DNA of 64,000 nucleotides from Microvirga solisilvae (GTDB lineage: Bacteria > Pseudomonadota > Alphaproteobacteria > Rhizobiales > Beijerinckiaceae), in NCBI RefSeq assembly GCF_022808595.1, contig NZ_JAKUCN010000001.1, forward strand, positions 434,001 through 498,000. Reading direction: 5' to 3'. Positions within the stretch are counted from its first letter, which is position 1. Every line of letters begins with the position of its first letter. Under the pieces are notes generated by a model. That model ran no database searches, had not been told where the DNA came from, and was given only the letters and a program-made list of their open reading frames with translations. This document shows, one piece after another, positions 1 through 64,000 of the stretch. The translations under genes were made by a program, and so were the position numbers.

Positions 1-228
1 ATGTATTGCGCCGTCTCGGTCTTGCTCATGCCCATTGCCGCATCCTGGCCGGAGGCCTGATCGTCGATCTCCGTATCATGAGGCGAGGGAGCGGAGAGAG
101 CTCTGGACTGGGCTTTGGTCATGAAGGTGAAGCTATGCCTTTGGGTGAACGAGCACTCAATATCAACACAACTATAAATAATACAAGTATCGATATACTA
201 ACCTAAGGTTGAAATTTCTCAACGAGCG
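1..228. other. Left-edge segment, no confident gene
   Basis: The window opens in sequence that could be the last codons of a gene starting outside it: frame 1 reads 19 codons to a TGA at 58-60. This cannot be confirmed. A short open frame at 6-206 has no recognisable product. Bases about 160-215 are strikingly AT-rich for this genome. They lie just downstream of the leftward AEC transporter gene, so they may hold its transcription end or a promoter for something to the left. Confidence 0.4.
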
Positions 229-1155
229 TCAACCCAAAAGGGTGATCATGAGCGGCATGGTGCCGAGTGCCAGCAAGGTCTGGAGAGTGAGGATCTCAGC
301 CATTAACCCAGCATTGCCGCCCATCTGGCGGGCCAGCACATAGGCGGCTGCGGCCGATGGGACCGATGCCGCGACGATGGTGACGATGAGGTCATTTCCG
401 CTCACGCCTGCGAAACGTGCGAAGAACACAGCCATCACAGGCATAAGAACAAGCTTGAGCGTGGCGGTCAGAACGTGGGGCAGTCCGGGCTTGGCGAGCC
501 GGCGGATGTCGAGACCAGCACCCACGATCAGCAAGCCAGCAGCCAGAGCCGCCCGTCCCAGGAGATCGACATAAACCATGATCGGCTTCGGCAGCGGAGG
601 GACGACCAGGTTGAGTAGAAGGCCGATTGCGCAGGACCAGATGAAAGGATTGGTCACGAAGGAGCGTAGGATAGCCCAAGGGCTTTCCTTGGGCCGGCCG
701 GCGAACCGGATGAACACATAGAAGGCGAGCAGGTTCAGAAGCGGCACCATGGCGGCGATAGCCACCGCGATCAGAGCGATGCCGCGCTGGCCGAAAAGGC
801 TGCCCGCCACGGCGAGGCCCACGAAGGTGTTCCAGCGGGTGGCGCCCTGGAAGATCGAGGTGAAGCTTGGACCGTCGATGCCCGCATAGCGCTCGAGCAA
901 GGGCCTGAGGGCCAGCATCAGGCTCGCCATAAGTAGGATGGAGCCGACGAGAGCGCCTCCGACGCCGAGAACCGGCACGGATGCGAGATCCGCCCGGGCC
1001 AGCGTGTCGATGATCAGGGCCGGAAAGAAGATCACGTAGGTCGCGCGTTCGAGCCCTGCCCATTGCTGCTCGCTCACGAAATTCGTGGTGCGGCACAGCC
1101 AGCCGGTCGCGATGATCAGGAAGGTCGGGATGAGGCTGGCGAAGACAGCGGACAT
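229..1155 (-). CDS. AEC family (auxin efflux carrier-like) permease
   Basis: A 308-residue inner-membrane protein made almost entirely of hydrophobic segments (about ten), with two halves split by a short polar loop near residues 150-160. The segment QGATRWNTFVGLA near residue 100 is the conserved R-x-N-x-x-x-G stretch of the AEC (auxin efflux carrier) family, whose bacterial members export or take up organic acids such as malate. The substrate cannot be told from sequence. I chose the ATG at 1155 (MSAVFASLIPTF), because the upstream extension to 1200 adds 15 residues that would spoil the first membrane helix. It is divergent from arfB, with about 150 bases between them. Confidence 0.85.
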   Translation of the reverse strand: MSAVFASLIPTFLIIATGWLCRTTNFVSEQQWAGLERATYVIFFPALIIDTLARADLASVPVLGVGGALVGSILLMASLMLALRPLLERYAGIDGPSFTSIFQGATRWNTFVGLAVAGSLFGQRGIALIAVAIAAMVPLLNLLAFYVFIRFAGRPKESPWAILRSFVTNPFIWSCAIGLLLNLVVPPLPKPIMVYVDLLGRAALAAGLLIVGAGLDIRRLAKPGLPHVLTATLKLVLMPVMAVFFARFAGVSGNDLIVTIVAASVPSAAAAYVLARQMGGNAGLMAEILTLQTLLALGTMPLMITLLG

Positions 1156-1303
1156 GGATGCGCTTGAAAGGCCGGGCAACCGGCAAAAGGAAGGGTACAA
1201 GCGGCTTAAGGCTTCTCGCGGAGGTCGACAAGCATGCGCTAAGCTCGCATGGACTAGAAGCGCTCACGCTCCACTTAATCTTTTCCGTTGTGCCCGAGGC
1301 CCC

Positions 1304-1726
1304 ATGATCAAGGTGACGAACAGCATCTTCCTCGATGAGGATGAACTCCAGGAGAGCTTCATCCGCGCATCGGGGCCGGGTGGGCAGAACGTCAACAAGG
1401 TGGAATCCGCCGTCCAGCTGCGTTTCGATGTGCGCAACTCGCCGTCCTTGCCGGAGGATGTGAAAGAGCGCCTCGAACGCATCGCCGGAAAGAGGCTCAC
1501 CAACGACGGTGTTCTCATCATCACCGCGCAGCGCTTCCGCATGCAGGAGCGAAACCGCGAGGATGCGGTGGCGCGCCTTGTCGAGTTGATCCGTCAGGCA
1601 ACGGAAAGACCTAAGCCACGCAGACCGACGAGACCGACCCTTGCCTCGAAGAAGCGCAGGCTCGAAGCCAAGGGGCGGCGTTCCGAGATCAAGAAAGGGC
1701 GGACCGGGAAGCCCTCTTTCGATTGA
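1304..1726 (+). CDS. arfB: Alternative ribosome-rescue factor ArfB (peptidyl-tRNA hydrolase)
   Basis: A 140-residue protein with the class I release-factor GGQ motif at residues 26-28 inside RASGPGGQNVNKVESAVQLR, but no codon-recognition domain. The tail is strongly basic (many Lys and Arg after residue 95). This is the layout of ArfB/YaeJ/ICT1, which enters stalled ribosomes lacking mRNA in the A site through the basic tail and hydrolyses the peptidyl-tRNA. The length matches the family (about 140). The open frame extends upstream to 1085, but homology begins at MIKVTNSIFLDEDEL, so the ATG at 1304 is used. It runs convergent with epmB, with 3 bases between the stop codons. Confidence 0.93.
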   Translation: MIKVTNSIFLDEDELQESFIRASGPGGQNVNKVESAVQLRFDVRNSPSLPEDVKERLERIAGKRLTNDGVLIITAQRFRMQERNREDAVARLVELIRQATERPKPRRPTRPTLASKKRRLEAKGRRSEIKKGRTGKPSFD

Positions 1727-1729
1727 GGC

Positions 1730-2770
1730 TCAAGCCTCAGGCGGATAAGTGTGATTACCGCCCTGGTAGTCCGAGATCGTAGTGCAGCCGCCTTTCTCGC
1801 TCAGCGTGTCGGGCGCAATCACGGCCTTGCCGTAGCCGCCTGGGATGTCGAGCACATAGGTCGGTTGGCAGAGCCCTGATATGCGTCCGCGCAGGCCCGC
1901 CACGAGCGCTCGGCCTTCCTCCAGCGAAAGCCGGAAATGGCTCGTGCCGGGGGCAAGGTCAGGGTGGTGCAGGTAATAGGGTTTGATCCGCGTTTCCACG
2001 AAGGCGCGCATGAGGGCGGCGAGCGTATCCGGGTTGTCGTTGATGCCCTTCAAGAGCACGGACTGACTCAGCATCACGATGCCCGCATCCACGAGCTTTG
2101 CGCACGACTTGCGCGCAACGGGCGTCAGCTCGCGCGGGTGATTGGCGTGAAGCGCCACATAGGTGGTCTTGCCGCTCGCCTTCAGCGCCACAATCAGCGC
2201 CTCGTCGATCCGCTCCGGTTCGACCACCGGCACACGCGTATGGAAACGCACGATCTTCACGTGATCGATGGCGGCAAGCCGCTGCATCAGCTCGGACAGG
2301 CGGCGTGGTGACAGTACCAGCGGATCACCGCCGGTCAGGATCACCTCCCAGATCTCGGGATGATCCGCGATATAGGCGAAGGCCTTGTCGAGTGCTTCCG
2401 GCGAAAGGGTGCCGAGCCCCTGCGGTCCCACCATCTCGCGGCGGAAACAGAAGCGGCAATAGACCGGACACACATGGACGGCCTTCAGCAGCACCCGGTC
2501 GGGGTAGCGATGCACGATGCCCTCGACAGGCGAATGGACGAGATCGCCGATGGGGTCAGCGCGCTCCTCACTCGTCGTTGTCAGCTCGGAAGCCTTCGGC
2601 ACGAATTGCAGAGCAATCGGGTCGTTCGGATCGTTCCGGTCGATGAGTGCTGCCATGGCGGGACTGATCGCGATGGCGTACTGCTCGGCCACGCGCTCGA
2701 TCTCGGCGAGCTGACCGGGCGTGATGAGCTCGTTGTCCGCCAGATCCTTCGGTGTGCGAAGCGTGCTCAA
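1730..2770 (-). CDS. epmB: EF-P beta-lysylation protein EpmB (lysine 2,3-aminomutase-like)
   Basis: A 346-residue radical SAM enzyme. Cys101, Cys105 and Cys108 form the CxxxCxxC cluster motif (CPVYCRFCFR), followed by LTGGDPLVLS, as in lysine 2,3-aminomutases. At this length, and next to epmA and efp, it is the short EpmB/YjeK type that makes (R)-beta-lysine for EF-P rather than a catabolic aminomutase. The start is TTG. It overlaps the stop codon of epmA (bases TTGA at 2770-2767), with GGAG about 10 bases upstream, so translation is probably coupled to epmA. Identification is strong from motif plus context. Confidence 0.93.
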   Translation of the reverse strand: MSTLRTPKDLADNELITPGQLAEIERVAEQYAIAISPAMAALIDRNDPNDPIALQFVPKASELTTTSEERADPIGDLVHSPVEGIVHRYPDRVLLKAVHVCPVYCRFCFRREMVGPQGLGTLSPEALDKAFAYIADHPEIWEVILTGGDPLVLSPRRLSELMQRLAAIDHVKIVRFHTRVPVVEPERIDEALIVALKASGKTTYVALHANHPRELTPVARKSCAKLVDAGIVMLSQSVLLKGINDNPDTLAALMRAFVETRIKPYYLHHPDLAPGTSHFRLSLEEGRALVAGLRGRISGLCQPTYVLDIPGGYGKAVIAPDTLSEKGGCTTISDYQGGNHTYPPEA

Positions 2771-3831
2771 GCGTCTGTCTCCGGCACCGGGGCCCAGATC
2801 ACCTGATCGATGCGCGAGGCGCCGGTGGCGAGCATGACGAGACGGTCGAAGCCGAGCGCGATGCCGCTGGCCTCGGGCATGAGGGCGAGAGCCGCCAGGA
2901 AATCCTCGTCAACCGGATAGCTTTCTCCGTAAACCCGCATCTTCTCCGTCATCTCTGCCTCGAAGCGGCGGCGCTGTTCCGCCGCGTCGGTCAGTTCACC
3001 GAAGGCGTTCGCCAGTTCCACGCCGCAGGCATAAAGCTCGAACCGTTCGGCCACGCGCGGGTCGCGGGCCGTGGGTCGGGCAAGGGCTGCCTCGGCAACC
3101 GGGTACTCGTCGAGGATCGTGGCGCGGCCAAGGCCGAGATGGGGCTCGATCCGCTCCACGATGACGCGGCTGAACAGGTCCGACCAGGTGTCGTCATCGG
3201 CCACCCGCATTCCAGCTTGGCGCAGAGCGGCAGCGAGATGATCCCGATCCGTCGCGCCGCTCCGGTCGATGGAGGCGAGAAGGTCGATACCGGCAAAGCG
3301 GCTGAAGGCCTCGGCCACGCTCAGCCGCTCAGGCTCCTGAAACGGGTTGGTCTCTCTGCCGCGATAGGTGAGACTGCGCGTGCCGGTCGTCTCGGCGGAA
3401 AGCGCCAGCAGGGCAGCGCAATCCTGCATCAGGGTCTTGTAGCTCTCACCGGCCCGATACCATTCGAGCATGGTGAATTCCGGATGGTGCAGGGGGCCAC
3501 GCTCCCGGTTGCGGTAGACATGGGCGAAACAGGAAATCCGCGTCTCGCCCGCCGCCAGCAACTTCTTGCAGGCGAATTCCGGAGAGGTGTGGAGGTAAAG
3601 CGGCGTCCGCGAACCGCCGAGCCCGATAGCCTCGGTGGCGAAGGCATGAAGATGCGCCTCGTTGCCGGGCGAGGTCTGAAGCGTGGCGGTATCAACCTCC
3701 ACGAAATCCTGAGTGGCGAAGAAGCCTCGGAAGGCAGCCTGGATCCGGTTCCGGCCCATCAGGAAGGGGCGCCGGTCGGCATGGACATGCGGCGTCCACC
3801 AGGGCGACGGGGCGGGCACGGGGTTTTCCAT
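2767..3831 (-). CDS. epmA: EF-P--(R)-beta-lysine ligase EpmA (GenX/PoxA)
   Basis: A 354-residue class II aminoacyl-tRNA-synthetase paralogue that resembles the lysyl-tRNA synthetase catalytic core without an anticodon-binding domain. Motif 2 is visible as RNRERGPLHHPEFTMLEWY (about residues 107-125) and motif 3 as GIALGFDRLVML near the C-terminus. EpmA transfers (R)-beta-lysine to the conserved lysine of EF-P. I start at the ATG at 3831 (MENPVPAPSP), preceded by AGGAAG. The frame stays open to 3873, but the 14 extra residues look non-conserved. It is divergent from efp (141 bases between the starts) and overlaps epmB, so enzyme pair and target sit together. Confidence 0.93.
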   Translation of the reverse strand: MENPVPAPSPWWTPHVHADRRPFLMGRNRIQAAFRGFFATQDFVEVDTATLQTSPGNEAHLHAFATEAIGLGGSRTPLYLHTSPEFACKKLLAAGETRISCFAHVYRNRERGPLHHPEFTMLEWYRAGESYKTLMQDCAALLALSAETTGTRSLTYRGRETNPFQEPERLSVAEAFSRFAGIDLLASIDRSGATDRDHLAAALRQAGMRVADDDTWSDLFSRVIVERIEPHLGLGRATILDEYPVAEAALARPTARDPRVAERFELYACGVELANAFGELTDAAEQRRRFEAEMTEKMRVYGESYPVDEDFLAALALMPEASGIALGFDRLVMLATGASRIDQVIWAPVPETDA

Positions 3832-3971
3832 TCCAAAAGCTTCCTGAGACGTGAGGCTGGCGATTTGCGCCAAGATAGGCTAGTTGCGGCAGCGAAACCG
3901 AATTTCAGTGTCGTCGGGGCAGGAATGCCCGGCCCCGCGGCGCGCCCTATCTGTCACAAGGAACGCTTCCC

Positions 3972-4538
3972 GTGAAGGTCATCGCCTCTACGCTCCGCAA
4001 AGGCAATGTCGTCGATATCGACGGCAAGCTCTATGTCGTGCTTACCGCCCAGAACATTCACCCCGGCAAGGGCACCCCGGTCACCCAGCTCGACATGCGC
4101 CGCATCTCCGACGGCGTGAAGGTCTCCGAGCGCTACCGCACCACCGAACAGGTCGAGCGCGCCTTCGTGGAAGACCGCGAGCACACCTTCCTCTACGAGG
4201 ACGGCGAAGGCTTCCATTTCATGAATCCCGAGACCTACGATCAGGTGGTCGTGCCCGAGGACATCATCGGCGACCAGAAGCCCTACCTGCAGGAAAACAT
4301 GGCCGTGATGCTCTCGACCCATAACGGCGTCGCGATCGCCATCGAGCTGCCCGCCCGCGTGACCCTCGAAATCACCGAGACCGAGCCGGTCGTGAAGGGC
4401 CAGACGGCTTCCTCCTCCTACAAGCCCGCCATGCTCTCCAACGGCGTGCGCACCCTGGTGCCCCCGCACATCCAGGCCGGCACCCGCGTCGTGATCATGA
4501 CGGAAGACGGCTCCTACGTGGAGCGCGCGAAGGACTAA
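3972..4538 (+). CDS. efp: Translation elongation factor P
   Basis: A 188-residue protein of standard EF-P length with KOW-like, central and C-terminal OB domains. The modification loop reads NIHPGKGTP with Lys33 at the tip, equivalent to the E. coli lysine that EpmA/EpmB beta-lysylate. EF-P relieves ribosome stalling at consecutive prolines, which this genome uses (see the proline-rich OmpA protein at 48147-49931). The start is GTG with AAGGA about 9 bases upstream. A strong intrinsic terminator follows at 4592-4635, so efp is probably monocistronic. Confidence 0.97.
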
Positions 4539-4554
4539 GATCCTTCACCGCAAG

Positions 4555-4574
4555 TCAGGCCTAAGCAGGCCTGA
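4555..4574. repeat. Perfect 8-bp inverted repeat after efp
   Basis: TCAGGCCT-AAGC-AGGCCTGA forms a tight hairpin 17 bases after the efp stop codon and ahead of the main terminator. There is no T-run after it. It may be an accessory hairpin protecting the 3' end. Confidence 0.5.
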
Positions 4575-4591
4575 ACCGATAAGCCTTGAAG

Positions 4592-4635
4592 GGCAGGGAA
4601 TTTCGGTGAAGGCTCACCGGGTTTCCTGCCTTTTT
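4592..4635 (+). terminator. Intrinsic terminator of efp
   Basis: A long hairpin with outer stem GGCAGGGAA/TTTCCTGCC (one G-U), an inner stem CGGTGA/TCACCG around AGGC, and then TTTTT. It lies between efp and the downstream aminotransferase gene. Confidence 0.85.
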
Positions 4636-4658
4636 CATATCAGGAGCGGAATCGTCCT

Positions 4659-5843
4659 ATGACCAGCGCCCCCTTCAACCCAATCAATCCCCATGTCGCC
4701 GATGTCGGCTCTCCTCCGATCCCGGAGGCGCAGAGCTGGACCCGGCGCTATGACGGGGCTTACGGGCCGCTGATCAATCTCTCCCAGGCGGTTCCGGGCA
4801 ATGCGCCTCATGCGAGCTTCCTGGAGCGTCTAGGAGCCATCGCAGGCGAGGCGGCGACCTCGCAATACGGCCCGATCAATGGCGATGCTTCCCTGCGCCA
4901 AGCCTATGCGGAGGAAATGTCATGCCTCTACGAGGGCCGGATCGAGGCGGCAGACACGGCGATCACCGCCGGATGCAACATGGCTTTCTTCGTCGCCATG
5001 ATGTTGCTCGCCCGCCGTGGCGAGGCGGTGCTGCTGCCGACACCCTGGTATTTCAATCACCAGATGAGCCTGGACATGCTCGGCATCGAGCCGCGCCCGC
5101 TGCCCTGCAAGCCGGAGAACGGGTTCGTGCCGCGCATCGAGGATGCGGAGGCACTGATCGACGAGAAAGTGCGCGCCATCGTTCTCGTGACGCCCAACAA
5201 CCCGACCGGAGCCGTCTATCCCGCTCATGTCATCGAGGGCTTCGCGGAGCTGTGCGCCAGACGTGGCATTTATCTCGTGATCGACGAGACTTACCGGGAT
5301 TTCCTGCCCCAGGGCATGAACCGCGCGCACGGGCTCTTCACGAGCGACAACTGGCGCAAGAACGTGATCCAGCTCTACTCGTTCTCGAAATCCTATGCGA
5401 TTCCAGGCCACCGCATGGGCGCCATGACCGCCGATGCGCCGCTGATCGAGCAGATCGCCAAGATTCTCGACTGCATCCAGATCTGTGCGCCGCGCACCGC
5501 CCAGGCCGTGCTTCCCTGGGCCATCGAGTCGTTGCGCGATTGGCGGGAGGAGAATCGCGCCGAGATCAACCGGCGTGCACAGGTTTTTCAGAACGCGCTC
5601 GCGCCGCTGCCTGAATGGCGGATCGAATCGGCCGGCGCCTATTTCGCCTATCTGCGGCATCCCTTCGCAGGGGCGAAGGCTCAAGCCGTTGCGGAAAAGC
5701 TGGCGACCGAGCGTGGCGTTTTGTGTTTGCCCGGCAGCTATTTCGGCCCAGGTCAGGAAGGGCACCTGAGGGTCGCTGTAGCCAATGTGGGCGTAGAGAT
5801 TCTGGCCACGCTGACCGACCGGCTGAATGGCTTGAAACTCTAA
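4659..5843 (+). CDS. PLP-dependent aminotransferase, class I/II
   Basis: A 394-residue fold-type I aminotransferase. NNPTG (residues 180-184), VIDETYRDF (about 207-215) and SFSKSYAIPGHR with the predicted PLP lysine Lys244 are all present, so it should be active. It transfers an amino group between an amino acid and a 2-oxo acid in the cytoplasm. The substrate is not evident and no pathway genes flank it. It sits alone between the efp terminator and ppx, with CAGGAGCGG ahead of its ATG. Annotation beyond the family would be guesswork. Confidence 0.88.
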   Translation: MTSAPFNPINPHVADVGSPPIPEAQSWTRRYDGAYGPLINLSQAVPGNAPHASFLERLGAIAGEAATSQYGPINGDASLRQAYAEEMSCLYEGRIEAADTAITAGCNMAFFVAMMLLARRGEAVLLPTPWYFNHQMSLDMLGIEPRPLPCKPENGFVPRIEDAEALIDEKVRAIVLVTPNNPTGAVYPAHVIEGFAELCARRGIYLVIDETYRDFLPQGMNRAHGLFTSDNWRKNVIQLYSFSKSYAIPGHRMGAMTADAPLIEQIAKILDCIQICAPRTAQAVLPWAIESLRDWREENRAEINRRAQVFQNALAPLPEWRIESAGAYFAYLRHPFAGAKAQAVAEKLATERGVLCLPGSYFGPGQEGHLRVAVANVGVEILATLTDRLNGLKL

Positions 5844-5925
5844 CGCTTCGATAGGGCTAGTCCGACAATCTGCGTCGCAACCCTTGGCAGAGGTAGGGGG
5901 CGGTTGTTACTCTTAACCCAACACC

Positions 5926-5944
5926 GGCATTCCGCGAGAATGCC
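5926..5944 (+). promoter_or_regulatory. Hairpin abutting the ppx ribosome-binding site
   Basis: GGCATTC-CGCGA-GAATGCC forms a perfect 7-bp stem ending one base before the AAGGA (5946-5950) that serves the TTG start of the Ppx/GppA gene. There is no T-run, so it is unlikely to terminate transcription. A role in translation or mRNA stability is possible but unproven. Confidence 0.35.
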
Positions 5945-5958
5945 CAAGGATTTAAGTT

Positions 5959-7077
5959 TTGACCGTGAAAGCCGATGCGACGACCGAACCAGGCGATCGA
6001 CGCGCGGACCCAGTCTCTGGGGCCGAAGGTGGCTCGTGGCTTTCTTCCGATTCTGAAACAATGCTGCGTAAAAATGAGAAGCGTCGCTCCTCGCGTAGCT
6101 ATGCGGCGCTCGATCTCGGCACGAATAATTGTCGGCTTCTGATTGCGGAGCCTGCTCATTTCGGGTTTCGCGTCACCGATGCCTTCTCACGGATCGTGCG
6201 TCTCGGTGAAGGCCTGGGCCTGGGCAATTCCTTGAGCGACGATGCCATCGAGCGCACCATCGAGGCGCTGCGTGTCTGCCGCGACAAGATGATCGCGAAG
6301 GATGTGATCCGCGCGCGCCTCGTGGCGACGGAGGCCTGCCGGCTTGCGAAGAACGGCCCGTCCTTCATCGAGCGTGTGCGCGGCGATCTCGATCTCGATC
6401 TCGAAATCGTCGACCGCAAGACGGAGGCCTATCTGGCCGTGACGGGCTGTGCGGCGCTCGCCGACCCCAAGGCCCAGTCGGTCATCGTGTTCGATATCGG
6501 CGGCGGCTCGACGGAGATCGCGTGGCTCGACGGGCAGGCGCCGCATGCCTTCGCGGATCCCTGCAAGCGCATCCGCGCCTGGGATTCGCTTCCCGTCGGT
6601 GTCGTGACCCTGGCCGAGCGCCATGGCGGCATCGATGTGACGCCCAAGAGCTTCGAGCTGATGGTCGAGGAAGTCTCGGAGCTTCTCGCCGATTTCGCGC
6701 TGATAGCCGCCGAGGCGGGCAGGGCGAAGAACTTCCACCTCCTCGGCACCTCGGGAACCGTCACCACAGTCGGCGGCATTCATCTGGGGCTTGCGCGCTA
6801 TGACCGCCGCAAGGTCGATGGGATGTGGATGCGCAACGGCGAGATCTCGACAGTGATCGACCGTCTGCTGCATTCCAATTTTCAACAGCGCGCCGACAAT
6901 CCGTGCATCGGCAAGGACAGGGCCGATCTGGTTCTGGCCGGCTGCGCCATTCTCGAAGCGATCCGCCGGGCTTTCCCCTCGGATCGCCTGCGCATCGCGG
7001 ACCGGGGTCTGCGCGAAGGAATTCTGATGAACATGATGAGAGAGGACAGCGTGTGGCGGGAGGGAAGCCAACGGTGA
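5959..7077 (+). CDS. ppx: Ppx/GppA family exopolyphosphatase / pppGpp phosphohydrolase
   Basis: A 372-residue member of the sugar kinase/Hsp70/actin superfamily. [14 protein letters not shown] (about residue 52) is the first phosphate loop and [11 protein letters not shown] (about residue 177) the second. Family members release phosphate from polyphosphate or convert pppGpp to ppGpp. This short form lacks the C-terminal HD-like part of E. coli Ppx, as is common in alphaproteobacteria, so the preferred substrate is open. The start is uncertain. TTG at 5959 has AAGGA 8 bases upstream, while an ATG at 6061 would drop 34 poorly conserved residues. It overlaps rlmE by GTGA, which suggests coupled translation. 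Confidence 0.85.
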
Positions 7078-7769
7078 CCACCAAGACCGGTTCGGGGACC
7101 CGCAATCTCAAGCAGCGCGTGAAGACCGCGCACAAGCGGACCCTCTCTTCTCAGAAATGGCTTGAGCGCCAGCTCAACGATCCCTACGTGGCCCGCGCCA
7201 AGCGCGAGGGCTACCGCTCTCGCGCGGCCTTCAAGTTGATCGAGATCGACGAGAAGTATCACATCCTCAAGCCCGGCCAGCGCATCGTGGACCTGGGCGC
7301 CGCTCCCGGCGGCTGGTCGCAGATTGCGGCCAAGAAGGTGGGCGCGAAGGGCAAGGTGGTCGGCATCGATCTTCTGCCCATCGATCCCATGGCTGGCGTC
7401 GAATTCATCCAGCTCGACTTTTTGGATGACAGCGCTCCGGGCAAGCTCATCGAGATGCTGGGCGGTCCGGCGGATGTGGTCATGTCCGACATGGCGGCCA
7501 ACACCACCGGCCACAAGAAGACCGACCACCTGCGCATCATCGGCTTGGCCGAAGCCGCGATCTATTTCGCCCGCGAGATCCTGGCGCCCGGTGGGGCTTT
7601 CGTCGCCAAGGTGTTCCAGGGCGGCACGGAAAACCAGCTTCTTGCCGACCTCAAGCGCGACTTCGCCGTGGTGCGCCACGTGAAGCCTGCGGCAAGCCGG
7701 GCCGATTCAGCGGAACTCTATGTGCTGGCGACCGGTTTTCGGGGTGGAGCAGACCGCACAGAAGACTGA
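7074..7769 (+). CDS. rlmE: 23S rRNA (uridine-2'-O-)-methyltransferase RlmE
   Basis: A 231-residue FtsJ/RrmJ methyltransferase. The SAM-binding motif is DLGAAPGGW (residues 73-81). The K-D-K-E tetrad is seen as Lys54 in RAAFKLIE, Asp in [11 protein letters not shown], Lys in FVAKVFQGG and Glu in SAELYVLA. It methylates the 2'-O of U2552 in the A loop of 23S rRNA at a late assembly step. A basic N-terminal extension of about 25 residues precedes the fold. The GTG start overlaps the ppx stop and has GAGGGAAG upstream. The frame is open further upstream but inside ppx. Confidence 0.95.
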
Positions 7770-7814
7770 CGGCCGCGCATAGGGCGTGGCCTTCCTGATC
7801 GAAGGACCACGCCT

Positions 7815-8783
7815 ATGACACCGCACAAAATCGGCATTATCGGCCTCGGCAAGATCGCGCAGGACCAGCACCTGCCGACAATCAAGGCCAATCCGGATTT
7901 CGAGCTTCTGGCGGTGTCGAGCACCCGTGGCCTGACCCATGAAGATGCCCAATACACCTTTCAGGATTATCGCGATCTCCTGAAGCTCAAGGATGTGGAA
8001 GCGGTGGCGATCTGCACCCCGCCGCAGGTGCGCCATCAGATTGCTCGGGAAGCATTGTTGGCCGGGAAAAGCGTCCTCCTCGAAAAGCCGCCCGCCGCCA
8101 CCTTGAGCGAGTTGGAAGACCTGAGACTGCTTGGCGAAAAGGTTGGAAAGACCGTCTTCACCACCTGGCACGCCCAGTACAACAAGGGCGTCGACGAGGC
8201 GAAGAAGACGCTCGCCGGCTGGTCGATCAAACGGCTTCAGGTGACCTGGAAAGAGGATGTGCGCCACTGGCATCCGGGCCAGCAATGGATTTGGGCTCCG
8301 GGCGGCTTCGGCGTGTTCGATCCCGGCATCAACGCGCTCTCTATCGTCACCCGCATCATGCCGGAGCCGGTCTTCATCAAGACGGCGTCGTTGGAGTTTC
8401 CCGCTAACAGGGATGCGCCGATCGCGGCCAATCTGCAATTTCAGACCGGGCATACGGACAGTAATCTCCAAGCGGTCTTCGACTGGCGCCAGACCGGTCC
8501 GCAAAGCTGGGATATCGAGGTCGAGACGGATGCAGGCTTTACTCTGAAGCTCTCACACGGCGGAAGCTGCCTCGAGATCGACGGGCGTCTCGTGGTGAAG
8601 GAGGAGCCCGCCGAATACCAGGGCATCTACCGCCGCTTCGACGCGCTGCTCACCATCGGCACATCGGAGGTCGACGTTGCTCCGTTCCGCCTCGTGGCGG
8701 ATGCGTTCATGGTCGGCAAGCGCGTGCAGGTGGACGCGTTCGAGGATAATGCAGGACCAGAGGCGTCATCCCGGACGGCATAG
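7815..8783 (+). CDS. Gfo/Idh/MocA oxidoreductase, probable D-galactose/L-arabinose 1-dehydrogenase
   Basis: A 322-residue NAD(P)-dependent oxidoreductase. The Rossmann motif GIIGLGKIA lies at residues 7-15, with the EKPP motif near residue 95. The stretches KEDVRHWHPGQQWIW and GVFDPGINALSIVTRI closely match my recollection of the Azospirillum L-arabinose/D-galactose 1-dehydrogenase, the first enzyme of the non-phosphorylative sugar pathway (sugar to lactone). No lactonase or dehydratase gene is adjacent, so the physiological sugar is inferred. Its stop codon lies inside a palindromic repeat (8763-8866) shared with the convergent hydrolase gene. Confidence 0.8.
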   Translation: MTPHKIGIIGLGKIAQDQHLPTIKANPDFELLAVSSTRGLTHEDAQYTFQDYRDLLKLKDVEAVAICTPPQVRHQIAREALLAGKSVLLEKPPAATLSELEDLRLLGEKVGKTVFTTWHAQYNKGVDEAKKTLAGWSIKRLQVTWKEDVRHWHPGQQWIWAPGGFGVFDPGINALSIVTRIMPEPVFIKTASLEFPANRDAPIAANLQFQTGHTDSNLQAVFDWRQTGPQSWDIEVETDAGFTLKLSHGGSCLEIDGRLVVKEEPAEYQGIYRRFDALLTIGTSEVDVAPFRLVADAFMVGKRVQVDAFEDNAGPEASSRTA

Positions 8784-8866
8784 CCGATCCGGGATCGCAA
8801 GACGAGAATGGCGCCTTATCCTGATAACGATCCCGGATCTTCGCTGCGCTTCGTCCGGGATGACGC
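8763..8866. repeat. Intergenic palindromic repeat, probable bidirectional terminator
   Basis: The ends are inverted copies of each other (GCGTCATCCCGGAC and GTCCGGGATGACGC). Each half also folds: ATCCCGGA/TCCGGGAT at 8768-8795 and at 8830-8861. It fills the gap between two convergent genes and overlaps the stop of the dehydrogenase gene. Elements with CGTCATCCCGGA ends recur in alphaproteobacterial intergenic regions. Copy number in this genome is not visible here. Confidence 0.7.
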
Positions 8867-8872
8867 TTGTCA

Positions 8873-9730
8873 TCAAGTCAAATTCTTCTTCAGGAACCCA
8901 ACCGTACGACTCCAGGCTAGATCGGCCGTTTCCTTGTCGTAGCGGGCGGCGTTGGTGTCGTTGTTGAAGGCGTGGTTCGCACCTTCATAGACGTAAATCT
9001 CATACGTCTTGCCGGCCTGCTTGAGCGCGGCCTCGTAGGCCGGGATGCCTGCATTGATGCGCTCGTCGAGGCCGCCGTAATGCAGCATGAGGGCCGCGTT
9101 GATCTTCGGCACGTCCTCAGCCTTCGGCTGGCCGCCGTAATAGGCGACGCCTGCGCTCAGGTTCGGCTCGTTGACGGCGAGGTTGTTCACCGCGCCGCCG
9201 CCCCAGCAGAAGCCCATGGCGCCGACCTTGCCGGTGCCGCCGGGGCGGGCCTTCAGATAGGCCACCGCCGCCTTGCCGTAGGCGATCACGTCCGGCTGCT
9301 TCAATTGGCCGATCATCTCGCGGCCCTTGTCCTCGTCGGCGGGCGTGCCGCCCATGGGCGAGAGGTAATCGAGGCCGAGCGCGATGAAGCCCTCCGTCGC
9401 CATGCGGCGGGTCACGTCCTTGATGTGCGGGTTGAGACCCCGGTTCTCGTGAATGACGATCACGGTCGGGAGCTTTCCGGTCGCATCCTTCGGCCTCACC
9501 AAATAGCCCTTGAGGCCCTGCGCGCCGGGGATGTCGACCATCTCCGCCGTGATGCGCGGGTCGTTCTCCGGCACAGTCTGCGCCTGGGCGTAGTTGTTCT
9601 GCAGGATCGGCAGGATGGCTGCGGCGGCAGCCGAGCTGCCGGCGAGCGCCGCAAGCTTATCGAGGAACGAGCGGCGGCTCATGCCGCCATGGGTGAAGTC
9701 GTCGTAGAGGTCGATGATTTTCTGATCCAT
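8873..9730 (-). CDS. Dienelactone hydrolase family protein with Tat-type signal
   Basis: A 285-residue alpha/beta hydrolase. The catalytic triad is visible as Cys in GFCWGGGAV, Asp in GGLDERI and His in EGANHAFNND, as in carboxymethylenebutenolidase (dienelactone hydrolase). Unlike the cytoplasmic enzyme it carries an N-terminal region with SRRSFL (residues 18-23) followed by an Ala-rich hydrophobic stretch, which suggests twin-arginine export to the periplasm. The natural substrate is unknown. The ATG at 9730 is chosen because GGAGG lies just upstream (GGAGGCCTCC-ATG). It is convergent with the dehydrogenase gene and downstream of the MFS gene. Confidence 0.88.
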   Translation of the reverse strand: MDQKIIDLYDDFTHGGMSRRSFLDKLAALAGSSAAAAAILPILQNNYAQAQTVPENDPRITAEMVDIPGAQGLKGYLVRPKDATGKLPTVIVIHENRGLNPHIKDVTRRMATEGFIALGLDYLSPMGGTPADEDKGREMIGQLKQPDVIAYGKAAVAYLKARPGGTGKVGAMGFCWGGGAVNNLAVNEPNLSAGVAYYGGQPKAEDVPKINAALMLHYGGLDERINAGIPAYEAALKQAGKTYEIYVYEGANHAFNNDTNAARYDKETADLAWSRTVGFLKKNLT

Positions 9731-9769
9731 GGAGGCCTCCTGGTCCTGAGAGCCCATGGTAATGCAATC

Positions 9770-11227
9770 CTATCGGCGTTCTACCTCTTCACTGAGATTT
9801 GTAGTGCCGTCGCCCATGCCCGTGGCCGGAGGCTTCTCCTCGACCGCGCGGTGGCCCGACATTTCGGCGCCTGCAGTCGGATGGAGCTTCATGAAGGCGA
9901 AGCCCGCCAGGGCGGAGACCACGGCGACCGCCCAGAAGGCGGGGCCAAAATCTTCCGCCGCGATGGCCGTTCGTCCATGCCAGTGGGCTGCGGCCTCAAC
10001 CATATAGGCTCCGAAGGCCACGCCCATGCTGAGCGCCACCTGCTGCGCCGCGCTCGACAGGCTTGTGGCGTAGCTCATGTCACGCTTCGAGATTTCCGCA
10101 TAGGCGATGGCGTTGAGGCTCGTGAACTGGAGCGACCGGAAGCAACCGCCCACCAGCAGGACCAGCATGATCAGCCAATGCGGCGTCGAGGGCGTGAAGA
10201 ACCCGTTGGCCGCGATGAAGACTGCGCCGATGAAGGCGTTAATGATGAGCACCCGGCGGAAGCCGAACCTTTCCAGGATGCGCTTAGCCATGGTCTTCAT
10301 GAACAGCGCGCCCACCGCCGCGATGAAGGTGAGGGAGCCGGAGGCCACGGGGCTCAGGCCGAAACCGATCTGCAGCATGAGCGGCAGCAGGAACGGGATC
10401 GCACCGACGCCGACTCGGAAGAGCGAACCGCCCAGAACGCTGGTGCGGAAGGTCGGCACCTTCAGCAGGTTCAGTTGCAGAACCGGGTGGGGCGTCCGCT
10501 TAGCATGCCAGACATAGGCCACGACGCACAGTGTGCCGATGACGACGCAGGCGAGCGAAACCTCTTCCGGAACGAGATGGCGGCCACCCGAAGCGAGACC
10601 CAGCATCAGAAGCGCGAGGCCGATGCCGGAAAGCAGGAAGCCGGCGATATCGAGGGGCGGTGTGTCCTCCTCGCGGATATTGGGAATGTAGATCGTCGCC
10701 AGAATAATCCCGAGAATGCCGATCGGGATGTTGATGAAGAAGATCCAGCGCCAATGGAAATAGGTGGTGATGAAGCCGCCCAGTGGTGGACCGACAACGG
10801 GGCCAATGAGGGCAGGGATGGTGAGCGTGGCGAGCGCCTGCACCACCTCGTTGCGGGACACGCTGCGTAGCAGTACGAGCCGCCCGACCGGCACCATCAT
10901 GGCGCCGCCCATGCCCTGCACGAAGCGGGCGATCACGAAGCCTTCCAGCGAGTTCGCCGCCGCGCAGGCGAGGGACCCCGCCATGAACACGCCGATGGCG
11001 GCGGTGAAGATGGTGCGCGAGCCATACTTGTCCGCGACCCAGCCCGAGATCGGGATGAAGATGGCGAGGCTGATGAGGTAGGAGGTCAATGCCAGCTTGA
11101 GCGCGATGGCATCGGCCCCGAGATCCTGCGCGATCATGGGAAGCGAGGTCGAAATGACCGTCGAATCCATGTTCTCCATGAAAAGGGCAGTGGCGATGAT
11201 CAGGGGGAGAAGGCGAGCCTGGCGCAT
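9770..11227 (-). CDS. MFS transporter, DHA2 (EmrB/QacA-type) drug:H+ antiporter
   Basis: A 485-residue membrane protein with about 14 hydrophobic segments. The segment MENMDSTVISTSLPMI in helix 1 and the R-F-x-Q-G-x-G-G-A motif (ARFVQGMGGAMM) are typical of the 14-helix DHA2 group, exporters of hydrophobic drugs and dyes. No membrane-fusion (EmrA-like) partner or regulator is adjacent. The small gap to the hydrolase gene (39 bases) would allow co-transcription. Substrate unknown. Confidence 0.88.
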   Translation of the reverse strand: MRQARLLPLIIATALFMENMDSTVISTSLPMIAQDLGADAIALKLALTSYLISLAIFIPISGWVADKYGSRTIFTAAIGVFMAGSLACAAANSLEGFVIARFVQGMGGAMMVPVGRLVLLRSVSRNEVVQALATLTIPALIGPVVGPPLGGFITTYFHWRWIFFINIPIGILGIILATIYIPNIREEDTPPLDIAGFLLSGIGLALLMLGLASGGRHLVPEEVSLACVVIGTLCVVAYVWHAKRTPHPVLQLNLLKVPTFRTSVLGGSLFRVGVGAIPFLLPLMLQIGFGLSPVASGSLTFIAAVGALFMKTMAKRILERFGFRRVLIINAFIGAVFIAANGFFTPSTPHWLIMLVLLVGGCFRSLQFTSLNAIAYAEISKRDMSYATSLSSAAQQVALSMGVAFGAYMVEAAAHWHGRTAIAAEDFGPAFWAVAVVSALAGFAFMKLHPTAGAEMSGHRAVEEKPPATGMGDGTTNLSEEVERR

Positions 11228-11298
11228 GACCTGCCGGACTTAGCGCTCTTAAGCTCGAATGCCTAGCCTGAATGTCGCTAATCTTATTTTTCGGTGCG

Positions 11299-12195
11299 TT
11301 AGCGAGGCGTCTTCTCGTAGAGGATCTCAAGATCCTCCTTCGCATCGGCGATGCGAGAGGCATTGCCGCTTTTCTCCGCCAATTCTAAGCGACGCTTCAT
11401 GAAGGCTTCCGCTTCCTTGAAGCGACCTTCCTCCGATGAAAGAACGCCAAGCTGGAAAAGCGCCGTGTCGACTTTGTCCATGGCTTTGCGCTTCATGGCG
11501 ATGTCGAGCAGGCGCTCGAGAAACCCACGTGCAGCGCTCATCTCGTTCAGGGCATGGGCATTCTGAGCGAGGTTGGTGAGCACCGTGTAAAGTTTCGAGC
11601 TATCGGGGCCGAAGAGCTTTTCTCCGCCTGCGAGAACCTGCTTGTTCAAGGCGAGAGCCTCGGAATAGCTGCGGGCTTCATGCAGGCAGTATGCGAGCCG
11701 TTCACGCAATCCGAGCCGCTGATCCTCCGAATATTCCGATGCGGCATCGAACAGGGGCATGGCCTTCTTATAAAACTCGATTGCCATCCTCCAATCGCCG
11801 ACCGCCTCCGCTTGAAGGGCAATGTTGTAGGTCAGCCTCGTGCGCTCCTGGTCCGACAGGAAGGGGCGGGCCGCATCGATCCGCAATGCCTCCACGCTTG
11901 GAGGGAGGGATTCGGCTGCTCTCTCAGCCCGATAGAGGACGAAACCCCGCAGGAAGTTGAGTTCGCCCTGCGCTTCCTGATCGCCTGACGATACCTTCTT
12001 TTCCAAGGTATTGAGTTCGGCCAAGGTCTCCCTGATGCTGAAGAACTGATCGGGATCCATGACTTTTCGATGGATTTGCTTCAGGCGTTCCAAGGGAGTT
12101 GCCGCTTCAATGGCAATCGCCGGGTTGGCGAGGTTTATGAGCGGCAGCAACACCGTCAGTAACTGCCGTATTACTTTCCCGATCCAGTTTTTCAT
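11299..12195 (-). CDS. Secreted TPR-repeat protein of unknown function
   Basis: A 298-residue protein with an N-terminal hydrophobic segment (about residues 8-28) that looks like a signal peptide or anchor, followed by all-helical sequence with TPR-like repeats from about residue 90 to the C-terminus (alternating A/G/Y positions, for example NIALQAEAVGDWRMAIEFYK). TPR arrays usually mediate protein-protein contacts; I cannot name a partner. The ATG at 12195 (MKNWIGKV) is preferred over an in-frame GTG at 12207. It is divergent from guaB and looks like a lineage-specific gene. Confidence 0.7.
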   Translation of the reverse strand: MKNWIGKVIRQLLTVLLPLINLANPAIAIEAATPLERLKQIHRKVMDPDQFFSIRETLAELNTLEKKVSSGDQEAQGELNFLRGFVLYRAERAAESLPPSVEALRIDAARPFLSDQERTRLTYNIALQAEAVGDWRMAIEFYKKAMPLFDAASEYSEDQRLGLRERLAYCLHEARSYSEALALNKQVLAGGEKLFGPDSSKLYTVLTNLAQNAHALNEMSAARGFLERLLDIAMKRKAMDKVDTALFQLGVLSSEEGRFKEAEAFMKRRLELAEKSGNASRIADAKEDLEILYEKTPR

Positions 12196-12197
12196 AA

Positions 12198-13913
<1,716 letters not shown>

Positions 13914-13934
13914 GGTTCACACGAGTTCTAGCCC

Positions 13935-14366
13935 ATGAGCATCACCGCCGTTCTCCTGCCCGTCTATGTCCTGATCGGGCTCACCTTCGTTCTGCTTTTC
14001 CTGATGGGGAGCACGCGGATTGCGTCTCTCAAGTCCGGAGAGGTGAGAATGGGGGACATCGCTCTGGGCGAGCGCAACTGGCCGAAGCGCGCGCTGCAGT
14101 TCCAGAACGCGTTTCATAATCAGTTCGAAGTGCCGGTGCTCTTCTATGTGCTGGTGGTTCTGGCGCTCATCACCCGCAAGGCCGATATGCTCTTCGTGGT
14201 GATGTCCTGGATGTTCGTAACGAGCCGTCTGGTTCATGCTGCCATTCACATCACCTCGAACAGGGTGATGTGGCGCTTCCAGGCCTTCTTGCTCGGCGTG
14301 CTGATCCTCATCGTCATGTGGATCATCTTCGCCATCCGTGTCGCCGGCGCGGAGGCTGGCCTTTAA
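13935..14366 (+). CDS. MAPEG family membrane protein
   Basis: A 143-residue protein with four predicted membrane helices and the MAPEG-like core FQNAFHNQFEVPVLFYVL (about residues 57-74). MAPEG members include microsomal glutathione transferases. Many short bacterial ones have no proven activity. It follows guaB by 21 bases on the same strand and ends in a terminator at 14369-14402, so it could be the second gene of a guaB transcript. Confidence 0.82.
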   Translation: MSITAVLLPVYVLIGLTFVLLFLMGSTRIASLKSGEVRMGDIALGERNWPKRALQFQNAFHNQFEVPVLFYVLVVLALITRKADMLFVVMSWMFVTSRLVHAAIHITSNRVMWRFQAFLLGVLILIVMWIIFAIRVAGAEAGL

Positions 14367-14368
14367 AG

Positions 14369-14402
14369 GCGGGACGGGCGCTCTCGCCCATCCCGCTCTT
14401 TT
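14369..14402 (+). terminator. Terminator after the MAPEG gene
   Basis: GCGGGACGGGCG and CGCCCATCCCGC pair with one mismatch around CTCT, and are followed by TCTTTT. It lies between convergent genes and abuts the stop of the small lipoprotein gene. Confidence 0.75.
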
Positions 14403-14405
14403 CGA

Positions 14406-14549
14406 TTAGTACTTCTTGCCGCTTTCGAGCTGGGTCTTGGCATCCGTCATCTTGCGCGGGGGCGGGGTGAAGTCGGCAGCCGGAGTCGTGGCGCAGGCAG
14501 CAATCGCGAGAGTGAGGCCGAGGGCCACGAGGCGGGAGAGGATCGACAT
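14406..14549 (-). CDS. Small lipoprotein, 47 residues
   Basis: A short reading frame encodes MSILSRLVALGLTLAIAAC followed by ATTPAADF and a polar tail ending in SGKKY. Residues 1-19 form a lipoprotein signal with lipobox IAAC and Cys19, so the mature peptide would be only 29 residues and acylated at Cys19. GGAG lies upstream of the ATG. Residue +2 (Ala) does not match an inner-membrane retention signal, suggesting outer-membrane sorting. Similar tiny entericidin-like or unnamed lipoproteins are common in Rhizobiales. No function is proposed. It is divergent from the RsmB-type gene and too short for many gene finders. Confidence 0.75.
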   Translation of the reverse strand: MSILSRLVALGLTLAIAACATTPAADFTPPPRKMTDAKTQLESGKKY

Positions 14550-14670
14550 TGTTCTAGGCTCCAAGAGAGAATCGTGCTGAGCGCACGCCCTCTTGAATCC
14601 ACGTCTGAACGCGTCGGAAAATAGGAAACAATGTGTCGCTTCTGCGGCCTAGGTTAAGTGTGCTTTTTCG

Positions 14671-15966
14671 ATGACACCTGCTGCCCGCATCTCCGCCGCC
14701 ATCGAGGTCCTTGGAGACATCGACGCCCGCCGCCGTCCGGCGGCTGAGGCCCTCAAGGATTGGGGCCTCTCGCACCGTTTCGCCGGGTCGAAGGATAGGG
14801 CGGCCATCGCGAGCCTTGTTTATGATGCGCTGCGCCGCAAGGCTTCCGCCGCCTGGGTCATGGGAGAAGGCACGCCCCGGGCCATCCTGCTCGGCATGCT
14901 GCATCTCCAGCGGGGCATGACGGTGGACGCTGTCGCGGCTCTTTGCTCGGGCGAGCGTTTCGCGCCGGAGCCCTTGTCCACCGCCGAGCGCGGGAAGCTG
15001 GAAGCGGCAAATCTTGAAGGTGCTCCGGCTCATGTGGCGGGCGATTTTCCGGAATGGATCGAGCCCTCGCTTCAGCACCTTTTCGGCGATGACCTTGTGT
15101 CCGAAATGCAGGCGCTGACCACGCGAGCGCCTTTGGACCTGCGCGTGAATACCTTGAAGGTCTCGTCCCGCGAGGAGGCGCACGATGCCCTGCCGCATCT
15201 GAGTGCCGTCGAAACGCCTCTATCACCCTTGGGCCTGCGCATCGCGCCGAGCGAGGATGGACGCGGACCGGCGGTTCAATCGGAGCCCGAATTCATCAAG
15301 GGCTGGATCGAGATCCAGGACGAAGGTTCACAACTGGCCGCACTTCTCTCCGCCGTGAAGCCCGGCGAGCAGGTGGTCGATCTCTGCGCGGGAGGCGGCG
15401 GCAAGACGTTGGCGCTCGCGGCCATGATGGAGAACCACGGACAGATTTACGCCACCGACGGCGATGCGCGCCGGCTTGCCCCCATCCACGACCGCCTGAC
15501 CCGCGCGGGCGTGCGCAACGTGCAGGTTCGAACGCCGCGCGGCGGAGCCGATGCCGTCACCGATCTCGACGGCAGGATAGATTGCGTGCTGGTCGATGCG
15601 CCCTGCACGGGCGTCGGCACGTGGCGGCGCAATCCGGACGCGAAATGGCGTCTGCGCCCCGGCAGCCTGGAGGTGCGCCGCAAGGAGCAGGCGATCGTTC
15701 TCGACCGCGCCGCCGCCTTGGTGAAGCCGGGTGGGCGGATCGTCTACATCACCTGCTCGATCCTGCCGGAGGAGAACGACGAGGCAATTGCGGGCCTATT
15801 GGAACGGCATGAAGACTTTACGATCCTTCCTCAGGAACAGGTGCTCGCACAAGCCGGTCTCACCAGCCTCAAGAGCCTTACCCGCAAGACGGTTCATGGT
15901 CTCCAGATGACGCCTCGCAAAACAGGCACGGATGGCTTCTTTGTAACAATCCTCCAGAGAGGCTAA
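14671..15966 (+). CDS. RsmB/NOP-family 16S rRNA (cytosine-C5) methyltransferase
   Basis: A 431-residue protein with an N-terminal NusB-like helical domain (residues 1-135; AIASLVYDALRRKASAAWVM) and a C-terminal SAM-dependent m5C methyltransferase. Motif I is DLCAGGGGKTLALAA. Motif IV is DAPCTGVGTWRRNPD, with the PC that releases the product, and motif VI is YITCSILPEENDEAI, with the catalytic TC. The layout fits RsmB (Sun/Fmu), which modifies C967 of 16S rRNA in E. coli. Another RsmB/F paralogue cannot be excluded, so no symbol is given. Confidence 0.9.
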   Translation: MTPAARISAAIEVLGDIDARRRPAAEALKDWGLSHRFAGSKDRAAIASLVYDALRRKASAAWVMGEGTPRAILLGMLHLQRGMTVDAVAALCSGERFAPEPLSTAERGKLEAANLEGAPAHVAGDFPEWIEPSLQHLFGDDLVSEMQALTTRAPLDLRVNTLKVSSREEAHDALPHLSAVETPLSPLGLRIAPSEDGRGPAVQSEPEFIKGWIEIQDEGSQLAALLSAVKPGEQVVDLCAGGGGKTLALAAMMENHGQIYATDGDARRLAPIHDRLTRAGVRNVQVRTPRGGADAVTDLDGRIDCVLVDAPCTGVGTWRRNPDAKWRLRPGSLEVRRKEQAIVLDRAAALVKPGGRIVYITCSILPEENDEAIAGLLERHEDFTILPQEQVLAQAGLTSLKSLTRKTVHGLQMTPRKTGTDGFFVTILQRG

Positions 15967-15993
15967 GCTCTCTCGCGTGGAGGAAAACCGCTC

Positions 15994-16308
15994 ATGGTGA
16001 CATGTCACGTCCGATACGTTCTCGATCCCTATAAGATCGCCGATTTTGAGGAATATGCCTCGATCTGGGTCGAACTGGTTCGAAAGATGGGCGGTACTCA
16101 CCACGGCTATTTCCTGCCGGGAGAGGGCGCCAACAATATCGCCATCTGTCTTTTCAGCTTTCCGAGCCTGGCGGATTACGAACGATATCGGCGCGATGTG
16201 ATGGTCGAGCCGGACTACAAGCGAGCCGACGAGATCGCGCAAAGAAGCCGCTGCATTCAGAGCTATGACCGGACCTTCATGAGGCCGTTGGAACTTTTGA
16301 GCGGCTGA
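15994..16308 (+). CDS. NIPSNAP family protein
   Basis: A 104-residue protein with the ferredoxin-like alpha/beta barrel sequence of NIPSNAP domains (RYVLDPYKIADFEEYASIW; GGTHHGYFLPG). These small dimeric proteins resemble ABM/EthD monooxygenases, but most have no assigned reaction. GGAGGA lies 10 bases ahead of the ATG. It follows the methyltransferase gene by 27 bases and may share its transcript. It is convergent with the next gene, with 6 bases between the stops. Confidence 0.82.
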   Translation: MVTCHVRYVLDPYKIADFEEYASIWVELVRKMGGTHHGYFLPGEGANNIAICLFSFPSLADYERYRRDVMVEPDYKRADEIAQRSRCIQSYDRTFMRPLELLSG

Positions 16309-16314
16309 AGCATC

Positions 16315-16698
16315 CTAAAAGCCTGGGCCTGGTGGAGTTGGTGCTGCCCCTTGCGAGTTGGTGGCTGATATCTGCAATTCCGTGACGGCATCCAGGGCTT
16401 TGATCGAGGCTGGGTGCTGGGCATAAACTTTGCGCAGGAACGCCTCATCCTCCTCCAGGTCATCGCATCTAAGATGTCGAACAGCCCTTTTGGCCCCTAC
16501 GGTTTTCAGCTTTGCCGGGGATTGCATGCTTTCCCAATGAGAGCATCCGAGCTTGCGAGTGACGTATTCGCGGACCTGGGGCAGGGCCCCCTGACTGAGA
16601 GCCTCGACCTTTTCCAGAGATAGTCCTTGTGCCATGCAAGCGCTTGGAAACAAGAGCGCTAGGGTTGAGAAAAGCGTTATAAACTCGTAACGCAGCAT
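16315..16698 (-). CDS. Secreted hypothetical protein
   Basis: A 127-residue protein with a signal peptide (MLRYEFITLFSTLALLFPS then ACMAQG, probable cleavage after Ala). The mature part has two cysteines (LGCSHWES and LRCDDLEEDE), which could form a disulfide, and a Pro/Gly-rich tail. I do not recognise the family. The ATG at 16698 is preferred, since the in-frame start at 16719 would add seven polar residues before the signal peptide. Confidence 0.65.
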   Translation of the reverse strand: MLRYEFITLFSTLALLFPSACMAQGLSLEKVEALSQGALPQVREYVTRKLGCSHWESMQSPAKLKTVGAKRAVRHLRCDDLEEDEAFLRKVYAQHPASIKALDAVTELQISATNSQGAAPTPPGPGF

Positions 16699-16800
16699 GA
16701 TCGCTCCATCAAAGTGCATGACACCTCAGCAGGATTAAAGGTAAAGCACCTGATGATGCCCCCAGCCCGAGACGTGTCCTCTCACATGTGATGATATAAA

Positions 16801-18357
16801 ATGGCTCAGATGCACGACAAGATACTCATTGTGGACTTCGGCTCTCAGGTAACCCAACTCATAGCTCGGCGGGTGCGTGAAGAGGGTGTCTATTCGGAGG
16901 TAGTCCCTTTTCAAAAGGCCGCCGAGGCCATCCGGACCATGAAGCCGAAGGGCGTCATTCTCTCAGGCGGGCCTGAATCCGTGACGGCGGATTCCTCGCC
17001 CCGCGCGCCCCAGGAACTGTTCGATACGGGCCTCCCGGTCTTCGGCATCTGCTATGGCCAGCAGACCATGGCGGCGCAGCTCGGAGGACAGGTCGAGGGC
17101 GGACATCATTCGGAATTCGGCCGCGCCGAGATCGAGATCTTCTCGGAAAGCCCGCTCTTCCAGGGCGTGTGGCATGTGGGCAAGAAATATCCCGTGTGGA
17201 TGAGCCACGGCGACCGCGTGACCAAGCTGCCGGAAGGCTTCGAAGTGCTCGCCGCTTCCGAGAACGCGCCCTTCGCGGTCGTCGCCGACGAGAAGCACAA
17301 ATTCTACGGTGTCCAGTTCCATCCGGAGGTAGTGCATACGCCCCAGGGAGCGCAGCTCATCCGCAATTTCGTGCGTGATATCGCTGGCTGCAAAGGCGAC
17401 TGGACCATGAAGGCCTTCCGTGAGGAAGCCATCGAGCGCATTCGCGCCCAGGTCGGCAAGGGCAAGGTGATCTGCGGCCTCTCCGGCGGCGTCGACTCCG
17501 CTGTGGCCGCTGTCCTCATCCACGAAGCCATCGGCGATCAGCTCACCTGCGTGTTCGTCGATCACGGCCTGCTGCGTGCTTCCGAAGCCGAGCAGGTGGT
17601 GAGCCTGTTCCGCGATCACTACAACATCCCGCTCGTTCACGTTCAGGCGCAGGATCTCTTCATCGGCTCGCTCGAAGGCGTGTCCGATCCGGAAGTGAAG
17701 CGCAAGACCATCGGCAAGCTCTTCATCGACGTCTTCGACGAGGAAGCAAAGAAGATCGGCGGCGCGGACTTCCTGGCGCAAGGCACGCTCTATCCCGATG
17801 TGATCGAGAGCGTGTCCTTCACCGGCGGCCCATCAGTCACCATCAAGAGCCACCACAATGTGGGCGGCCTGCCCGAGCGCATGAAGATGAAGCTCGTGGA
17901 GCCGCTGCGCGAACTGTTCAAGGACGAAGTGCGCGTGCTCGGTCGCGAACTCGGCCTGCCGGAAGCCTTCGTAGGCCGTCATCCGTTCCCCGGTCCAGGC
18001 CTCGCCATTCGTGTTCCCGGCACGATCACCCGCGAGAAGCTCGACATCCTGCGCAAGGCTGATGCGATCTATCTCGAAGAGATCCGCAATGCCGGCCTCT
18101 ACGATGAAATCTGGCAGGCCTTCGCTGTGCTGCTTCCCGTGAAGACCGTGGGCGTCATGGGCGACGGGCGCACCTACGACCATGTCTGTGCGCTGCGCGC
18201 CGTGACCTCGGTCGATGGCATGACGGCGGATTTCTATCCCTTCGACATGAATTTCCTCGGCCGCGTCGCCACCCGCATCATCAACGAGGTGAAGGGCATC
18301 AACCGCGTGACCTACGACATCACCTCGAAGCCGCCCGGCACCATCGAGTGGGAATAA
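16801..18357 (+). CDS. guaA: GMP synthase (glutamine-hydrolysing)
   Basis: A 518-residue enzyme that aminates XMP to GMP. An N-terminal class I glutamine amidotransferase has Cys84 in GICYGQQTM and the His-Glu pair in [10 protein letters not shown]. An ATP-pyrophosphatase domain follows, with the PP-loop [11 protein letters not shown]. The C-terminal dimerisation domain ends in the family signature [10 protein letters not shown]. The length is standard. An arsC-like gene follows after 3 bases. Confidence 0.98.
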
Positions 18358-18360
18358 TCG

Positions 18361-18708
18361 ATGGCCGCGACGCTCTACGGCATCAAGAACTGCGACACGA
18401 TGAAAAAGGCGCGCGCTTGGCTCGATGCCAAGGGCGTGTCTTACGCCTTCCATGATTACAAGGCCGAAGGCATCGACCGCGCTCGGTTGGAAGGTTGGGT
18501 GCGCAACGCGGGTTGGGAGACGCTTCTCAACCGTGCCGGCACGACGTTTCGCAAGCTGCCGGATGCGGAGAAGGCGGGCATCGATGAGCGCAAGGCCATC
18601 GCGCTGATGCTCGATCAGCCTTCCATGATCAAGCGGCCCGTGCTCGATCTGGGCAATCGCCTCGTCGTCGGTTTTAAGCCCGAGCAATACGAGACAGTGT
18701 TTCGCTGA
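18361..18708 (+). CDS. ArsC/Spx-like reductase family protein (YffB type)
   Basis: A 115-residue thioredoxin-fold protein with NCDTMKKAR (single catalytic-type Cys, residue 10) and RPVLDLGNRLVVGF near the C-terminus, typical of the YffB branch of the ArsC family. These are annotated as arsenate-reductase-like, but for YffB a glutathione-dependent thiol role is suspected rather than arsenate reduction. No ars genes are nearby. It is three bases after guaA, so almost certainly co-transcribed. Confidence 0.85.
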   Translation: MAATLYGIKNCDTMKKARAWLDAKGVSYAFHDYKAEGIDRARLEGWVRNAGWETLLNRAGTTFRKLPDAEKAGIDERKAIALMLDQPSMIKRPVLDLGNRLVVGFKPEQYETVFR

Positions 18709-18767
18709 TCGGGTATCCTCCGCCGTCACGCCGCTAGGCGCACATGGTCTATGACGGAGGAATAATC

Positions 18768-19505
18768 ATGGTTCGGACGCGTAAGGCTGCTGCCCTCGCG
18801 GCTCTTAGCATGCTTTGGGCAGGCCCATCCTTCGCGGAAGGGACGCTTTGCCTGTCATACGGCTATGAAGATCCGGGCCGCACCGTCAACGGTCCCATCG
18901 TCCTCGGCAGGATCAACACCGTCTCTCCCAAGGTTCATTTCCTCAAGAATCCGCTCGTCGACCGCAGCTGCCCGAACATGAGTTCTGCCTGCCAGGAGAA
19001 GGCTTATCTCGTTCCGGGGGACGAAGTCGTCGTCATCGGCACGAAGGGCGATTACATCTGCGCGAGCTATGCCAGCAAACAAGGCCGCGTCACCAAGAAC
19101 TGGCTGCCGAGCGCCAACGTCTCCATCGTGCAGGACCCGCCGCCTGTCGAGACGAAGGACTGGGTTGGACAATGGCAAAGCGGCCCGGAGCAGAGCATCG
19201 AGATCACGCAAGCCGACAAGGTCGGTACTCTTTCCATCAAAGGCGATGCGAGTTGGGGCGCTGGTGATCCCGAGCGCGTCAAACGCGGCGCGGTCAATGT
19301 CGGATCGCTGGAAGGCGAGATGAAGCCGGAAGACGCAATGCTCTCATTCGGAATTGGCGAGAACGGAACGCTGCCTTTCGATCAGGCGGATGAGGCGGAT
19401 TGCAAGGTGCGGATGCAGCGCCTTGGGCCTTATCTTCTGGTCAAGGACAACAAGTATTGCGGCGGAAACAACGTGTCGTTCACGGGTGTCTACAGACGCC
19501 CTTAG
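18768..19505 (+). CDS. Secreted hypothetical protein with SH3-like N-terminal half
   Basis: A 245-residue protein. A signal peptide (MVRTRKAAALAALSMLWAG then PSFAEG) is followed by a Cys-containing region (CLSYGY, CPNMSSAC, CASYAS). In that region, YLVPGDEVVVIG and YASKQGRVTKNWLPSANV resemble a bacterial SH3-like fold as found in cell-wall or host-facing proteins. A beta-rich C-terminal half (DWVGQWQSGPEQSIEI onwards) contains CGGNNVSFTGVYRR. The ATG at 18768 is supported by GGAGGA at 18756-18761. The family was not identified with confidence. Confidence 0.7.
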   Translation: MVRTRKAAALAALSMLWAGPSFAEGTLCLSYGYEDPGRTVNGPIVLGRINTVSPKVHFLKNPLVDRSCPNMSSACQEKAYLVPGDEVVVIGTKGDYICASYASKQGRVTKNWLPSANVSIVQDPPPVETKDWVGQWQSGPEQSIEITQADKVGTLSIKGDASWGAGDPERVKRGAVNVGSLEGEMKPEDAMLSFGIGENGTLPFDQADEADCKVRMQRLGPYLLVKDNKYCGGNNVSFTGVYRRP

Positions 19506-19528
19506 CCTGAAGCGATGAGAGTAAAAGA

Positions 19529-19554
19529 AAAGGCGGGCCGCAAAGCCCGCCTTT
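19529..19554. terminator. Bidirectional terminator between convergent genes
   Basis: AAAGGCGGGC-CGCAAA-GCCCGCCTTT has a perfect 10-bp stem whose flanks are A-rich on the left and T-containing on the right. It can therefore serve both the rightward hypothetical gene and the leftward TRAP permease gene. Confidence 0.85.
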
Positions 19555-19576
19555 GTCGTTTGAGGTGTAATCCGCC

Positions 19577-21466
19577 TTATGGCTTCGGCGGATCGAAGTT
19601 GAGTGCGGGCAATCCGCCATCGCTGCCGGGGCCGCCGAGGCCGGGAGGCATCAGCAGGTTGTCGAGGGTCTTCTGCACAGCAGCCGGATCGGCGACGGGG
19701 CCGGCAGCCTTGTAGTGCATGACCATGCTCGGGAAGGCGACGACGAGGGCCACCATGATGAGCTGGATCACCACGAAGGGGATCGCGCCCCAGTAGATCT
19801 GGCCGGTGGTCACCGGCTCCATCTTCTTGCCTGTCAGGCGGTCGATATAGGCCTGTTTGGGGGCCACCGAGCGCAGGAAGAACAGGGCGAAGCCGAAGGG
19901 CGGGTGCATGAACGAGGTCTGCATGTTCACGCCCAGGATCACGCCGAACCAGATCAGGTCGATGCCCAGCTTCTCGGCCGCGGGGCCGAGCAGCGGCACC
20001 ACGATGAAGGCCAACTCGAAGAAGTCGAGGAAGAAGGCCAGCAGGAACACGAGGACGTTCACCACGATCAGGAAGCCCACCTGGCCGCCCGGGAGCGAGA
20101 CCAGCAGGTGCTCCACCCACAGATGTCCGTTCACGCCGTAGAAGGTGAGCGAGAATACACGTGCGCCGATCAGGATGAACAGAACGAAGGCGGAGAGTTT
20201 CGCCGTCGCTTCCGTCGCCTGACGGACGATGGTGAAGTTGAAGCGGTTCGGGTTGTTGTCGAGCTTGCGCTTGATGGCGGCGAGGATCACCGAGCCGAGC
20301 GCGCCCATGGCGCCGCCTTCCGTCGGCGTGGCAAGGCCGATGAAGATGGTGCCGAGCACGAGGAAGATGAGCAGCAGCGGGGGCACCATGACGAAGGTGA
20401 CCTGCTGGGCCATGTTCGACATGAGGCGAAGGCCCGTGAAGCGCTCCACGATGCCCACGACGAGGGCATAGATCGCACCCGAGAGAACCATCTCCATGGT
20501 GAGCGCGAGACCTTCATGGCCCTGGTTGTGCAGAACCACGTAGAGGCCGAGGAAGACAGCCACGAGAGCCGCCGAGATGGCGATGCGCTTGGCGCCGAGG
20601 AACCGGTTCATCACGGCGCAGATGAGCGCCACCACTGTTGCCACGCAGATCGTGAGGATCACGAAATCCGCGCCTGCCTTGGTGTTGGTCTGCGTCAGCA
20701 CGTAGTAGCCGACGAAGCCGGAGAAGACCACGAGGACGCCAAGCTGCCACACACCGCGCGAGCCGTTGGGCTCACGGTAGCCGATCGCCTCCGGCGGAAG
20801 GCCGGGAGCCGATTTCGGGAAGATAATCGTCATCAGCAGCACGTAGCCGGCATAAAGACCGGTGAGCACGAGGCCGGGGACGAAGGCACCTTCGTACATG
20901 TCGCCCACCGAGCGGCCGAGCTGGTCGGCCATGACGATGAGAACGAGGGAGGGCGGGATGATCTGGGCGAGCGTGCCGGAGGCTGCGATCACGCCCGAGG
21001 CGAGACGGCGGTCATAGCCGTAGCGCAGCATGATCGGCAGGGAGATGAGGCCCATGGAGATCACGGAAGCGGCCACGACGCCGGTGGTGGCGGCAAGCAG
21101 CGCGCCCACGAAGATCACCGCATAGGCGAGGCCGCCGCGTACGGGTCCGAAGAGCTGGCCGATGGTGTCGAGCAGGTCTTCCGCCATGCCGGAGCGTTCG
21201 AGCACGTATCCCATGAAGGTGAAGAATGGGATCGCCAGCAGCACCTCGTTCGACATGGTGCCGTAGATACGGTCGGGCAGCGCCTGAAGCAGAGGCCAGG
21301 AGAGGTTGATGCTCTCAGGCGCGAGCGGCGCGAGCTCCACCGCGATGATGAAGAAGAGCAGGCCGTTCGCCGCCAGCGAGAAGGCGACCGGGTAGCCGAG
21401 GAGAAGGAAGATCACCAGCGCCGCGAACATGATCGGGGCGAGGTTCTGGGCAATCAATGCAGCCAT
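19577..21466 (-). CDS. TRAP transporter large permease (DctM type, long form)
   Basis: A 629-residue inner-membrane protein of the DctM/IT superfamily, with the family stretches FFTFMGYVLERSGMAEDL, GTLAQIIPPSLVLIVMAD and FIGLATPTEGGAMGA. Usual DctM proteins have about 430 residues. The surplus is a poorly conserved hydrophobic insertion between about residues 225 and 345 and a Pro/Gly-rich C-terminal tail. The large subunit forms the Na+-coupled translocation path for organic acids bound by a periplasmic DctP. It lies 35 bases after the DctQ-type gene and forms an operon with it. No DctP gene is in the window. Substrate unknown. Confidence 0.92.
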   Translation of the reverse strand: MAALIAQNLAPIMFAALVIFLLLGYPVAFSLAANGLLFFIIAVELAPLAPESINLSWPLLQALPDRIYGTMSNEVLLAIPFFTFMGYVLERSGMAEDLLDTIGQLFGPVRGGLAYAVIFVGALLAATTGVVAASVISMGLISLPIMLRYGYDRRLASGVIAASGTLAQIIPPSLVLIVMADQLGRSVGDMYEGAFVPGLVLTGLYAGYVLLMTIIFPKSAPGLPPEAIGYREPNGSRGVWQLGVLVVFSGFVGYYVLTQTNTKAGADFVILTICVATVVALICAVMNRFLGAKRIAISAALVAVFLGLYVVLHNQGHEGLALTMEMVLSGAIYALVVGIVERFTGLRLMSNMAQQVTFVMVPPLLLIFLVLGTIFIGLATPTEGGAMGALGSVILAAIKRKLDNNPNRFNFTIVRQATEATAKLSAFVLFILIGARVFSLTFYGVNGHLWVEHLLVSLPGGQVGFLIVVNVLVFLLAFFLDFFELAFIVVPLLGPAAEKLGIDLIWFGVILGVNMQTSFMHPPFGFALFFLRSVAPKQAYIDRLTGKKMEPVTTGQIYWGAIPFVVIQLIMVALVVAFPSMVMHYKAAGPVADPAAVQKTLDNLLMPPGLGGPGSDGGLPALNFDPPKP

Positions 21467-21501
21467 GGACGAAAACTCCGAAAATCAGGTCAGGCGGGGG
21501 C

Positions 21502-22116
21502 TTAGCGGATGCCGTCGCCTGGAGGCTCGTCTCCAGTGGCAAGCCCGGAGATCAGGCGCTCGGCTTCGGCCTCTGCCGCGCCGTGCGCGCTCACATGGTC
21601 ATGCTCGTCGGCGAGCTTGCCCTGCATGATGGCCACACGCTTGATGAGCTCGCTCAGCCACTGGAAGGCCAGCGAGATGAAGCCCAGAAGGATCAAGCCC
21701 TTCGCCGGCCAGATCAGAAGGCCGCCGGCATTGGAGGAAACCTCGCCGGATTCGTAGGATTTCGTGAAATAGGGAACCGACAGCCACAGCATCAGCGCCA
21801 CGAAGGGGAAGAGGAAGAGCAGGTGACCCATCAGGTCGATCCGGTCGCGCCCGCGCTTCGTCAGGCGGCTGGAGATGATGTCGATGCGGATGTGTTCGTT
21901 GGCCCGGAGCGTCCAGGCGGCGCAGAGCATGAACACGGCACCGAACAGGTACCATTGCAGCTCGAGCCAGGCATTGGACGAGACGCCGAAGATGCGGCGG
22001 ATGATAGCGTTGATGGCGGAAACCAGAATGGCCACCACGATGGCCCAGGCCGCGACTTTGCCGATGCGTTCGTTGATCGAGTCGATGACACGAGAAAGCT
22101 TGATGAGCGCCGTCAC
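21502..22116 (-). CDS. TRAP transporter small permease (DctQ type)
   Basis: A 204-residue protein with four membrane helices, including WAIVVAILVSAINAIIRR and LELQWYLFGAVFMLCAAW, with the conserved ANEHIRIDI that marks DctQ. It pairs with the large permease downstream. The GTG at 22116 is chosen since GGGGGAG lies 10 bases before it. An in-frame ATG at 22140 would place that purine run inside the gene. A charged C-terminal extension (about 35 residues, rich in His, Glu and Ala) is longer than usual. Confidence 0.9.
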   Translation of the reverse strand: MTALIKLSRVIDSINERIGKVAAWAIVVAILVSAINAIIRRIFGVSSNAWLELQWYLFGAVFMLCAAWTLRANEHIRIDIISSRLTKRGRDRIDLMGHLLFLFPFVALMLWLSVPYFTKSYESGEVSSNAGGLLIWPAKGLILLGFISLAFQWLSELIKRVAIMQGKLADEHDHVSAHGAAEAEAERLISGLATGDEPPGDGIR

Positions 22117-22420
22117 CTGTCTGTCTCCCCCTTGGAACATTTGTTGTTGAATCTATCGGCCTAGTAACGGGTTCGAGGCCCGCTCACCATGCCGTCATTA
22201 GTCTATAGCGACGTTTGTTCCGGTGAGTACCCGGGAAATTTTCGGGCTGCAAGATAGCCGATTGTTAAAAGTTTAGGCAGTCCAGAACCTTGCGGACGGA
22301 TAGAAACTTGCTGTTGAGGGCGTGGCATCTCGCGACGGCTTTTCATACCTCCGGCCGGGCTCCGAGTGGTCAGCCAAAGCAAGCGAGACTATAATTTCCT
22401 ATTCCCTTAGGAGAGTGATC
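22117..22420. other. Divergent intergenic region, TRAP operon / NnrU gene
   Basis: About 300 bases without a gene. The right end holds a sigma70-like promoter for the NnrU-like gene. The left part should hold the TRAP promoter, but I see no clear -35/-10 pair. An AT-rich patch (22250-22280) and a T-arm-like GGGTTCGAGGCCCGC at about 22169 have no further support. Confidence 0.5.
22367..22395 (+). promoter_or_regulatory. Predicted sigma70-type promoter of the NnrU-like gene
   Basis: TGGTCA (22367-22372), a 17-base spacer and TATAAT (22390-22395), with the ribosome site AGGAG at 22409-22413. The perfect -10 hexamer in GC-rich DNA is unusual enough to support the call. Confidence 0.55.
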
Positions 22421-23011
22421 GTGACGCTGCTTGTTCTTGGCCTGATCCTGTTTCTCGGCACACATTCCTTCAGCATGGCTCGCAAGGGGCGATCTGCGCT
22501 CATCGGCCGCGTGGGCGAGGGGCCTTACAAGTGGCTGTACTCGCTCCTGTCGCTCGCCGGAATCGTGCTGATGGTCATCGGCTACGGGCATTACCGGGCG
22601 AACGGCTACATCCCGGTCTGGGACCCGCCGGTCTGGACCCGGCATCTGGCGCTCCTGCTCGTGCTCATCGCCTTCATCTGCTTTGTGGCAGCTTATCTTC
22701 CTGGGCATATCAAGCACCGCCTCAAGCATCCCATGCTGGCGGGCGTGAAGATCTGGGCTCTGGCGCATCTTCTCGCCAATGGCGATCTCGGCTCCATCCT
22801 GCTCTTCGGCTCGTTCCTGGCCTGGGCGGTGGCGGCTCGCATAAGCGTGAAGCGTCGGGACGTGGCGGCACAGCACGGGGGTACGGCGGCCCCTGCGGGC
22901 TGGCGCAACGACATTCTCGCGATCGTGATCGGTGTCGTCGTCTATGTGGCCTTCGTTCTCTGGCTCCATCCGCTGCTGATCGGGGTGCCTGTCCTGCCCA
23001 CAAGAGCGTGA
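22421..23011 (+). CDS. NnrU family membrane protein
   Basis: A 196-residue protein with about six membrane helices. GTHSFSMARKGRSALIGRVG near the N-terminus and HPMLAGVKIWALAHLLANG (about residues 106-124), including the conserved H-P and K-x-W-A-x-x-H-L-L, are the NnrU signature. NnrU was named in Rhodobacter for an association with nitric oxide and nitrite reduction, but the family is also related to carotenoid isomerase-associated proteins. No denitrification genes are here, so a role is not assigned. The GTG at 22421 is supported by AGGAG 7 bases upstream. Confidence 0.88.
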   Translation: MTLLVLGLILFLGTHSFSMARKGRSALIGRVGEGPYKWLYSLLSLAGIVLMVIGYGHYRANGYIPVWDPPVWTRHLALLLVLIAFICFVAAYLPGHIKHRLKHPMLAGVKIWALAHLLANGDLGSILLFGSFLAWAVAARISVKRRDVAAQHGGTAAPAGWRNDILAIVIGVVVYVAFVLWLHPLLIGVPVLPTRA

Positions 23012-23126
23012 AATCCCCTGGTCAGGGAAGCTCTTGGCCAGGAAACCTCTCGCCTTAGGCAGGGGTGTATGCTAGGCGACCCACTTCGATTGAAGGAGGC
23101 GGCCGTTGAGGGCCGCATGAGGGACG

Positions 23127-23804
23127 ATGGCTACGAACCAGAACGACGAGTTCATTCGCGAAGTCGATGAGGAATACCGCCGCGACCAGCTGGCAAAGGT
23201 CTGGGCTCGCTATAATGGCCTCATCATTGCCGTTGTCGCTCTCGTCGTCATCGGCGTCGGTGGCTGGCGCTACTGGGAGCATATGCAGGAGACCCGCGCC
23301 CAGGCTGCCGCCGCGCGCTATGAAGAGGCCCTGAAGCTCTCCGGCGACAGCAAGGCTCAGGAAGCCGATGCCGCCCTGGAGGCCCTCGCGAAGCAGGGCG
23401 ACACCGGCTACAGCCTGCTCGCCCGCTTCCGCCTGGCTGCCGAGCGCGGCCAGCAGAATGCTGAAGCCGGTGCTGCCGCCTATGACGCCCTGGCGAACGA
23501 CACTGGCGTTGCTCCGCTCTGGCGCGACCTCGCCAAACTTCGCGCCGCGTGGCTGCGCGTCGACAGCGCCGATCAGGCCCGGATCCGCCAGACCCTCGAG
23601 CCCATGGCCGTGCCGGGCAATGCCTGGCGCCACTCGGCTCGGGAACTCCTCGGCCTTTCCGGCCTTAAGGCAGGCGACATGGATTATGCCGGGCGCTGGT
23701 TCGACCAGATGGCGGCCGACCGTGAGACGCCTCCCTCCTTGAGGCAGCGGCTTGCGATCTACACCGCTCTCGTGGCGGGCGGGCCCGTTCAAGTCACTCA
23801 ATAA
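23127..23804 (+). CDS. YfgM-like membrane-anchored TPR protein
   Basis: A 225-residue protein with a short cytoplasmic N-terminus ([21 protein letters not shown]), one membrane helix at about residues 33-50 and an Ala-rich helical periplasmic domain with TPR-like repeats. E. coli YfgM has this layout, binds SecYEG and PpiD and assists periplasmic chaperoning. It is encoded upstream of der in many proteobacteria, as here (17 bases away). BamB, often between them, is absent. Function is assigned by architecture and position. Confidence 0.82.
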
Positions 23805-23821
23805 GACGGAGCACCAGGGAC

Positions 23822-25168
23822 ATGACGCCTACCGTCGCCATTGTCGGGCGGCCGAATGTCGGCAAGTCGACTCTCTTCAACCGTCTCGTGGGCAAGAAGC
23901 TCGCGCTCGTGGACGACCGTCCGGGCGTGACCCGCGACCGGCGTGAGGGCGAAGCGCGTCTCGGCGACTTGGACTTCCGCATCATCGACACCGCAGGCCT
24001 GGAGGAGGCGACGGAAGAGTCGCTTCTCGGCCGCATGCGCGCACAGACCGAAGCCGCCATAGGGGATGCGGACGTCATCCTCTTCGTGATCGATGCCCGC
24101 GTCGGCATCCTGCCCGCCGACCGTCCCTTCGCGGAGATGGTGCGCCGCTCCGGCAAGCCCGTGATCCTCATCGCCAACAAGGCTGAAGGTGCGGGCGGCA
24201 TGGCCGGTGCTTACGACGCCTTCTCGCTCGGCCTCGGCGATCCAGTTCCGCTCTCCGCCGAGCACGGCGAAGGCATGGCCGATCTCTTCGAGGCCTTGAT
24301 GCCTTTCTTCCCCGAGCCCGGCGACGAGGAGGAAGAGGACGATCCCAACAAACCGCTGCAGGTGGCCATCGTCGGCCGCCCGAATGCGGGCAAGTCCACG
24401 CTGATCAACCGCATGGTCGGCGAGGACCGTCTGCTTACGGGGCCTGAGGCCGGCATCACCCGCGATTCCATCTCGCTCGATTGGGAGTGGCGCGGAAAGA
24501 ACGTGAAGCTGTTCGACACGGCGGGCCTTCGCAAGCGCGCCCGCGTCGAGGACAAGCTCGAGAAGCTCTCCGTCGCCGATGCGTTGCGCGCCGTGCGCTT
24601 TGCCGAAGTGGTGGTGGTGCTGCTCGATGCGACGATCCCGTTCGAGAAGCAGGATCTCTCCATCGTCGATCTCGTCGAGCAGGAAGGCCGCGCCCTCGTG
24701 ATCGGTCTCAACAAGTGGGACCTCGTCGCCGACCAGCAAGGCTTGCTGACAGAACTCAAGGAGAAGGCTCACCGCCTGCTGCCGCAGGTGAAGGGCGCGC
24801 CCGTGGTGCCGCTCTCAGGGCTCGCCGGCAGTGGCATCGATCCGCTCATGAAGGCGGTGTTCCAGGTTTATGAGACCTGGAACCGGCGCATCTCGACCGC
24901 GAAGCTCAATCAATGGCTCCAAGATGCGATCGACGCCAATCCGCCGCCCGCCGTTTCGGGCCGCCGCATCAAGATCCGCTACATGACTCAGGTGAAATCG
25001 CGCCCGCCGACATTCGCCATCTTCGGCAACCAGCTCGACGCTCTGCCGAAGAGCTACACCCGTTACCTCGTCAACAACATCCGCGAGGCATTCGATCTCC
25101 CCGGCGTGCCGATCCGCGTGTCGCTGCGCATGGGAACGAACCCGTACGACAAGGAAAAGCGCGGGTAG
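23822..25168 (+). CDS. der: Ribosome-associated GTPase Der (EngA)
   Basis: A 448-residue protein with two tandem G domains: P-loops GRPNVGKST (residues 8-16) and GRPNAGKST (about 184-192). Switch II motifs DTAGLEE and [10 protein letters not shown] and the NKWD specificity motif are also visible. A KH-like C-terminal domain follows ([19 protein letters not shown]). Der is needed for 50S assembly. It follows the YfgM-like gene and ends in a terminator at 25197-25227. Confidence 0.97.
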
Positions 25169-25196
25169 GGCGCTTTACGTTTCTGTTTCTCGCATC

Positions 25197-25227
25197 ATGG
25201 CCGGGCTCGCCCCGGCCATTCTCTTTT
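25197..25227 (+). terminator. Intrinsic terminator of der
   Basis: ATGGCCGGG-CTCGC-CCCGGCCAT has a perfect 9-bp stem and is followed by TCTCTTTT. It separates der from the convergent restriction gene. Confidence 0.8.
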
Positions 25228-25235
25228 GCATAAGC

Positions 25236-27875
25236 CTAAACTGCGCCGAGCTTCGCGAGCATCTGGGCGCGCATGTCTTTTCCGTCGACGATCTTTTCGA
25301 CCATGAGAAACGCGGCCTTTCCGTCGCTGAGCTTTTCCCACAGCCGCCCGACGGTTCGCTTCTCGTTCGTCTCATCGTTGCCCTCGCCAGCTAGATGCGC
25401 GCCCTTGTATTCGACCGCGAAGAGGCGGCCATCGTTCAGAAGCGCCACGAAGTCGGGATAGAACTTGCCTGAGGCCAGCGGCAGCCAGAACGCATCATGA
25501 TGCTTGGCAACGTTGCGCACCCAATACCGGATGCTGGGAAGGCTATCGAGGGCCTGCGCGCACTGAAACTCCTCGCCCTGCTCGGCGCCATCGAAGGCCG
25601 GCACATTATCGGGGCCGAGGAAATGCTTTGCCGGCCGCCAATGCCCACGATAACGGCGCTGATCGCCGAACATGCCGTTTCTGAAAAGGAATCTGTACTC
25701 CAGCGACACGCTTGCCTTGGCTTCGGGCGCGATCAGGTAGCGTTGGTAGACGGTTTCCTGCTCGGCGCGGCGGATGGCGGCGATCCGCACCTTCAACGCA
25801 TTTGCCAAAATGAACTTGGCGCGCATGAGCGACGCAATCGGAATCCGGCGCAAGCCCATCAGGTGCGTGATAGCATCGCGCACCCAGCGCAGGAGATCGG
25901 AGGGGTGAATGTCCGGCTGGCGCAATTGTCGTTCGAGCCAGATGGAGAGGTTTTCAGGCGTCCAGCTTTCGATGTCGATATCCAAGGCGAGCTGCCGCTC
26001 TTCCTGCGCGAAGCTATAGACGACGCGCCTGCCGTCCACGTCGATCTCGAAGGTCTGCGCATTGTCGCGGATCGAGAAGGCGGCTTCATCGAGCCTCGCG
26101 GGACGGTCCAGAAGCGACCATTCGTGAAACTCCATCAGCGTCTCGGATTCCGCGAAGACGAGCTCTCCCTGGATTTCGCTGACAAGGCCCGGCACTGTGA
26201 AGATCTCGCCCTTCTCAGCGGGCGAGAGCATCGGGAGGATTTCGGCTTCATATGCCTGCGCCGCTTCTGCGAACCCCTTGCGCTCGGTCTCGGCCACCGC
26301 TTGCGTCAGAATGGCCTTTAGCTCCGGCGCAATCGGCCCCGTCACGACGATCTCGGCCTTGCCCTCGGCGGTCTTGTTCACCGCCACGCCCTGAATCGCG
26401 GCGTCGCGGACGGCGGCGTAAAGGGCGGGAGACGGCGTGACAGGGTAGCGGAAACTCGGCTTGGGCTTCTCGCGGGGGGCGAACAACCCCGTCTCGTCGA
26501 GATGCCCCTGGGCTGCCTCGATCATCTCTGGCGCTTCATCCTCGAAGCCCATGGCGACGAGCTTGTCCACCAGCGCGTTGGCGGCGGCGCTGAAGGTCGG
26601 CTCGGAGATATGCGCGTAAGCCTTGTTAAGGTCCGGGTTCTTGCGGCGCTTCGCATAGGGCATGCGCAGCACGCGGCCCAAAAGCTGCTCGACCGCCGTG
26701 GCGCTCTGGATACGCGACACGGAGCAGAACACATAAGCGAAGGAGCAATCCCAACCCTCCTTCAGCGCCTCGACGGTGATCACGTATTCGATCTTGCTTT
26801 TGGCATCGAACAGGTCGATCCCGTCGAGTTCGCGCTGGTCGCCGGTGGCGACCGCGATGCGCTCTTCGGGAATCTGCTCCACGTCGATCAGGTGCTGCTT
26901 CAGCTTCTCGACCGTGACCTCCTGGTCCTTCGGCTGCGCCTGGAACAGGACAATGGGGCGGATGTAATCCGCCTCGTCCTTCGCGGCCTCTGCCAGTTTC
27001 GCGCGGGTCGCAATCGCGCTGTTCACCGCGCCTTGCCAATCCTGGTGCTCCGCCAGCACGATCGGCAGCTTGATCATCTCCTCGTCCTTCAGCTCCTGCG
27101 CCGTGACGCTGTGCAGGATGTTGGAGTTGAAGCGCGGCGTAGCGGTGAACTCGATGATCGCGGAAGGGTTCACCCGCGCCTGCATCTCGCGCGACAAGCC
27201 GGTGACGGCATTGTGCGCCTCGTCCACGATCATGAGCGGGCGGTGGATGTGCAGCAGGTTCGCGAAGGAAAACTTGATGCCGCCGCCCTCAAGCTGCTCC
27301 AGCTCCGGCGCATGTTGCGAGACACCGGAAAAATGCGGCTCTATGTCCTCGTGATGGGAATAGACCTTGCGGCCTTCCGTATTGCCCACGCGCAGCGTCT
27401 GGATCGTGCTCACGACCACGCAGAGATTGTCGCGGATGTCGTGCGGGCGGATTTGCGTGAAATCGGCAATGTCGAACACGCGCACGCGCCCTTCGAAAAC
27501 CTCGTCGAGCGCCTGGCGATAGGGGTGGCGCGGGTTCTTCAGCGCCTCCGCCGTCTGCAGGCGGATGGTGTTGGAGGGCACGAGCCAAAGAACGAGAGGG
27601 TAATCCTTCTCGATCCAGGTGTCGCGCGCCACGCCGATGGCATGCGCGCCGAGCACAGTCTTGCCGCCGCCGGTGGGCAGGCGCAGGCACACATAAGGCG
27701 CGTCGGGCAGCGCCTCCAGCGCCTTGTACTCGCCCCTATAGCGCCCGAGACGCTTCGTCTGCTCCGGTTCGCTCGTGATCGCCTCATAGGCATTGCGCGG
27801 GCCCGCCACGCGCGCCTCTTCGAGAAAACGGCGCAAGGTGGCGAGGGTCTCGGCTTGATATTTCTTGAGTTTCAT
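25236..27875 (-). CDS. Type III-like restriction enzyme Res subunit (DEAD/DEAH helicase-nuclease)
   Basis: An 879-residue SF2 helicase. Walker A is LPTGGGKT (residues 66-73), the DEAH box is in LMIVDEAHNAV, motif III is FTATPRFNS, and motif VI is VEQLLGRVLRMPYAKRR. Near the C-terminus, YPDFVALLNDGRLFAVEYKG fits a PD-(D/E)xK nuclease core, as in type III Res subunits, which translocate on DNA and cut after collision. It starts 4 bases after the methyltransferase gene, so the two form an operon. The length is at the short end for Res (usually 900-1000). The block lies between der and purF and is likely horizontally acquired. Confidence 0.88.
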   Translation of the reverse strand: MKLKKYQAETLATLRRFLEEARVAGPRNAYEAITSEPEQTKRLGRYRGEYKALEALPDAPYVCLRLPTGGGKTVLGAHAIGVARDTWIEKDYPLVLWLVPSNTIRLQTAEALKNPRHPYRQALDEVFEGRVRVFDIADFTQIRPHDIRDNLCVVVSTIQTLRVGNTEGRKVYSHHEDIEPHFSGVSQHAPELEQLEGGGIKFSFANLLHIHRPLMIVDEAHNAVTGLSREMQARVNPSAIIEFTATPRFNSNILHSVTAQELKDEEMIKLPIVLAEHQDWQGAVNSAIATRAKLAEAAKDEADYIRPIVLFQAQPKDQEVTVEKLKQHLIDVEQIPEERIAVATGDQRELDGIDLFDAKSKIEYVITVEALKEGWDCSFAYVFCSVSRIQSATAVEQLLGRVLRMPYAKRRKNPDLNKAYAHISEPTFSAAANALVDKLVAMGFEDEAPEMIEAAQGHLDETGLFAPREKPKPSFRYPVTPSPALYAAVRDAAIQGVAVNKTAEGKAEIVVTGPIAPELKAILTQAVAETERKGFAEAAQAYEAEILPMLSPAEKGEIFTVPGLVSEIQGELVFAESETLMEFHEWSLLDRPARLDEAAFSIRDNAQTFEIDVDGRRVVYSFAQEERQLALDIDIESWTPENLSIWLERQLRQPDIHPSDLLRWVRDAITHLMGLRRIPIASLMRAKFILANALKVRIAAIRRAEQETVYQRYLIAPEAKASVSLEYRFLFRNGMFGDQRRYRGHWRPAKHFLGPDNVPAFDGAEQGEEFQCAQALDSLPSIRYWVRNVAKHHDAFWLPLASGKFYPDFVALLNDGRLFAVEYKGAHLAGEGNDETNEKRTVGRLWEKLSDGKAAFLMVEKIVDGKDMRAQMLAKLGAV

Positions 27876-27879
27876 GATC

Positions 27880-29436
27880 TCACCGCCGCGCCTTCACGTC
27901 GTAGGGCGTCTGCTTGAAGGTGATGCCTTCGCGCTCCAGGCCTGCGGAGCCGAGGCGCGACTGCTCGCCGTAGATCGTGAGCGGCCCGTCGAAGGCAGGA
28001 TGCTTCTTGGCGATGGCCTCGCGGATCAATTGCAGCGTCCCGCGCGTGAGCACGTTGCCGCCATCGGGGCGCTTGTCGCCGAGAATGCCGTTGTAGAGCA
28101 GAGCATAGGCCCGGCCCCCGTGAACGCCCAGGCAGGGCGACTTGCCCTTGCCGCTCCAGGGCGTGTTCGTTTCGCTGAACCACACATGCGCGGCGAGCGT
28201 CGGAAAACGGATGTCGCCCCGGATATGCCCGTTCTCGTCGAAGACCGGCGGCCCGAGACGGTAGAAGCGAAAGCCGCCGCCGCCCTGCCAGTTCAAGCTC
28301 TGCGAAATGCCGCCCTGCTCGCCCTCGATCACCTTGTTCAGGCGCGGCGCGCAATGGGTGACCGCATGGTCGCCCATCTCGATGCCGATATAGCGCCGCC
28401 CCATCTTGTGCGCGACGGCAGCGGTTGTGCCGGAACCGAGGAAGGAATCGAGCACGAGGTCGCCGGGATTGGTCGTGATGTGAAGAATGCGTTCGAGGAG
28501 ACGTTCTGGTTTGGGGGTGCCGAAGGGATCTTCGGGAGTGAGCTGAAGTTGCTCCTTTCGACCGTCCTGAGTGTGCCCCACTTCATTCCAGGTCCAAATG
28601 GTTTGAGGGACGGCTCCCTCTTCGACTACTTCTGATAAAAAGCGTTTGAAGGCAGGAACAGTATTTTCCCCGTTCTTGCCCCACCATATAAGATTATCTC
28701 TAACATTCTTTTCGTGCGCCGCTGGATTGAATCTCCATACAGCAGTTCGCTTCGGCCATACCTGTGCTCCGGTAAAGGGGTTTGTTATCGGATAATAAAG
28801 ATTGGGGCGCTCATCTGCATTCTTGTTGCAGGTATAATCTCCAGATTTCCAGAGGCCTCGCGGATCACTATCGAGATTCTTATATGCTTTGTTAGCGGAT
28901 TCAGCCCTTGCTAGTTTCTGTGGTCTCCATCCGTTTTTGTTCTTTGCAAATATAAGAATGTGATCGTGATTGTCGCTTAGCCAGACAGCATCATTCGCGG
29001 GCGAATACTTCTTCTGCCACACCACATTCGCGATAAAATTCTTCCGCCCGAACACCTCATCCATGATGACCTTGAGGTAATGCGCCTCATTGTCATCAAT
29101 CGACACCCAAATTGAGCCGTCCTCCGCCAGCAGGTCGCGCAGCAATTCGAGGCGCGGCCACATCATGGCGAGCCATTGGGTGTGCTCGAGATTGTCGTCG
29201 TAATGCTCGAAGGCGGAGCGGGTGTTGTAGGGCGGGTCGATATAGATGCACTTCACCTGGCCCGCATAGAACGGCAGCAGGGCTTTCAGCGCCTCCAGGT
29301 TGTCGCCCTGGAGCAGCATGTTGCCGGTTTCAGGCTCGCCATGGCTCAAGGAGGCGTCTTCTTCCAGCAGCCGGTAAGGCACGTCTTGCGCGCCGCGAAT
29401 GTCGTTGTCGCGCGTGAGCCAGTGAAGGATCGGCAT
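27880..29436 (-). CDS. Type III-like site-specific DNA methyltransferase (Mod)
   Basis: A 518-residue beta-class N6-adenine (or N4-cytosine) methyltransferase. Catalytic motif IV DPPYN is at residues 67-71, before the SAM motif FLGSGT at 332-337, the order typical of type III Mod. The N-terminal GNMLLQGDNLEALKAL is conserved. The stretch between (about residues 145-300) should hold the target-recognition domain. It is encoded by visibly AT-richer DNA (about 28620-29010) than the rest of the gene, which suggests domain exchange. A C-terminal domain of about 170 residues follows. It protects host DNA against the downstream Res protein. An SOS-box promoter element lies about 110 bases upstream. 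Confidence 0.9.
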   Translation of the reverse strand: MPILHWLTRDNDIRGAQDVPYRLLEEDASLSHGEPETGNMLLQGDNLEALKALLPFYAGQVKCIYIDPPYNTRSAFEHYDDNLEHTQWLAMMWPRLELLRDLLAEDGSIWVSIDDNEAHYLKVIMDEVFGRKNFIANVVWQKKYSPANDAVWLSDNHDHILIFAKNKNGWRPQKLARAESANKAYKNLDSDPRGLWKSGDYTCNKNADERPNLYYPITNPFTGAQVWPKRTAVWRFNPAAHEKNVRDNLIWWGKNGENTVPAFKRFLSEVVEEGAVPQTIWTWNEVGHTQDGRKEQLQLTPEDPFGTPKPERLLERILHITTNPGDLVLDSFLGSGTTAAVAHKMGRRYIGIEMGDHAVTHCAPRLNKVIEGEQGGISQSLNWQGGGGFRFYRLGPPVFDENGHIRGDIRFPTLAAHVWFSETNTPWSGKGKSPCLGVHGGRAYALLYNGILGDKRPDGGNVLTRGTLQLIREAIAKKHPAFDGPLTIYGEQSRLGSAGLEREGITFKQTPYDVKARR

Positions 29437-29543
29437 GGATGAGGAGCCCGTCTCGATTCGAATCGGCGTCGTTGGATTGCGCCTTGAGCCGGACCATGCC
29501 CGACAGTCGAGGGGAAGCCAAGCCGGGTGCTAGATCGCAGAAT

Positions 29544-29587
29544 GTTCCTATTTTGTTCTTGATTTTGGTCCTAACCTTGGCTATAGG
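29544..29587 (+). promoter_or_regulatory. LexA (SOS) box and promoter, element copy 1
   Basis: GTTC (29544-29547), seven bases, then GTTC (29555-29558): the alphaproteobacterial LexA operator GTTC-N7-GTTC. TTGATT (29559-29564) follows directly, then a 17-base spacer and TATAGG (29582-29587). LexA bound here would touch the -35 box. Transcription would run rightward from about 29594. Copy 2 keeps every one of these elements. Confidence 0.65.
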
Positions 29588-29845
29588 TGTTGATGTCCTG
29601 GCTCGATGAGGGGCGCGCTCGCGAGGCGTCGCATGTGTCGGAGCCGGGAGCGGTCCTGGTTCGGTCTCGCAAGCCGGTCCAGGAGGCCCGCCGCTGAAAG
29701 ACGCGGTGTCCGCCTAAAAGAACCGTGCGCGAGGGGCCGTCAGGTTCTTCTCCACTCTCACAGCGAACCGGACGGCCTCTCGCGCCTCCCTCACCCCAAA
29801 CCTCGGGCCACACAAGCCGCGAGGACATTCCCGCTCGCTCTTTCT
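29544..29845 (+). repeat. SOS-promoter repeat element, copy 1 (candidate structured RNA)
   Basis: Shares blocks with 42093-42432: GAGGGGCGCGCTCGCGAGGC, GAGCCGGGAGCGGTCCTG, GCGGTGTCCGCCTAAAA, CCGTGCGCGAGG, GGTTCTTCTC, CGCGAGGACA and CCCGCTCGCTCTT. Arms 29727-29741 and 29771-29785 form a 15-bp stem with one G-U pair. GGTTC/GAACC forms an inner stem. GCGAG (29819-29823) and CTCGC (29834-29838), followed by TCTTTCT, could end the transcript. Known identity: none that I recognise. It could be a small RNA, a MITE-like element or an untranslated gene remnant. Confidence 0.7.
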
Positions 29846-29889
29846 CATCTCGGGGCCGATGCTTTGAGAGGCCGTGTCGTGCAGATACA

Positions 29890-29912
29890 GAAAAGGCGGC
29901 CCAAGGCCGCCT
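29890..29912 (-). terminator. Terminator of the cvpA-purF-SDR transcript
   Basis: On the minus strand AGGCGGCC-TTG-GGCCGCCT is followed by TTTC. It lies 29 bases after the SDR stop codon. Confidence 0.75.
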
Positions 29913-29940
29913 CCAGTAGATCGAAAAGATTAGCAGATGC

Positions 29941-30684
29941 CTAAGCCGGCCCTTGCGGCTCGATCACTTTTCCGTCCTGTGTGAAATCGTAGATCTTGCC
30001 GGTCTGATCCCATGAGGGCAGGGCGAGCTTCACGATGTGAGGGGCGAGATCTTCCGGCGTCTTCAGCGTCAACGGATCCTCGCCAGGCATCGCCGCCTTG
30101 CGCATGGAGGTGCGCAGCGGGCCGGGATTGATCAGCATGGTGCGAATGGGCGTCGTCACCGTCTCGGCGGCATAGGTGCGCACGAGCGCTTCGAGGGCGG
30201 CCTTCGAGACGGAATAGACACCCCAATAGGCCTTGTGCTTGTGAGCAGCGCCCGACGTCACGAAGATGGCGCGGCCGGCATCCGAGGCGCGCAGCAACGG
30301 ATCGAAGGAGCGCAGCAGGCGGTAATTCGCCGTGACGTTCACGGTCATCACCTCATCCCAGACCGGCTGGTCGATATGGGCGATGGGCGCGAGTTCGCCG
30401 AGCTGTCCCGCATTGCCGAGGAGGATGTCGAGCTTGCCCCAGCGCTCGTAGATCGCGGCGCCCAGGCGGTCGATGGCGTCGAGGTCCTTCAGGTTCACCG
30501 GCACGAGGGTGGCGGACGAGCCCCTGGCGCGGATTTCGTCGTCGAGGCTCTCAAGCGCTCCTTGCGTGCGGGCGAGCGCGATGATGTGCGCGCCGGCTTC
30601 CGCCAATGCGAGCGCTGCCGCGCGGCCGATGCCGCGCGATGCGCCGGTGACGACCGCGACGCGGTTTGCGAGAGGCTTTTCCAT
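29941..30684 (-). CDS. SDR family NAD(P)-dependent oxidoreductase
   Basis: A 247-residue classical short-chain dehydrogenase. The cofactor motif is TGASRGIG (residues 14-21), NAG lies in LGNAGQLGEL, the catalytic Ser in FVTSGAAHK, and the Tyr-Lys pair in YSVSKAALEAL. The Ala/Gly-rich N-terminus and lack of further signatures leave the substrate open. It lies 9 bases downstream of purF, so it is co-transcribed with the purine gene, an arrangement I recall from related Rhizobiales. Confidence 0.88.
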   Translation of the reverse strand: MEKPLANRVAVVTGASRGIGRAAALALAEAGAHIIALARTQGALESLDDEIRARGSSATLVPVNLKDLDAIDRLGAAIYERWGKLDILLGNAGQLGELAPIAHIDQPVWDEVMTVNVTANYRLLRSFDPLLRASDAGRAIFVTSGAAHKHKAYWGVYSVSKAALEALVRTYAAETVTTPIRTMLINPGPLRTSMRKAAMPGEDPLTLKTPEDLAPHIVKLALPSWDQTGKIYDFTQDGKVIEPQGPA

Positions 30685-30693
30685 GGATCGTCC

Positions 30694-32184
<1,491 letters not shown>

Positions 32185-32272
32185 GATTTCCTTGGGACCC
32201 GCGCCCCCACCGGCGCGAGCCTTATGTAATCGCCCGAGGGCCAAACGCCAATGGGTTTTCCTGTCGCTCTTA

Positions 32273-32384
32273 GAGCATCGTGCGGAAAAGTGGTGCCGGT
32301 TTTCCGTAAAAACGATGCTCTTATCCAAGAAGAAAGCATCGGATTGGTCCCAAAAGTGCAAAAACCACTTTTGGGTCCGATGCT
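32273..32384. repeat. Two adjacent palindromic repeats between cvpA and purF
   Basis: The first (32273-32320) has ends GAGCATCGT/ACGATGCTC and an inner CGGAAAA/TTTTCCG. The second (32335-32384) has ends AGCATCGGA/TCCGATGCT and an inner CCAAAAGTG paired with CACTTTTGG. Both are of the type seen widely between Rhizobiales genes. As RNA they would form two strong hairpins in the cvpA-purF mRNA. Confidence 0.75.
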
Positions 32385-32408
32385 TAGAAGTGTGAACAGG
32401 AGGAGCGG

Positions 32409-33029
32409 TCAGCTCCGGCGCTGGGGCGCCTGCGGGGCCGCGGGGGCAGCAGGAGCCGGAGCGGGCGCAGTGCCGCCGCGCTGCGGATCGGGCTCGGCGG
32501 GCTCGCCGGGTTCGCCATCCTGGGGCTTCCGGAGCTTCTGAATCAGGGCTTCCGCATTCTCGGGCAGCATGGCGATGATGCTGTCACGGGCGTTTTCCAT
32601 GGCCGGGCGGGTGCGGGAGGCGGTGGCCCATTCGGGCTCCTTGCCCTGAAGCAGCCAGCTCAGGAAAGCCCAGCCGATGACGCAGATCAGGAAGCCGCGG
32701 GCCGCGCCGAAGACGAGGCCGAGCGTCCGGTCGAGGGCTCCGATTCGGGAATCGAGGATCAGATCCGAGATCTGGACCGTGATGATCGATACGATGATCA
32801 GGGTAATGACGAAGATGCCGCCAATGGCCGCCACCAGGGCAACGGTGTTGCTGCTGATATATTGCTGGGCGATGGGCAGTGCCGCCGGATGGAGGTACCA
32901 AGCCGCAGCCGCGGCCACGACCCAGGCCACGATGGCCAGGACCTCGCGGGTGAAGCCGCGCACGGCCGCCAAGAGAGCCGAGATCAGGACAATTCCGATG
33001 ACAACGAGGTCCAGAACAGAAAAGGGCAT
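32409..33029 (-). CDS. cvpA: CvpA family membrane protein
   Basis: A 206-residue inner-membrane protein with four helices in the first 140 residues, the CvpA core (LVVIGIVLISALLAAVRGF; RTLGLVFGAARGFL), and a Pro/Ala-rich cytoplasmic tail. CvpA was found in E. coli through colicin V production and sits upstream of purF in many proteobacteria, as here. Its molecular role is unsettled (envelope stress and bile resistance have been reported). The gap to purF is about 220 bases and filled with palindromes. Confidence 0.88.
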   Translation of the reverse strand: MPFSVLDLVVIGIVLISALLAAVRGFTREVLAIVAWVVAAAAAWYLHPAALPIAQQYISSNTVALVAAIGGIFVITLIIVSIITVQISDLILDSRIGALDRTLGLVFGAARGFLICVIGWAFLSWLLQGKEPEWATASRTRPAMENARDSIIAMLPENAEALIQKLRKPQDGEPGEPAEPDPQRGGTAPAPAPAAPAAPQAPQRRS

Positions 33030-33168
33030 GAGCCGAGCCTACGCAGAAACAGGGAGAGGGGCCGCATTCGCGGATTAAGGCCAGGCTGTATAGCCTTAAG
33101 AGAGGCATTCGTCACCCCTAGGCCGGAAAAGGTGCACATGGGCCGCAAGTCACCTAACAAGCGCCCAC

Positions 33169-33195
33169 AAAAAAAACCCGGCGCAGAGCGCCGGG
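33169..33195 (-). terminator. Intrinsic terminator of the RTX gene
   Basis: On the minus strand CCCGGCGC-TCT-GCGCCGGG is followed by eight T residues. It lies 27 bases after the stop codon of the RTX-like gene. One of the strongest terminators in the window. Confidence 0.92.
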
Positions 33196-33221
33196 CTAGG
33201 GAGAGAAGTGATGTTCCCAGA

Positions 33222-34400
33222 TCAGACGAAGATGAAATCGTCGGCCTGGACATAGGTGCCGGGCTTCAGCTTGGCGATGGCGAAGCCCTTCCCGCCGCCC
33301 GAACCGTCGAGGTCCAGGTAAACGAAGCCGTTCTTCTTGTCGTAGGTGACGAAGTCGTAGGTGTCCTTTGCCTTGCCGACGGTGAAGAAGTGTTTTTCGA
33401 GCTTGCCCTTGTCGAACACCTTATCCAGGCTGAAGAAGCCCTTCTTATTGCCGGCCTTGGTGCCTGCGAGCGACTCGTAGACCTCTTTCTTGGCGACCTT
33501 GACCTTGAAGGCCTTCAGAGCAGCAAGGTTGATCTGAATGGTGTCGTCAGCAGATTTGAAGTCCACGATGTGGTCGAAATGGCCCTTCTTGATGGCGTTG
33601 TCGAAGACGAAGGTGTCCTTGCCCGTGCCGCCGATAAGGATGTCCTTGCCCGTGCCGCCGGCGAGCACGTCGTCGCCGCCCAGGCCGTAGATCTTGTCGT
33701 TGCCGCCATAGCCCTTGATCATGTCCGCACCGGCCCCGCCGATAAGACGGTTGTTCTTCGCCGTGCCATTCACGAAGTCGAAGGCATCGCCGACATTGAC
33801 GGTCAGGGTCTTCTCGAAGGTATTGCCGTCGACGTCCGTCACTTTGACAGTGATGTCGTGTGTTTTCGTCGTCAGGAAGTCCAGCTTCGAACCATCCTCC
33901 ACCACGAGCTGACCATCGACGATGTCGAAGCGGCCCTCGGCATCGCCGAGCAACTCAAAGGTGAACTCTTCGTTCGCATCGAGATCGGCGGCAAGCAGAT
34001 CGCCAACCACAGTGCCATTCGCGACATGCTCAAGGACGGTGTAGCTCGATAGGGAGATGTCCGTCGGAGCGACGTTATCGATCACGCTCAGCGTAAGAGC
34101 GGCGGGATCGACGTCGGTCGCGCTTCCGCCGGATGAATCGCTAGTAGCAGTGATGTCAATGTTGAACGTGAGGTTGCCCGCTTCGTAGTCGTAAAGAGCG
34201 CTGTCGGCGTTCTTGACGACGAGCTCATACAGACCCGTGGTCGTGTTGAGACGGATTTCGAAACGACCTTCGGCATCGCCCGTGAGCTCATACGAGAAAG
34301 TCTCGTTGCTCTTGCCGCCTTCGACGCGCAGGGTGCCAATAACTGTGCCGACTTCAGGATGTTCGCTGACAGTCAGGTTCGAAAGAATGATGCTTGCCAT
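33222..34400 (-). CDS. RTX-type Ca2+-binding protein with cadherin-like repeats
   Basis: A 392-residue acidic protein with no classical signal peptide. Two homologous beta-sandwich repeats begin at EHPEVGTVIGTL (about residue 13) and EHVANGTVVGDL (about residue 123), each with the shared ELxGDAEGRF. Nonapeptide RTX repeats follow (about residues 219-268; GGAGADMIKGYGGNDKIYG, GGDDVLAGGTGKD), then a C-terminal region ending in DDFIFV, as in type I secretion substrates. Export would need an ABC/MFP/OMF system, none of which is in the window. It has its own operator candidate and terminator and interrupts the usual radA-cvpA neighbourhood. Confidence 0.9.
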   Translation of the reverse strand: MASIILSNLTVSEHPEVGTVIGTLRVEGGKSNETFSYELTGDAEGRFEIRLNTTTGLYELVVKNADSALYDYEAGNLTFNIDITATSDSSGGSATDVDPAALTLSVIDNVAPTDISLSSYTVLEHVANGTVVGDLLAADLDANEEFTFELLGDAEGRFDIVDGQLVVEDGSKLDFLTTKTHDITVKVTDVDGNTFEKTLTVNVGDAFDFVNGTAKNNRLIGGAGADMIKGYGGNDKIYGLGGDDVLAGGTGKDILIGGTGKDTFVFDNAIKKGHFDHIVDFKSADDTIQINLAALKAFKVKVAKKEVYESLAGTKAGNKKGFFSLDKVFDKGKLEKHFFTVGKAKDTYDFVTYDKKNGFVYLDLDGSGGGKGFAIAKLKPGTYVQADDFIFV

Positions 34401-34497
34401 ATGATCCTCTATGGGCTCGAGGGCTACTCGTTGCTACTGACGAGGTAACCCGTCGAAGCTCAGGCTGAGTGATACAGTCTTGCTCATAGGGATCAAT

Positions 34498-34513
34498 TAG
34501 ACCGGACGGTCTA
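34498..34513. promoter_or_regulatory. Palindromic operator candidate upstream of the RTX gene
   Basis: TAGACCG-GA-CGGTCTA is a perfect 7+2+7 palindrome 98 bases before the RTX start, between it and the radA stop. The sequence resembles operators of TetR-family repressors such as NemR (from memory). No tetR-like gene is in the window. Confidence 0.5.
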
Positions 34514-34539
34514 TGGAATCTGGCTGGTCAAGACCTCCT

Positions 34540-35940
34540 TTAGGAGGCCCTGCGTTTGCGCGCCGCGATTCCCGCAACGAGATCAGTGATATGGCCGATG
34601 GAGGACGCTGCCAGCGGTAGGCGCTCCTGCTTGCCCTTTTCCACACGCGGAGCCGGTGCGACGGCACTGGAAAAACCCAGTTTCGCGGCTTCCTTCAGGC
34701 GTGCCTGTTCCTGGGCCACGGGACGGATCGCGCCGGAGAGGCCCATCTCGCCGAAATAGACCGTATCGGGCGGCAGGGGATTGCCGGATAGGGACGAGAC
34801 GAGCGCTGCGGCTGCTGCGAGGTCCGCAGCGGGCTCGGTGATGCGCAAGCCACCGGCGACGTTCAAATAAACGTCGTGCATGCCGAGCTTCAGGCCACCA
34901 TGAGCTTCCAGCACCGCAAGCACCATCGACAGGCGAGCCTGATCCCAGCCGACGACGGCGCGGCGCGGCGTGCCGAGAGACGAGGGCGCGACGAGCGCCT
35001 GAATTTCCACGAGGAGCGGACGCGTGCCTTCCATGCCCGCGAACACCGCCGTGCCTGCTGTCGCCATGTCGCGACCGGCGAGGAAGAGCTCGGAGGGATT
35101 GGGCACTTCGCGCAGACCCTGGTCCGACATCTCGAACACGCCGATCTCGTCGGTGGGTCCGAAGCGGTTCTTCACCGCGCGCAGGATTCGGAAGTGATGG
35201 CCGGTATCGCCTTCGAACGACACCACCGCATCGACCATATGCTCGACGACGCGGGGACCCGCGATCTGACCGTCCTTCGTGACGTGGCCGACGAGGATGA
35301 CGGCAGTGCCTGTCGTTTTCGCGAAACGGATGAGTGCCTGTGCCGAGCCGCGCACCTGAGTGACGGTGCCGGGCGCGGATTCCACCGTCTCGGTCCACAT
35401 GGTCTGGATCGAGTCGATGATCGCGAGTGCTGGCGGGCGGCCTTGGCTCAAGGTCGCGATAATGTCTTCCACATTGGTCTCGGAAGCGAGTTCTACAGGC
35501 GCTTGGCCGAGGCCGAGACGTTCCGCGCGCAGACGCACCTGCGCTACGGCTTCTTCGCCCGAGATATAGGCCACGCGTTCGCCGCGCATGGCTAGAGCGG
35601 CAGAGGCCTGCATGAGCAGCGTCGATTTGCCGATGCCGGGATCGCCGCCGAGGAGGATGATCGAACCGTGCACGAAACCGCCGCCGGTGACGCGGTCGAG
35701 CTCAGCGATGCCTGATGGCGTGCGCGGTGCTTCCTTGGTTTCGCCGGAGAGACCTTCGAGCGGGAAGATGCGGCCCTTCGCACGTGACGGACGCGTCGCA
35801 ACAGGTCCGGACATCGGGCTCGCGGATCCAGTTTCCTCGGCGATGGTGTTCCATCCGCCGCAGGCCTCGCACTTGCCTTTCCAACGGTTATAGACGGCGC
35901 CGCATTCCTGGCACACGAAAGACGGGTGACGCTTTGCCAT
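34540..35940 (-). CDS. radA: DNA repair protein RadA
   Basis: A 466-residue RecA-like branch-migration helicase. An N-terminal C4 zinc finger (Cys10, Cys13, Cys24, Cys27) is followed by Walker A GGDPGIGKST, the RadA-specific KNRFG motif in AVKNRFGPTDEIG and a C-terminal Lon-like domain. RadA processes recombination intermediates. The stop codon of alr overlaps its ATG by one base, which suggests translational coupling in the dnaB-alr-radA operon. Confidence 0.96.
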   Translation of the reverse strand: MAKRHPSFVCQECGAVYNRWKGKCEACGGWNTIAEETGSASPMSGPVATRPSRAKGRIFPLEGLSGETKEAPRTPSGIAELDRVTGGGFVHGSIILLGGDPGIGKSTLLMQASAALAMRGERVAYISGEEAVAQVRLRAERLGLGQAPVELASETNVEDIIATLSQGRPPALAIIDSIQTMWTETVESAPGTVTQVRGSAQALIRFAKTTGTAVILVGHVTKDGQIAGPRVVEHMVDAVVSFEGDTGHHFRILRAVKNRFGPTDEIGVFEMSDQGLREVPNPSELFLAGRDMATAGTAVFAGMEGTRPLLVEIQALVAPSSLGTPRRAVVGWDQARLSMVLAVLEAHGGLKLGMHDVYLNVAGGLRITEPAADLAAAAALVSSLSGNPLPPDTVYFGEMGLSGAIRPVAQEQARLKEAAKLGFSSAVAPAPRVEKGKQERLPLAASSIGHITDLVAGIAARKRRAS

Positions 35941-37055
35941 CAGCCTTGCGTCCCGGTGTAGCTCCGCGCGTAACGGCGGCCGAGGCTGGTGAGTATTTCG
36001 TAGCCGATGGTGCCTGCGCGGCGGCCGACTTCATCGATCGTCAGCGCGCCTCCGATCATTGTGACGGTATCGCCGCGCTTGATCTCGTTATCGGGAATGT
36101 CGGTGACATCGACGGTGATCAGATCCATCGACACATTGCCTGCGAACGGGCAGGGGCGTCCGGCCACGAGAACCTGTCCTGCGAGCAATTCCTCTCCGCT
36201 CTTGCCGCGTGCGCTCGCGGAACGCGGATAGCCGTCCGCATAACCGATGGAGAGGGTCGCGATGCGGCGTCGGCCCAGCGCGAGCCAGCGCGCGTTGTAG
36301 CCGACGGTATCGTCTTCCTCGACCCAGCGCAGTTGCACGATGCGCGCCTCGAGCTGTGCGACGGCGCTCATGGGATTGTCGCGATCCGGCGTTGGGTTAC
36401 CGCCGTAAAGCGCATAACCCGGGCGCACGAGATCGAAATGCGGCTTCTCCTTCAGGAAGATACCGGAAGAATTGGCAAGCGATGCGCGCACGCCGGGAAG
36501 CGTTTCGCGAACAGCGTTGAAGGCATCGATCTGACGGATGTTGAGCGGATTGTCGCTTTCTTCCGCGCTCACGAAATGGCTCATCAGGAGCGCTGTCTCG
36601 AAATCCTTCAGATCATTGCGGCCCTTCAGCGTAAGGCCTTGTTCGACCGTGAGGCCGAGACGGTTCATGCCGGTATCCACATGGATCGCAGCTTCACGCT
36701 TCTGGCCTTGCGAGCGGCAGAACGAAGCCCATTCCTCGATCTCCTCGAAGGAGCCGAGAACGGGGCGCAGGTTGTGCTCGACATAGGTAGCACAGGTGCC
36801 GGGAAACAGACCATTGAGCACATAGATGGTCGCATCCGGCGCAACAGTGCGCACGCGGATCGCCTCGCTCACATGCGCCACGAAGAAAGTGCGGCATCCA
36901 GCCCGATGCAGAGCGGGCACGGCCTGCTCGATGCCGGTGCCGTAGGCATCCGCCTTGACCACAGCGGAGGCTTCCGCGCCGCCCGCGTTGTCGCGAAGCG
37001 TACGCCAGTTGGACGCCAGCGCCGCGAGGTCGATGTGAAGGAGGCCGCCGGCCAT
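35940..37055 (-). CDS. alr: Alanine racemase
   Basis: A 371-residue fold-type III PLP enzyme that makes D-alanine for peptidoglycan. The PLP lysine is Lys34 in AVVKADAYGTG, and the catalytic Tyr lies in MSAVAQLEARIV-adjacent sequence and in LSIGYADGYPR. I chose the ATG at 37055 (MAGGLLHIDL). An alternative TTG at 37103 overlaps the dnaB stop codon (TTGA) and would add 16 residues, a coupling pattern also used by epmB. It lies between dnaB and radA in one operon. Confidence 0.93.
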   Translation of the reverse strand: MAGGLLHIDLAALASNWRTLRDNAGGAEASAVVKADAYGTGIEQAVPALHRAGCRTFFVAHVSEAIRVRTVAPDATIYVLNGLFPGTCATYVEHNLRPVLGSFEEIEEWASFCRSQGQKREAAIHVDTGMNRLGLTVEQGLTLKGRNDLKDFETALLMSHFVSAEESDNPLNIRQIDAFNAVRETLPGVRASLANSSGIFLKEKPHFDLVRPGYALYGGNPTPDRDNPMSAVAQLEARIVQLRWVEEDDTVGYNARWLALGRRRIATLSIGYADGYPRSASARGKSGEELLAGQVLVAGRPCPFAGNVSMDLITVDVTDIPDNEIKRGDTVTMIGGALTIDEVGRRAGTIGYEILTSLGRRYARSYTGTQG

Positions 37056-37099
37056 GTCCGCAGTGATGCGGCTGGCGGTGCTGGTCTGTTCGGTCTTGT

Positions 37100-38593
37100 T
37101 CAATCGCCGATCCGTTCGGGTAGCTTGTCTTCGTCTGCGAGGTTGGTGAAGCGGGTGATGTCGGCCTGGAACGCGAGCTGCACGGTGCCGGTGGGACCGT
37201 GACGCTGCTTGCCGATGATCACCTCGGCCTTGCCATGAACCTGGTCCATCTCCGCCTGCCACTTGAAGTATTCTTCGGTGCCGGGCTTCGGCTCCTTGTT
37301 CTTGAGGTAATACTCTTCGCGGTAGACGAACATCACCACGTCGGCGTCCTGCTCGATCGAGCCCGATTCACGAAGGTCGGAAAGCTGCGGCCGTTTGTCG
37401 TCGCGCGATTCCACCTGACGGGAGAGCTGGGAGAGCGCGATCAGCGGCACAGACAATTCCTTGGCGAGCGCCTTCAGGCCCGTGGTGATCTCGGTCAGTT
37501 CTTGCACGCGGTTGTCGCCCTTCTTGCCGGAGCCTGAGAGCAGCTGGAGGTAGTCCACGATGAGCACATCGAGACCACGCTGGCGCTTGAGACGCCGGGC
37601 GCGGGCCGTGAGCTGCGCAATCGAGATGCCGCCGGTTTGGTCGATATAGAAAGGGATCGACTGCATTTCACGGGCGGCTTCCGTGATCTTGTAGAAATCG
37701 TCCTCGCGCATATCGCCGCGGCGGATCTTGTAGGACGGAACGCCCGATTGCTCCGCGATGATACGGGTGGCGAGCTGTTCCGCCGACATTTCGAGCGAGA
37801 AGAAGCCGACGATGCCGCCATTGACGGTTTTCATCGTGCCGTCCTGCTGCTTCTCGGCCTTGTAAGCCTTGGCGATGTTGAACGCGATGTTCGTCACAAG
37901 TGAGGTCTTACCCATCGCCGGGCGGCCGGCGAGGATGACAAGGTCGGAAGGCTGAAGGCCGCCGAGAGACTTGTCGAGGTCGATCAGCCCCGTCGAAACG
38001 CCGGACAGGGCGCCTTCGCGCTTATAGGCGGCGGCCGCCATGTCGATGGCGGCGGTGAGCGCATCGGAGAAGCGCTGGAAGCCGCCATCGGTGCGGCCCG
38101 TCTCCGCGATGGAGTACAGGCGGCGCTCCGCTTCCTCGATCTGGTCGCGGGGCGAGCTGTCGACAGGCGCGTCGAAGGCGTTGTTGACGACGTCCTCGCC
38201 GATATTGATCAGGCTGCGGCGGATCGCGAGGTCGTAGATCGTGCGGCCGTAATCCTCGGCGTTGATGACGGTGGTCGCTTCCGCGGCGAGGCGGGCGAGA
38301 TATTGCGAAACGGTGATGCCGCCGAGATCCTGGTCGCCGAGGAAGGTCTTCATCGTGATCGGAGTCGCGACCTTGCCGGCCTTGATGAGGCCGGTGGCGA
38401 CTTCATAGATGCGACGGTGCAGATCCTCGATGAAATGCTCCGCTTCGAGGAAGTCCGAGACGCGGTAATAGGCGTCGTTGTTGACCAGCATCGCGCCCAG
38501 CAGAGCCTGTTCGGCTTCGATGTTGCTCGGAGGCGTGCGGAACTGCGGCTCTGCGGTCTCTAAGCGGGCGATCAGGGCATTGGCGGTGGCCAT
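37100..38593 (-). CDS. dnaB: Replicative DNA helicase DnaB
   Basis: A 497-residue hexameric 5'-3' helicase. An N-terminal primase-interaction domain (NIEAEQALLGAML) is followed by a RecA-like domain with Walker A AGRPAMGKTS, Walker B VLIVDYLQLL and the DnaB motif SQLSRQVESRDDKRPQLSDL. No intein is present. It lies downstream of rplI, with a terminator between (38779-38814), and upstream of alr, whose possible TTG start overlaps its stop. Confidence 0.97.
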   Translation of the reverse strand: MATANALIARLETAEPQFRTPPSNIEAEQALLGAMLVNNDAYYRVSDFLEAEHFIEDLHRRIYEVATGLIKAGKVATPITMKTFLGDQDLGGITVSQYLARLAAEATTVINAEDYGRTIYDLAIRRSLINIGEDVVNNAFDAPVDSSPRDQIEEAERRLYSIAETGRTDGGFQRFSDALTAAIDMAAAAYKREGALSGVSTGLIDLDKSLGGLQPSDLVILAGRPAMGKTSLVTNIAFNIAKAYKAEKQQDGTMKTVNGGIVGFFSLEMSAEQLATRIIAEQSGVPSYKIRRGDMREDDFYKITEAAREMQSIPFYIDQTGGISIAQLTARARRLKRQRGLDVLIVDYLQLLSGSGKKGDNRVQELTEITTGLKALAKELSVPLIALSQLSRQVESRDDKRPQLSDLRESGSIEQDADVVMFVYREEYYLKNKEPKPGTEEYFKWQAEMDQVHGKAEVIIGKQRHGPTGTVQLAFQADITRFTNLADEDKLPERIGD

Positions 38594-38778
38594 CTGGCGC
38601 TCCGGGAACGGGGTTTGAGGTTTAGAAGCTCATAGACCGCAATTGGTGTCCGAACCGTTGCCGATCAGGGACAGCGCGAGACTCCGGGCAGGCTGTCCTC
38701 GCTGTCCTCGATTCTCACAAGCACGCGTCTTTTCGTCAGGCGTCTGCCTTGACTCTGAAAGAGGCCGCAACCCCAACG

Positions 38779-38814
38779 AAAAAGCGCTCCCCACCGAATC
38801 GATGGAGAGCGCTT
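38779..38814 (-). terminator. Intrinsic terminator of rplI
   Basis: On the minus strand an 11-bp stem (AAGCGCTCTCC with GGGGAGCGCTT, one G-U) is followed by TTTTTC. It lies 51 bases after the rplI stop and marks the 3' end of the rpsF-rpsR-DUF2232-rplI group. Confidence 0.85.
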
Positions 38815-38864
38815 ATTTTGGAACAAAGCGCGAACTTGAGCAAGGCTCAGGTTCGCGTCAGGTC

Positions 38865-39428
38865 TTAGAGCTCGACGTCGCCGGCTTCTGCGAGAGCAGC
38901 ACCGACCTCGAGGCCAAGGTCGTCGAGGTTGGTCTCTTCGCGGGTGGTGACGGCTTCACCGCGAGCCTGACGCTCGGCTTCTTCAGGGCTGCGGGCGATG
39001 TTCGCCGTCACAGTCACCTCGACCTCCGGGTGGAGGGAGACCGGCACATTGTGCAGGCCGAGGGTCTTGATCGGGGCGTTGAGGACGATCTGGTTGCGGT
39101 CGACCGTGAAGCCGCCTTCCGTCATCACCTCGGCGAGGTCGCGGGTCGAGACCGAACCGTAGAGCACGCCCGTCTCGCCGGACTGGCGGAGCAGGATGAA
39201 GCTCTGGCCGTTCAGCTTCTCGGCAACAGCCTCGGCTTCCTTGCGGCGCTCGAGGTTGCGGGCTTCGAGCTGGGCACGCTGTGCTTCGAAGTGCTTCTTG
39301 TTGGCCTCGTTGGCGCGCAGAGCCTTGCCGCGCGGCAGGAGGAAGTTGCGGGCGTAGCCCGAGCGAACCTTAACGGTTTCGCCCATCTGGCCGAGCTTTG
39401 CGACGCGCTCGAGAAGGATCACTTCCAT
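38865..39428 (-). CDS. rplI: 50S ribosomal protein L9
   Basis: A 187-residue protein. The N-terminal RNA-binding domain ([19 protein letters not shown], then [10 protein letters not shown]) is followed by the long helix and the C-terminal domain. The last 40 residues form an acidic extension ([10 protein letters not shown] onwards) that E. coli L9 (149 residues) lacks but Rhizobiales L9 proteins usually carry. It is encoded with S6, S18 and a DUF2232 protein. Confidence 0.97.
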
Positions 39429-39453
39429 TGGTTTTCTCCTTTGATGTTCGTGA

Positions 39454-40410
39454 TCAGGTTGAAAGGGTTGAGGGTGGGTTCGGCCGGTCGCCGATGCGGC
39501 GGCGCGAGCCGAAGATCGTGTCGGCGAGGCCGAACAGAGAGAGGGCCGCGATCATGATCCCTTGGGTCAGGAACAGCAGCAGGTAGAGGCCCGCCAGGAT
39601 GAAGCCGCGTCCCGGCTTGCCGCGGGTACGCTCGTGAATGGCGGCGAGACCCTGAAGGGTGAAGGCCAGAAGGAAGGCTCCGAACAAGGCGTAGCCGAGT
39701 GCGCCGACGAAGCCCTCGAATTGCGTGAGGACGAAGGCCATAACCGGCGCGAGCAGAACGCTGCGGGGCATGGCCAGCTCCGGCATCGGCGGCCAGGGAC
39801 GCGGCAGACGGCCCGAGGCAGCAACCACCTTGGCTGCAAGCCAGAGGCAGAGGCTCAGGAAAAAGCTGAAGCCGAACGCGGAGATCGATGGGATGATGGT
39901 CGCCAGGGTCTCGACGAGAGCCGCACGCGCATCCTCCGCACCCTGCTGGGCGGGTTGGAAGAGCATGGTGACGAGGCCTTCCGAAATCTGCCGGACCTTG
40001 CCTTCGTAAGCGCCGAAATCGCCATCCGACGAGATCATGACGGTGATCATCGTGGCAAACGCGGCGATCACGGCCACCCAGGCCAGAATGCGCCCGATCG
40101 GATACCACTCCATCGTGCCTGCGGATGTTGGGCGACCAAGAAGGGCGAGATAGGCGAAGAACCAGCTCGGCAGCCCTGTCTTGAGAGCGAAGCCCAATCC
40201 GTCGAGAGGCGAGAAGAAGGCCCCGATGGCAATGGTGCCGACAGCGGTGGCGACAAGCCCCGAGCGGTGATTCCAGCCGAGCGCGACGATGAGGATGGGA
40301 AGAGGAGCAAGCATCGCAAGCATGGCAGCGCTCATGGTCTCCTTGAGGAAGACCACGGCCAGAAGAGCCGATACGAGGCCCGCGCCAATGCCTGTTGCGA
40401 TAAAGTTCAT
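39454..40410 (-). CDS. DUF2232 family membrane protein
   Basis: A 318-residue protein with about eight hydrophobic helices, a family consistently placed between rpsR and rplI in alphaproteobacteria. Related proteins in Firmicutes are YybS-like, and no activity is established. The ATG at 40410 ([17 protein letters not shown]) is chosen because the first helix begins there. The frame extends to 40461 without likely signal sequence. A terminator after rpsR (40499-40526) separates it partly from the ribosomal genes. Confidence 0.82.
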
Positions 40411-40498
40411 GGTTCTCGCTGTCCCGCTGCTCTTAGGCAGGGTTAGGGGTTTCTGCCCCAACTGACCCGGCGGGTTTTCACCGCTGGGCGAAAAGTGG

Positions 40499-40526
40499 AA
40501 AGGCGGGCCGCGTAAAACGGCCCGCC
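40499..40526 (-). terminator. Terminator or attenuator after rpsR
   Basis: On the minus strand GGCGGGCCG-TTTTACG-CGGCCCGCC is followed by TTTCC. Its strength would lower expression of the DUF2232 gene and rplI relative to rpsF-rpsR. Confidence 0.7.
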
Positions 40527-40534
40527 CGATAGTC

Positions 40535-40795
40535 TTAGCGGATCACGTAGGGCAGCAGGCCCATGAAGCGGGCGCGCTTGATCGCCTGGGCGAGCTCACG
40601 CTGCTTCTTGGCCGACACGGCCGTGATGCGCGAAGGAACGATCTTGCCACGCTCGGAGATGTAGCGGGACAGGAGCTTCGTGTCCTTGTAGTCGATCTTC
40701 GGCGCGTTCGGGCCGGAGAACGGGCAGGTCTTGCGACGACGGAAGAACGGACGGCGACCGCCGCCGGCTGCGCCACCAGTAGCACCAAATGCCAT
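40535..40795 (-). CDS. rpsR: 30S ribosomal protein S18
   Basis: An 86-residue basic protein with the S18 signature [20 protein letters not shown] and [18 protein letters not shown]. The C-terminal half is canonical. The Gly/Ala-rich N-terminus is usual in alphaproteobacteria. It follows rpsF by two bases. S6 and S18 bind 16S rRNA as a heterodimer. Confidence 0.97.
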
Positions 40796-40797
40796 GA

Positions 40798-41202
40798 TTA
40801 AGCCTCCTCGCCTTCAGCTTCGACGCCGTCAAAGCCGCCGTCGCGCTCACGGCGCTCGCGGTCCTTGCGCTCATCGCGGTCACGCTTCTGCATCATGACG
40901 GACGGCTCGGTCTCGAGCTCTTCCACCTTGATGGTCATGAAGCGCAGGATGTCTTCGTTGATGCGCATCTGACGCTCCATCTCGGCCACCGCGTTGGCGG
41001 GGGCGTCGACGTTGAACAGCGTGAAATGAGCCTTGCGGTTCTTCTTGATACGGTAGGCGAGGGACTTCACGCCCCACATCTCGGTCTTCTCGACCTTGCC
41101 GCCGTTCTGCTCGATAACGCCCTTGTACTGGTCGACCATTGCTTCGACCTGCTGGGGCGTCACGTCCTGGCGAGCCAGGAAGATATGCTCATAGAGAGGC
41201 AT
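40798..41202 (-). CDS. rpsF: 30S ribosomal protein S6
   Basis: A 134-residue protein starting [18 protein letters not shown], with [18 protein letters not shown] typical of S6. A charged Arg/Asp/Glu-rich C-terminal tail of about 35 residues matches the unstructured tails of S6 proteins, some of which are glutamylated by RimK in enterics. The ATG at 41202 is preceded by AAAGG. First gene of the rpsF-rpsR group, with a long leader (see 41416-41444). Confidence 0.97.
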
Positions 41203-41415
41203 AGTGGGCCTTTCAAGTTTGAGTGTCTGGCCCAAAGCACCGCTTTTGGAGGTGATCAGGCCGGTTTCGCGCGTCCGATCGGCGCCAAGCCCTTCGAGCC
41301 TGCAAGGCCCGAGCGGTTGTCGAAGGCGGAGACACGGGACGACGGGGCTTAAAACCCCTATGCGGCAAACCGCACCGTCCGTTCAGCCCCCGGCCGGAGC
41401 GAACGCGAAGCGGGG
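41203..41415 (-). promoter_or_regulatory. Long 5' leader of rpsF
   Basis: If the promoter at 41416-41444 is right, the mRNA leader is about 200 bases. It contains the hairpin TGCGG-TTTG-CCGCA and a GGGG/CCCC hairpin next to it. In several bacteria the S6:S18 complex represses its own mRNA by binding the rpsF leader. The leader here would be the place, but I cannot match the published motif with certainty. Confidence 0.35.
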
Positions 41416-41444
41416 GCTATAGGCGATTTGGGAAGGGAAGGCAA
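41416..41444 (-). promoter_or_regulatory. Predicted promoter of the rpsF operon
   Basis: On the minus strand TTGCCT (41444-41439), a 17-base spacer and TATAGC (41421-41416). It is adjacent to the end of the small membrane protein gene at 41457. Confidence 0.5.
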
Positions 41445-41456
41445 GGGAGGGGGCTT

Positions 41457-41702
41457 TCACAGCACCAGATAGGCGGGGCAAAGCAGCGCGAGGGCTAAGG
41501 CAAGCCAAAGCCATTTTCTCTTCAGAGCGAGGATGAGGGCTGGCAGTGCAAAGACAATAAAGACCGTGATCGGAATCGCAGCAATCACGACCGTCCAGCC
41601 CATATCCGTGGAATCGGGTCGGTTAAGGAAGAGAATGGTCAGAAACCAGATCCAGGCCGCTGTCTGAAGGGCGAGTATGATCAAGATGATGTTGCGAAGC
41701 AT
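41457..41702 (-). CDS. Small membrane protein, 81 residues
   Basis: Starts MLRNIILIILALQTAAWIWF and has three hydrophobic helices separated by short polar turns (LNRPDSTDMG; LKRKW). No family is recognised. The open frame extends to 41987, but the extra N-terminal 95 residues are translated from a palindromic intergenic repeat, so the ATG at 41702 is taken. No good ribosome-binding site is seen. It lies upstream of the rpsF promoter on the same strand. Confidence 0.55.
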   Translation of the reverse strand: MLRNIILIILALQTAAWIWFLTILFLNRPDSTDMGWTVVIAAIPITVFIVFALPALILALKRKWLWLALALALLCPAYLVL

Positions 41703-41898
41703 GGGCCTGGAAGCGGAAAGCGATACTAGATAACGCTTGTATGGATTCAGGGCTTCTGCTGCAAATTCTTTATGGTTGACGAGAGGCGTAAACGGTCGTC
41801 GTTGCGAAGAACCCGGCCATGGCGGGAGACAATTGGCGTCCTCCCGGGGCTGCGGAGCAGAACCCGGGATCGCGTGACGCGTATGGCACGGGATCATC

Positions 41899-42021
41899 AC
41901 CTCTCCCTCAGGGAGAGGTCGGACCGTCAGGTCCGGGTGAGGGGTTACAGCCTTCTCCGGATTACGCGCATCCCTCACCCGCCGCACTGACGCGCGTCGA
42001 CCTCTCCCGCCCGGGAGAGGT
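41899..42021. repeat. Multi-hairpin palindromic intergenic repeat
   Basis: ACCTCTCCC-TCA-GGGAGAGGT (41899-41919) and ACCTCTCCC/GGGAGAGGT (42000-42021) are two similar hairpins. Between them lie GGACC-GTCA-GGTCC (41921-41934) and the pair GGGTGAGGG (41935-41943) with CCCTCACCC (41972-41980). This composite form recurs in Rhizobiales intergenic DNA (from general knowledge). Function unknown. Confidence 0.7.
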
Positions 42022-42092
42022 GAGCCAGCGCCTTATCCGGCTCGCGATCCCGGCTCGGCTTTCGCCGCCCGGGAGGACGCCGGGTGGATCAT

Positions 42093-42136
42093 GTTCCGCA
42101 TTTGTTCTTGACTTTGGTCCTAAGCTCGGCCATATT
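42093..42136 (+). promoter_or_regulatory. LexA (SOS) box and promoter, element copy 2
   Basis: GTTC (42093-42096), seven bases, GTTC (42104-42107), then TTGACT (42108-42113), a 17-base spacer and CATATT (42131-42136). The seven-base spacer differs from copy 1 at three positions, while all eight box bases are unchanged. Confidence 0.65.
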
Positions 42137-42432
42137 GAGCTTGTCCCGGCTCACCGAGGGGCGCGCTCGCGAGGCGTCGTGATTGTGGAGCCGGGAGCGG
42201 TCCTGCGGATGCGGCTTCACGCAAGCCCGCCGGCAGGAGGCCGCCCGCAGGTCGCAAGAGCCATCCTTGGGACGGCTGCGGTGTCCGCCTAAAAAAGCCG
42301 TGCGCGAGGAGCCGTCGGGTTCTTCTCTCACTCCACACCGAGCCGGACGCTTCCTCGCGCCCCCTCGATCCCAAAACCTCGGAGCAACACGCTCGCGAGG
42401 ACACTTCTACATGCCTTTGCCCGCTCGCTCTT
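42093..42432 (+). repeat. SOS-promoter repeat element, copy 2 (candidate structured RNA)
   Basis: Homologous to 29544-29845 in the same order, with a longer middle part (about 42205-42280). Stem arms 42302-42316 and 42346-42360 pair at 14 of 15 positions (one C-C mismatch, one G-U). Relative to copy 1, the ninth pair changed from G-C to A-U. GCGAG (42395-42399) and CTCGC (42424-42428) close the 3' end. The predicted transcript would start near 42143 and point toward pdxJ. Confidence 0.7.
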
Positions 42433-42514
42433 CGATAGGCCTTGAGCCTGAAGAGGCTTAACCTGACATCATGAGGGCCTAGGAAATGAGCCGCCCTCTG
42501 CTACAAACGGTTTC

Positions 42515-43273
42515 ATGAAAGCTCTTCCTCTTCGCCTCGGCGTCAATATCGATCACGTTGCAACCGTCCGGAACGCGCGGGGCGGACACAATCCCGATCC
42601 CATTCGTGCGGCCAACATGGCGGTTCTCGCCGGGGCCGACGGCATCACCGCCCATCTGCGCGAGGATCGCCGGCATATTCGCGATGAGGATATGGAGCGG
42701 TTGAAGCGCAACCTGTTCGTGCCGCTCAATTTCGAGATGGCAGCGACCCCCGAGATGGTCGAGATCGCCCGGCGCATCCATCCTCATGCCTGCTGCCTCG
42801 TGCCGGAAAAGCGGGAGGAGCGAACCACGGAGGGCGGGCTCGACATCATCGGCGGCGCTTCCCATCTGCGTCCGGTGATTCAAGAACTCAAAGGCGAGGG
42901 CATCCGCGTGTCTCTCTTCGTAGAGCCCGAAATCGACGTCATGGCAGCGGCAGCCGAACTCGGCGCGCCCGTGGTCGAGCTTCATACCGGCACTTATTGC
43001 GAGGCTTTCGTCGCGGGCGACGAGGCCAAGGTGGCCCATGAGCTGGAGCGCCTGCGCAGGGCCGCCGCCCATGGGGCCGGGCTCGGTCTCGAGATCCATG
43101 CGGGTCACGGACTGGACCTCAACTCGGTCCGCCCGGTCGCCGCGATCTCGCAGATCGTGGAACTGAATATCGGCCATTCGCTGATCGGCGAGGCGATCTT
43201 CATGGGTCTCGACGAGGCCGTGCGCGCCATGCGCGCCGCCATGGACGAGGGCCGGGCACAGGTGGCCGCATGA
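42515..43273 (+). CDS. pdxJ: Pyridoxine 5'-phosphate synthase
   Basis: A 252-residue TIM-barrel enzyme that condenses 3-amino-1-hydroxyacetone phosphate with deoxyxylulose 5-phosphate to form pyridoxine 5'-phosphate. [18 protein letters not shown] at the N-terminus and [14 protein letters not shown] are the conserved active-site stretches. [13 protein letters not shown] near residue 193 binds phosphate. The stop overlaps acpS by ATGA. First gene of pdxJ-acpS-lepB-rnc-era. Confidence 0.97.
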
Positions 43274-43701
43274 TTCTCGGAATCGGGTCGGACCTCTGCG
43301 ACATCCGCCGGATCGAGCGTTCCATCGAGCGCTTCGGGGACCGGTTCACCCACCGCATCTTTACGGAGGGCGAACGGGCCCGCAGCGATCGGCGCGCCGC
43401 CCGGGCTCCATCCTACGCCCGGCGCTTCGCCGCCAAGGAAGCCTGCTCCAAGGCTCTCGGCACGGGCTTGAGCCAAGGCGTGTTCTGGAAGGACATGGAG
43501 GTAATCAACCTCCCGAGCGGCAAGCCGACCATGCGCTTGTCAGGCGGCGCGTTGGAGCGTCTCCGGGAGATGACCCCCGAAGGGCATGAGCCTTTCATCC
43601 ATATTTCCCTGACGGATGATCCGCCGCTTGCTCAGGCCTTTGTGATCATCGAAGCGCGCCCCATAAATGAGATGGCTGCGTTGCGGCAGGCCTCGCCATA
43701 G
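43270..43701 (+). CDS. acpS: Holo-[acyl-carrier-protein] synthase
   Basis: A 143-residue 4'-phosphopantetheinyl transferase of the trimeric AcpS type. [15 protein letters not shown] (residues 4-18, with the Mg-binding Asp) and [16 protein letters not shown] (about residues 53-68, with the Glu-Lys pair) are both intact. It activates acyl carrier protein with CoA. The ATG overlaps the pdxJ stop codon. Confidence 0.96.
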
Positions 43702-43764
43702 GCTAGACCATGGCCCGAGCGGAGAGCAGACGGCGACATCCGGCGTCTGGCGGCTCCACATTAT

Positions 43765-43808
43765 CGAGAGCGGTTTGCACTTGGGCAATGAAGTGCAAAC
43801 CGCTCTCG
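43765..43808. repeat. 18-bp perfect inverted repeat between acpS and lepB
   Basis: CGAGAGCGGTTTGCACTT and its exact reverse complement flank an 8-base loop (GGGCAATG). It is a mobile-repeat-like palindrome inside the operon, ending about 50 bases before lepB. As RNA it would be a very stable hairpin. There is no T-run, so it may affect mRNA processing rather than termination. Confidence 0.8.
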
Positions 43809-43859
43809 ACCAACGCGACGCCAAGTCGCTTCAGTTCCTCAAGGATTAGGTCGATCGAC

Positions 43860-44642
43860 GTGAGCGACAACATCAAGCAAACCATGGGTAGCACCGTGAA
43901 GAAGAAGGAAGAAGAAGGCCTTTGGGAAACCATCAAGGTCATCGTCCAGGCCCTTTTGATCGCGGTGGTTGTCCGCACCGTCCTGTTCCAGCCCTTCAAC
44001 ATTCCTTCGGGCTCTCTCATCCCGACCCTGCTGATCGGCGATTACCTCTTCGTATCGAAATACGCCTACGGCTATTCGAAGCACTCGATCCCCTTCAGTC
44101 CGCCCGTGTTCTCGGGCCGGATCTTCGGCTCCGAGCCGAAGCGCGGCGACGTGGTGGTGTTCAAGCTGCCGAAGGACAACTCGACGGATTACATCAAGCG
44201 CGTTATCGGCCTGCCCGGCGACCGCATTCAGATGATCAACGGCATCCTCAACATCAACGGCAAGCCGGTCCAGCGCGAGCTCGTCGGCCAGTACGATGTC
44301 AAGGACGATTGGGGCAGGGCGACCCTTAAGGTGCCCATGTATAAGGAAACCCTTCCCGAGGGGACGCAGCATTACATCATCGAAAGCAAGGGCGACCGAG
44401 GCTTTGCCGACAACACCGACGTGTTCGTCGTGCAGCCGGGCCATTATTTCATGATGGGCGATAACCGCGACAACTCGCAGGATTCCCGTTTCGAGAACGA
44501 AGTCGGTCAGGTGCCCGCCGAGAATCTCGTCGGCCGCGCTGAGATCATCTTCTTCTCCATCGACGAGGGCGCATCCCTCCTGCGCTTCTGGGAATGGCCG
44601 CAGCGCATCCGCTGGGATCGCATGTTCGAGCGGATCAAGTAA
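43860..44642 (+). CDS. lepB: Signal peptidase I
   Basis: A 260-residue membrane protease. One helix (about residues 23-40) precedes the catalytic Ser in FNIPSGSLIPTLLIGDY, the catalytic Lys in DYIKRVIGLPGDR and box E MMGDNRDNSQDSR. The canonical Met after the Ser is Leu here, a conservative change. The GTG at 43860 (VSDNIKQTMG) is my choice. The ATG at 43884 is an alternative, and the frame open to 43710 runs through a palindrome. It cleaves Sec and Tat signal peptides at the outer face of the inner membrane. Confidence 0.93.
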   Translation: MSDNIKQTMGSTVKKKEEEGLWETIKVIVQALLIAVVVRTVLFQPFNIPSGSLIPTLLIGDYLFVSKYAYGYSKHSIPFSPPVFSGRIFGSEPKRGDVVVFKLPKDNSTDYIKRVIGLPGDRIQMINGILNINGKPVQRELVGQYDVKDDWGRATLKVPMYKETLPEGTQHYIIESKGDRGFADNTDVFVVQPGHYFMMGDNRDNSQDSRFENEVGQVPAENLVGRAEIIFFSIDEGASLLRFWEWPQRIRWDRMFERIK

Positions 44643-44645
44643 GCC

Positions 44646-45356
44646 GTGGCCCGACGCAAGATTAATCATGACGAGTTGTTGAAGAAGCTGGAATACCAGT
44701 TTCAGAAGCCCGAACTTCTCGACGAAGCGCTCACCCATGTGAGCGCTCCCAGGTCGAGCGGAAAAAGCTATCAGCGTCTCGAGTTTCTTGGCGACCGTGT
44801 GCTCGGCCTCGCCATCTCCGAGATCCTCTACGCGACGTTTCCGAAGGCGCCCGAAGGTGAACTCTCCCGTCGCCTCGCGGAGCTGGTGCGCCGCGAGAGC
44901 TGCGCCGAGGTCGCCATTGCCTGGGATGTGGGACCTTTCCTGAGACTCGGCGCTGGCGAGGCGCATTCCGGCGAGCGGCGTAACCAGACCATCCTGGCGG
45001 ATGTGTGCGAGGCGATCATCGGCGCCGTGTTCCTCGACAGTGGCTATGAGGCCGCGAGGGACCTCGTGGAGCGTGCGTTCAAGGCGATGATCGAGGCGCC
45101 GCGCCGCCCCTTGCGCGACCCCAAGAGCGTCTTGCAGGAATGGGCGCAAGGGCGCGGCCTGCCGCCGCCGGTCTATACGATAGCCGAGCAGACCGGGCCC
45201 GACCATGCGCCGAAGTTCCGCGTGATGGTCAAGGTAAAGGGCAAGGAGACCGAGTTCGGCCTCGGCGCATCGAAGCGCGTTGCGGAACAGGCAGCTGCGC
45301 GCAGTCTTCTCATCAGAGAGAGGATCTGGAGGGAGGAAGAGCATGGAACAGTCTGA
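44646..45356 (+). CDS. rnc: Ribonuclease III
   Basis: A 236-residue double-strand-specific endoribonuclease. The signature RLEFLGDRVLGL (about residues 41-52), the second metal-binding stretch DVCEAIIGAVFLD and a C-terminal dsRNA-binding domain (about 160-230) are present. The GTG start lies 3 bases after the lepB stop. The end overlaps era by 14 bases. It processes rRNA precursors and structured RNAs. Confidence 0.96.
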   Translation: MARRKINHDELLKKLEYQFQKPELLDEALTHVSAPRSSGKSYQRLEFLGDRVLGLAISEILYATFPKAPEGELSRRLAELVRRESCAEVAIAWDVGPFLRLGAGEAHSGERRNQTILADVCEAIIGAVFLDSGYEAARDLVERAFKAMIEAPRRPLRDPKSVLQEWAQGRGLPPPVYTIAEQTGPDHAPKFRVMVKVKGKETEFGLGASKRVAEQAAARSLLIRERIWREEEHGTV

Positions 45357-46257
45357 GCCGACCAACACCAAAGCGGGCTTCGTCGCGCTGATCGGCGCGC
45401 CCAACGCGGGCAAATCGACCCTGCTCAACGCGCTGGTGGGCTCGAAGGTCTCCATCGTCTCACGCAAGGTGCAGACGACGCGTGCCCTCGTGCGCGGCAT
45501 CGCCATGGAAGGCGACACGCAGATCATCTTCGTGGACACGCCCGGCATCTTCAAGCCGAAGCGCCGTCTCGACCGCGCCATGGTCACATCGGCCTGGGGC
45601 GGAGCAGGGGATGCGGATGTGATCGCGCTCCTGCTCGACGTGCGCAAGGGCGTTGACGAGGAGGCGGAGGCCATCCTCGACAAGCTGCCCGAACTGAAGC
45701 AGCCGAAGGTGCTGATCCTCAACAAGATCGACCTGATCGAGCGTTCGAAGCTCCTGGAACTCGCCTCAAAGCTCAACGAGAAGGTGTCCTTCGCGTATAC
45801 CTTCATGGTATCGGCGCTCAAAGGCGACGGCACCAAGACCATGCTGAGCCAGCTTGCAGCCATGATGCCGGCAAGTCCCTGGCTCTATCCCGAAGATCAG
45901 GTTTCCGACGCGCCCCTGCGCATGCTCGCTGCCGAGATCACCCGCGAGAAGATCTACGAGCGCCTGCACGAGGAACTGCCGTATCAGTCCACCGTCGAAA
46001 CAGACCAGTGGCAGCAGCGCCCGGACGGTTCCGTGCGCATCGAGCAAACGGTCTTCGTGGAGCGCGACAGTCAGCGCAAGATCGTGCTCGGCAAAGGCGG
46101 ACAGACCATCAAGGCCATCGGCCAAGCGGCGCGCAAGGAAATCTCCGAGATCGCCGAGGCACCCGTGCACCTCTTCATCTTCGTGAAAGTGCGCGAGAAC
46201 TGGAGCGACGATCCCGAACGCTACCGCGAGATGGGACTGGAGTTCCCGAAAGGCTGA
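45343..46257 (+). CDS. era: GTPase Era
   Basis: A 304-residue protein. The G domain has P-loop GAPNAGKST, DTPGIF and NKIDLI. A C-terminal KH domain with the conserved GKGGQTIKAIGQAARKEI binds the 3' end of 16S rRNA during 30S maturation. The ATG at 45343 (MEQSEPTNTKAGFVAL) has GGAGGAAG upstream and overlaps rnc. recO, the usual next gene, lies 3.9 kb away beyond two inverted genes. Confidence 0.96.
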   Translation: MEQSEPTNTKAGFVALIGAPNAGKSTLLNALVGSKVSIVSRKVQTTRALVRGIAMEGDTQIIFVDTPGIFKPKRRLDRAMVTSAWGGAGDADVIALLLDVRKGVDEEAEAILDKLPELKQPKVLILNKIDLIERSKLLELASKLNEKVSFAYTFMVSALKGDGTKTMLSQLAAMMPASPWLYPEDQVSDAPLRMLAAEITREKIYERLHEELPYQSTVETDQWQQRPDGSVRIEQTVFVERDSQRKIVLGKGGQTIKAIGQAARKEISEIAEAPVHLFIFVKVRENWSDDPERYREMGLEFPKG

Positions 46258-46260
46258 TGC

Positions 46261-48009
46261 TTAAGCGCGATAAGCCGTTCGCAGGCCGCCCCAGTGCCGT
46301 CCGAGAATGCGGATCGGCGCATCCACTTCCTGCATCATCACGATCTTTCCGCCGCCCATATCGCGGGCATAGGCCTGCACGATAAAGGGGCGTGTCGAAC
46401 GGGCGGCCGTGATGCCGGCCCGGTCGTCGAAGATCCGCTTGTTGCGCGCGTTCGCCGCATTCCACACCGGATCGTCCGGACGCTGCGGCTGCGAATAGAT
46501 GCGGTTGTGAACGGGAATATAGCCATTGCGGTCGATGGCGAGGCAGAAGGCCATCGTGGAATCCGAGGCCAGCACCTTCTCCAGGATCGGCGGCAGAATC
46601 GTTTCGAAGACGGTCAGATATGCCGTGCCATACTGCGCTGGATTGGTGCCCGACAGCAGGCGGTAATCCGTATCGAAAACGGCATCGCGTGACAGCCGCC
46701 CGTCCTTAATAGCCTGCTCGATGAGTGTCTCGACCTGACGGGCCGTGTCCTGCGCAAGAAGAATACGCGGCCTATAGCTCGTCTCGACCTCGGCGACGAA
46801 GGCATTGATGCGCGAGCGTGCTTCTGTATTGAGATGATCGAAGGAGCAGTGCAGACCCATGGCGCTCGTGGCGACGATGCGGACAGCGATGTTCCCCATC
46901 TCCCGGGTAGCGATCTCCATGCGCTGCCCAGAAGTCACATGCATCGTTTCCGGTGCGGTGAGCAGGGCGCCGCCTGAGCTGATGTCGATCAGGCGTGAGA
47001 CCGCGCTGCCCGTGCCATTGCGGATGGTGGCGGAGCGCTCGACGGGAAAACGGTCCGATTGCCGCCGGTCGCCGAGCTCGCTCTGACGGATGACGGTGAC
47101 GAAACGCTGTCCGAGTGCCTTCGCAAGGCCATCGGCCTTCTTCGTCGCCTGATCGGCTTGGTTTGCACGCTGGCTGGCATCGAGGGAAATCGTGTCCACA
47201 TCGCCCGCACGCTCGCTCACCCTGCCGACGCTACCCGAGGTGACGCTCGCGAGGCGGGAGACCTCTTCGATGGCCGCGTTCTGCTCGCTGACACTCTGGC
47301 GGACAGTGTCGAAGACGGGGCGCACATTCTCGACTACTTCGACGACCGAGGTGACCGCGCTCGTGGAGGCCTGTGCAGTCTCGCGTAGATGGTCGATACG
47401 CTGGCGAATGTTGGCGGCGGCCTTGGCCGTTTCGGTCGAGAGATTTTTCACCTCCGAAGCGACAACCGCGAAGCCCTTACCGGCATCGCCTGCGCGAGCA
47501 GCTTCGATGGTGGCGTTGAGCGCAAGCAGGTTGGTCTGGCGCGCCACGGCGGAAATCGTATCGACGATGCCGACGATCTCGGCGGTAGCGGCGGAAAGCT
47601 GGGTGATGAGGGCGCTGGCCCGTTGTGCGGCTTGCACCGCGCTGTCGATCTGCTCGCTGGCATGATCCATCGCACGGCCGATCTCGGAGGCGGTCGCTGC
47701 GAGTTCTTCCGTCGAGGAGGCAAGTGAAAGCGTCTCGCTCGAGGCCTTGCCGCCGGAGGAGGCGAGTTCGTCCGCATGGATGCGGATTTCAGCAAGATCC
47801 TTCTCGACGGCGGCCACATCGGCAGCGGCTACGGCGATTGCTTGGGTCACTCCGCCGATAGCCTTCAGCACATCGGCTTCGAGCGCGTTCACCACGTCTA
47901 CATCGAGGCTTCTGTCGCGGGCGGATGGTGACGGGGTCGGTTCCGGTATGACCGGGATGGCATCTTCAGATTGGGCGTGAGGCGTTTGGCGTCGCAGCAG
48001 GCCGAGCAT
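46261..48009 (-). CDS. Soluble methyl-accepting chemotaxis protein with PilZ domain
   Basis: A 582-residue protein without membrane helices. The chemoreceptor signalling domain is in the N-terminal half (about residues 60-290), with the hairpin tip [21 protein letters not shown] PilZ domain follows (about 313-410), with both c-di-GMP contacts: RRQSDR (RxxxR) and DISSGG (DxSxxG). The C-terminal 140 residues look like a PAS/Cache-type sensor ([10 protein letters not shown] to [11 protein letters not shown]). Most receptors have the sensor first, so the order is reversed. It could tie c-di-GMP and a cytoplasmic cue to CheA. No che genes are near. Confidence 0.88.
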
Positions 48010-48085
48010 GATCCAGGTCTTGATGGTTGTTGATTCCCAGACGTCATTGTGAGGGCTGAAGCCTGCGCGAAGCTGGTGCCGGAAT

Positions 48086-48120
48086 AAAGAAAGCCCGGCA
48101 ATGATGGTTTCATCGCCGGG
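48086..48120 (-). terminator. Terminator of the OmpA-family gene
   Basis: On the minus strand GCCCGGC pairs with GCCGGGC around a 15-base region that can fold further, followed by TTTCTTTA. The opposite strand also has ATTTTT after the hairpin, so it may act both ways. Confidence 0.75.
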
Positions 48121-48146
48121 CGATTTTTGTTACAACTCCTAGGGTT

Positions 48147-49931
48147 TTACTGCTGGTTCTGTCCCTGCAGGAGCGGCGTGATGCGGCGCATGGTAACGCG
48201 GCGGTTTTCCGCCTCGGGCCCTTGCGAGTTCACCTTCAGATACTGCTCGCCATAGCCCTGCGTAGTCAGGTTCTCGGCAGGGATCTGGAATTGCTGCGTC
48301 AGGATCGTCGCAACCGTTTCCGCGCGGCGGTCGGAGAGGGTGAGGTTGTCCTCGTCGGAGCCGACGGCGTCGGTGTGGCCTTCGACCAGGAAGATCTCGT
48401 TCGGGTTGCGGGAGATTGCCTGGCGCAGACCGTCCGCAATCACGCGAAGCTTGTCGACCTGATCCGGAGGAAGCTCCCACGATCCGAATTCGAAAGTGAT
48501 CGTGTCCAGGTCTACGCGGCGCATGCGCTCACGCAGCGGCTGGCTGCGGCGGATCTCGTCGAGGGTATAGGCGCGAGCGACGCGTTCCACCGGCGGAGCG
48601 GTGAAGGCCTCAACGATATCTGCCTCGGACGCACGCTCCGTCTCGACGATGTATTCCTCGCGCGGGATGCTCACCACCGGCGGAGGCAGGCGCAGAACCT
48701 CTTCCTCCACATAGCCGTAGCCGGGGCGCACGCCGATACCGCTGCGGCGGTTCTCGATCAGCACGACCTCACGGCCTGCCGGTTCGCGACGGACGCGGCG
48801 GATAAGGTTGCCGTACTCGTCCCGCACCGAAATGATCTCCGATCCATCCGGACGGCGGACGATGGTGACCTCCTCGTTGCCGCCACGACGCTCCACGCGA
48901 ACGTCGTTCGTACCGTAGATGCGGCGGAAGCGGTCTGACTCATCGTGGCGGATGATGATGTCGTTGCCTTCGCGGATGATCGTGCGATTGCCGGGCTCCT
49001 CGATGATGACGCGGCTGCCCTCCCTGCGTTCGCGACGCTGGCTGCGCAGATCGTCGATGCGCACGCGCGCCGGATCGAGCGGAGCGGTATTGCTCGGCGT
49101 AGGCGCGGCTTGCGGTGCAACCGGGGCCGAAGGGGCCGACGGCTGGGTGCGGGGGACAGCAGGAGCTGTGGGTGCAGGGGCCGGTGCCGGTTGCGGGCGT
49201 GGAGCGGGAGCCGCTGCAGGCGGCGGCGCGGATGGCGCAGGCGTGCTTGGCTGTGTGTCGGGCACAGGCGTAGGTGTGCGCTGCTGCTGGGCAGGACGCG
49301 GTGCATCAGCGGGGCGAGGTGCATCGGGGGCCGGCCTAGGCTGCACTGCCGGCGGCGTAGCGGGCCGGGCCGGAGTATCGGGAGCCTGCGGGCGGGGCCG
49401 TTCGGTCGGGCGCTGATCGCGCTGCTCCTGCGCCGGACGTGGGGGCTGGGCTCGCTCGGCAGGAGCTTGGCTGGGGCGCGCGGGCGTCGCCGGTTCAGCG
49501 CCGGAAGGTGGGGTCGGACGTTCGGGGCGCTGAGGACGTTCCTCCCGACGTTCTGCCGGTTGACGCTGCTCACGGCCGGGACGTTGAGTTGGGCGCGTCT
49601 CCTCATCCGGGCTGGTGGCGCGGGGAGCTGCGCGCGGAGCCGGTGCTTCAGGAGCGGCATCCTGGCCGCCACGCTGCGGCCGTGGCCTGCCGCCCTCGTC
49701 GTCCGCGCCGGGGCGTTGCTGGCGGCGCTGCTGACCGGGAGGGCCTCCTTCATCCTGTCCCTGCCGTGGACGCACTCTGGGCGGAAGCTGTCCCGGCTCA
49801 TCAGGCTGGGCCTGGGCGAGAGTGATAGGAGCGGGATTCTGTGGCTGGGGCGCAGACGCGTTGGCCGACAGCATCATCAGTGGCAGAGCGGTACTCGCGA
49901 GAAACAGGTTGGTGAGCTTCATGATCCTCAT
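48147..49931 (-). CDS. OmpA family protein with long Pro/Arg/Gln-rich region
   Basis: A 594-residue protein. A signal peptide (about residues 4-27, MKLTNLFLASTALPLMMLSA) is followed by about 250 residues of low-complexity Pro/Ala/Arg/Gln sequence. A charged beta-rich middle comes next (RNGGNEEVTIV-like; VRRDE...), and then an OmpA C-terminal peptidoglycan-binding domain with EGHTDAVGSDEDNLTLSDRR. It should tether the outer envelope to the wall. Its poly-proline tracts would need EF-P for synthesis. A second in-frame ATG at 49922 has AGGA just upstream and is an equally good start. It lies between era and recO on the opposite strand. Confidence 0.88.
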   Translation of the reverse strand: MRIMKLTNLFLASTALPLMMLSANASAPQPQNPAPITLAQAQPDEPGQLPPRVRPRQGQDEGGPPGQQRRQQRPGADDEGGRPRPQRGGQDAAPEAPAPRAAPRATSPDEETRPTQRPGREQRQPAERREERPQRPERPTPPSGAEPATPARPSQAPAERAQPPRPAQEQRDQRPTERPRPQAPDTPARPATPPAVQPRPAPDAPRPADAPRPAQQQRTPTPVPDTQPSTPAPSAPPPAAAPAPRPQPAPAPAPTAPAVPRTQPSAPSAPVAPQAAPTPSNTAPLDPARVRIDDLRSQRRERREGSRVIIEEPGNRTIIREGNDIIIRHDESDRFRRIYGTNDVRVERRGGNEEVTIVRRPDGSEIISVRDEYGNLIRRVRREPAGREVVLIENRRSGIGVRPGYGYVEEEVLRLPPPVVSIPREEYIVETERASEADIVEAFTAPPVERVARAYTLDEIRRSQPLRERMRRVDLDTITFEFGSWELPPDQVDKLRVIADGLRQAISRNPNEIFLVEGHTDAVGSDEDNLTLSDRRAETVATILTQQFQIPAENLTTQGYGEQYLKVNSQGPEAENRRVTMRRITPLLQGQNQQ

Positions 49932-50110
49932 TCACATGCTGGAACTAAAGATGTTCGTGAATGCCAAGCTGCTCTATTAGTTCCATTTTTTAGGCATGTT
50001 CGGGCTGGGGGGATATCTTAACATTTTAGCCCGATGCTCTTGGAAAATATGGCAAAAAGCCCTCCCGATGCTTACATCAGGGCTACTGCCCATCAAGAGC
50101 ACCGCACCCG

Positions 50111-50842
50111 ATGCAATGGACCGATGAAGGCGTCGTTCTCGGCGTCCGCAAACATGGCGAGACGAGCGTCATCCTTGAGCTGATGACGCGCGAGCACGGC
50201 CGCCATTCGGGCCTCGTCCATGGTGGGCGCTCCAAAACATTGCAGGCAGTGCTCCAGCCGGGCAATACGGTGCAGGCGACTTGGCGCGCGCGGCTCGACG
50301 AGCATCTCGGGAATTTCCAGGTCGAGGGCCTGAACCTGCGGGCCTCGCGGCTCATGGACTCGTCCATGGCGCTCTATGGCCTGGCTGCTTTGGCGAACCT
50401 CCTTCGCTTCGTTCCGGAGCGCGACCCGCATTTCGCCCTCTACGAAACCTTGACCGTTCTGGTGGACCATCTGGACGATCCGGACCTCGCGCCCGCGCTC
50501 TTCGTGCGCTTTGAACTCGCCATGCTGGCGGAACTTGGCTTCGGGCTCGATTTGACTTCCTGCGCCGCCACCGGCGCCGAACGGGACCTGATCTATGTTT
50601 CGCCCAAGAGCGGGCGGGCGGTAAGTGCGGAGGCGGGGGAACCCTACAAGGAAAGGCTCCTGAAGCTCCCTGGTTTCCTGATCGGCCAGACCCGGGCTAA
50701 CCGCCCGAGCGAGAGCGAGATCAGGGCGGGATTTGCACTCACAGACTTCTTCCTGCATCAGAACGTCTTCGATCCACAGGGGCAGAAGGCTCCAGCGGAG
50801 CGGGCGCGTTTCGTCGCACTGGCGACAGCTGGGGACGAATGA
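50111..50842 (+). CDS. recO: DNA repair protein RecO
   Basis: A 243-residue protein. An N-terminal OB fold (MQWTDEGVVLGVRKHGETSV; HGGRSK) is followed by a helical C-terminal domain. It loads RecA onto SSB-coated DNA in the RecFOR pathway. The position downstream of rnc-era on the same strand fits the conserved cluster despite the inverted pair between. parC follows after 67 bases. Confidence 0.93.
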   Translation: MQWTDEGVVLGVRKHGETSVILELMTREHGRHSGLVHGGRSKTLQAVLQPGNTVQATWRARLDEHLGNFQVEGLNLRASRLMDSSMALYGLAALANLLRFVPERDPHFALYETLTVLVDHLDDPDLAPALFVRFELAMLAELGFGLDLTSCAATGAERDLIYVSPKSGRAVSAEAGEPYKERLLKLPGFLIGQTRANRPSESEIRAGFALTDFFLHQNVFDPQGQKAPAERARFVALATAGDE

Positions 50843-50909
50843 GGTTTGTTTCTGTTATGTTCTCATTTCAAGTGATAAAGAAGCGATTCGGTATTGAGGA
50901 ATTCAGGTA

Positions 50910-53156
50910 ATGGGTAAGCCGGTCAATCCACCGTCTGGCGGCGAGATCGAGAACATCAATCTCAAGGACGCCTTGGAAGAGCGCTATCTCGCATATGCGC
51001 TCTCCACGATCATGCACCGTGCGCTGCCGGATGCGCGAGACGGGTTGAAGCCCGTCCACCGCCGCATCCTGCATGCCATGCGTCTGTTGAAGCTCGACCC
51101 GAAGTCGGCTCCGAAGAAATGCGCCCGCATCGTCGGTGACGTGATGGGTCAGTATCACCCGCACGGCGACCAATCGATTTATGACGCACTCGTGCGCATG
51201 GCGCAGGATTTCGCGCAGCGCTATCCGCTGGCGGACGGGCAGGGCAATTTCGGCAATATCGATGGCGATGGCGCCGCTGCGATGCGTTACACCGAGGCGA
51301 AGCTGACGGAAGTCGCGCGCCTGCTGCTCGAAGGCATCGACGAGGACTCCGTCGATTTTCGCGAGACCTACGATCAGGCGAACGAGGAGCCGGTGGTTCT
51401 GCCCGCCGCATTCCCGAATCTGCTCGCCAACGGCTCACAGGGCATTGCGGTCGGCATGGCGACATCCATCCCGCCGCATAACGCCGCCGAGTTGTGCGAT
51501 GCGGCGCTGCACCTGATCTCGAAGCCGAACGCCTCGACCGAGCAGCTGATGCAGTTCGTACAGGGACCCGATCTTCCGACCGGCGGCATCATTGTCGATA
51601 CGCCTGCTTCCATGGCCGAGACCTACAGCACAGGTCGCGGTTCGTTCCGCGTGCGCGCGCGCTGGAACAAGGAAGATCTGGGACGCGGCAACTGGCAGAT
51701 CGTCGTTACCGAAATTCCGTATTCCGTGCCGAAGTCCCGCTTGATCGAGAAGATCGCGGAACTTCTGCAGGACAAGAAGCTGCCGCTGCTTGCGGATGTG
51801 CGCGATGAGTCGGCGGAGGACATCCGCGTGGTTCTGGAGCCGCGCGCGAAGACGGTCGATCCGATCATCCTCATGGAATCCCTCTTCAAGCTGACCGAGC
51901 TTGAAAGCCGCATTCCCATGAACGTGAATGTGCTCGCTGGCGGCAAGGTGCCGAAGGTGCTGAGCCTTGCCGAGTGCCTGCGCGAATGGCTCGACCATCG
52001 CCGGGAAGTGCTGATCCGCCGCTCCAAGTTCCGCCTGTCGGCCATCGACAAGCGTTTGGAGATCTTGGGCGGCCTGCTCATCGTCTATCTCGATCTCGAC
52101 CGGGTGATCAAAATCATCCGCGAAGAGGACGAGCCGAAGCAGGAGCTGATGCGCGTCTTCAAGCTCACCGAGGTTCAGGCCAACGCCATTCTCGACACGC
52201 GCCTGCGTTCGCTTCGCAAGCTCGAAGAGATGGAGCTGAAGCGCGAGCAGAAGAATCTGCAGGATGAGAAGGCGAAGATCGAAGAGCTGCTCGATTCCGA
52301 GAAGATCCAATGGAAGACGGTCGCTGCCGAGATCAAGGAGGTCCGCAAGACCTTCGGTCCAGACACGGCAATCGGCAAGCGTCGCACCACCTTCGATCAG
52401 GCGCCCGACACCTCCGATATCGACTTCGCGGAGGCCATGATCGAGCGCGAGCCGATCACGGTCATCGTCTCCGAGAAGGGCTGGGTCCGCGCCATGAAGG
52501 GGCATCAGGAGGATCTTTCCTCCCTGCAGTTCCGTGGTGACGACAAGCTCAAGACGGCCTTCTTCGCCGAGACCACGTCCAAGATCATCGTGGCGGCGAC
52601 GAACGGACGCTTCTTCACGCTCGATGCGTCGAAGCTCCCCGGCGGTCGCGGATTCGGTGATCCGATCCGACTCATGGTCGATCTAGAGGAGGGCGCGGAC
52701 TTCATCGCGGCCTTCCCGTTCAAGGCTGGGACGAAGCTCCTTGTGGTTTCGGCGGACGGACGCGGCTTCATCGTGCCGACCGACGAGATCGTCGCGAATA
52801 CCCGCAAGGGCAAGCAGATCCTCAACCTCGATGCGCCGGCCACCATGGTCGTCAGCACCGATGCGGCGGGTGATCACGTCGCGATCATCGGCGAGAACCG
52901 CAAGCTTCTGATCTTCCCCGTGAAGCAGGTGCCGGAAATGACCCGCGGCAAGGGCGTGCGCCTCCAGCGCTACAAGGACGGCGGCGTCTCCGACGCCAAG
53001 GTCTTCACGCTGAAGGAAGGCCTGACTTGGAAGGACACGGCAGGCCGCACCTGGACGGTGGCGAAGGAAGACCTGCGCGACTGGATGGGTGACCGCACGG
53101 AAGCCGGCCGCCTGCCGCCGAAGGGATTCCCGAAATCGAATAAATTCGGAGAATAA
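50910..53156 (+). CDS. parC: DNA topoisomerase IV subunit A
   Basis: A 748-residue subunit that cleaves and religates DNA to decatenate daughter chromosomes. The catalytic Tyr127 is in [12 protein letters not shown], and the HRRILHAM and [14 protein letters not shown] stretches are standard. The quinolone-region residues read GDQSIYD. The C-terminal beta-pinwheel (about 500-740) is shorter than in GyrA and lacks a clear GyrA box, supporting ParC over GyrA. It is followed at once by a frameshifted glutathione transferase gene. Confidence 0.96.
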
Positions 53157-53770
53157 ATGATGTCAAGTCTCGTGCTCTACGGGAACAGGGAGTCGGGCCA
53201 TTCCTACAAGGTCAGACTGGCTCTCACGCTTCTCGGCCTGGAGCACGAGTACGTCCCATCGATCTCATGATCGAGCGCAACAACCGGCCTCCCGATTTTC
53301 GGGAAGTCAGCCGGTTCGGCGAGGTGCCGGTCCTCGTCACGAATGGCGAAGCGCTCGTTCAGTCGAACGCGATCCTCATGCACCTCGCACGAACCACTGG
53401 CCAATTGCGCGGCGAGTGCGATCCTGACCACACGATGGAATGGATGTTCTGGGAAGCGAACCGGATCACCTTCTCCATCTCCAATCTCCGCTTCGCGCGG
53501 CGCTTCACGAAGGATACGCCGCCCGATGTGATCGCGTGGCTCGAAGCCCGCGCGCGGACAGATCTCGATCGGCTCGACGAGGAGTTTCGAGGCAAGGACG
53601 AGTTCCTGCTCGGCTCGACAATTTCCATCGCGGACATCGCCTGCTGCAGCTATCTGTTCTGGCCCGAACAGACAGGCCTCGATTATGGCGCATGGAAGCA
53701 TGTGAGCGCATGGCTCGACCGCATTCGCGCTGTGCCAGGCTGGGCGCATCCTTATTCGCTGATGAGCTAG
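53157..53770 (+). pseudogene. Frameshifted glutathione S-transferase
   Basis: The ATG at 53157 begins MMSSLVLYGNRESGHSYKVR and continues as a thioredoxin-fold N-terminal domain to EHEYVP, then hits TGA at 53268. The next frame resumes with IDLMIERNNRPPDFREVSRF and runs to 53770 as an ordinary GST (GEVPVLVTNGEALVQSNAIL; C-terminal helices). One base missing from the run CCC at 53255-53257 would restore a 204-residue protein. Either it is a recent pseudogene or a homopolymer sequencing error. The second part alone (ATG 53267) would lack the glutathione-activating N-terminus. Confidence 0.85.
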
Positions 53771-53782
53771 AGGCTGATATCT

Positions 53783-54070
53783 GTGCAGATGGTGTTCAAC
53801 CTCATGCTCGCGCTCGCCGCCGGCGGATGGGTCGTCACTTTGATAGGAGCTGTCCTGTCGGTCATGGCCTTCGATGCGCCGAGCGCTCAGGGACAATGGC
53901 AGGCCTGGGGCTTTGTCGGTGGAATGTGCGTGCTCTGTCTGGCGACACTGGCCGCGATTATTGCTGCTAAGTGGCTGTTCGAGAGCGAGCGCGCTGCTCC
54001 GGCACTCGCATTGCTGGTCGTACCGGCTGGGGTTGGAGCCTTCGCCCTAGCCAGGAAAATTTTGGGATAG
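53783..54070 (+). CDS. Small membrane protein, 95 residues
   Basis: Three hydrophobic helices (MLALAAGGWVVTLIGAVLSV; WGFVGGMCVLCLATLAAIIA; ALALLVVPAGVGAFALA). The start is GTG at 53783 or ATG at 53789. It follows the GST remnant by 12 bases and runs convergent with bpt (5 bases between stops). No family is recognised. Confidence 0.6.
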   Translation: MQMVFNLMLALAAGGWVVTLIGAVLSVMAFDAPSAQGQWQAWGFVGGMCVLCLATLAAIIAAKWLFESERAAPALALLVVPAGVGAFALARKILG

Positions 54071-54075
54071 AACTT

Positions 54076-54822
54076 TTAGCCCACCCGCACCCAGCCATGG
54101 CTGCCGAGGCGCTCCTGAGGTGTGAAGCGCGCCTTGTAGCCCATCTTCTTCGAGCCCTCGACCCAGTAGCCGAGATAGAGATAAGGCAGGCCCATCGCCT
54201 TTGCCCGGCGGATATGATCGAGGATCATGAAGGTGCCGAGGCTCCTGTCCTGATACTCGGGATCGTAGAAGGAATAGACCATCGACAGGCCGTCGCTCAT
54301 CACATCTGTCAGACAGACGGCGATGAGGTCGCCTTCGCCCCGTCCGGTGATGCCGCTGTCGATGCCCCGGCGGCGATACTCGATCAGCAGCGTGTCCACG
54401 TGGCTGTCCTCGACCATCATGGAATAGTCGAGCACGGACATATCGGCCATGCCGCCATCCGCATGGCGCGCATCCACGTAGCGGCGGAACAATGCGTATT
54501 GTTCAGAGGATGGGCGGTTGGGCAATTCGTTGCCGATCAGGTCGGCATTGGTCTTCAAAACACGTTTCAGGTTTCCCGACGCCTCGAACTCGCCTGCGAG
54601 AACGCGAACGGAGATACAGGCGCGGCATGTGTCGCAGGCAGGTCTGTAGGCGATGGTCTGCGAGCGGCGGAAGCCACCTTGGGTGAGGATCTCGTTCAGC
54701 TCACGTCCGCGCCGGCCGACAATATGCGTGAAGACCTTCCGCTCTTCCTTGCCCGGCAGATAGGGGCACGCGGAAGGCGAGGTGAGATAGAATTGCGGTG
54801 CGTCGCGGGAGTGACTCGTCAA
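54076..54822 (-). CDS. bpt: Aspartate/glutamate leucyltransferase (Bpt)
   Basis: A 248-residue member of the arginyl-tRNA protein transferase family, bacterial Bpt type. [17 protein letters not shown] and the paired cysteines in [14 protein letters not shown] form the N-terminal module. [18 protein letters not shown] and [20 protein letters not shown] are in the GNAT-like C-terminal part. Bpt adds leucine from Leu-tRNA to N-terminal Asp or Glu and so marks proteins for ClpS/ClpAP (N-degron pathway). Confidence 0.93.
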
Positions 54823-54840
54823 GCCGGGAAGCCTTGTGGA

Positions 54841-54871
54841 GAAACCTTGGGCGCTAAATCAACGCCCAAGG
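54841..54871 (-). terminator. Terminator of the ilvA-RDD transcript
   Basis: CCTTGGGCG/CGCCCAAGG has a perfect 9-bp stem around nine bases, followed on the minus strand by TTTC. It lies 54 bases after the RDD gene and 19 bases before the bpt start. Confidence 0.7.
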
Positions 54872-54924
54872 ATAACATTGGTGCCGCTCCCGTCCAGTAA
54901 AAGAGCGGCGATGTCGCAGCCTTG

Positions 54925-55419
54925 TTATGAGGCCCGGACGATCATCATTCCCGTGAGCAGGTCGCGGATGAAGCGCCCGTCATTGCGCAGGAAGCCGACG
55001 AGCACGTCGCAGGCCCAGAGCAGGAAGGTCGAGATCGCGACATAGAAGAACAGCGCGTGCACCGCGGCGGCCAGCATGGAGGTGCCCCGACCCGTCGACG
55101 GATCGATGACGCGAAGGCCCATGGTGCGCATGCCCACCGTCGCCTGGTTCTGCCCGCCGATGGTGACTGCGTTGTAGACGATGAAGATCAGTGCCGTGAG
55201 CGGCAGGGCGAAGAACAGGCCCCAGCCGAGGCCGAGCGTGATGATTCCGAGGAAGAAGATGCCGATGGAGATCAGGATGACCCAAAGCGCGATCACGGCC
55301 AGGTCGATCAGATAGGCCCAGAACCGGCGGGCGATGACACCCTCCGTCAGGCGGGCATCGACCTGATAGGTGTTGTACTCGATGGTCGGCGGGTAGGGCC
55401 GATTGACCATTGTCTTCAT
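54925..55419 (-). CDS. RDD family membrane protein
   Basis: A 164-residue protein with three to four helices. RRFWAYLIDLAVIALW contains the Arg and Asp-type residues that name the RDD domain (here R-x-x-A-x-x-I-D), and GMRTMGLRVID is the second conserved block. Some RDD proteins are Na+/H+ antiporters or envelope assembly factors. No role is assigned. GAGGA precedes the ATG, and the gene begins 3 bases after the ilvA stop. Confidence 0.85.
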   Translation of the reverse strand: MKTMVNRPYPPTIEYNTYQVDARLTEGVIARRFWAYLIDLAVIALWVILISIGIFFLGIITLGLGWGLFFALPLTALIFIVYNAVTIGGQNQATVGMRTMGLRVIDPSTGRGTSMLAAAVHALFFYVAISTFLLWACDVLVGFLRNDGRFIRDLLTGMMIVRAS

Positions 55420-55422
55420 TCC

Positions 55423-56664
55423 TCAATAGGCGGTCTCGGACAGGCAGCGGGAATCGAGCCGCCGCGGATCGAGGCCCTCCGCCTTCAGGGACTCGAACAC
55501 CTCCAATGTATGTGCTCTGTCGCGAGTTTCGATAGTGATGTCGATGGAAACGCCCTTGGCCGGTACGTCGAGGTAAAGACGTCCGTGGGAAACCTCCAGG
55601 ATATTGGCCCCGAGCTGCCCGAGCAGGCTCGCCACGCGGCCGAGCAGGCCTGGGCGGTCGTTGGAGGTGATGCGGAAGGAGGCGATGCGGTCGTCGCGCT
55701 CCAATTCGCGCACCATCACGGAGGCGAGGATGCGCGCGTCGATATTGCCGCCGCAAAGCACAAGGCCGACGCGCTTGCCCTCGAAGCGCTCGGGCTGGGC
55801 CAGCATGGCGGCAAGACCCGCCGCGCCTGCGCCTTCCGCCATGGTCCGCTGAAGGGTGGCATAGGCGTTGACGGCGCGCTCGATGAGCGGCTCTTCGACG
55901 GAAATGATGTCGGAGACGAGATCGCGCACGATGGGCAGGGGCAACTGGCCCACAGTCTTCACCGCGATGCCTTCGGCCAGGGTTTGGCCGCCGATGGGCT
56001 GGTTCTCGCCGCGAATGGCATTGAGGAAAGACGGGTAGAGAGCCGCTTCCACGCCGATGATCTCGATGGAGGGCTTGATCGCCTTCGCGGCGATGGTGAT
56101 GCCGGAGATCAGGCCGCCGCCGCCGATGGGCACGATGATCTGGTCGAGGTCCGGCGCATCGGCCAGCATCTCCATGGCGATGGTGCCCTGGCCCGCCATG
56201 ACCTTCGGATCGTCATAAGGGTGGACGAGGACGAGGCCTTCAGCCTCGATGATCTCGCGGACCCGGTGGGCGGATTCATAGAGGGTTTCGCCGTAGAGGA
56301 TCACGCGCGCGCCATAGGCGCGGGTGTTCTCGGCCTTCACCAGAGGCGCGCTTTCCGGCATCACGATGGTCGCCGGAATGCCGAGGCGGCGGGCATGATA
56401 GGCGACCGCCTGGGCATGGTTGCCTGCCGACATGGCGATGACGCCGCGCTTGCGCTCTTCGGGTGTGAGGCTTTCCAGCTTGTTGACCGCGCCGCGCTCC
56501 TTGAAGGAGCCGGTGGGCTGCATGTTCTCGTGCTTCACGCAGACGGTGGCGCCGGTCATCTGGGACAGGCGCGGTGCGGGCACGAGCGGCGTGCGCAGAA
56601 CCTGCCCCTGAATGGTGCTGGCGGCGCGCTCCACGTCCTGCAGGGTGATCGCGTAATCGGCCAA
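55423..56664 (-). CDS. ilvA: Threonine ammonia-lyase (single ACT domain)
   Basis: A 413-residue fold-type II PLP enzyme that deaminates threonine to 2-oxobutyrate. The PLP lysine is Lys55 in PTGSFKERGAV, and the phosphate-binding glycine loop lies in VPIGGGGLISG. A single C-terminal ACT-like domain (about 325-400; SNDRPGLLGRVASLLGQLG) places it in the shorter class, between the catabolic TdcB and the two-ACT biosynthetic IlvA, so feedback control by isoleucine is uncertain. The start is TTG at 56664 with GGAGG 5 bases upstream. Confidence 0.92.
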   Translation of the reverse strand: MADYAITLQDVERAASTIQGQVLRTPLVPAPRLSQMTGATVCVKHENMQPTGSFKERGAVNKLESLTPEERKRGVIAMSAGNHAQAVAYHARRLGIPATIVMPESAPLVKAENTRAYGARVILYGETLYESAHRVREIIEAEGLVLVHPYDDPKVMAGQGTIAMEMLADAPDLDQIIVPIGGGGLISGITIAAKAIKPSIEIIGVEAALYPSFLNAIRGENQPIGGQTLAEGIAVKTVGQLPLPIVRDLVSDIISVEEPLIERAVNAYATLQRTMAEGAGAAGLAAMLAQPERFEGKRVGLVLCGGNIDARILASVMVRELERDDRIASFRITSNDRPGLLGRVASLLGQLGANILEVSHGRLYLDVPAKGVSIDITIETRDRAHTLEVFESLKAEGLDPRRLDSRCLSETAY

Positions 56665-56694
56665 GATTTCCTCCGGTATTCTTTATTATAGCCC

Positions 56695-58050
56695 TTAAAC
56701 GGGTCTTGGTGTTGGTTCTTGAAAGCCCAGCAGGCCGCCGGGCCGGTAGATCAGGAATATGGCGAGCGCGGCATAGAGTGCCACGTCCCGCGCTTCGATG
56801 GGTAGATAAGCCGACCAGACGGTTTCGAACAATCCTATAATGAAACCACCTAACAGGGCTCCCGGCACAGAGCCGATGCCGCCGATGATCGCTCCGATCA
56901 GGGCCTTGAGCCCGTATTGGAAGCCGCCCGCGAAACCCAGCCCTCCATATTGCACGACGATCAGCATGCCCGAGAGGCCCGCCATGGCGCCGGCGAGCGC
57001 CAGCGTCTTCGTCAGAAGGCGAGGACCGTCGACGCCCATCAAGGCAGCCGCCTTGGCATCGTCCGCATAGGCTCGCCAGGAGCGTCCAAAGCCGGTGGCT
57101 TTCATCAGCCATAGAAGTCCGAGGGCCGCCGCTAGTCCCAAGCCGGTGGTGACGAGGCTGATCGGCGTGAGGCTGACCAGAAAATCTTTCGAGCGCGCGA
57201 AGGGCAGTGCCTCCGACCAGATCGGCGGCAGCCAGACTGTGACGGGGCTCTGCACGAGGCGTAAGTATTCCATCAGCGCCAGAGACAGGCCGACAGTGGC
57301 TATGAGGCTCGGTTGCGAACTCGCCGTGGTGATGCGGGCGATGGTGAAGTATCCACCGACGGCGCTGTGCATCGCACCCGCGAATAATGCTCCGGCAAGA
57401 CCGGCGAGGATGCCGAGCAATGGCACATTGATGCCCGAGACGAGCACCAGCGAAGTTCCCACGACCGTTGCCGCTGCTCCAACAGCGGCAAGCTCTCCGA
57501 ATGCGAGGTTGATGCGTCCGCTCAGGCCGAAGACGAGAGAGAAGGCAACCGAGAGCAGCGCATAGATCGCCATGCGCGGCAGGCTCACCAGGAACTGTTG
57601 CAGCCCATAGGCGAGGGTGGAGGGAAGTTCGATCACGTCGGCAGCCGCCGGGCTGCCGGGATCGGCTGCGATTCCTTCAGGAGTTTGCAGATAATATTGC
57701 TTGAGCAGGTAGAGGCTCGCACCCGAGATTGGTCCTTCTTCCGTGGCAAGGCCGATCAGATCCGCCTTGTTGAGGGCAAGGCCCGCCGCCGCAAAAGTGC
57801 AGATCGCATCGCGGTCGAGGGGCGGACGATCTGGGTATTGTGCCGTGTAATGGACGTGCAGGCTCTGCGCCGACGGTCCTTTTTGAATCCGCTGAACGCT
57901 AATCACGGCGCCCGGATTGAGAGCAGGCAGGGTGGAGCGGCACACACGCGCCTGATCCGCATCGATGGTCCAGGAGCATGCTGCGAGCAGGCAGAATCCC
58001 GCAAGGCAGGCGATCACTCGCCATGCCCTGAAGATGCCTGCCTCGCTCAT
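56695..58050 (-). CDS. LivH-type ABC permease with N-terminal lipoprotein-like domain
   Basis: A 451-residue protein. Residues 1-25 are a lipoprotein-like signal (GFCLLAAC, Cys25). Residues 26-150 form a polar domain with three further cysteines or conserved polar positions (RVCRSTLPALNPGAVISVQR; DAICTFAAAG). Residues 155-445 are a branched-chain amino acid permease of the LivH type (NLAFGELAAVGA; GGIGSVPGALLGGFIIG). The N-terminal part is not found in E. coli LivH. No LivM, LivG, LivF or binding protein gene is adjacent. Whether the signal is cleaved, or stays as the first helix, is unclear. Confidence 0.85.
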   Translation of the reverse strand: MSEAGIFRAWRVIACLAGFCLLAACSWTIDADQARVCRSTLPALNPGAVISVQRIQKGPSAQSLHVHYTAQYPDRPPLDRDAICTFAAAGLALNKADLIGLATEEGPISGASLYLLKQYYLQTPEGIAADPGSPAAADVIELPSTLAYGLQQFLVSLPRMAIYALLSVAFSLVFGLSGRINLAFGELAAVGAAATVVGTSLVLVSGINVPLLGILAGLAGALFAGAMHSAVGGYFTIARITTASSQPSLIATVGLSLALMEYLRLVQSPVTVWLPPIWSEALPFARSKDFLVSLTPISLVTTGLGLAAALGLLWLMKATGFGRSWRAYADDAKAAALMGVDGPRLLTKTLALAGAMAGLSGMLIVVQYGGLGFAGGFQYGLKALIGAIIGGIGSVPGALLGGFIIGLFETVWSAYLPIEARDVALYAALAIFLIYRPGGLLGFQEPTPRPV

Positions 58051-58071
58051 GTGCGGCCTTTTAGAAGAGGA

Positions 58072-59178
<1,107 letters not shown>

Positions 59179-59305
59179 CTAAAAAAGGGTTCGGCGTCGC
59201 ATCCGGGACAATCCGGAGGAAAACCGGCTCAAGGCAGCCATGCATTGACGGTAACCTTGCGCCCTGTTTAATCCGGAATGGGCTCAGACAAGGGGAAGAC
59301 ACATC

Positions 59306-60358
59306 ATGGACGAGAGCGCGGAAGTCATCTGCGAAAAGCAAGGCCAGGCTGGTGTCATCACCCTCAACCGTCCGCGTGCGCTCAACGCCCTGACTCTCAC
59401 CATGGTCCGCGAGATGCGCAAGGCGCTCGATGCCTGGGCGGATGACCCTGAGGTCACGTGCGTCATCGTGCAGGGCGCGGGCGAAAAGGCCTTCTGCGCC
59501 GGCGGCGACATTCGGCGCCTGACGGATTGCCTGCAGGCGGGGGAGCGCGACGAGGCATTGGAATTCTGGCGCGAGGAATATCAGCTCAATATCCGGATCA
59601 AACGCTATCCGAAGCCGTATATCTCCTTCATCGACGGCATCGTCATGGGCGGAGGTGTCGGCGTGTCCCTGCATGGCTCCCACCGGGTCGCGGGTGAGCG
59701 CTATCTCTTCGCCATGCCCGAGGTCGGCATCGGCTTCTTCCCTGACGTGGGTGCAACCTATGCCCTGCCGCGCCTGCCGGGAGAGACCGGCATGTATCTC
59801 GCCCTGACGGGCGAGCGGGTGAAGCGGGCCGATGCGATCATGCTGGGCTTGGCGACCCATTCCGTGGCGAGCGAGGGGATCGAGGCTCTGCGACAGGAGC
59901 TTATCGAGGGCAAACCCGTCGAGGCGGTTCTGGCGCGGGCTGCGGTCGATCCGGGACCTGCGCCTCTTGCAGAGCACCGCTCCATCATCGATACCTGCTT
60001 CTCCGCCGACAGCGTTGCCGCCGTGCTCCAGCGCCTCGATGAGGCTGCAAGCAAGGGCTCGGAATTCGCGGCCAAGACAGCGGCAGGCATGCGTACGAAA
60101 TCGCCCACGAGCATGAGCATCGCCTTCGAGCAGGTGCGCCGCGGCGCATCCCTCGACTTCGAGGAAGCCATGAAGACCGAGTTCCGCATCGTCTCGCGCA
60201 TCGGCGACGGCAAGGACTTCTTCGAAGGGGTCCGAGCAGTCCTCATCGACAAGGACAACCAACCCCGCTGGGAGCCCGCCACCCTCGAAGGTGTGAAGCG
60301 GGAGAATGTCGAGCATCACTTCGCGAGCCTTGGGCCGCAGGAACTGGAGATCGCCTGA
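59306..60358 (+). CDS. 3-hydroxyisobutyryl-CoA hydrolase family protein
   Basis: A 350-residue crotonase-fold protein. GGDIRRL (oxyanion hole) and GIVMGGGVGVSLHGSHRVA are followed by PEVGIGFFPDVGATY. The long C-terminus (KSPTSMSIAFEQVRRG; EFRIVSRIGDGKDFFEGVRA) is the mark of 3-hydroxyisobutyryl-CoA hydrolases, which act in valine degradation, rather than enoyl-CoA hydratases (about 260 residues). GGGGAAG lies upstream of the ATG. The stop overlaps the next gene (TGATG). Confidence 0.9.
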   Translation: MDESAEVICEKQGQAGVITLNRPRALNALTLTMVREMRKALDAWADDPEVTCVIVQGAGEKAFCAGGDIRRLTDCLQAGERDEALEFWREEYQLNIRIKRYPKPYISFIDGIVMGGGVGVSLHGSHRVAGERYLFAMPEVGIGFFPDVGATYALPRLPGETGMYLALTGERVKRADAIMLGLATHSVASEGIEALRQELIEGKPVEAVLARAAVDPGPAPLAEHRSIIDTCFSADSVAAVLQRLDEAASKGSEFAAKTAAGMRTKSPTSMSIAFEQVRRGASLDFEEAMKTEFRIVSRIGDGKDFFEGVRAVLIDKDNQPRWEPATLEGVKRENVEHHFASLGPQELEIA

Positions 60359-60816
60359 TGGCGCGCAATAGCAATCATGGCGCTCCGCACGATGCGGCGC
60401 GGGACTACCTCTCCGACCGGATCGAGGAGCGCCCACCCGCGCCGAGCTCGATGCGCTGGAGCTTCATCCTCACCTGGTTCATGCGGGTTCTGGCGATCCT
60501 CTGGATCATGAAGGGCCTCAGTTCCTGGGCCGTGATCCTCGGCATATGGACGCCCATCGGCCAGTTCGAGGCACGGTCCACCGGCTATCAGGCCACCATC
60601 ATTTACTTCGCCCTGATCGACCTCATCGCCGCCGTCGGTCTCTGGATGGCGAGCACGTGGGGTGGAATCATGTGGTTGCTGGCTGTGATGAGTCACCTGA
60701 TTCTGGCGGCCTTCTTCCCGGCTATCGTTGCGAGCAGCTGGGTCACGATCGTTTTCTTCCTGACCTTGATTGCCGTCTACATCGCGGTCTCCTGGCTAGC
60801 AGCCCAGGAAGAGTAG
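60358..60816 (+). CDS. Four-helix membrane protein, DUF6163-like
   Basis: A 152-residue protein with a polar N-terminus (about 30 residues) and four helices (ILTWFMRVLAILWIMKGLSS; YFALIDLIAAVGLWMAS; MWLLAVMSHLILAAFF; VTIVFFLTLIAVYIAVSW). I believe it belongs to the small Rhizobiales family DUF6163. Function unknown. Its ATG overlaps the hydrolase stop by one base, so it is translationally coupled to it. Confidence 0.78.
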   Translation: MARNSNHGAPHDAARDYLSDRIEERPPAPSSMRWSFILTWFMRVLAILWIMKGLSSWAVILGIWTPIGQFEARSTGYQATIIYFALIDLIAAVGLWMASTWGGIMWLLAVMSHLILAAFFPAIVASSWVTIVFFLTLIAVYIAVSWLAAQEE

Positions 60817-61104
60817 AGAAAGCTTTTTGGGAATAAGGTCTTATGGGTCGAAACGGAGGAAATGGGTGAGCATGCAACTCAGCCATGCACTCACGGCCAA
60901 GCTGTTCACGCAGACGTGTATCATCAGGACAACACTTCGGCGGTACGTAGTGGATCAGGCCGGTTTTGGAGGCTGAAGGTGCAATTCAGGAACATTTTGC
61001 CACAAAACGGCCCTGATGTTCCGTGTTTTCGATACCATTCGTTAATCCAATCCCGGCAATTTCCGAAGCCGACCCACAACTAACCTGAAGAAGAGCCTGC
61101 GCTC
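60817..61104. other. Intergenic region before the L,D-transpeptidase
   Basis: 288 bases with no firm gene. GGAGGA at 60855-60860 is well spaced from a GTG at 60866 that opens a 36-codon frame (VSMQLSHALTAKLFTQTCII...) ending at 60976. This could be a small peptide, but coding bias is unclear. An ATG at 60862 opens a 73-codon frame in another phase. Neither is called. Confidence 0.4.
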
Positions 61105-62364
61105 ATGCTGTCTCGTCGTACACTCCTGACTGGATCCCTTGCCCTTATCCTGACTCCCGCCTCAATGGCGATGGCTCAGGGCCAGGCCGAGTGGTCGCAG
61201 AATTACGAGGCTGTGTCCCGCACCCGCGTGCAGCGGACCTCGACCCCTATGCTCTCGGCCGACTCCCTGGCCGCCACGGAGCAGATGATCGAGTATTACC
61301 GCAATATCGCCGCTCGCGGCGGATGGCAGCCGGTTCAGGGCGTTCAGGGCTTGCGCGTCGGCTCCAAGAGCCCGGCCGTCATGGCTCTGCGTCAGCGCCT
61401 GATCATCACGGGCGATCTCGACCAGAACGCCGGCGAGTCGCCGATTTATGATTCCTACGTCGAGGCGGCCGTCCGCCGCTTCCAGGCCCGTCACGGTATC
61501 AGCTCTACCGGTACGGTAACCGCTCCGACGGTTGCGGCCATGAACGTGCCGGTCGATATCCGCATCCGCCAGCTTGAGATCAATGTGGGCCGCTTGCGCA
61601 GCCTCGTTTCCGGTGGGCTGCCTAACCGCTATGCGGTCGCCAACATTCCGGCCGCTCTCGTGGAGACGGTGGAAGGCGGCATGGTCCATACCCGCCACGC
61701 CGCTGGCGTCGGCAAAATCGACCGTCAGTCTCCACTCCTGAATTCGAAGGTGGTCGAGGTCAACTTCAACCCGTTCTGGACGGCTCCCGCCTCCGTGGTG
61801 AAGAAGGATCTCATCCCCAAGATGCAAAAGGAGCCGAACTACCTGACCGAGAACCGCATCCGCATCTTCAACTCGGCCGGTCAGGAAGTGCCTTCCAGCC
61901 AGATCAACTGGTTCTCGGACGAGGCGACCCGTTACCGCTTCCGCCAGGATCCGGGCGGCGACCTCAACTCGATGGGGTTTGTCCGCATCAACATTCCGAA
62001 CCAGCACGGCGTTTACATGCACGATACGCCCTCCAAGGGCATTTTCGGCGACGATTTCCGCTTCGTCTCCTCGGGCTGCATCCGCATCCAGAACGTGCGC
62101 GACTACATCGAGTGGCTGCTGAAGGATACGCCCGGCTGGAGCCGCGAGCAGATCGACGCCACCTTCAAGTCCGGTGAGCGCATCGACGCCCGTATTGCTC
62201 AGCCGGTTGCGATCCATTGGATCTACGTGACGGCCTGGGCTACTCCTGATGGCCTCGTACAGTTCCGCGATGACATCTATAACAAGGACGGTCTCGGCGC
62301 CTCCATCCCGGTCGCCAGCCGCACCCCGACCGAGCCGGACGAGGAAATGTTCCTCCAGAATTAA
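61105..62364 (+). CDS. L,D-transpeptidase with peptidoglycan-binding domain
   Basis: A 419-residue exported protein. A signal with twin arginines (LSRRTLLTG, residues 2-10; cleavage near ASMAMAQG) suggests Tat or Sec export. A PG_binding_1 domain follows (about residues 85-150; LRQRLIITGD; AVRRFQARHG). The YkuD catalytic domain has MHDTPSKGIF and the nucleophile in FVSSGCIRIQN. It would form 3-3 cross-links or attach proteins to peptidoglycan. The length and layout match the YcbB-like group without its lid insertion being obvious. Confidence 0.92.
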   Translation: MLSRRTLLTGSLALILTPASMAMAQGQAEWSQNYEAVSRTRVQRTSTPMLSADSLAATEQMIEYYRNIAARGGWQPVQGVQGLRVGSKSPAVMALRQRLIITGDLDQNAGESPIYDSYVEAAVRRFQARHGISSTGTVTAPTVAAMNVPVDIRIRQLEINVGRLRSLVSGGLPNRYAVANIPAALVETVEGGMVHTRHAAGVGKIDRQSPLLNSKVVEVNFNPFWTAPASVVKKDLIPKMQKEPNYLTENRIRIFNSAGQEVPSSQINWFSDEATRYRFRQDPGGDLNSMGFVRINIPNQHGVYMHDTPSKGIFGDDFRFVSSGCIRIQNVRDYIEWLLKDTPGWSREQIDATFKSGERIDARIAQPVAIHWIYVTAWATPDGLVQFRDDIYNKDGLGASIPVASRTPTEPDEEMFLQN

Positions 62365-62384
62365 GGCCTCAGGCCAGAACCATG

Positions 62385-62412
62385 ACAGCCCGCCCATCCG
62401 GCGGGCTGTTGC
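62385..62412 (+). terminator. Terminator-like hairpin after the L,D-transpeptidase gene
   Basis: ACAGCCCGCC-CATCC-GGCGGGCTGT has a perfect 10-bp stem. The T-tract is poor (TGCATTTC), so termination may be partial. Confidence 0.65.
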
Positions 62413-62538
62413 ATTTCAAAAGCCCGGCCTACAAGTCACTTGAGCGGGTTGGCGGGTTCCATCGGCCCATGATAAAGGCCATGGCCATCCGGAACTGAGC
62501 GCCAGTCAGGTGGGGCTCACAGCAAGGCGAGAACGACC

Positions 62539-63840
62539 ATGAGCGCGAGCGAAGCAAGAAACCACCTCTCCAACAGCTTTTTCTCGGCCAATCTCGCCGA
62601 CAGCGATCCCGAGATCGCCCGCGCCATCGGGCTCGAGCTCGGCCGCCAGCGCGACGAGATCGAGCTGATCGCCTCCGAGAACATCGTTTCCCGCGCTGTC
62701 CTGGAAGCCCAGGGCTCGGTGATGACTAACAAGTACGCGGAAGGCTATCCGGGCCGCCGCTATTATGGCGGCTGCCAGTTCGTGGATATCGCCGAGGAGC
62801 TTGCCATCGACCGCGCCAAGCGCCTGTTCGACTGCAAGTTCGCGAACGTCCAGCCCAATTCCGGTTCCCAGGCTAACCAGGCCGTGTTCATGGCCCTCAT
62901 GAAGCCGGGCGATACCTTCATGGGCCTCGATCTCGCCTGCGGCGGCCACCTGACCCATGGCTCCCCGGTCAACATGTCCGGCAAGTGGTTCAACGTAGTG
63001 AGCTACAAGGTTCGCGAGAGCGACCAGATCATCGACATGGACGAGGTGGCGGAACTCGCCCGCACCCACAAGCCGAAGGTGATCGTGGCCGGCGGCTCGG
63101 CCTATTCCCGCTTCTGGGACTTCGCCCGCTTCCGCGAGATCGCGGATGAGGTCGGCGCCTTCTTCATGGTCGATATCGCTCACTTCGCCGGCCTCGTGGC
63201 GGGTGGTGCGCATCCGTCGCCGTTCCCCCATGCTCATGTGGTCACCACGACCACGCACAAGACCCTGCGCGGCCCGCGCGGCGGTATGATCCTCACCAAT
63301 GACGAGGACATCGCCAAGAAGGTCAATTCCGCGATCTTCCCCGGCCTGCAGGGCGGTCCGCTCATGCACGTGATCGCCGCCAAGGCCGTGGCCTTCGGCG
63401 AGGCCCTGCGCCCCGAGTTCAAGCTCTATGCCCGTTCCGTGGTCGAGAACGCCAAGGTGCTGGCCGATACGATGCTTGCGAACGGCTATGCCATCGTCGC
63501 CGGCGGCACGGACAATCACCTGATGCTGGTGGACCTGCGTCCGAAGAAGCTCACCGGCAAGGCCGCCGAGGCTGCACTTGGTCGTGCTCACATCACCTGC
63601 AACAAGAACGGCGTGCCCTTCGATCCCGAGAAGCCGATGGTCACCTCCGGTGTCCGTCTCGGCACTCCCGCCGCCACCTCGCGCGGTTTCGGTGTGGCCG
63701 AGTTCAAGAAGGTCGGCGAGCTGATCGTCGAAACCCTCGACGGACTGGCGAAGAACGGTGAAGAAGCCAACGCCTCGGTCGAGGAGTCGGTGAAGACCCG
63801 CGTTCACGAGCTGACCCGTCGCTTCCCGATCTACGCTTAA
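62539..63840 (+). CDS. glyA: Serine hydroxymethyltransferase
   Basis: A 433-residue PLP enzyme that interconverts serine and glycine with tetrahydrofolate. The PLP lysine is in [16 protein letters not shown], and [11 protein letters not shown] and [14 protein letters not shown] are typical. The final codons and stop lie in a 16-bp tandem duplication (63830-63861). nrdR follows, the usual alphaproteobacterial order. Confidence 0.98.
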
Positions 63841-63861
63841 ACACTTCTACGCTTAAACACT
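63830..63861. repeat. 16-bp tandem duplication across the glyA stop codon
   Basis: TCTACGCTTAAACACT occurs twice without a gap. The first unit contains the last codons (Ile-Tyr-Ala) and TAA of glyA, and the second an out-of-use copy. It looks like a replication slippage product. Confidence 0.9.
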
Positions 63862-63872
63862 CGGAAAAATCG

Positions 63873-64000
63873 ATGCGCTGTCCCTATTGCGGGAGTCTCG
63901 ACACCCAGGTGAAGGACTCCCGTCCCACGGACGATTCCTCCTCCATCCGCCGCCGCCGCATCTGTCCGGATTGCGGCGGTCGTTTCACGACCTTCGAGCG
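63873..64000 (+). CDS. nrdR: Transcriptional repressor NrdR (partial, N-terminal)
   Basis: The window ends inside this gene. The visible 42 codons hold the zinc ribbon, with [18 protein letters not shown] and [13 protein letters not shown] (four cysteines). The ATP-cone domain lies beyond the edge. NrdR represses ribonucleotide reductase genes through NrdR boxes. No such box was noticed here. Confidence 0.95.

Follow-up and report, generated by a model that had tools for sequence, protein, structure and literature searches.

Two copies of one repeat lie in the 64,000-nucleotide stretch of Microvirga solisilvae DNA analysed here (the window), each opening with a LexA-type operator set directly against a promoter-like pair of hexamers. 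Are they members of a family of SOS-controlled small RNAs, copies of a mobile element that carries an SOS promoter, or something else? The first two answers were those of the original prediction. Re-reading the sequence returned the positions it had given for the box, -35 hexamer, spacer and -10 hexamer of both copies, and the same differences at three of the seven N7 positions. The predicted starts stood as well, but the element is somewhat longer than had been proposed (about 29544-29847 and 42093-42437). The copies and their parts are:

29544..29847, + strand: copy 1 of the element, from LexA box to degenerate boxA; ORF-less, with an SDR gene beside it
29544..29558, + strand: putative LexA-type operator of copy 1, GTTCCTATTTTGTTC, assigned by sequence
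29559..29587, + strand: predicted promoter of copy 1 (TTGATT 29559-29564, 17-base spacer, TATAGG 29582-29587)
29597..29648, + strand: hairpin P1 of copy 1 (arms 29597-29604 and 29641-29648); 7 of 8 P1 pairs changed on both sides
29608-29630, + strand: near-invariant motif GAGGGGCGCGCTCGCGAGGCGTC, enclosed by P1 of copy 1
29652..29688, + strand: hairpin P2 of copy 1 (GGTCCTGG ... CCAGGAGGCC), from RNAalifold and pair counts
29712..29786, + strand: GCCTAAAAGAACCG and long 3' hairpin of copy 1 (GTGCGCGAGG 29725-29734 ... CCTCTCGCGCC 29776-29786)
29801..29824, + strand: terminal hairpin of copy 1, 5' of boxA; 6 of 7 pairs changed on both sides
29837..29847, + strand: degenerate boxA of copy 1, GCTCTTTCTCA
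29941..30684, - strand: SDR-family gene beside copy 1; site of an ORF-bearing copy in two relatives
42093..42437, + strand: copy 2 of the element, one of a three-copy subfamily of this genome
42093..42107, + strand: putative LexA-type operator of copy 2, GTTCCGCATTTGTTC, likewise from sequence
42108..42136, + strand: predicted promoter of copy 2 (TTGACT 42108-42113, 17-base spacer, CATATT 42131-42136)
42145..42195, + strand: hairpin P1 of copy 2, with the near-invariant motif at 42156-42178
42199..42242, + strand: hairpin P2 of copy 2
42287..42361, + strand: GCCTAAAAAAGCCG and long 3' hairpin of copy 2
42427..42437, + strand: degenerate boxA of copy 2, GCTCTTCGATA
42515..43273, + strand: pdxJ, the gene downstream of copy 2

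The repeat within the window amounts to 79% identity across 98 bases. The boxA is degenerate in both copies, its intact form being found in neither, and a search behind both for the open reading frame (ORF) of a small four-cysteine protein found at other copies (the Cys4 protein, below) detected none. Directly upstream of copy 2, at 41895-42085, lie palindromic dispersed repeats of two kinds (CACCTCTCCC...GGGAGAGGTC and GATCCCGGCTCGGC...CCCGGGAGGACG); a repeat related to the second is also found ahead of most copies in this genome.

A whole-genome search with copy 1 showed that the repeat is real but numbers 22 copies in this genome (labelled G000), not two. Identity to copy 1 is 79-93% for 18 of them and 71-74% for three, copy 2 included. 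Two more strong boxes each lie 39 bases from a contig end (C4 and C22), and the true count may therefore be 24. The C4 locus (L338) consists of a box and a promoter-like stretch cut by the contig end, and is perhaps another copy, as is the start of C22. Across the genus, the element pattern matched 36 of 48 genomes, with copy numbers of 1-33 and a median of 11.5 among the 36. The 12 genomes with no pattern match, at least two of which (G004, G052) hold a diverged copy, count against an SOS-controlled RNA. Three Microvirga genomes lacking the pattern (G058, G007, G048) also gave no matches when scanned with the covariance model described below; the element is therefore dispensable.

All 22 copies in the M. 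solisilvae genome carry GTTC-N7-GTTC followed by a -35/-10 pair, and in 21 of them TTGAC stands directly behind the box; copy 1 has TTGAT. The original prediction had demanded the box of any further copies. A motif in the element body was searched in six other genomes (G016, G013, G060, G049, G015, G018), yielding 123 matches, and 30 of these were made into loci, five per genome. Retrieved through the body motif only, these 30 loci carry the box without exception. In a larger pool of 178 distinct copies, 177 of which had enough 5' sequence, the box was present in 172, placed 60-69 bases 5' of the body motif, with TTGAC immediately after it in 164 of the 172. The figure of 172/177 is a count rather than a probability, because the copies are related and came into the pool by several routes: the body motif, the protein, and BLAST with a query that included the box. 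The five copies without it are L136, L231, L187, L262 and L277, the first two being near-identical.

By itself GTTC-N7-GTTC is weak: four occur in the window against 1.48 expected, and 5 of 100 shuffles reach as many, so we rejected the bare box as proof. The fuller form GTTCNNNNTTTGTTC occurs 36 times in the M. solisilvae genome (once in the reversed control), 22 times in elements, twice at contig ends and 12 times elsewhere. Among the latter 12 are sites beside a Y-family DNA polymerase gene, ssb (single-stranded DNA-binding protein) and a TIGR03916 repair-linked radical-SAM gene; the remaining sites adjoin genes with no evident tie to repair. The window holds another strong LexA-type box, GTTCGCGCTTTGTTC (38821-38835, - strand), about 230 bases before dnaB (37100-38593, - strand); the gene ahead of this box is presumably rplI-like. 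GTTC-N7-GTTC is given as the LexA motif of Alphaproteobacteria in the sections available from three papers (PMC6237742, PMC3323433, PMC8565304), and in the element it abuts the promoter and is conserved over copies, as predicted for a LexA regulon member. In Caulobacter, the consulted part of one of these papers places no SOS box near the starts of mitomycin-induced sRNAs (PMC6237742).

Does the body downstream of the promoter encode a structured RNA? From 74 distinct copies, 53 were aligned for the 5' part and 47 for the 3' part; in five of these copies the 3' anchor was missing. RNAalifold folded these alignments into P1, an inner hairpin around the near-invariant motif, P2, the long 3' hairpin and the terminal hairpin, with 95.8% (5' part) and 95.9% (3' part) of the relevant cells paired. 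Changes on both sides of a pair numbered 102 cells in the 5' part and 81 in the 3' part, compared with shuffled means of 33 and 35 and with maxima of 29 and 10 in the slid controls, against which the folds are favoured, having been derived from the alignments that were counted. For one of five measures of the 5' part, the number of pairs changed at both positions, 21 of 500 shuffles came up to the observed value. The inner hairpin barely varies and is uninformative on covariation either way. Compensatory changes thus exceed both shuffled and slid controls, as in a structured RNA. The window gave no Rfam match at gathering score; by E-value there were sub-threshold matches alone, to eukaryotic microRNA, small nucleolar and archaeal sRNA families.

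Taken together, the 22 copies, the conservation of the box, the covariation and the lack of an Rfam match point to a multicopy family of structured non-coding RNA genes under a LexA-type operator, and we put the probability that the element is such an SOS-controlled family at about 80%; partner and target lie outside this claim. The RNA would be about 250-400 nt long, and each locus would be a gene. Thus the first of the two answers offered originally gains support from copy number, from conservation of box and promoter, and from covariation, and the mobile-element alternative emerges weaker. A chance repeat or decayed coding sequence, which the near-chance frequency of the bare box in the window might suggest, is contradicted by the copy number, the conservation of the box and the covariation, and we find it scarcely credible. 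We found no published description of the element in the open-licence literature, and no open-licence paper that joins Microvirga with the SOS response and LexA.

At its 3' side, conservation ends at GCTCTTTGACA, a boxA-type motif present in 16 of the 22 M. solisilvae copies. The form GCTCTTTGAYA has 18 sites in this genome, 16 in elements and two at contig ends, where the sequence resembles that found 5' of 16S genes in G016 and G049. In the pool, 92 of 147 ORF-less copies lie within one mismatch of GCTCTTTGACA (67 exact, 25 with one mismatch), against 0 of 147 in the reversed control and 0 of 26 ORF-bearing copies. The element occurs in another family of the order as well (G283, below), where GCTGTTTGACA is found in five of the seven copies complete at their 3' part (L374, L394, L395, L391, L400) and is missing from L386 and L361; 11 more copies are cut short where their contig stops. 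The same GCTGTTTGACA stands in the rRNA leader of G283, so that element boxA and rRNA-leader boxA are identical in G283, as they are in M. solisilvae; the rRNA boxA of G016 and G049, GTTCTTTGACA, is one base off the element form. The gamma-proteobacterial consensus, as given in the portion available from one study, is GYTCTTTAANA (PMC5725501).

This identity raises the question of whether the element is an RNA sponge, its boxA transcripts binding NusB-S10 (and SuhB) and thereby slowing rRNA synthesis during the SOS response. A genome with just two GCTCTTTGAYA sites outside its elements, and a copy number high enough for titration, would suit a sponge; however, 55 of the 147 ORF-less copies have no boxA within one mismatch, and a sponge leaves the conserved 5' fold unexplained, which makes this role quite doubtful. 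The same 55 copies, and the want of an intact boxA in either window copy, also count against the SOS-controlled RNA family that we prefer. For that family, boxA would recruit NusB-S10 and let the untranslated transcript escape Rho.

Some copies lead into a gene. Two in the M. solisilvae genome run into one for a protein of 87-96 aa with four conserved cysteines, the Cys4 protein, for which neither Pfam nor NCBIfam returned a match up to E = 1. Among the homologues listed (57 in one search, 120 of 131 in another, most with no taxon), every named taxon is Microvirga. The protein is encoded in 35 of the 48 genus genomes: in 30 of 30 with three or more copies of the element and in 5 of 18 with fewer (P = 4e-8, a value computed over related genomes that are not independent). 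Thirty protein loci were read, of which two lacked the search motif and one had too little upstream sequence. Among the 27 testable loci, 24 have the body motif 413-521 bases 5' of the CxGGYGPPC codons and 23 have an SOS box. An AlphaFold model (mean pLDDT 69, pTM 0.46) was not good enough to be compared with known folds. Where copy 1 stands in M. solisilvae, next to the SDR gene, ORF-bearing copies are found in G004 (L036, L279 and presumably L176) and Microvirga sp. BSC39 (L150), and copy 1 may therefore stand at an old ORF site; M. arsenatis has an ORF-less copy there (L153).

We found no fixed downstream gene apart from the Cys4 gene, the neighbours belonging to many unrelated families. 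Copies with neither boxA nor Cys4 ORF have a co-directional gene next to them at 28 of 37 sites, compared with 26 of 53 for boxA copies (P = 0.016, or 0.006 counting each site by majority), the neighbour gene calls coming from a codon-usage script that miscalled the gene beside copy 1. This contrast, and the position of the body motif 413-521 bases ahead of the Cys4 codons at 24 of 27 loci, would be expected if the element were a cis-acting SOS promoter and leader for the downstream gene, its RNA working as an attenuator or antiterminator. Such a leader is at odds with the boxA copies, which face their neighbours at random, with the variety of downstream genes and with copy 1, which faces a convergent gene; we judge it improbable. 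Under the RNA-family reading, the untranslated transcript would be finished in one of two ways, by running into a translated gene or by loading antitermination factors at boxA, and copies that lead into a gene could dispense with boxA because translation would protect them.

Two features of genomic layout were set aside. Polarity relative to the replication strand was dropped, since the GC skew sampled in 20-kb pieces from G016 and G000 was weak and orientation in G016 is mixed; in G000, neighbouring copies on one contig are co-oriented in 12 of 13 pairs. Nor do we claim that copies are regularly spaced: their distribution exceeds chance evenness in G016 (CV 0.50; 0 of 20,000 simulations as low), is borderline in G060 (P 0.07) and does not exceed it in G049 (0.53).

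Comparison of sites revealed both persistence and turnover. Several sites, including one before gyrA and another at what we take to be metX, are common to different species, with matching genes on both sides. At the metX site, L012 (G000) and L102 (G060) have the same flanking genes and opposite element orientations. Between species, copies that occupy the same site have an identity of 0.34-0.58, roughly the level seen for copies from different sites. With duplicate loci removed, the median identity within a genome was 0.83 in G000 (22 copies), 0.91 in G015 (5), 0.82 in G016 (7 of 33), 0.71 in G049 (5) and 0.97 in G060 (5), but 0.36 in G018 (5); between genomes the median was 0.55 and the highest value 0.79. 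This excess of within-genome over between-genome identity argues that copies have been homogenised in five of the six genomes, whether through gene conversion or through replacement that recurred. That the G018 copies are unalike weighs against the SOS-controlled RNA reading. Presence was also compared at pdxJ, where an element lies within 1500 bases upstream in 4 of 30 genomes examined (G000, G057, G044, G015), so sites turn over.

Turnover of this kind is what a non-autonomous mobile element with an SOS promoter would produce if the Cys4 protein or some other factor moved it in trans, as in REPIN-RAYT systems. The range of copy numbers among the 36 positive genomes, the opposite orientation at one shared site, the similarity of copies within a genome and the occurrence of the Cys4 protein wherever a genome has at least three copies all fit such an element. 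They have to be set against a conserved unit bounded by LexA box and boxA, sites common to different species, and a search of 72,556 plasmid and 50,697 phage records with copy 1 and a G283 copy that returned no match. Moreover, all 33 copies in G016 are on C1, the 4.97-Mb main chromosome of a 7.3-Mb genome, and the contigs without copies include one that bears an rRNA operon. The Cys4 protein, matching no Pfam or NCBIfam family, does not appear to be a transposase-like partner of the REPIN-RAYT kind. On balance we consider mobility in trans an unlikely explanation.

How old is the association with LexA? Under strict filters, we scanned 249 genomes of the order, from 112 genera, with a covariance model that covered the 5' part and its promoter. 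Five matched, among them M. solisilvae itself, G098 and three of other families. The G098 match turned out to be an SOS-type promoter before another gene, presumably Mg-chelatase-like, rather than the RNA, and is not counted. A rerun in the other families gave 24 matches in G283, 7 in G260 and 5 in G039. Thirty loci were fetched from these three genomes, and two were left out (L384, anchor misplaced; L375, no anchor). An SOS box was found at one of the 28 loci read, L365 of G283. G283 and G260 each have their own shared upstream sequence.

With a box at 1 of 28 loci outside Microvirga, SOS control looks like a Microvirga addition. The RNA core seems to predate SOS control, if the box was not lost elsewhere. 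Because the core elsewhere mostly has no box, the RNA can do without SOS control, a point that also tells against reading the element as an SOS-controlled RNA. At L365, the LexA-type box GTTCATGATTTGTTC lies near position 1500, where its paralogues share AAACATTTTTTCCTAT instead; the box is possibly an independent gain of SOS control. The picture would be one of regulatory rewiring, with one RNA core in four families of the order and, in one of these families, an SOS box at almost every copy.

For the Microvirga copies of this RNA family, a sigma-70-type promoter would abut a LexA-type operator, and DNA damage should therefore switch on some 20 loci at once, provided that LexA binds there and damage induces transcription. 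The RNA may act in trans, probably with the Cys4 protein, its many loci supplying a large dose quickly. Our first choice of role is that of an RNA acting in trans alongside this protein; among the alternatives, a titration of Nus factors lends itself best to testing. Tentatively, and at less than even odds, we propose the fuller scheme: an older dispersed RNA family was put under LexA, so that on damage about 20-30 loci launch Nus-antiterminated transcripts that work with the Cys4 protein, forming a separate RNA arm of the SOS response. On the genomic evidence, the family has the look of an arm of the bacterial response to DNA damage that has so far gone undescribed. Should induction be confirmed, a coordinated burst of one structured RNA would form part of the SOS response in these soil bacteria.

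How does this family compare with known systems? No RNA family known to us unites all four traits seen here: an operator of the LexA type, a 3' end at an rRNA-type boxA, copies by the tens on the chromosome and a small protein associated with them. Put cautiously, the element could be classed as an SOS-controlled sRNA of a new sort. REPIN-RAYT systems pair a dispersed repeat with a protein gene, with many chromosomal copies and one to three protein genes per genome. The element resembles them in both numbers; unlike them, it appears to have its own promoter and operator, measures about 300 nt, ends in boxA and is accompanied by a protein with no Pfam or NCBIfam family. With the alphaproteobacterial LexA regulon it shares, by sequence, the operator and its place at a promoter, whereas the members known to us there are protein genes. 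Enterobacterial SOS-induced sRNA and type I toxin-antitoxin loci are single or few. In the present family a genome may have as many as 33 copies, the fold is larger, and the Cys4 protein stands in place of a hydrophobic peptide. Like the enterobacterial loci (compare PMC10907235, PMC1891008), it would place a small RNA or small-protein locus under LexA control. Finally, the boxA motif follows a hairpin, as in rRNA boxA/Nus antitermination and the E. coli suhB leader described in the available part of PMC5725501; unlike the boxA sites that precede 16S, 23S or suhB, that of the element ends a dispersed non-coding unit.
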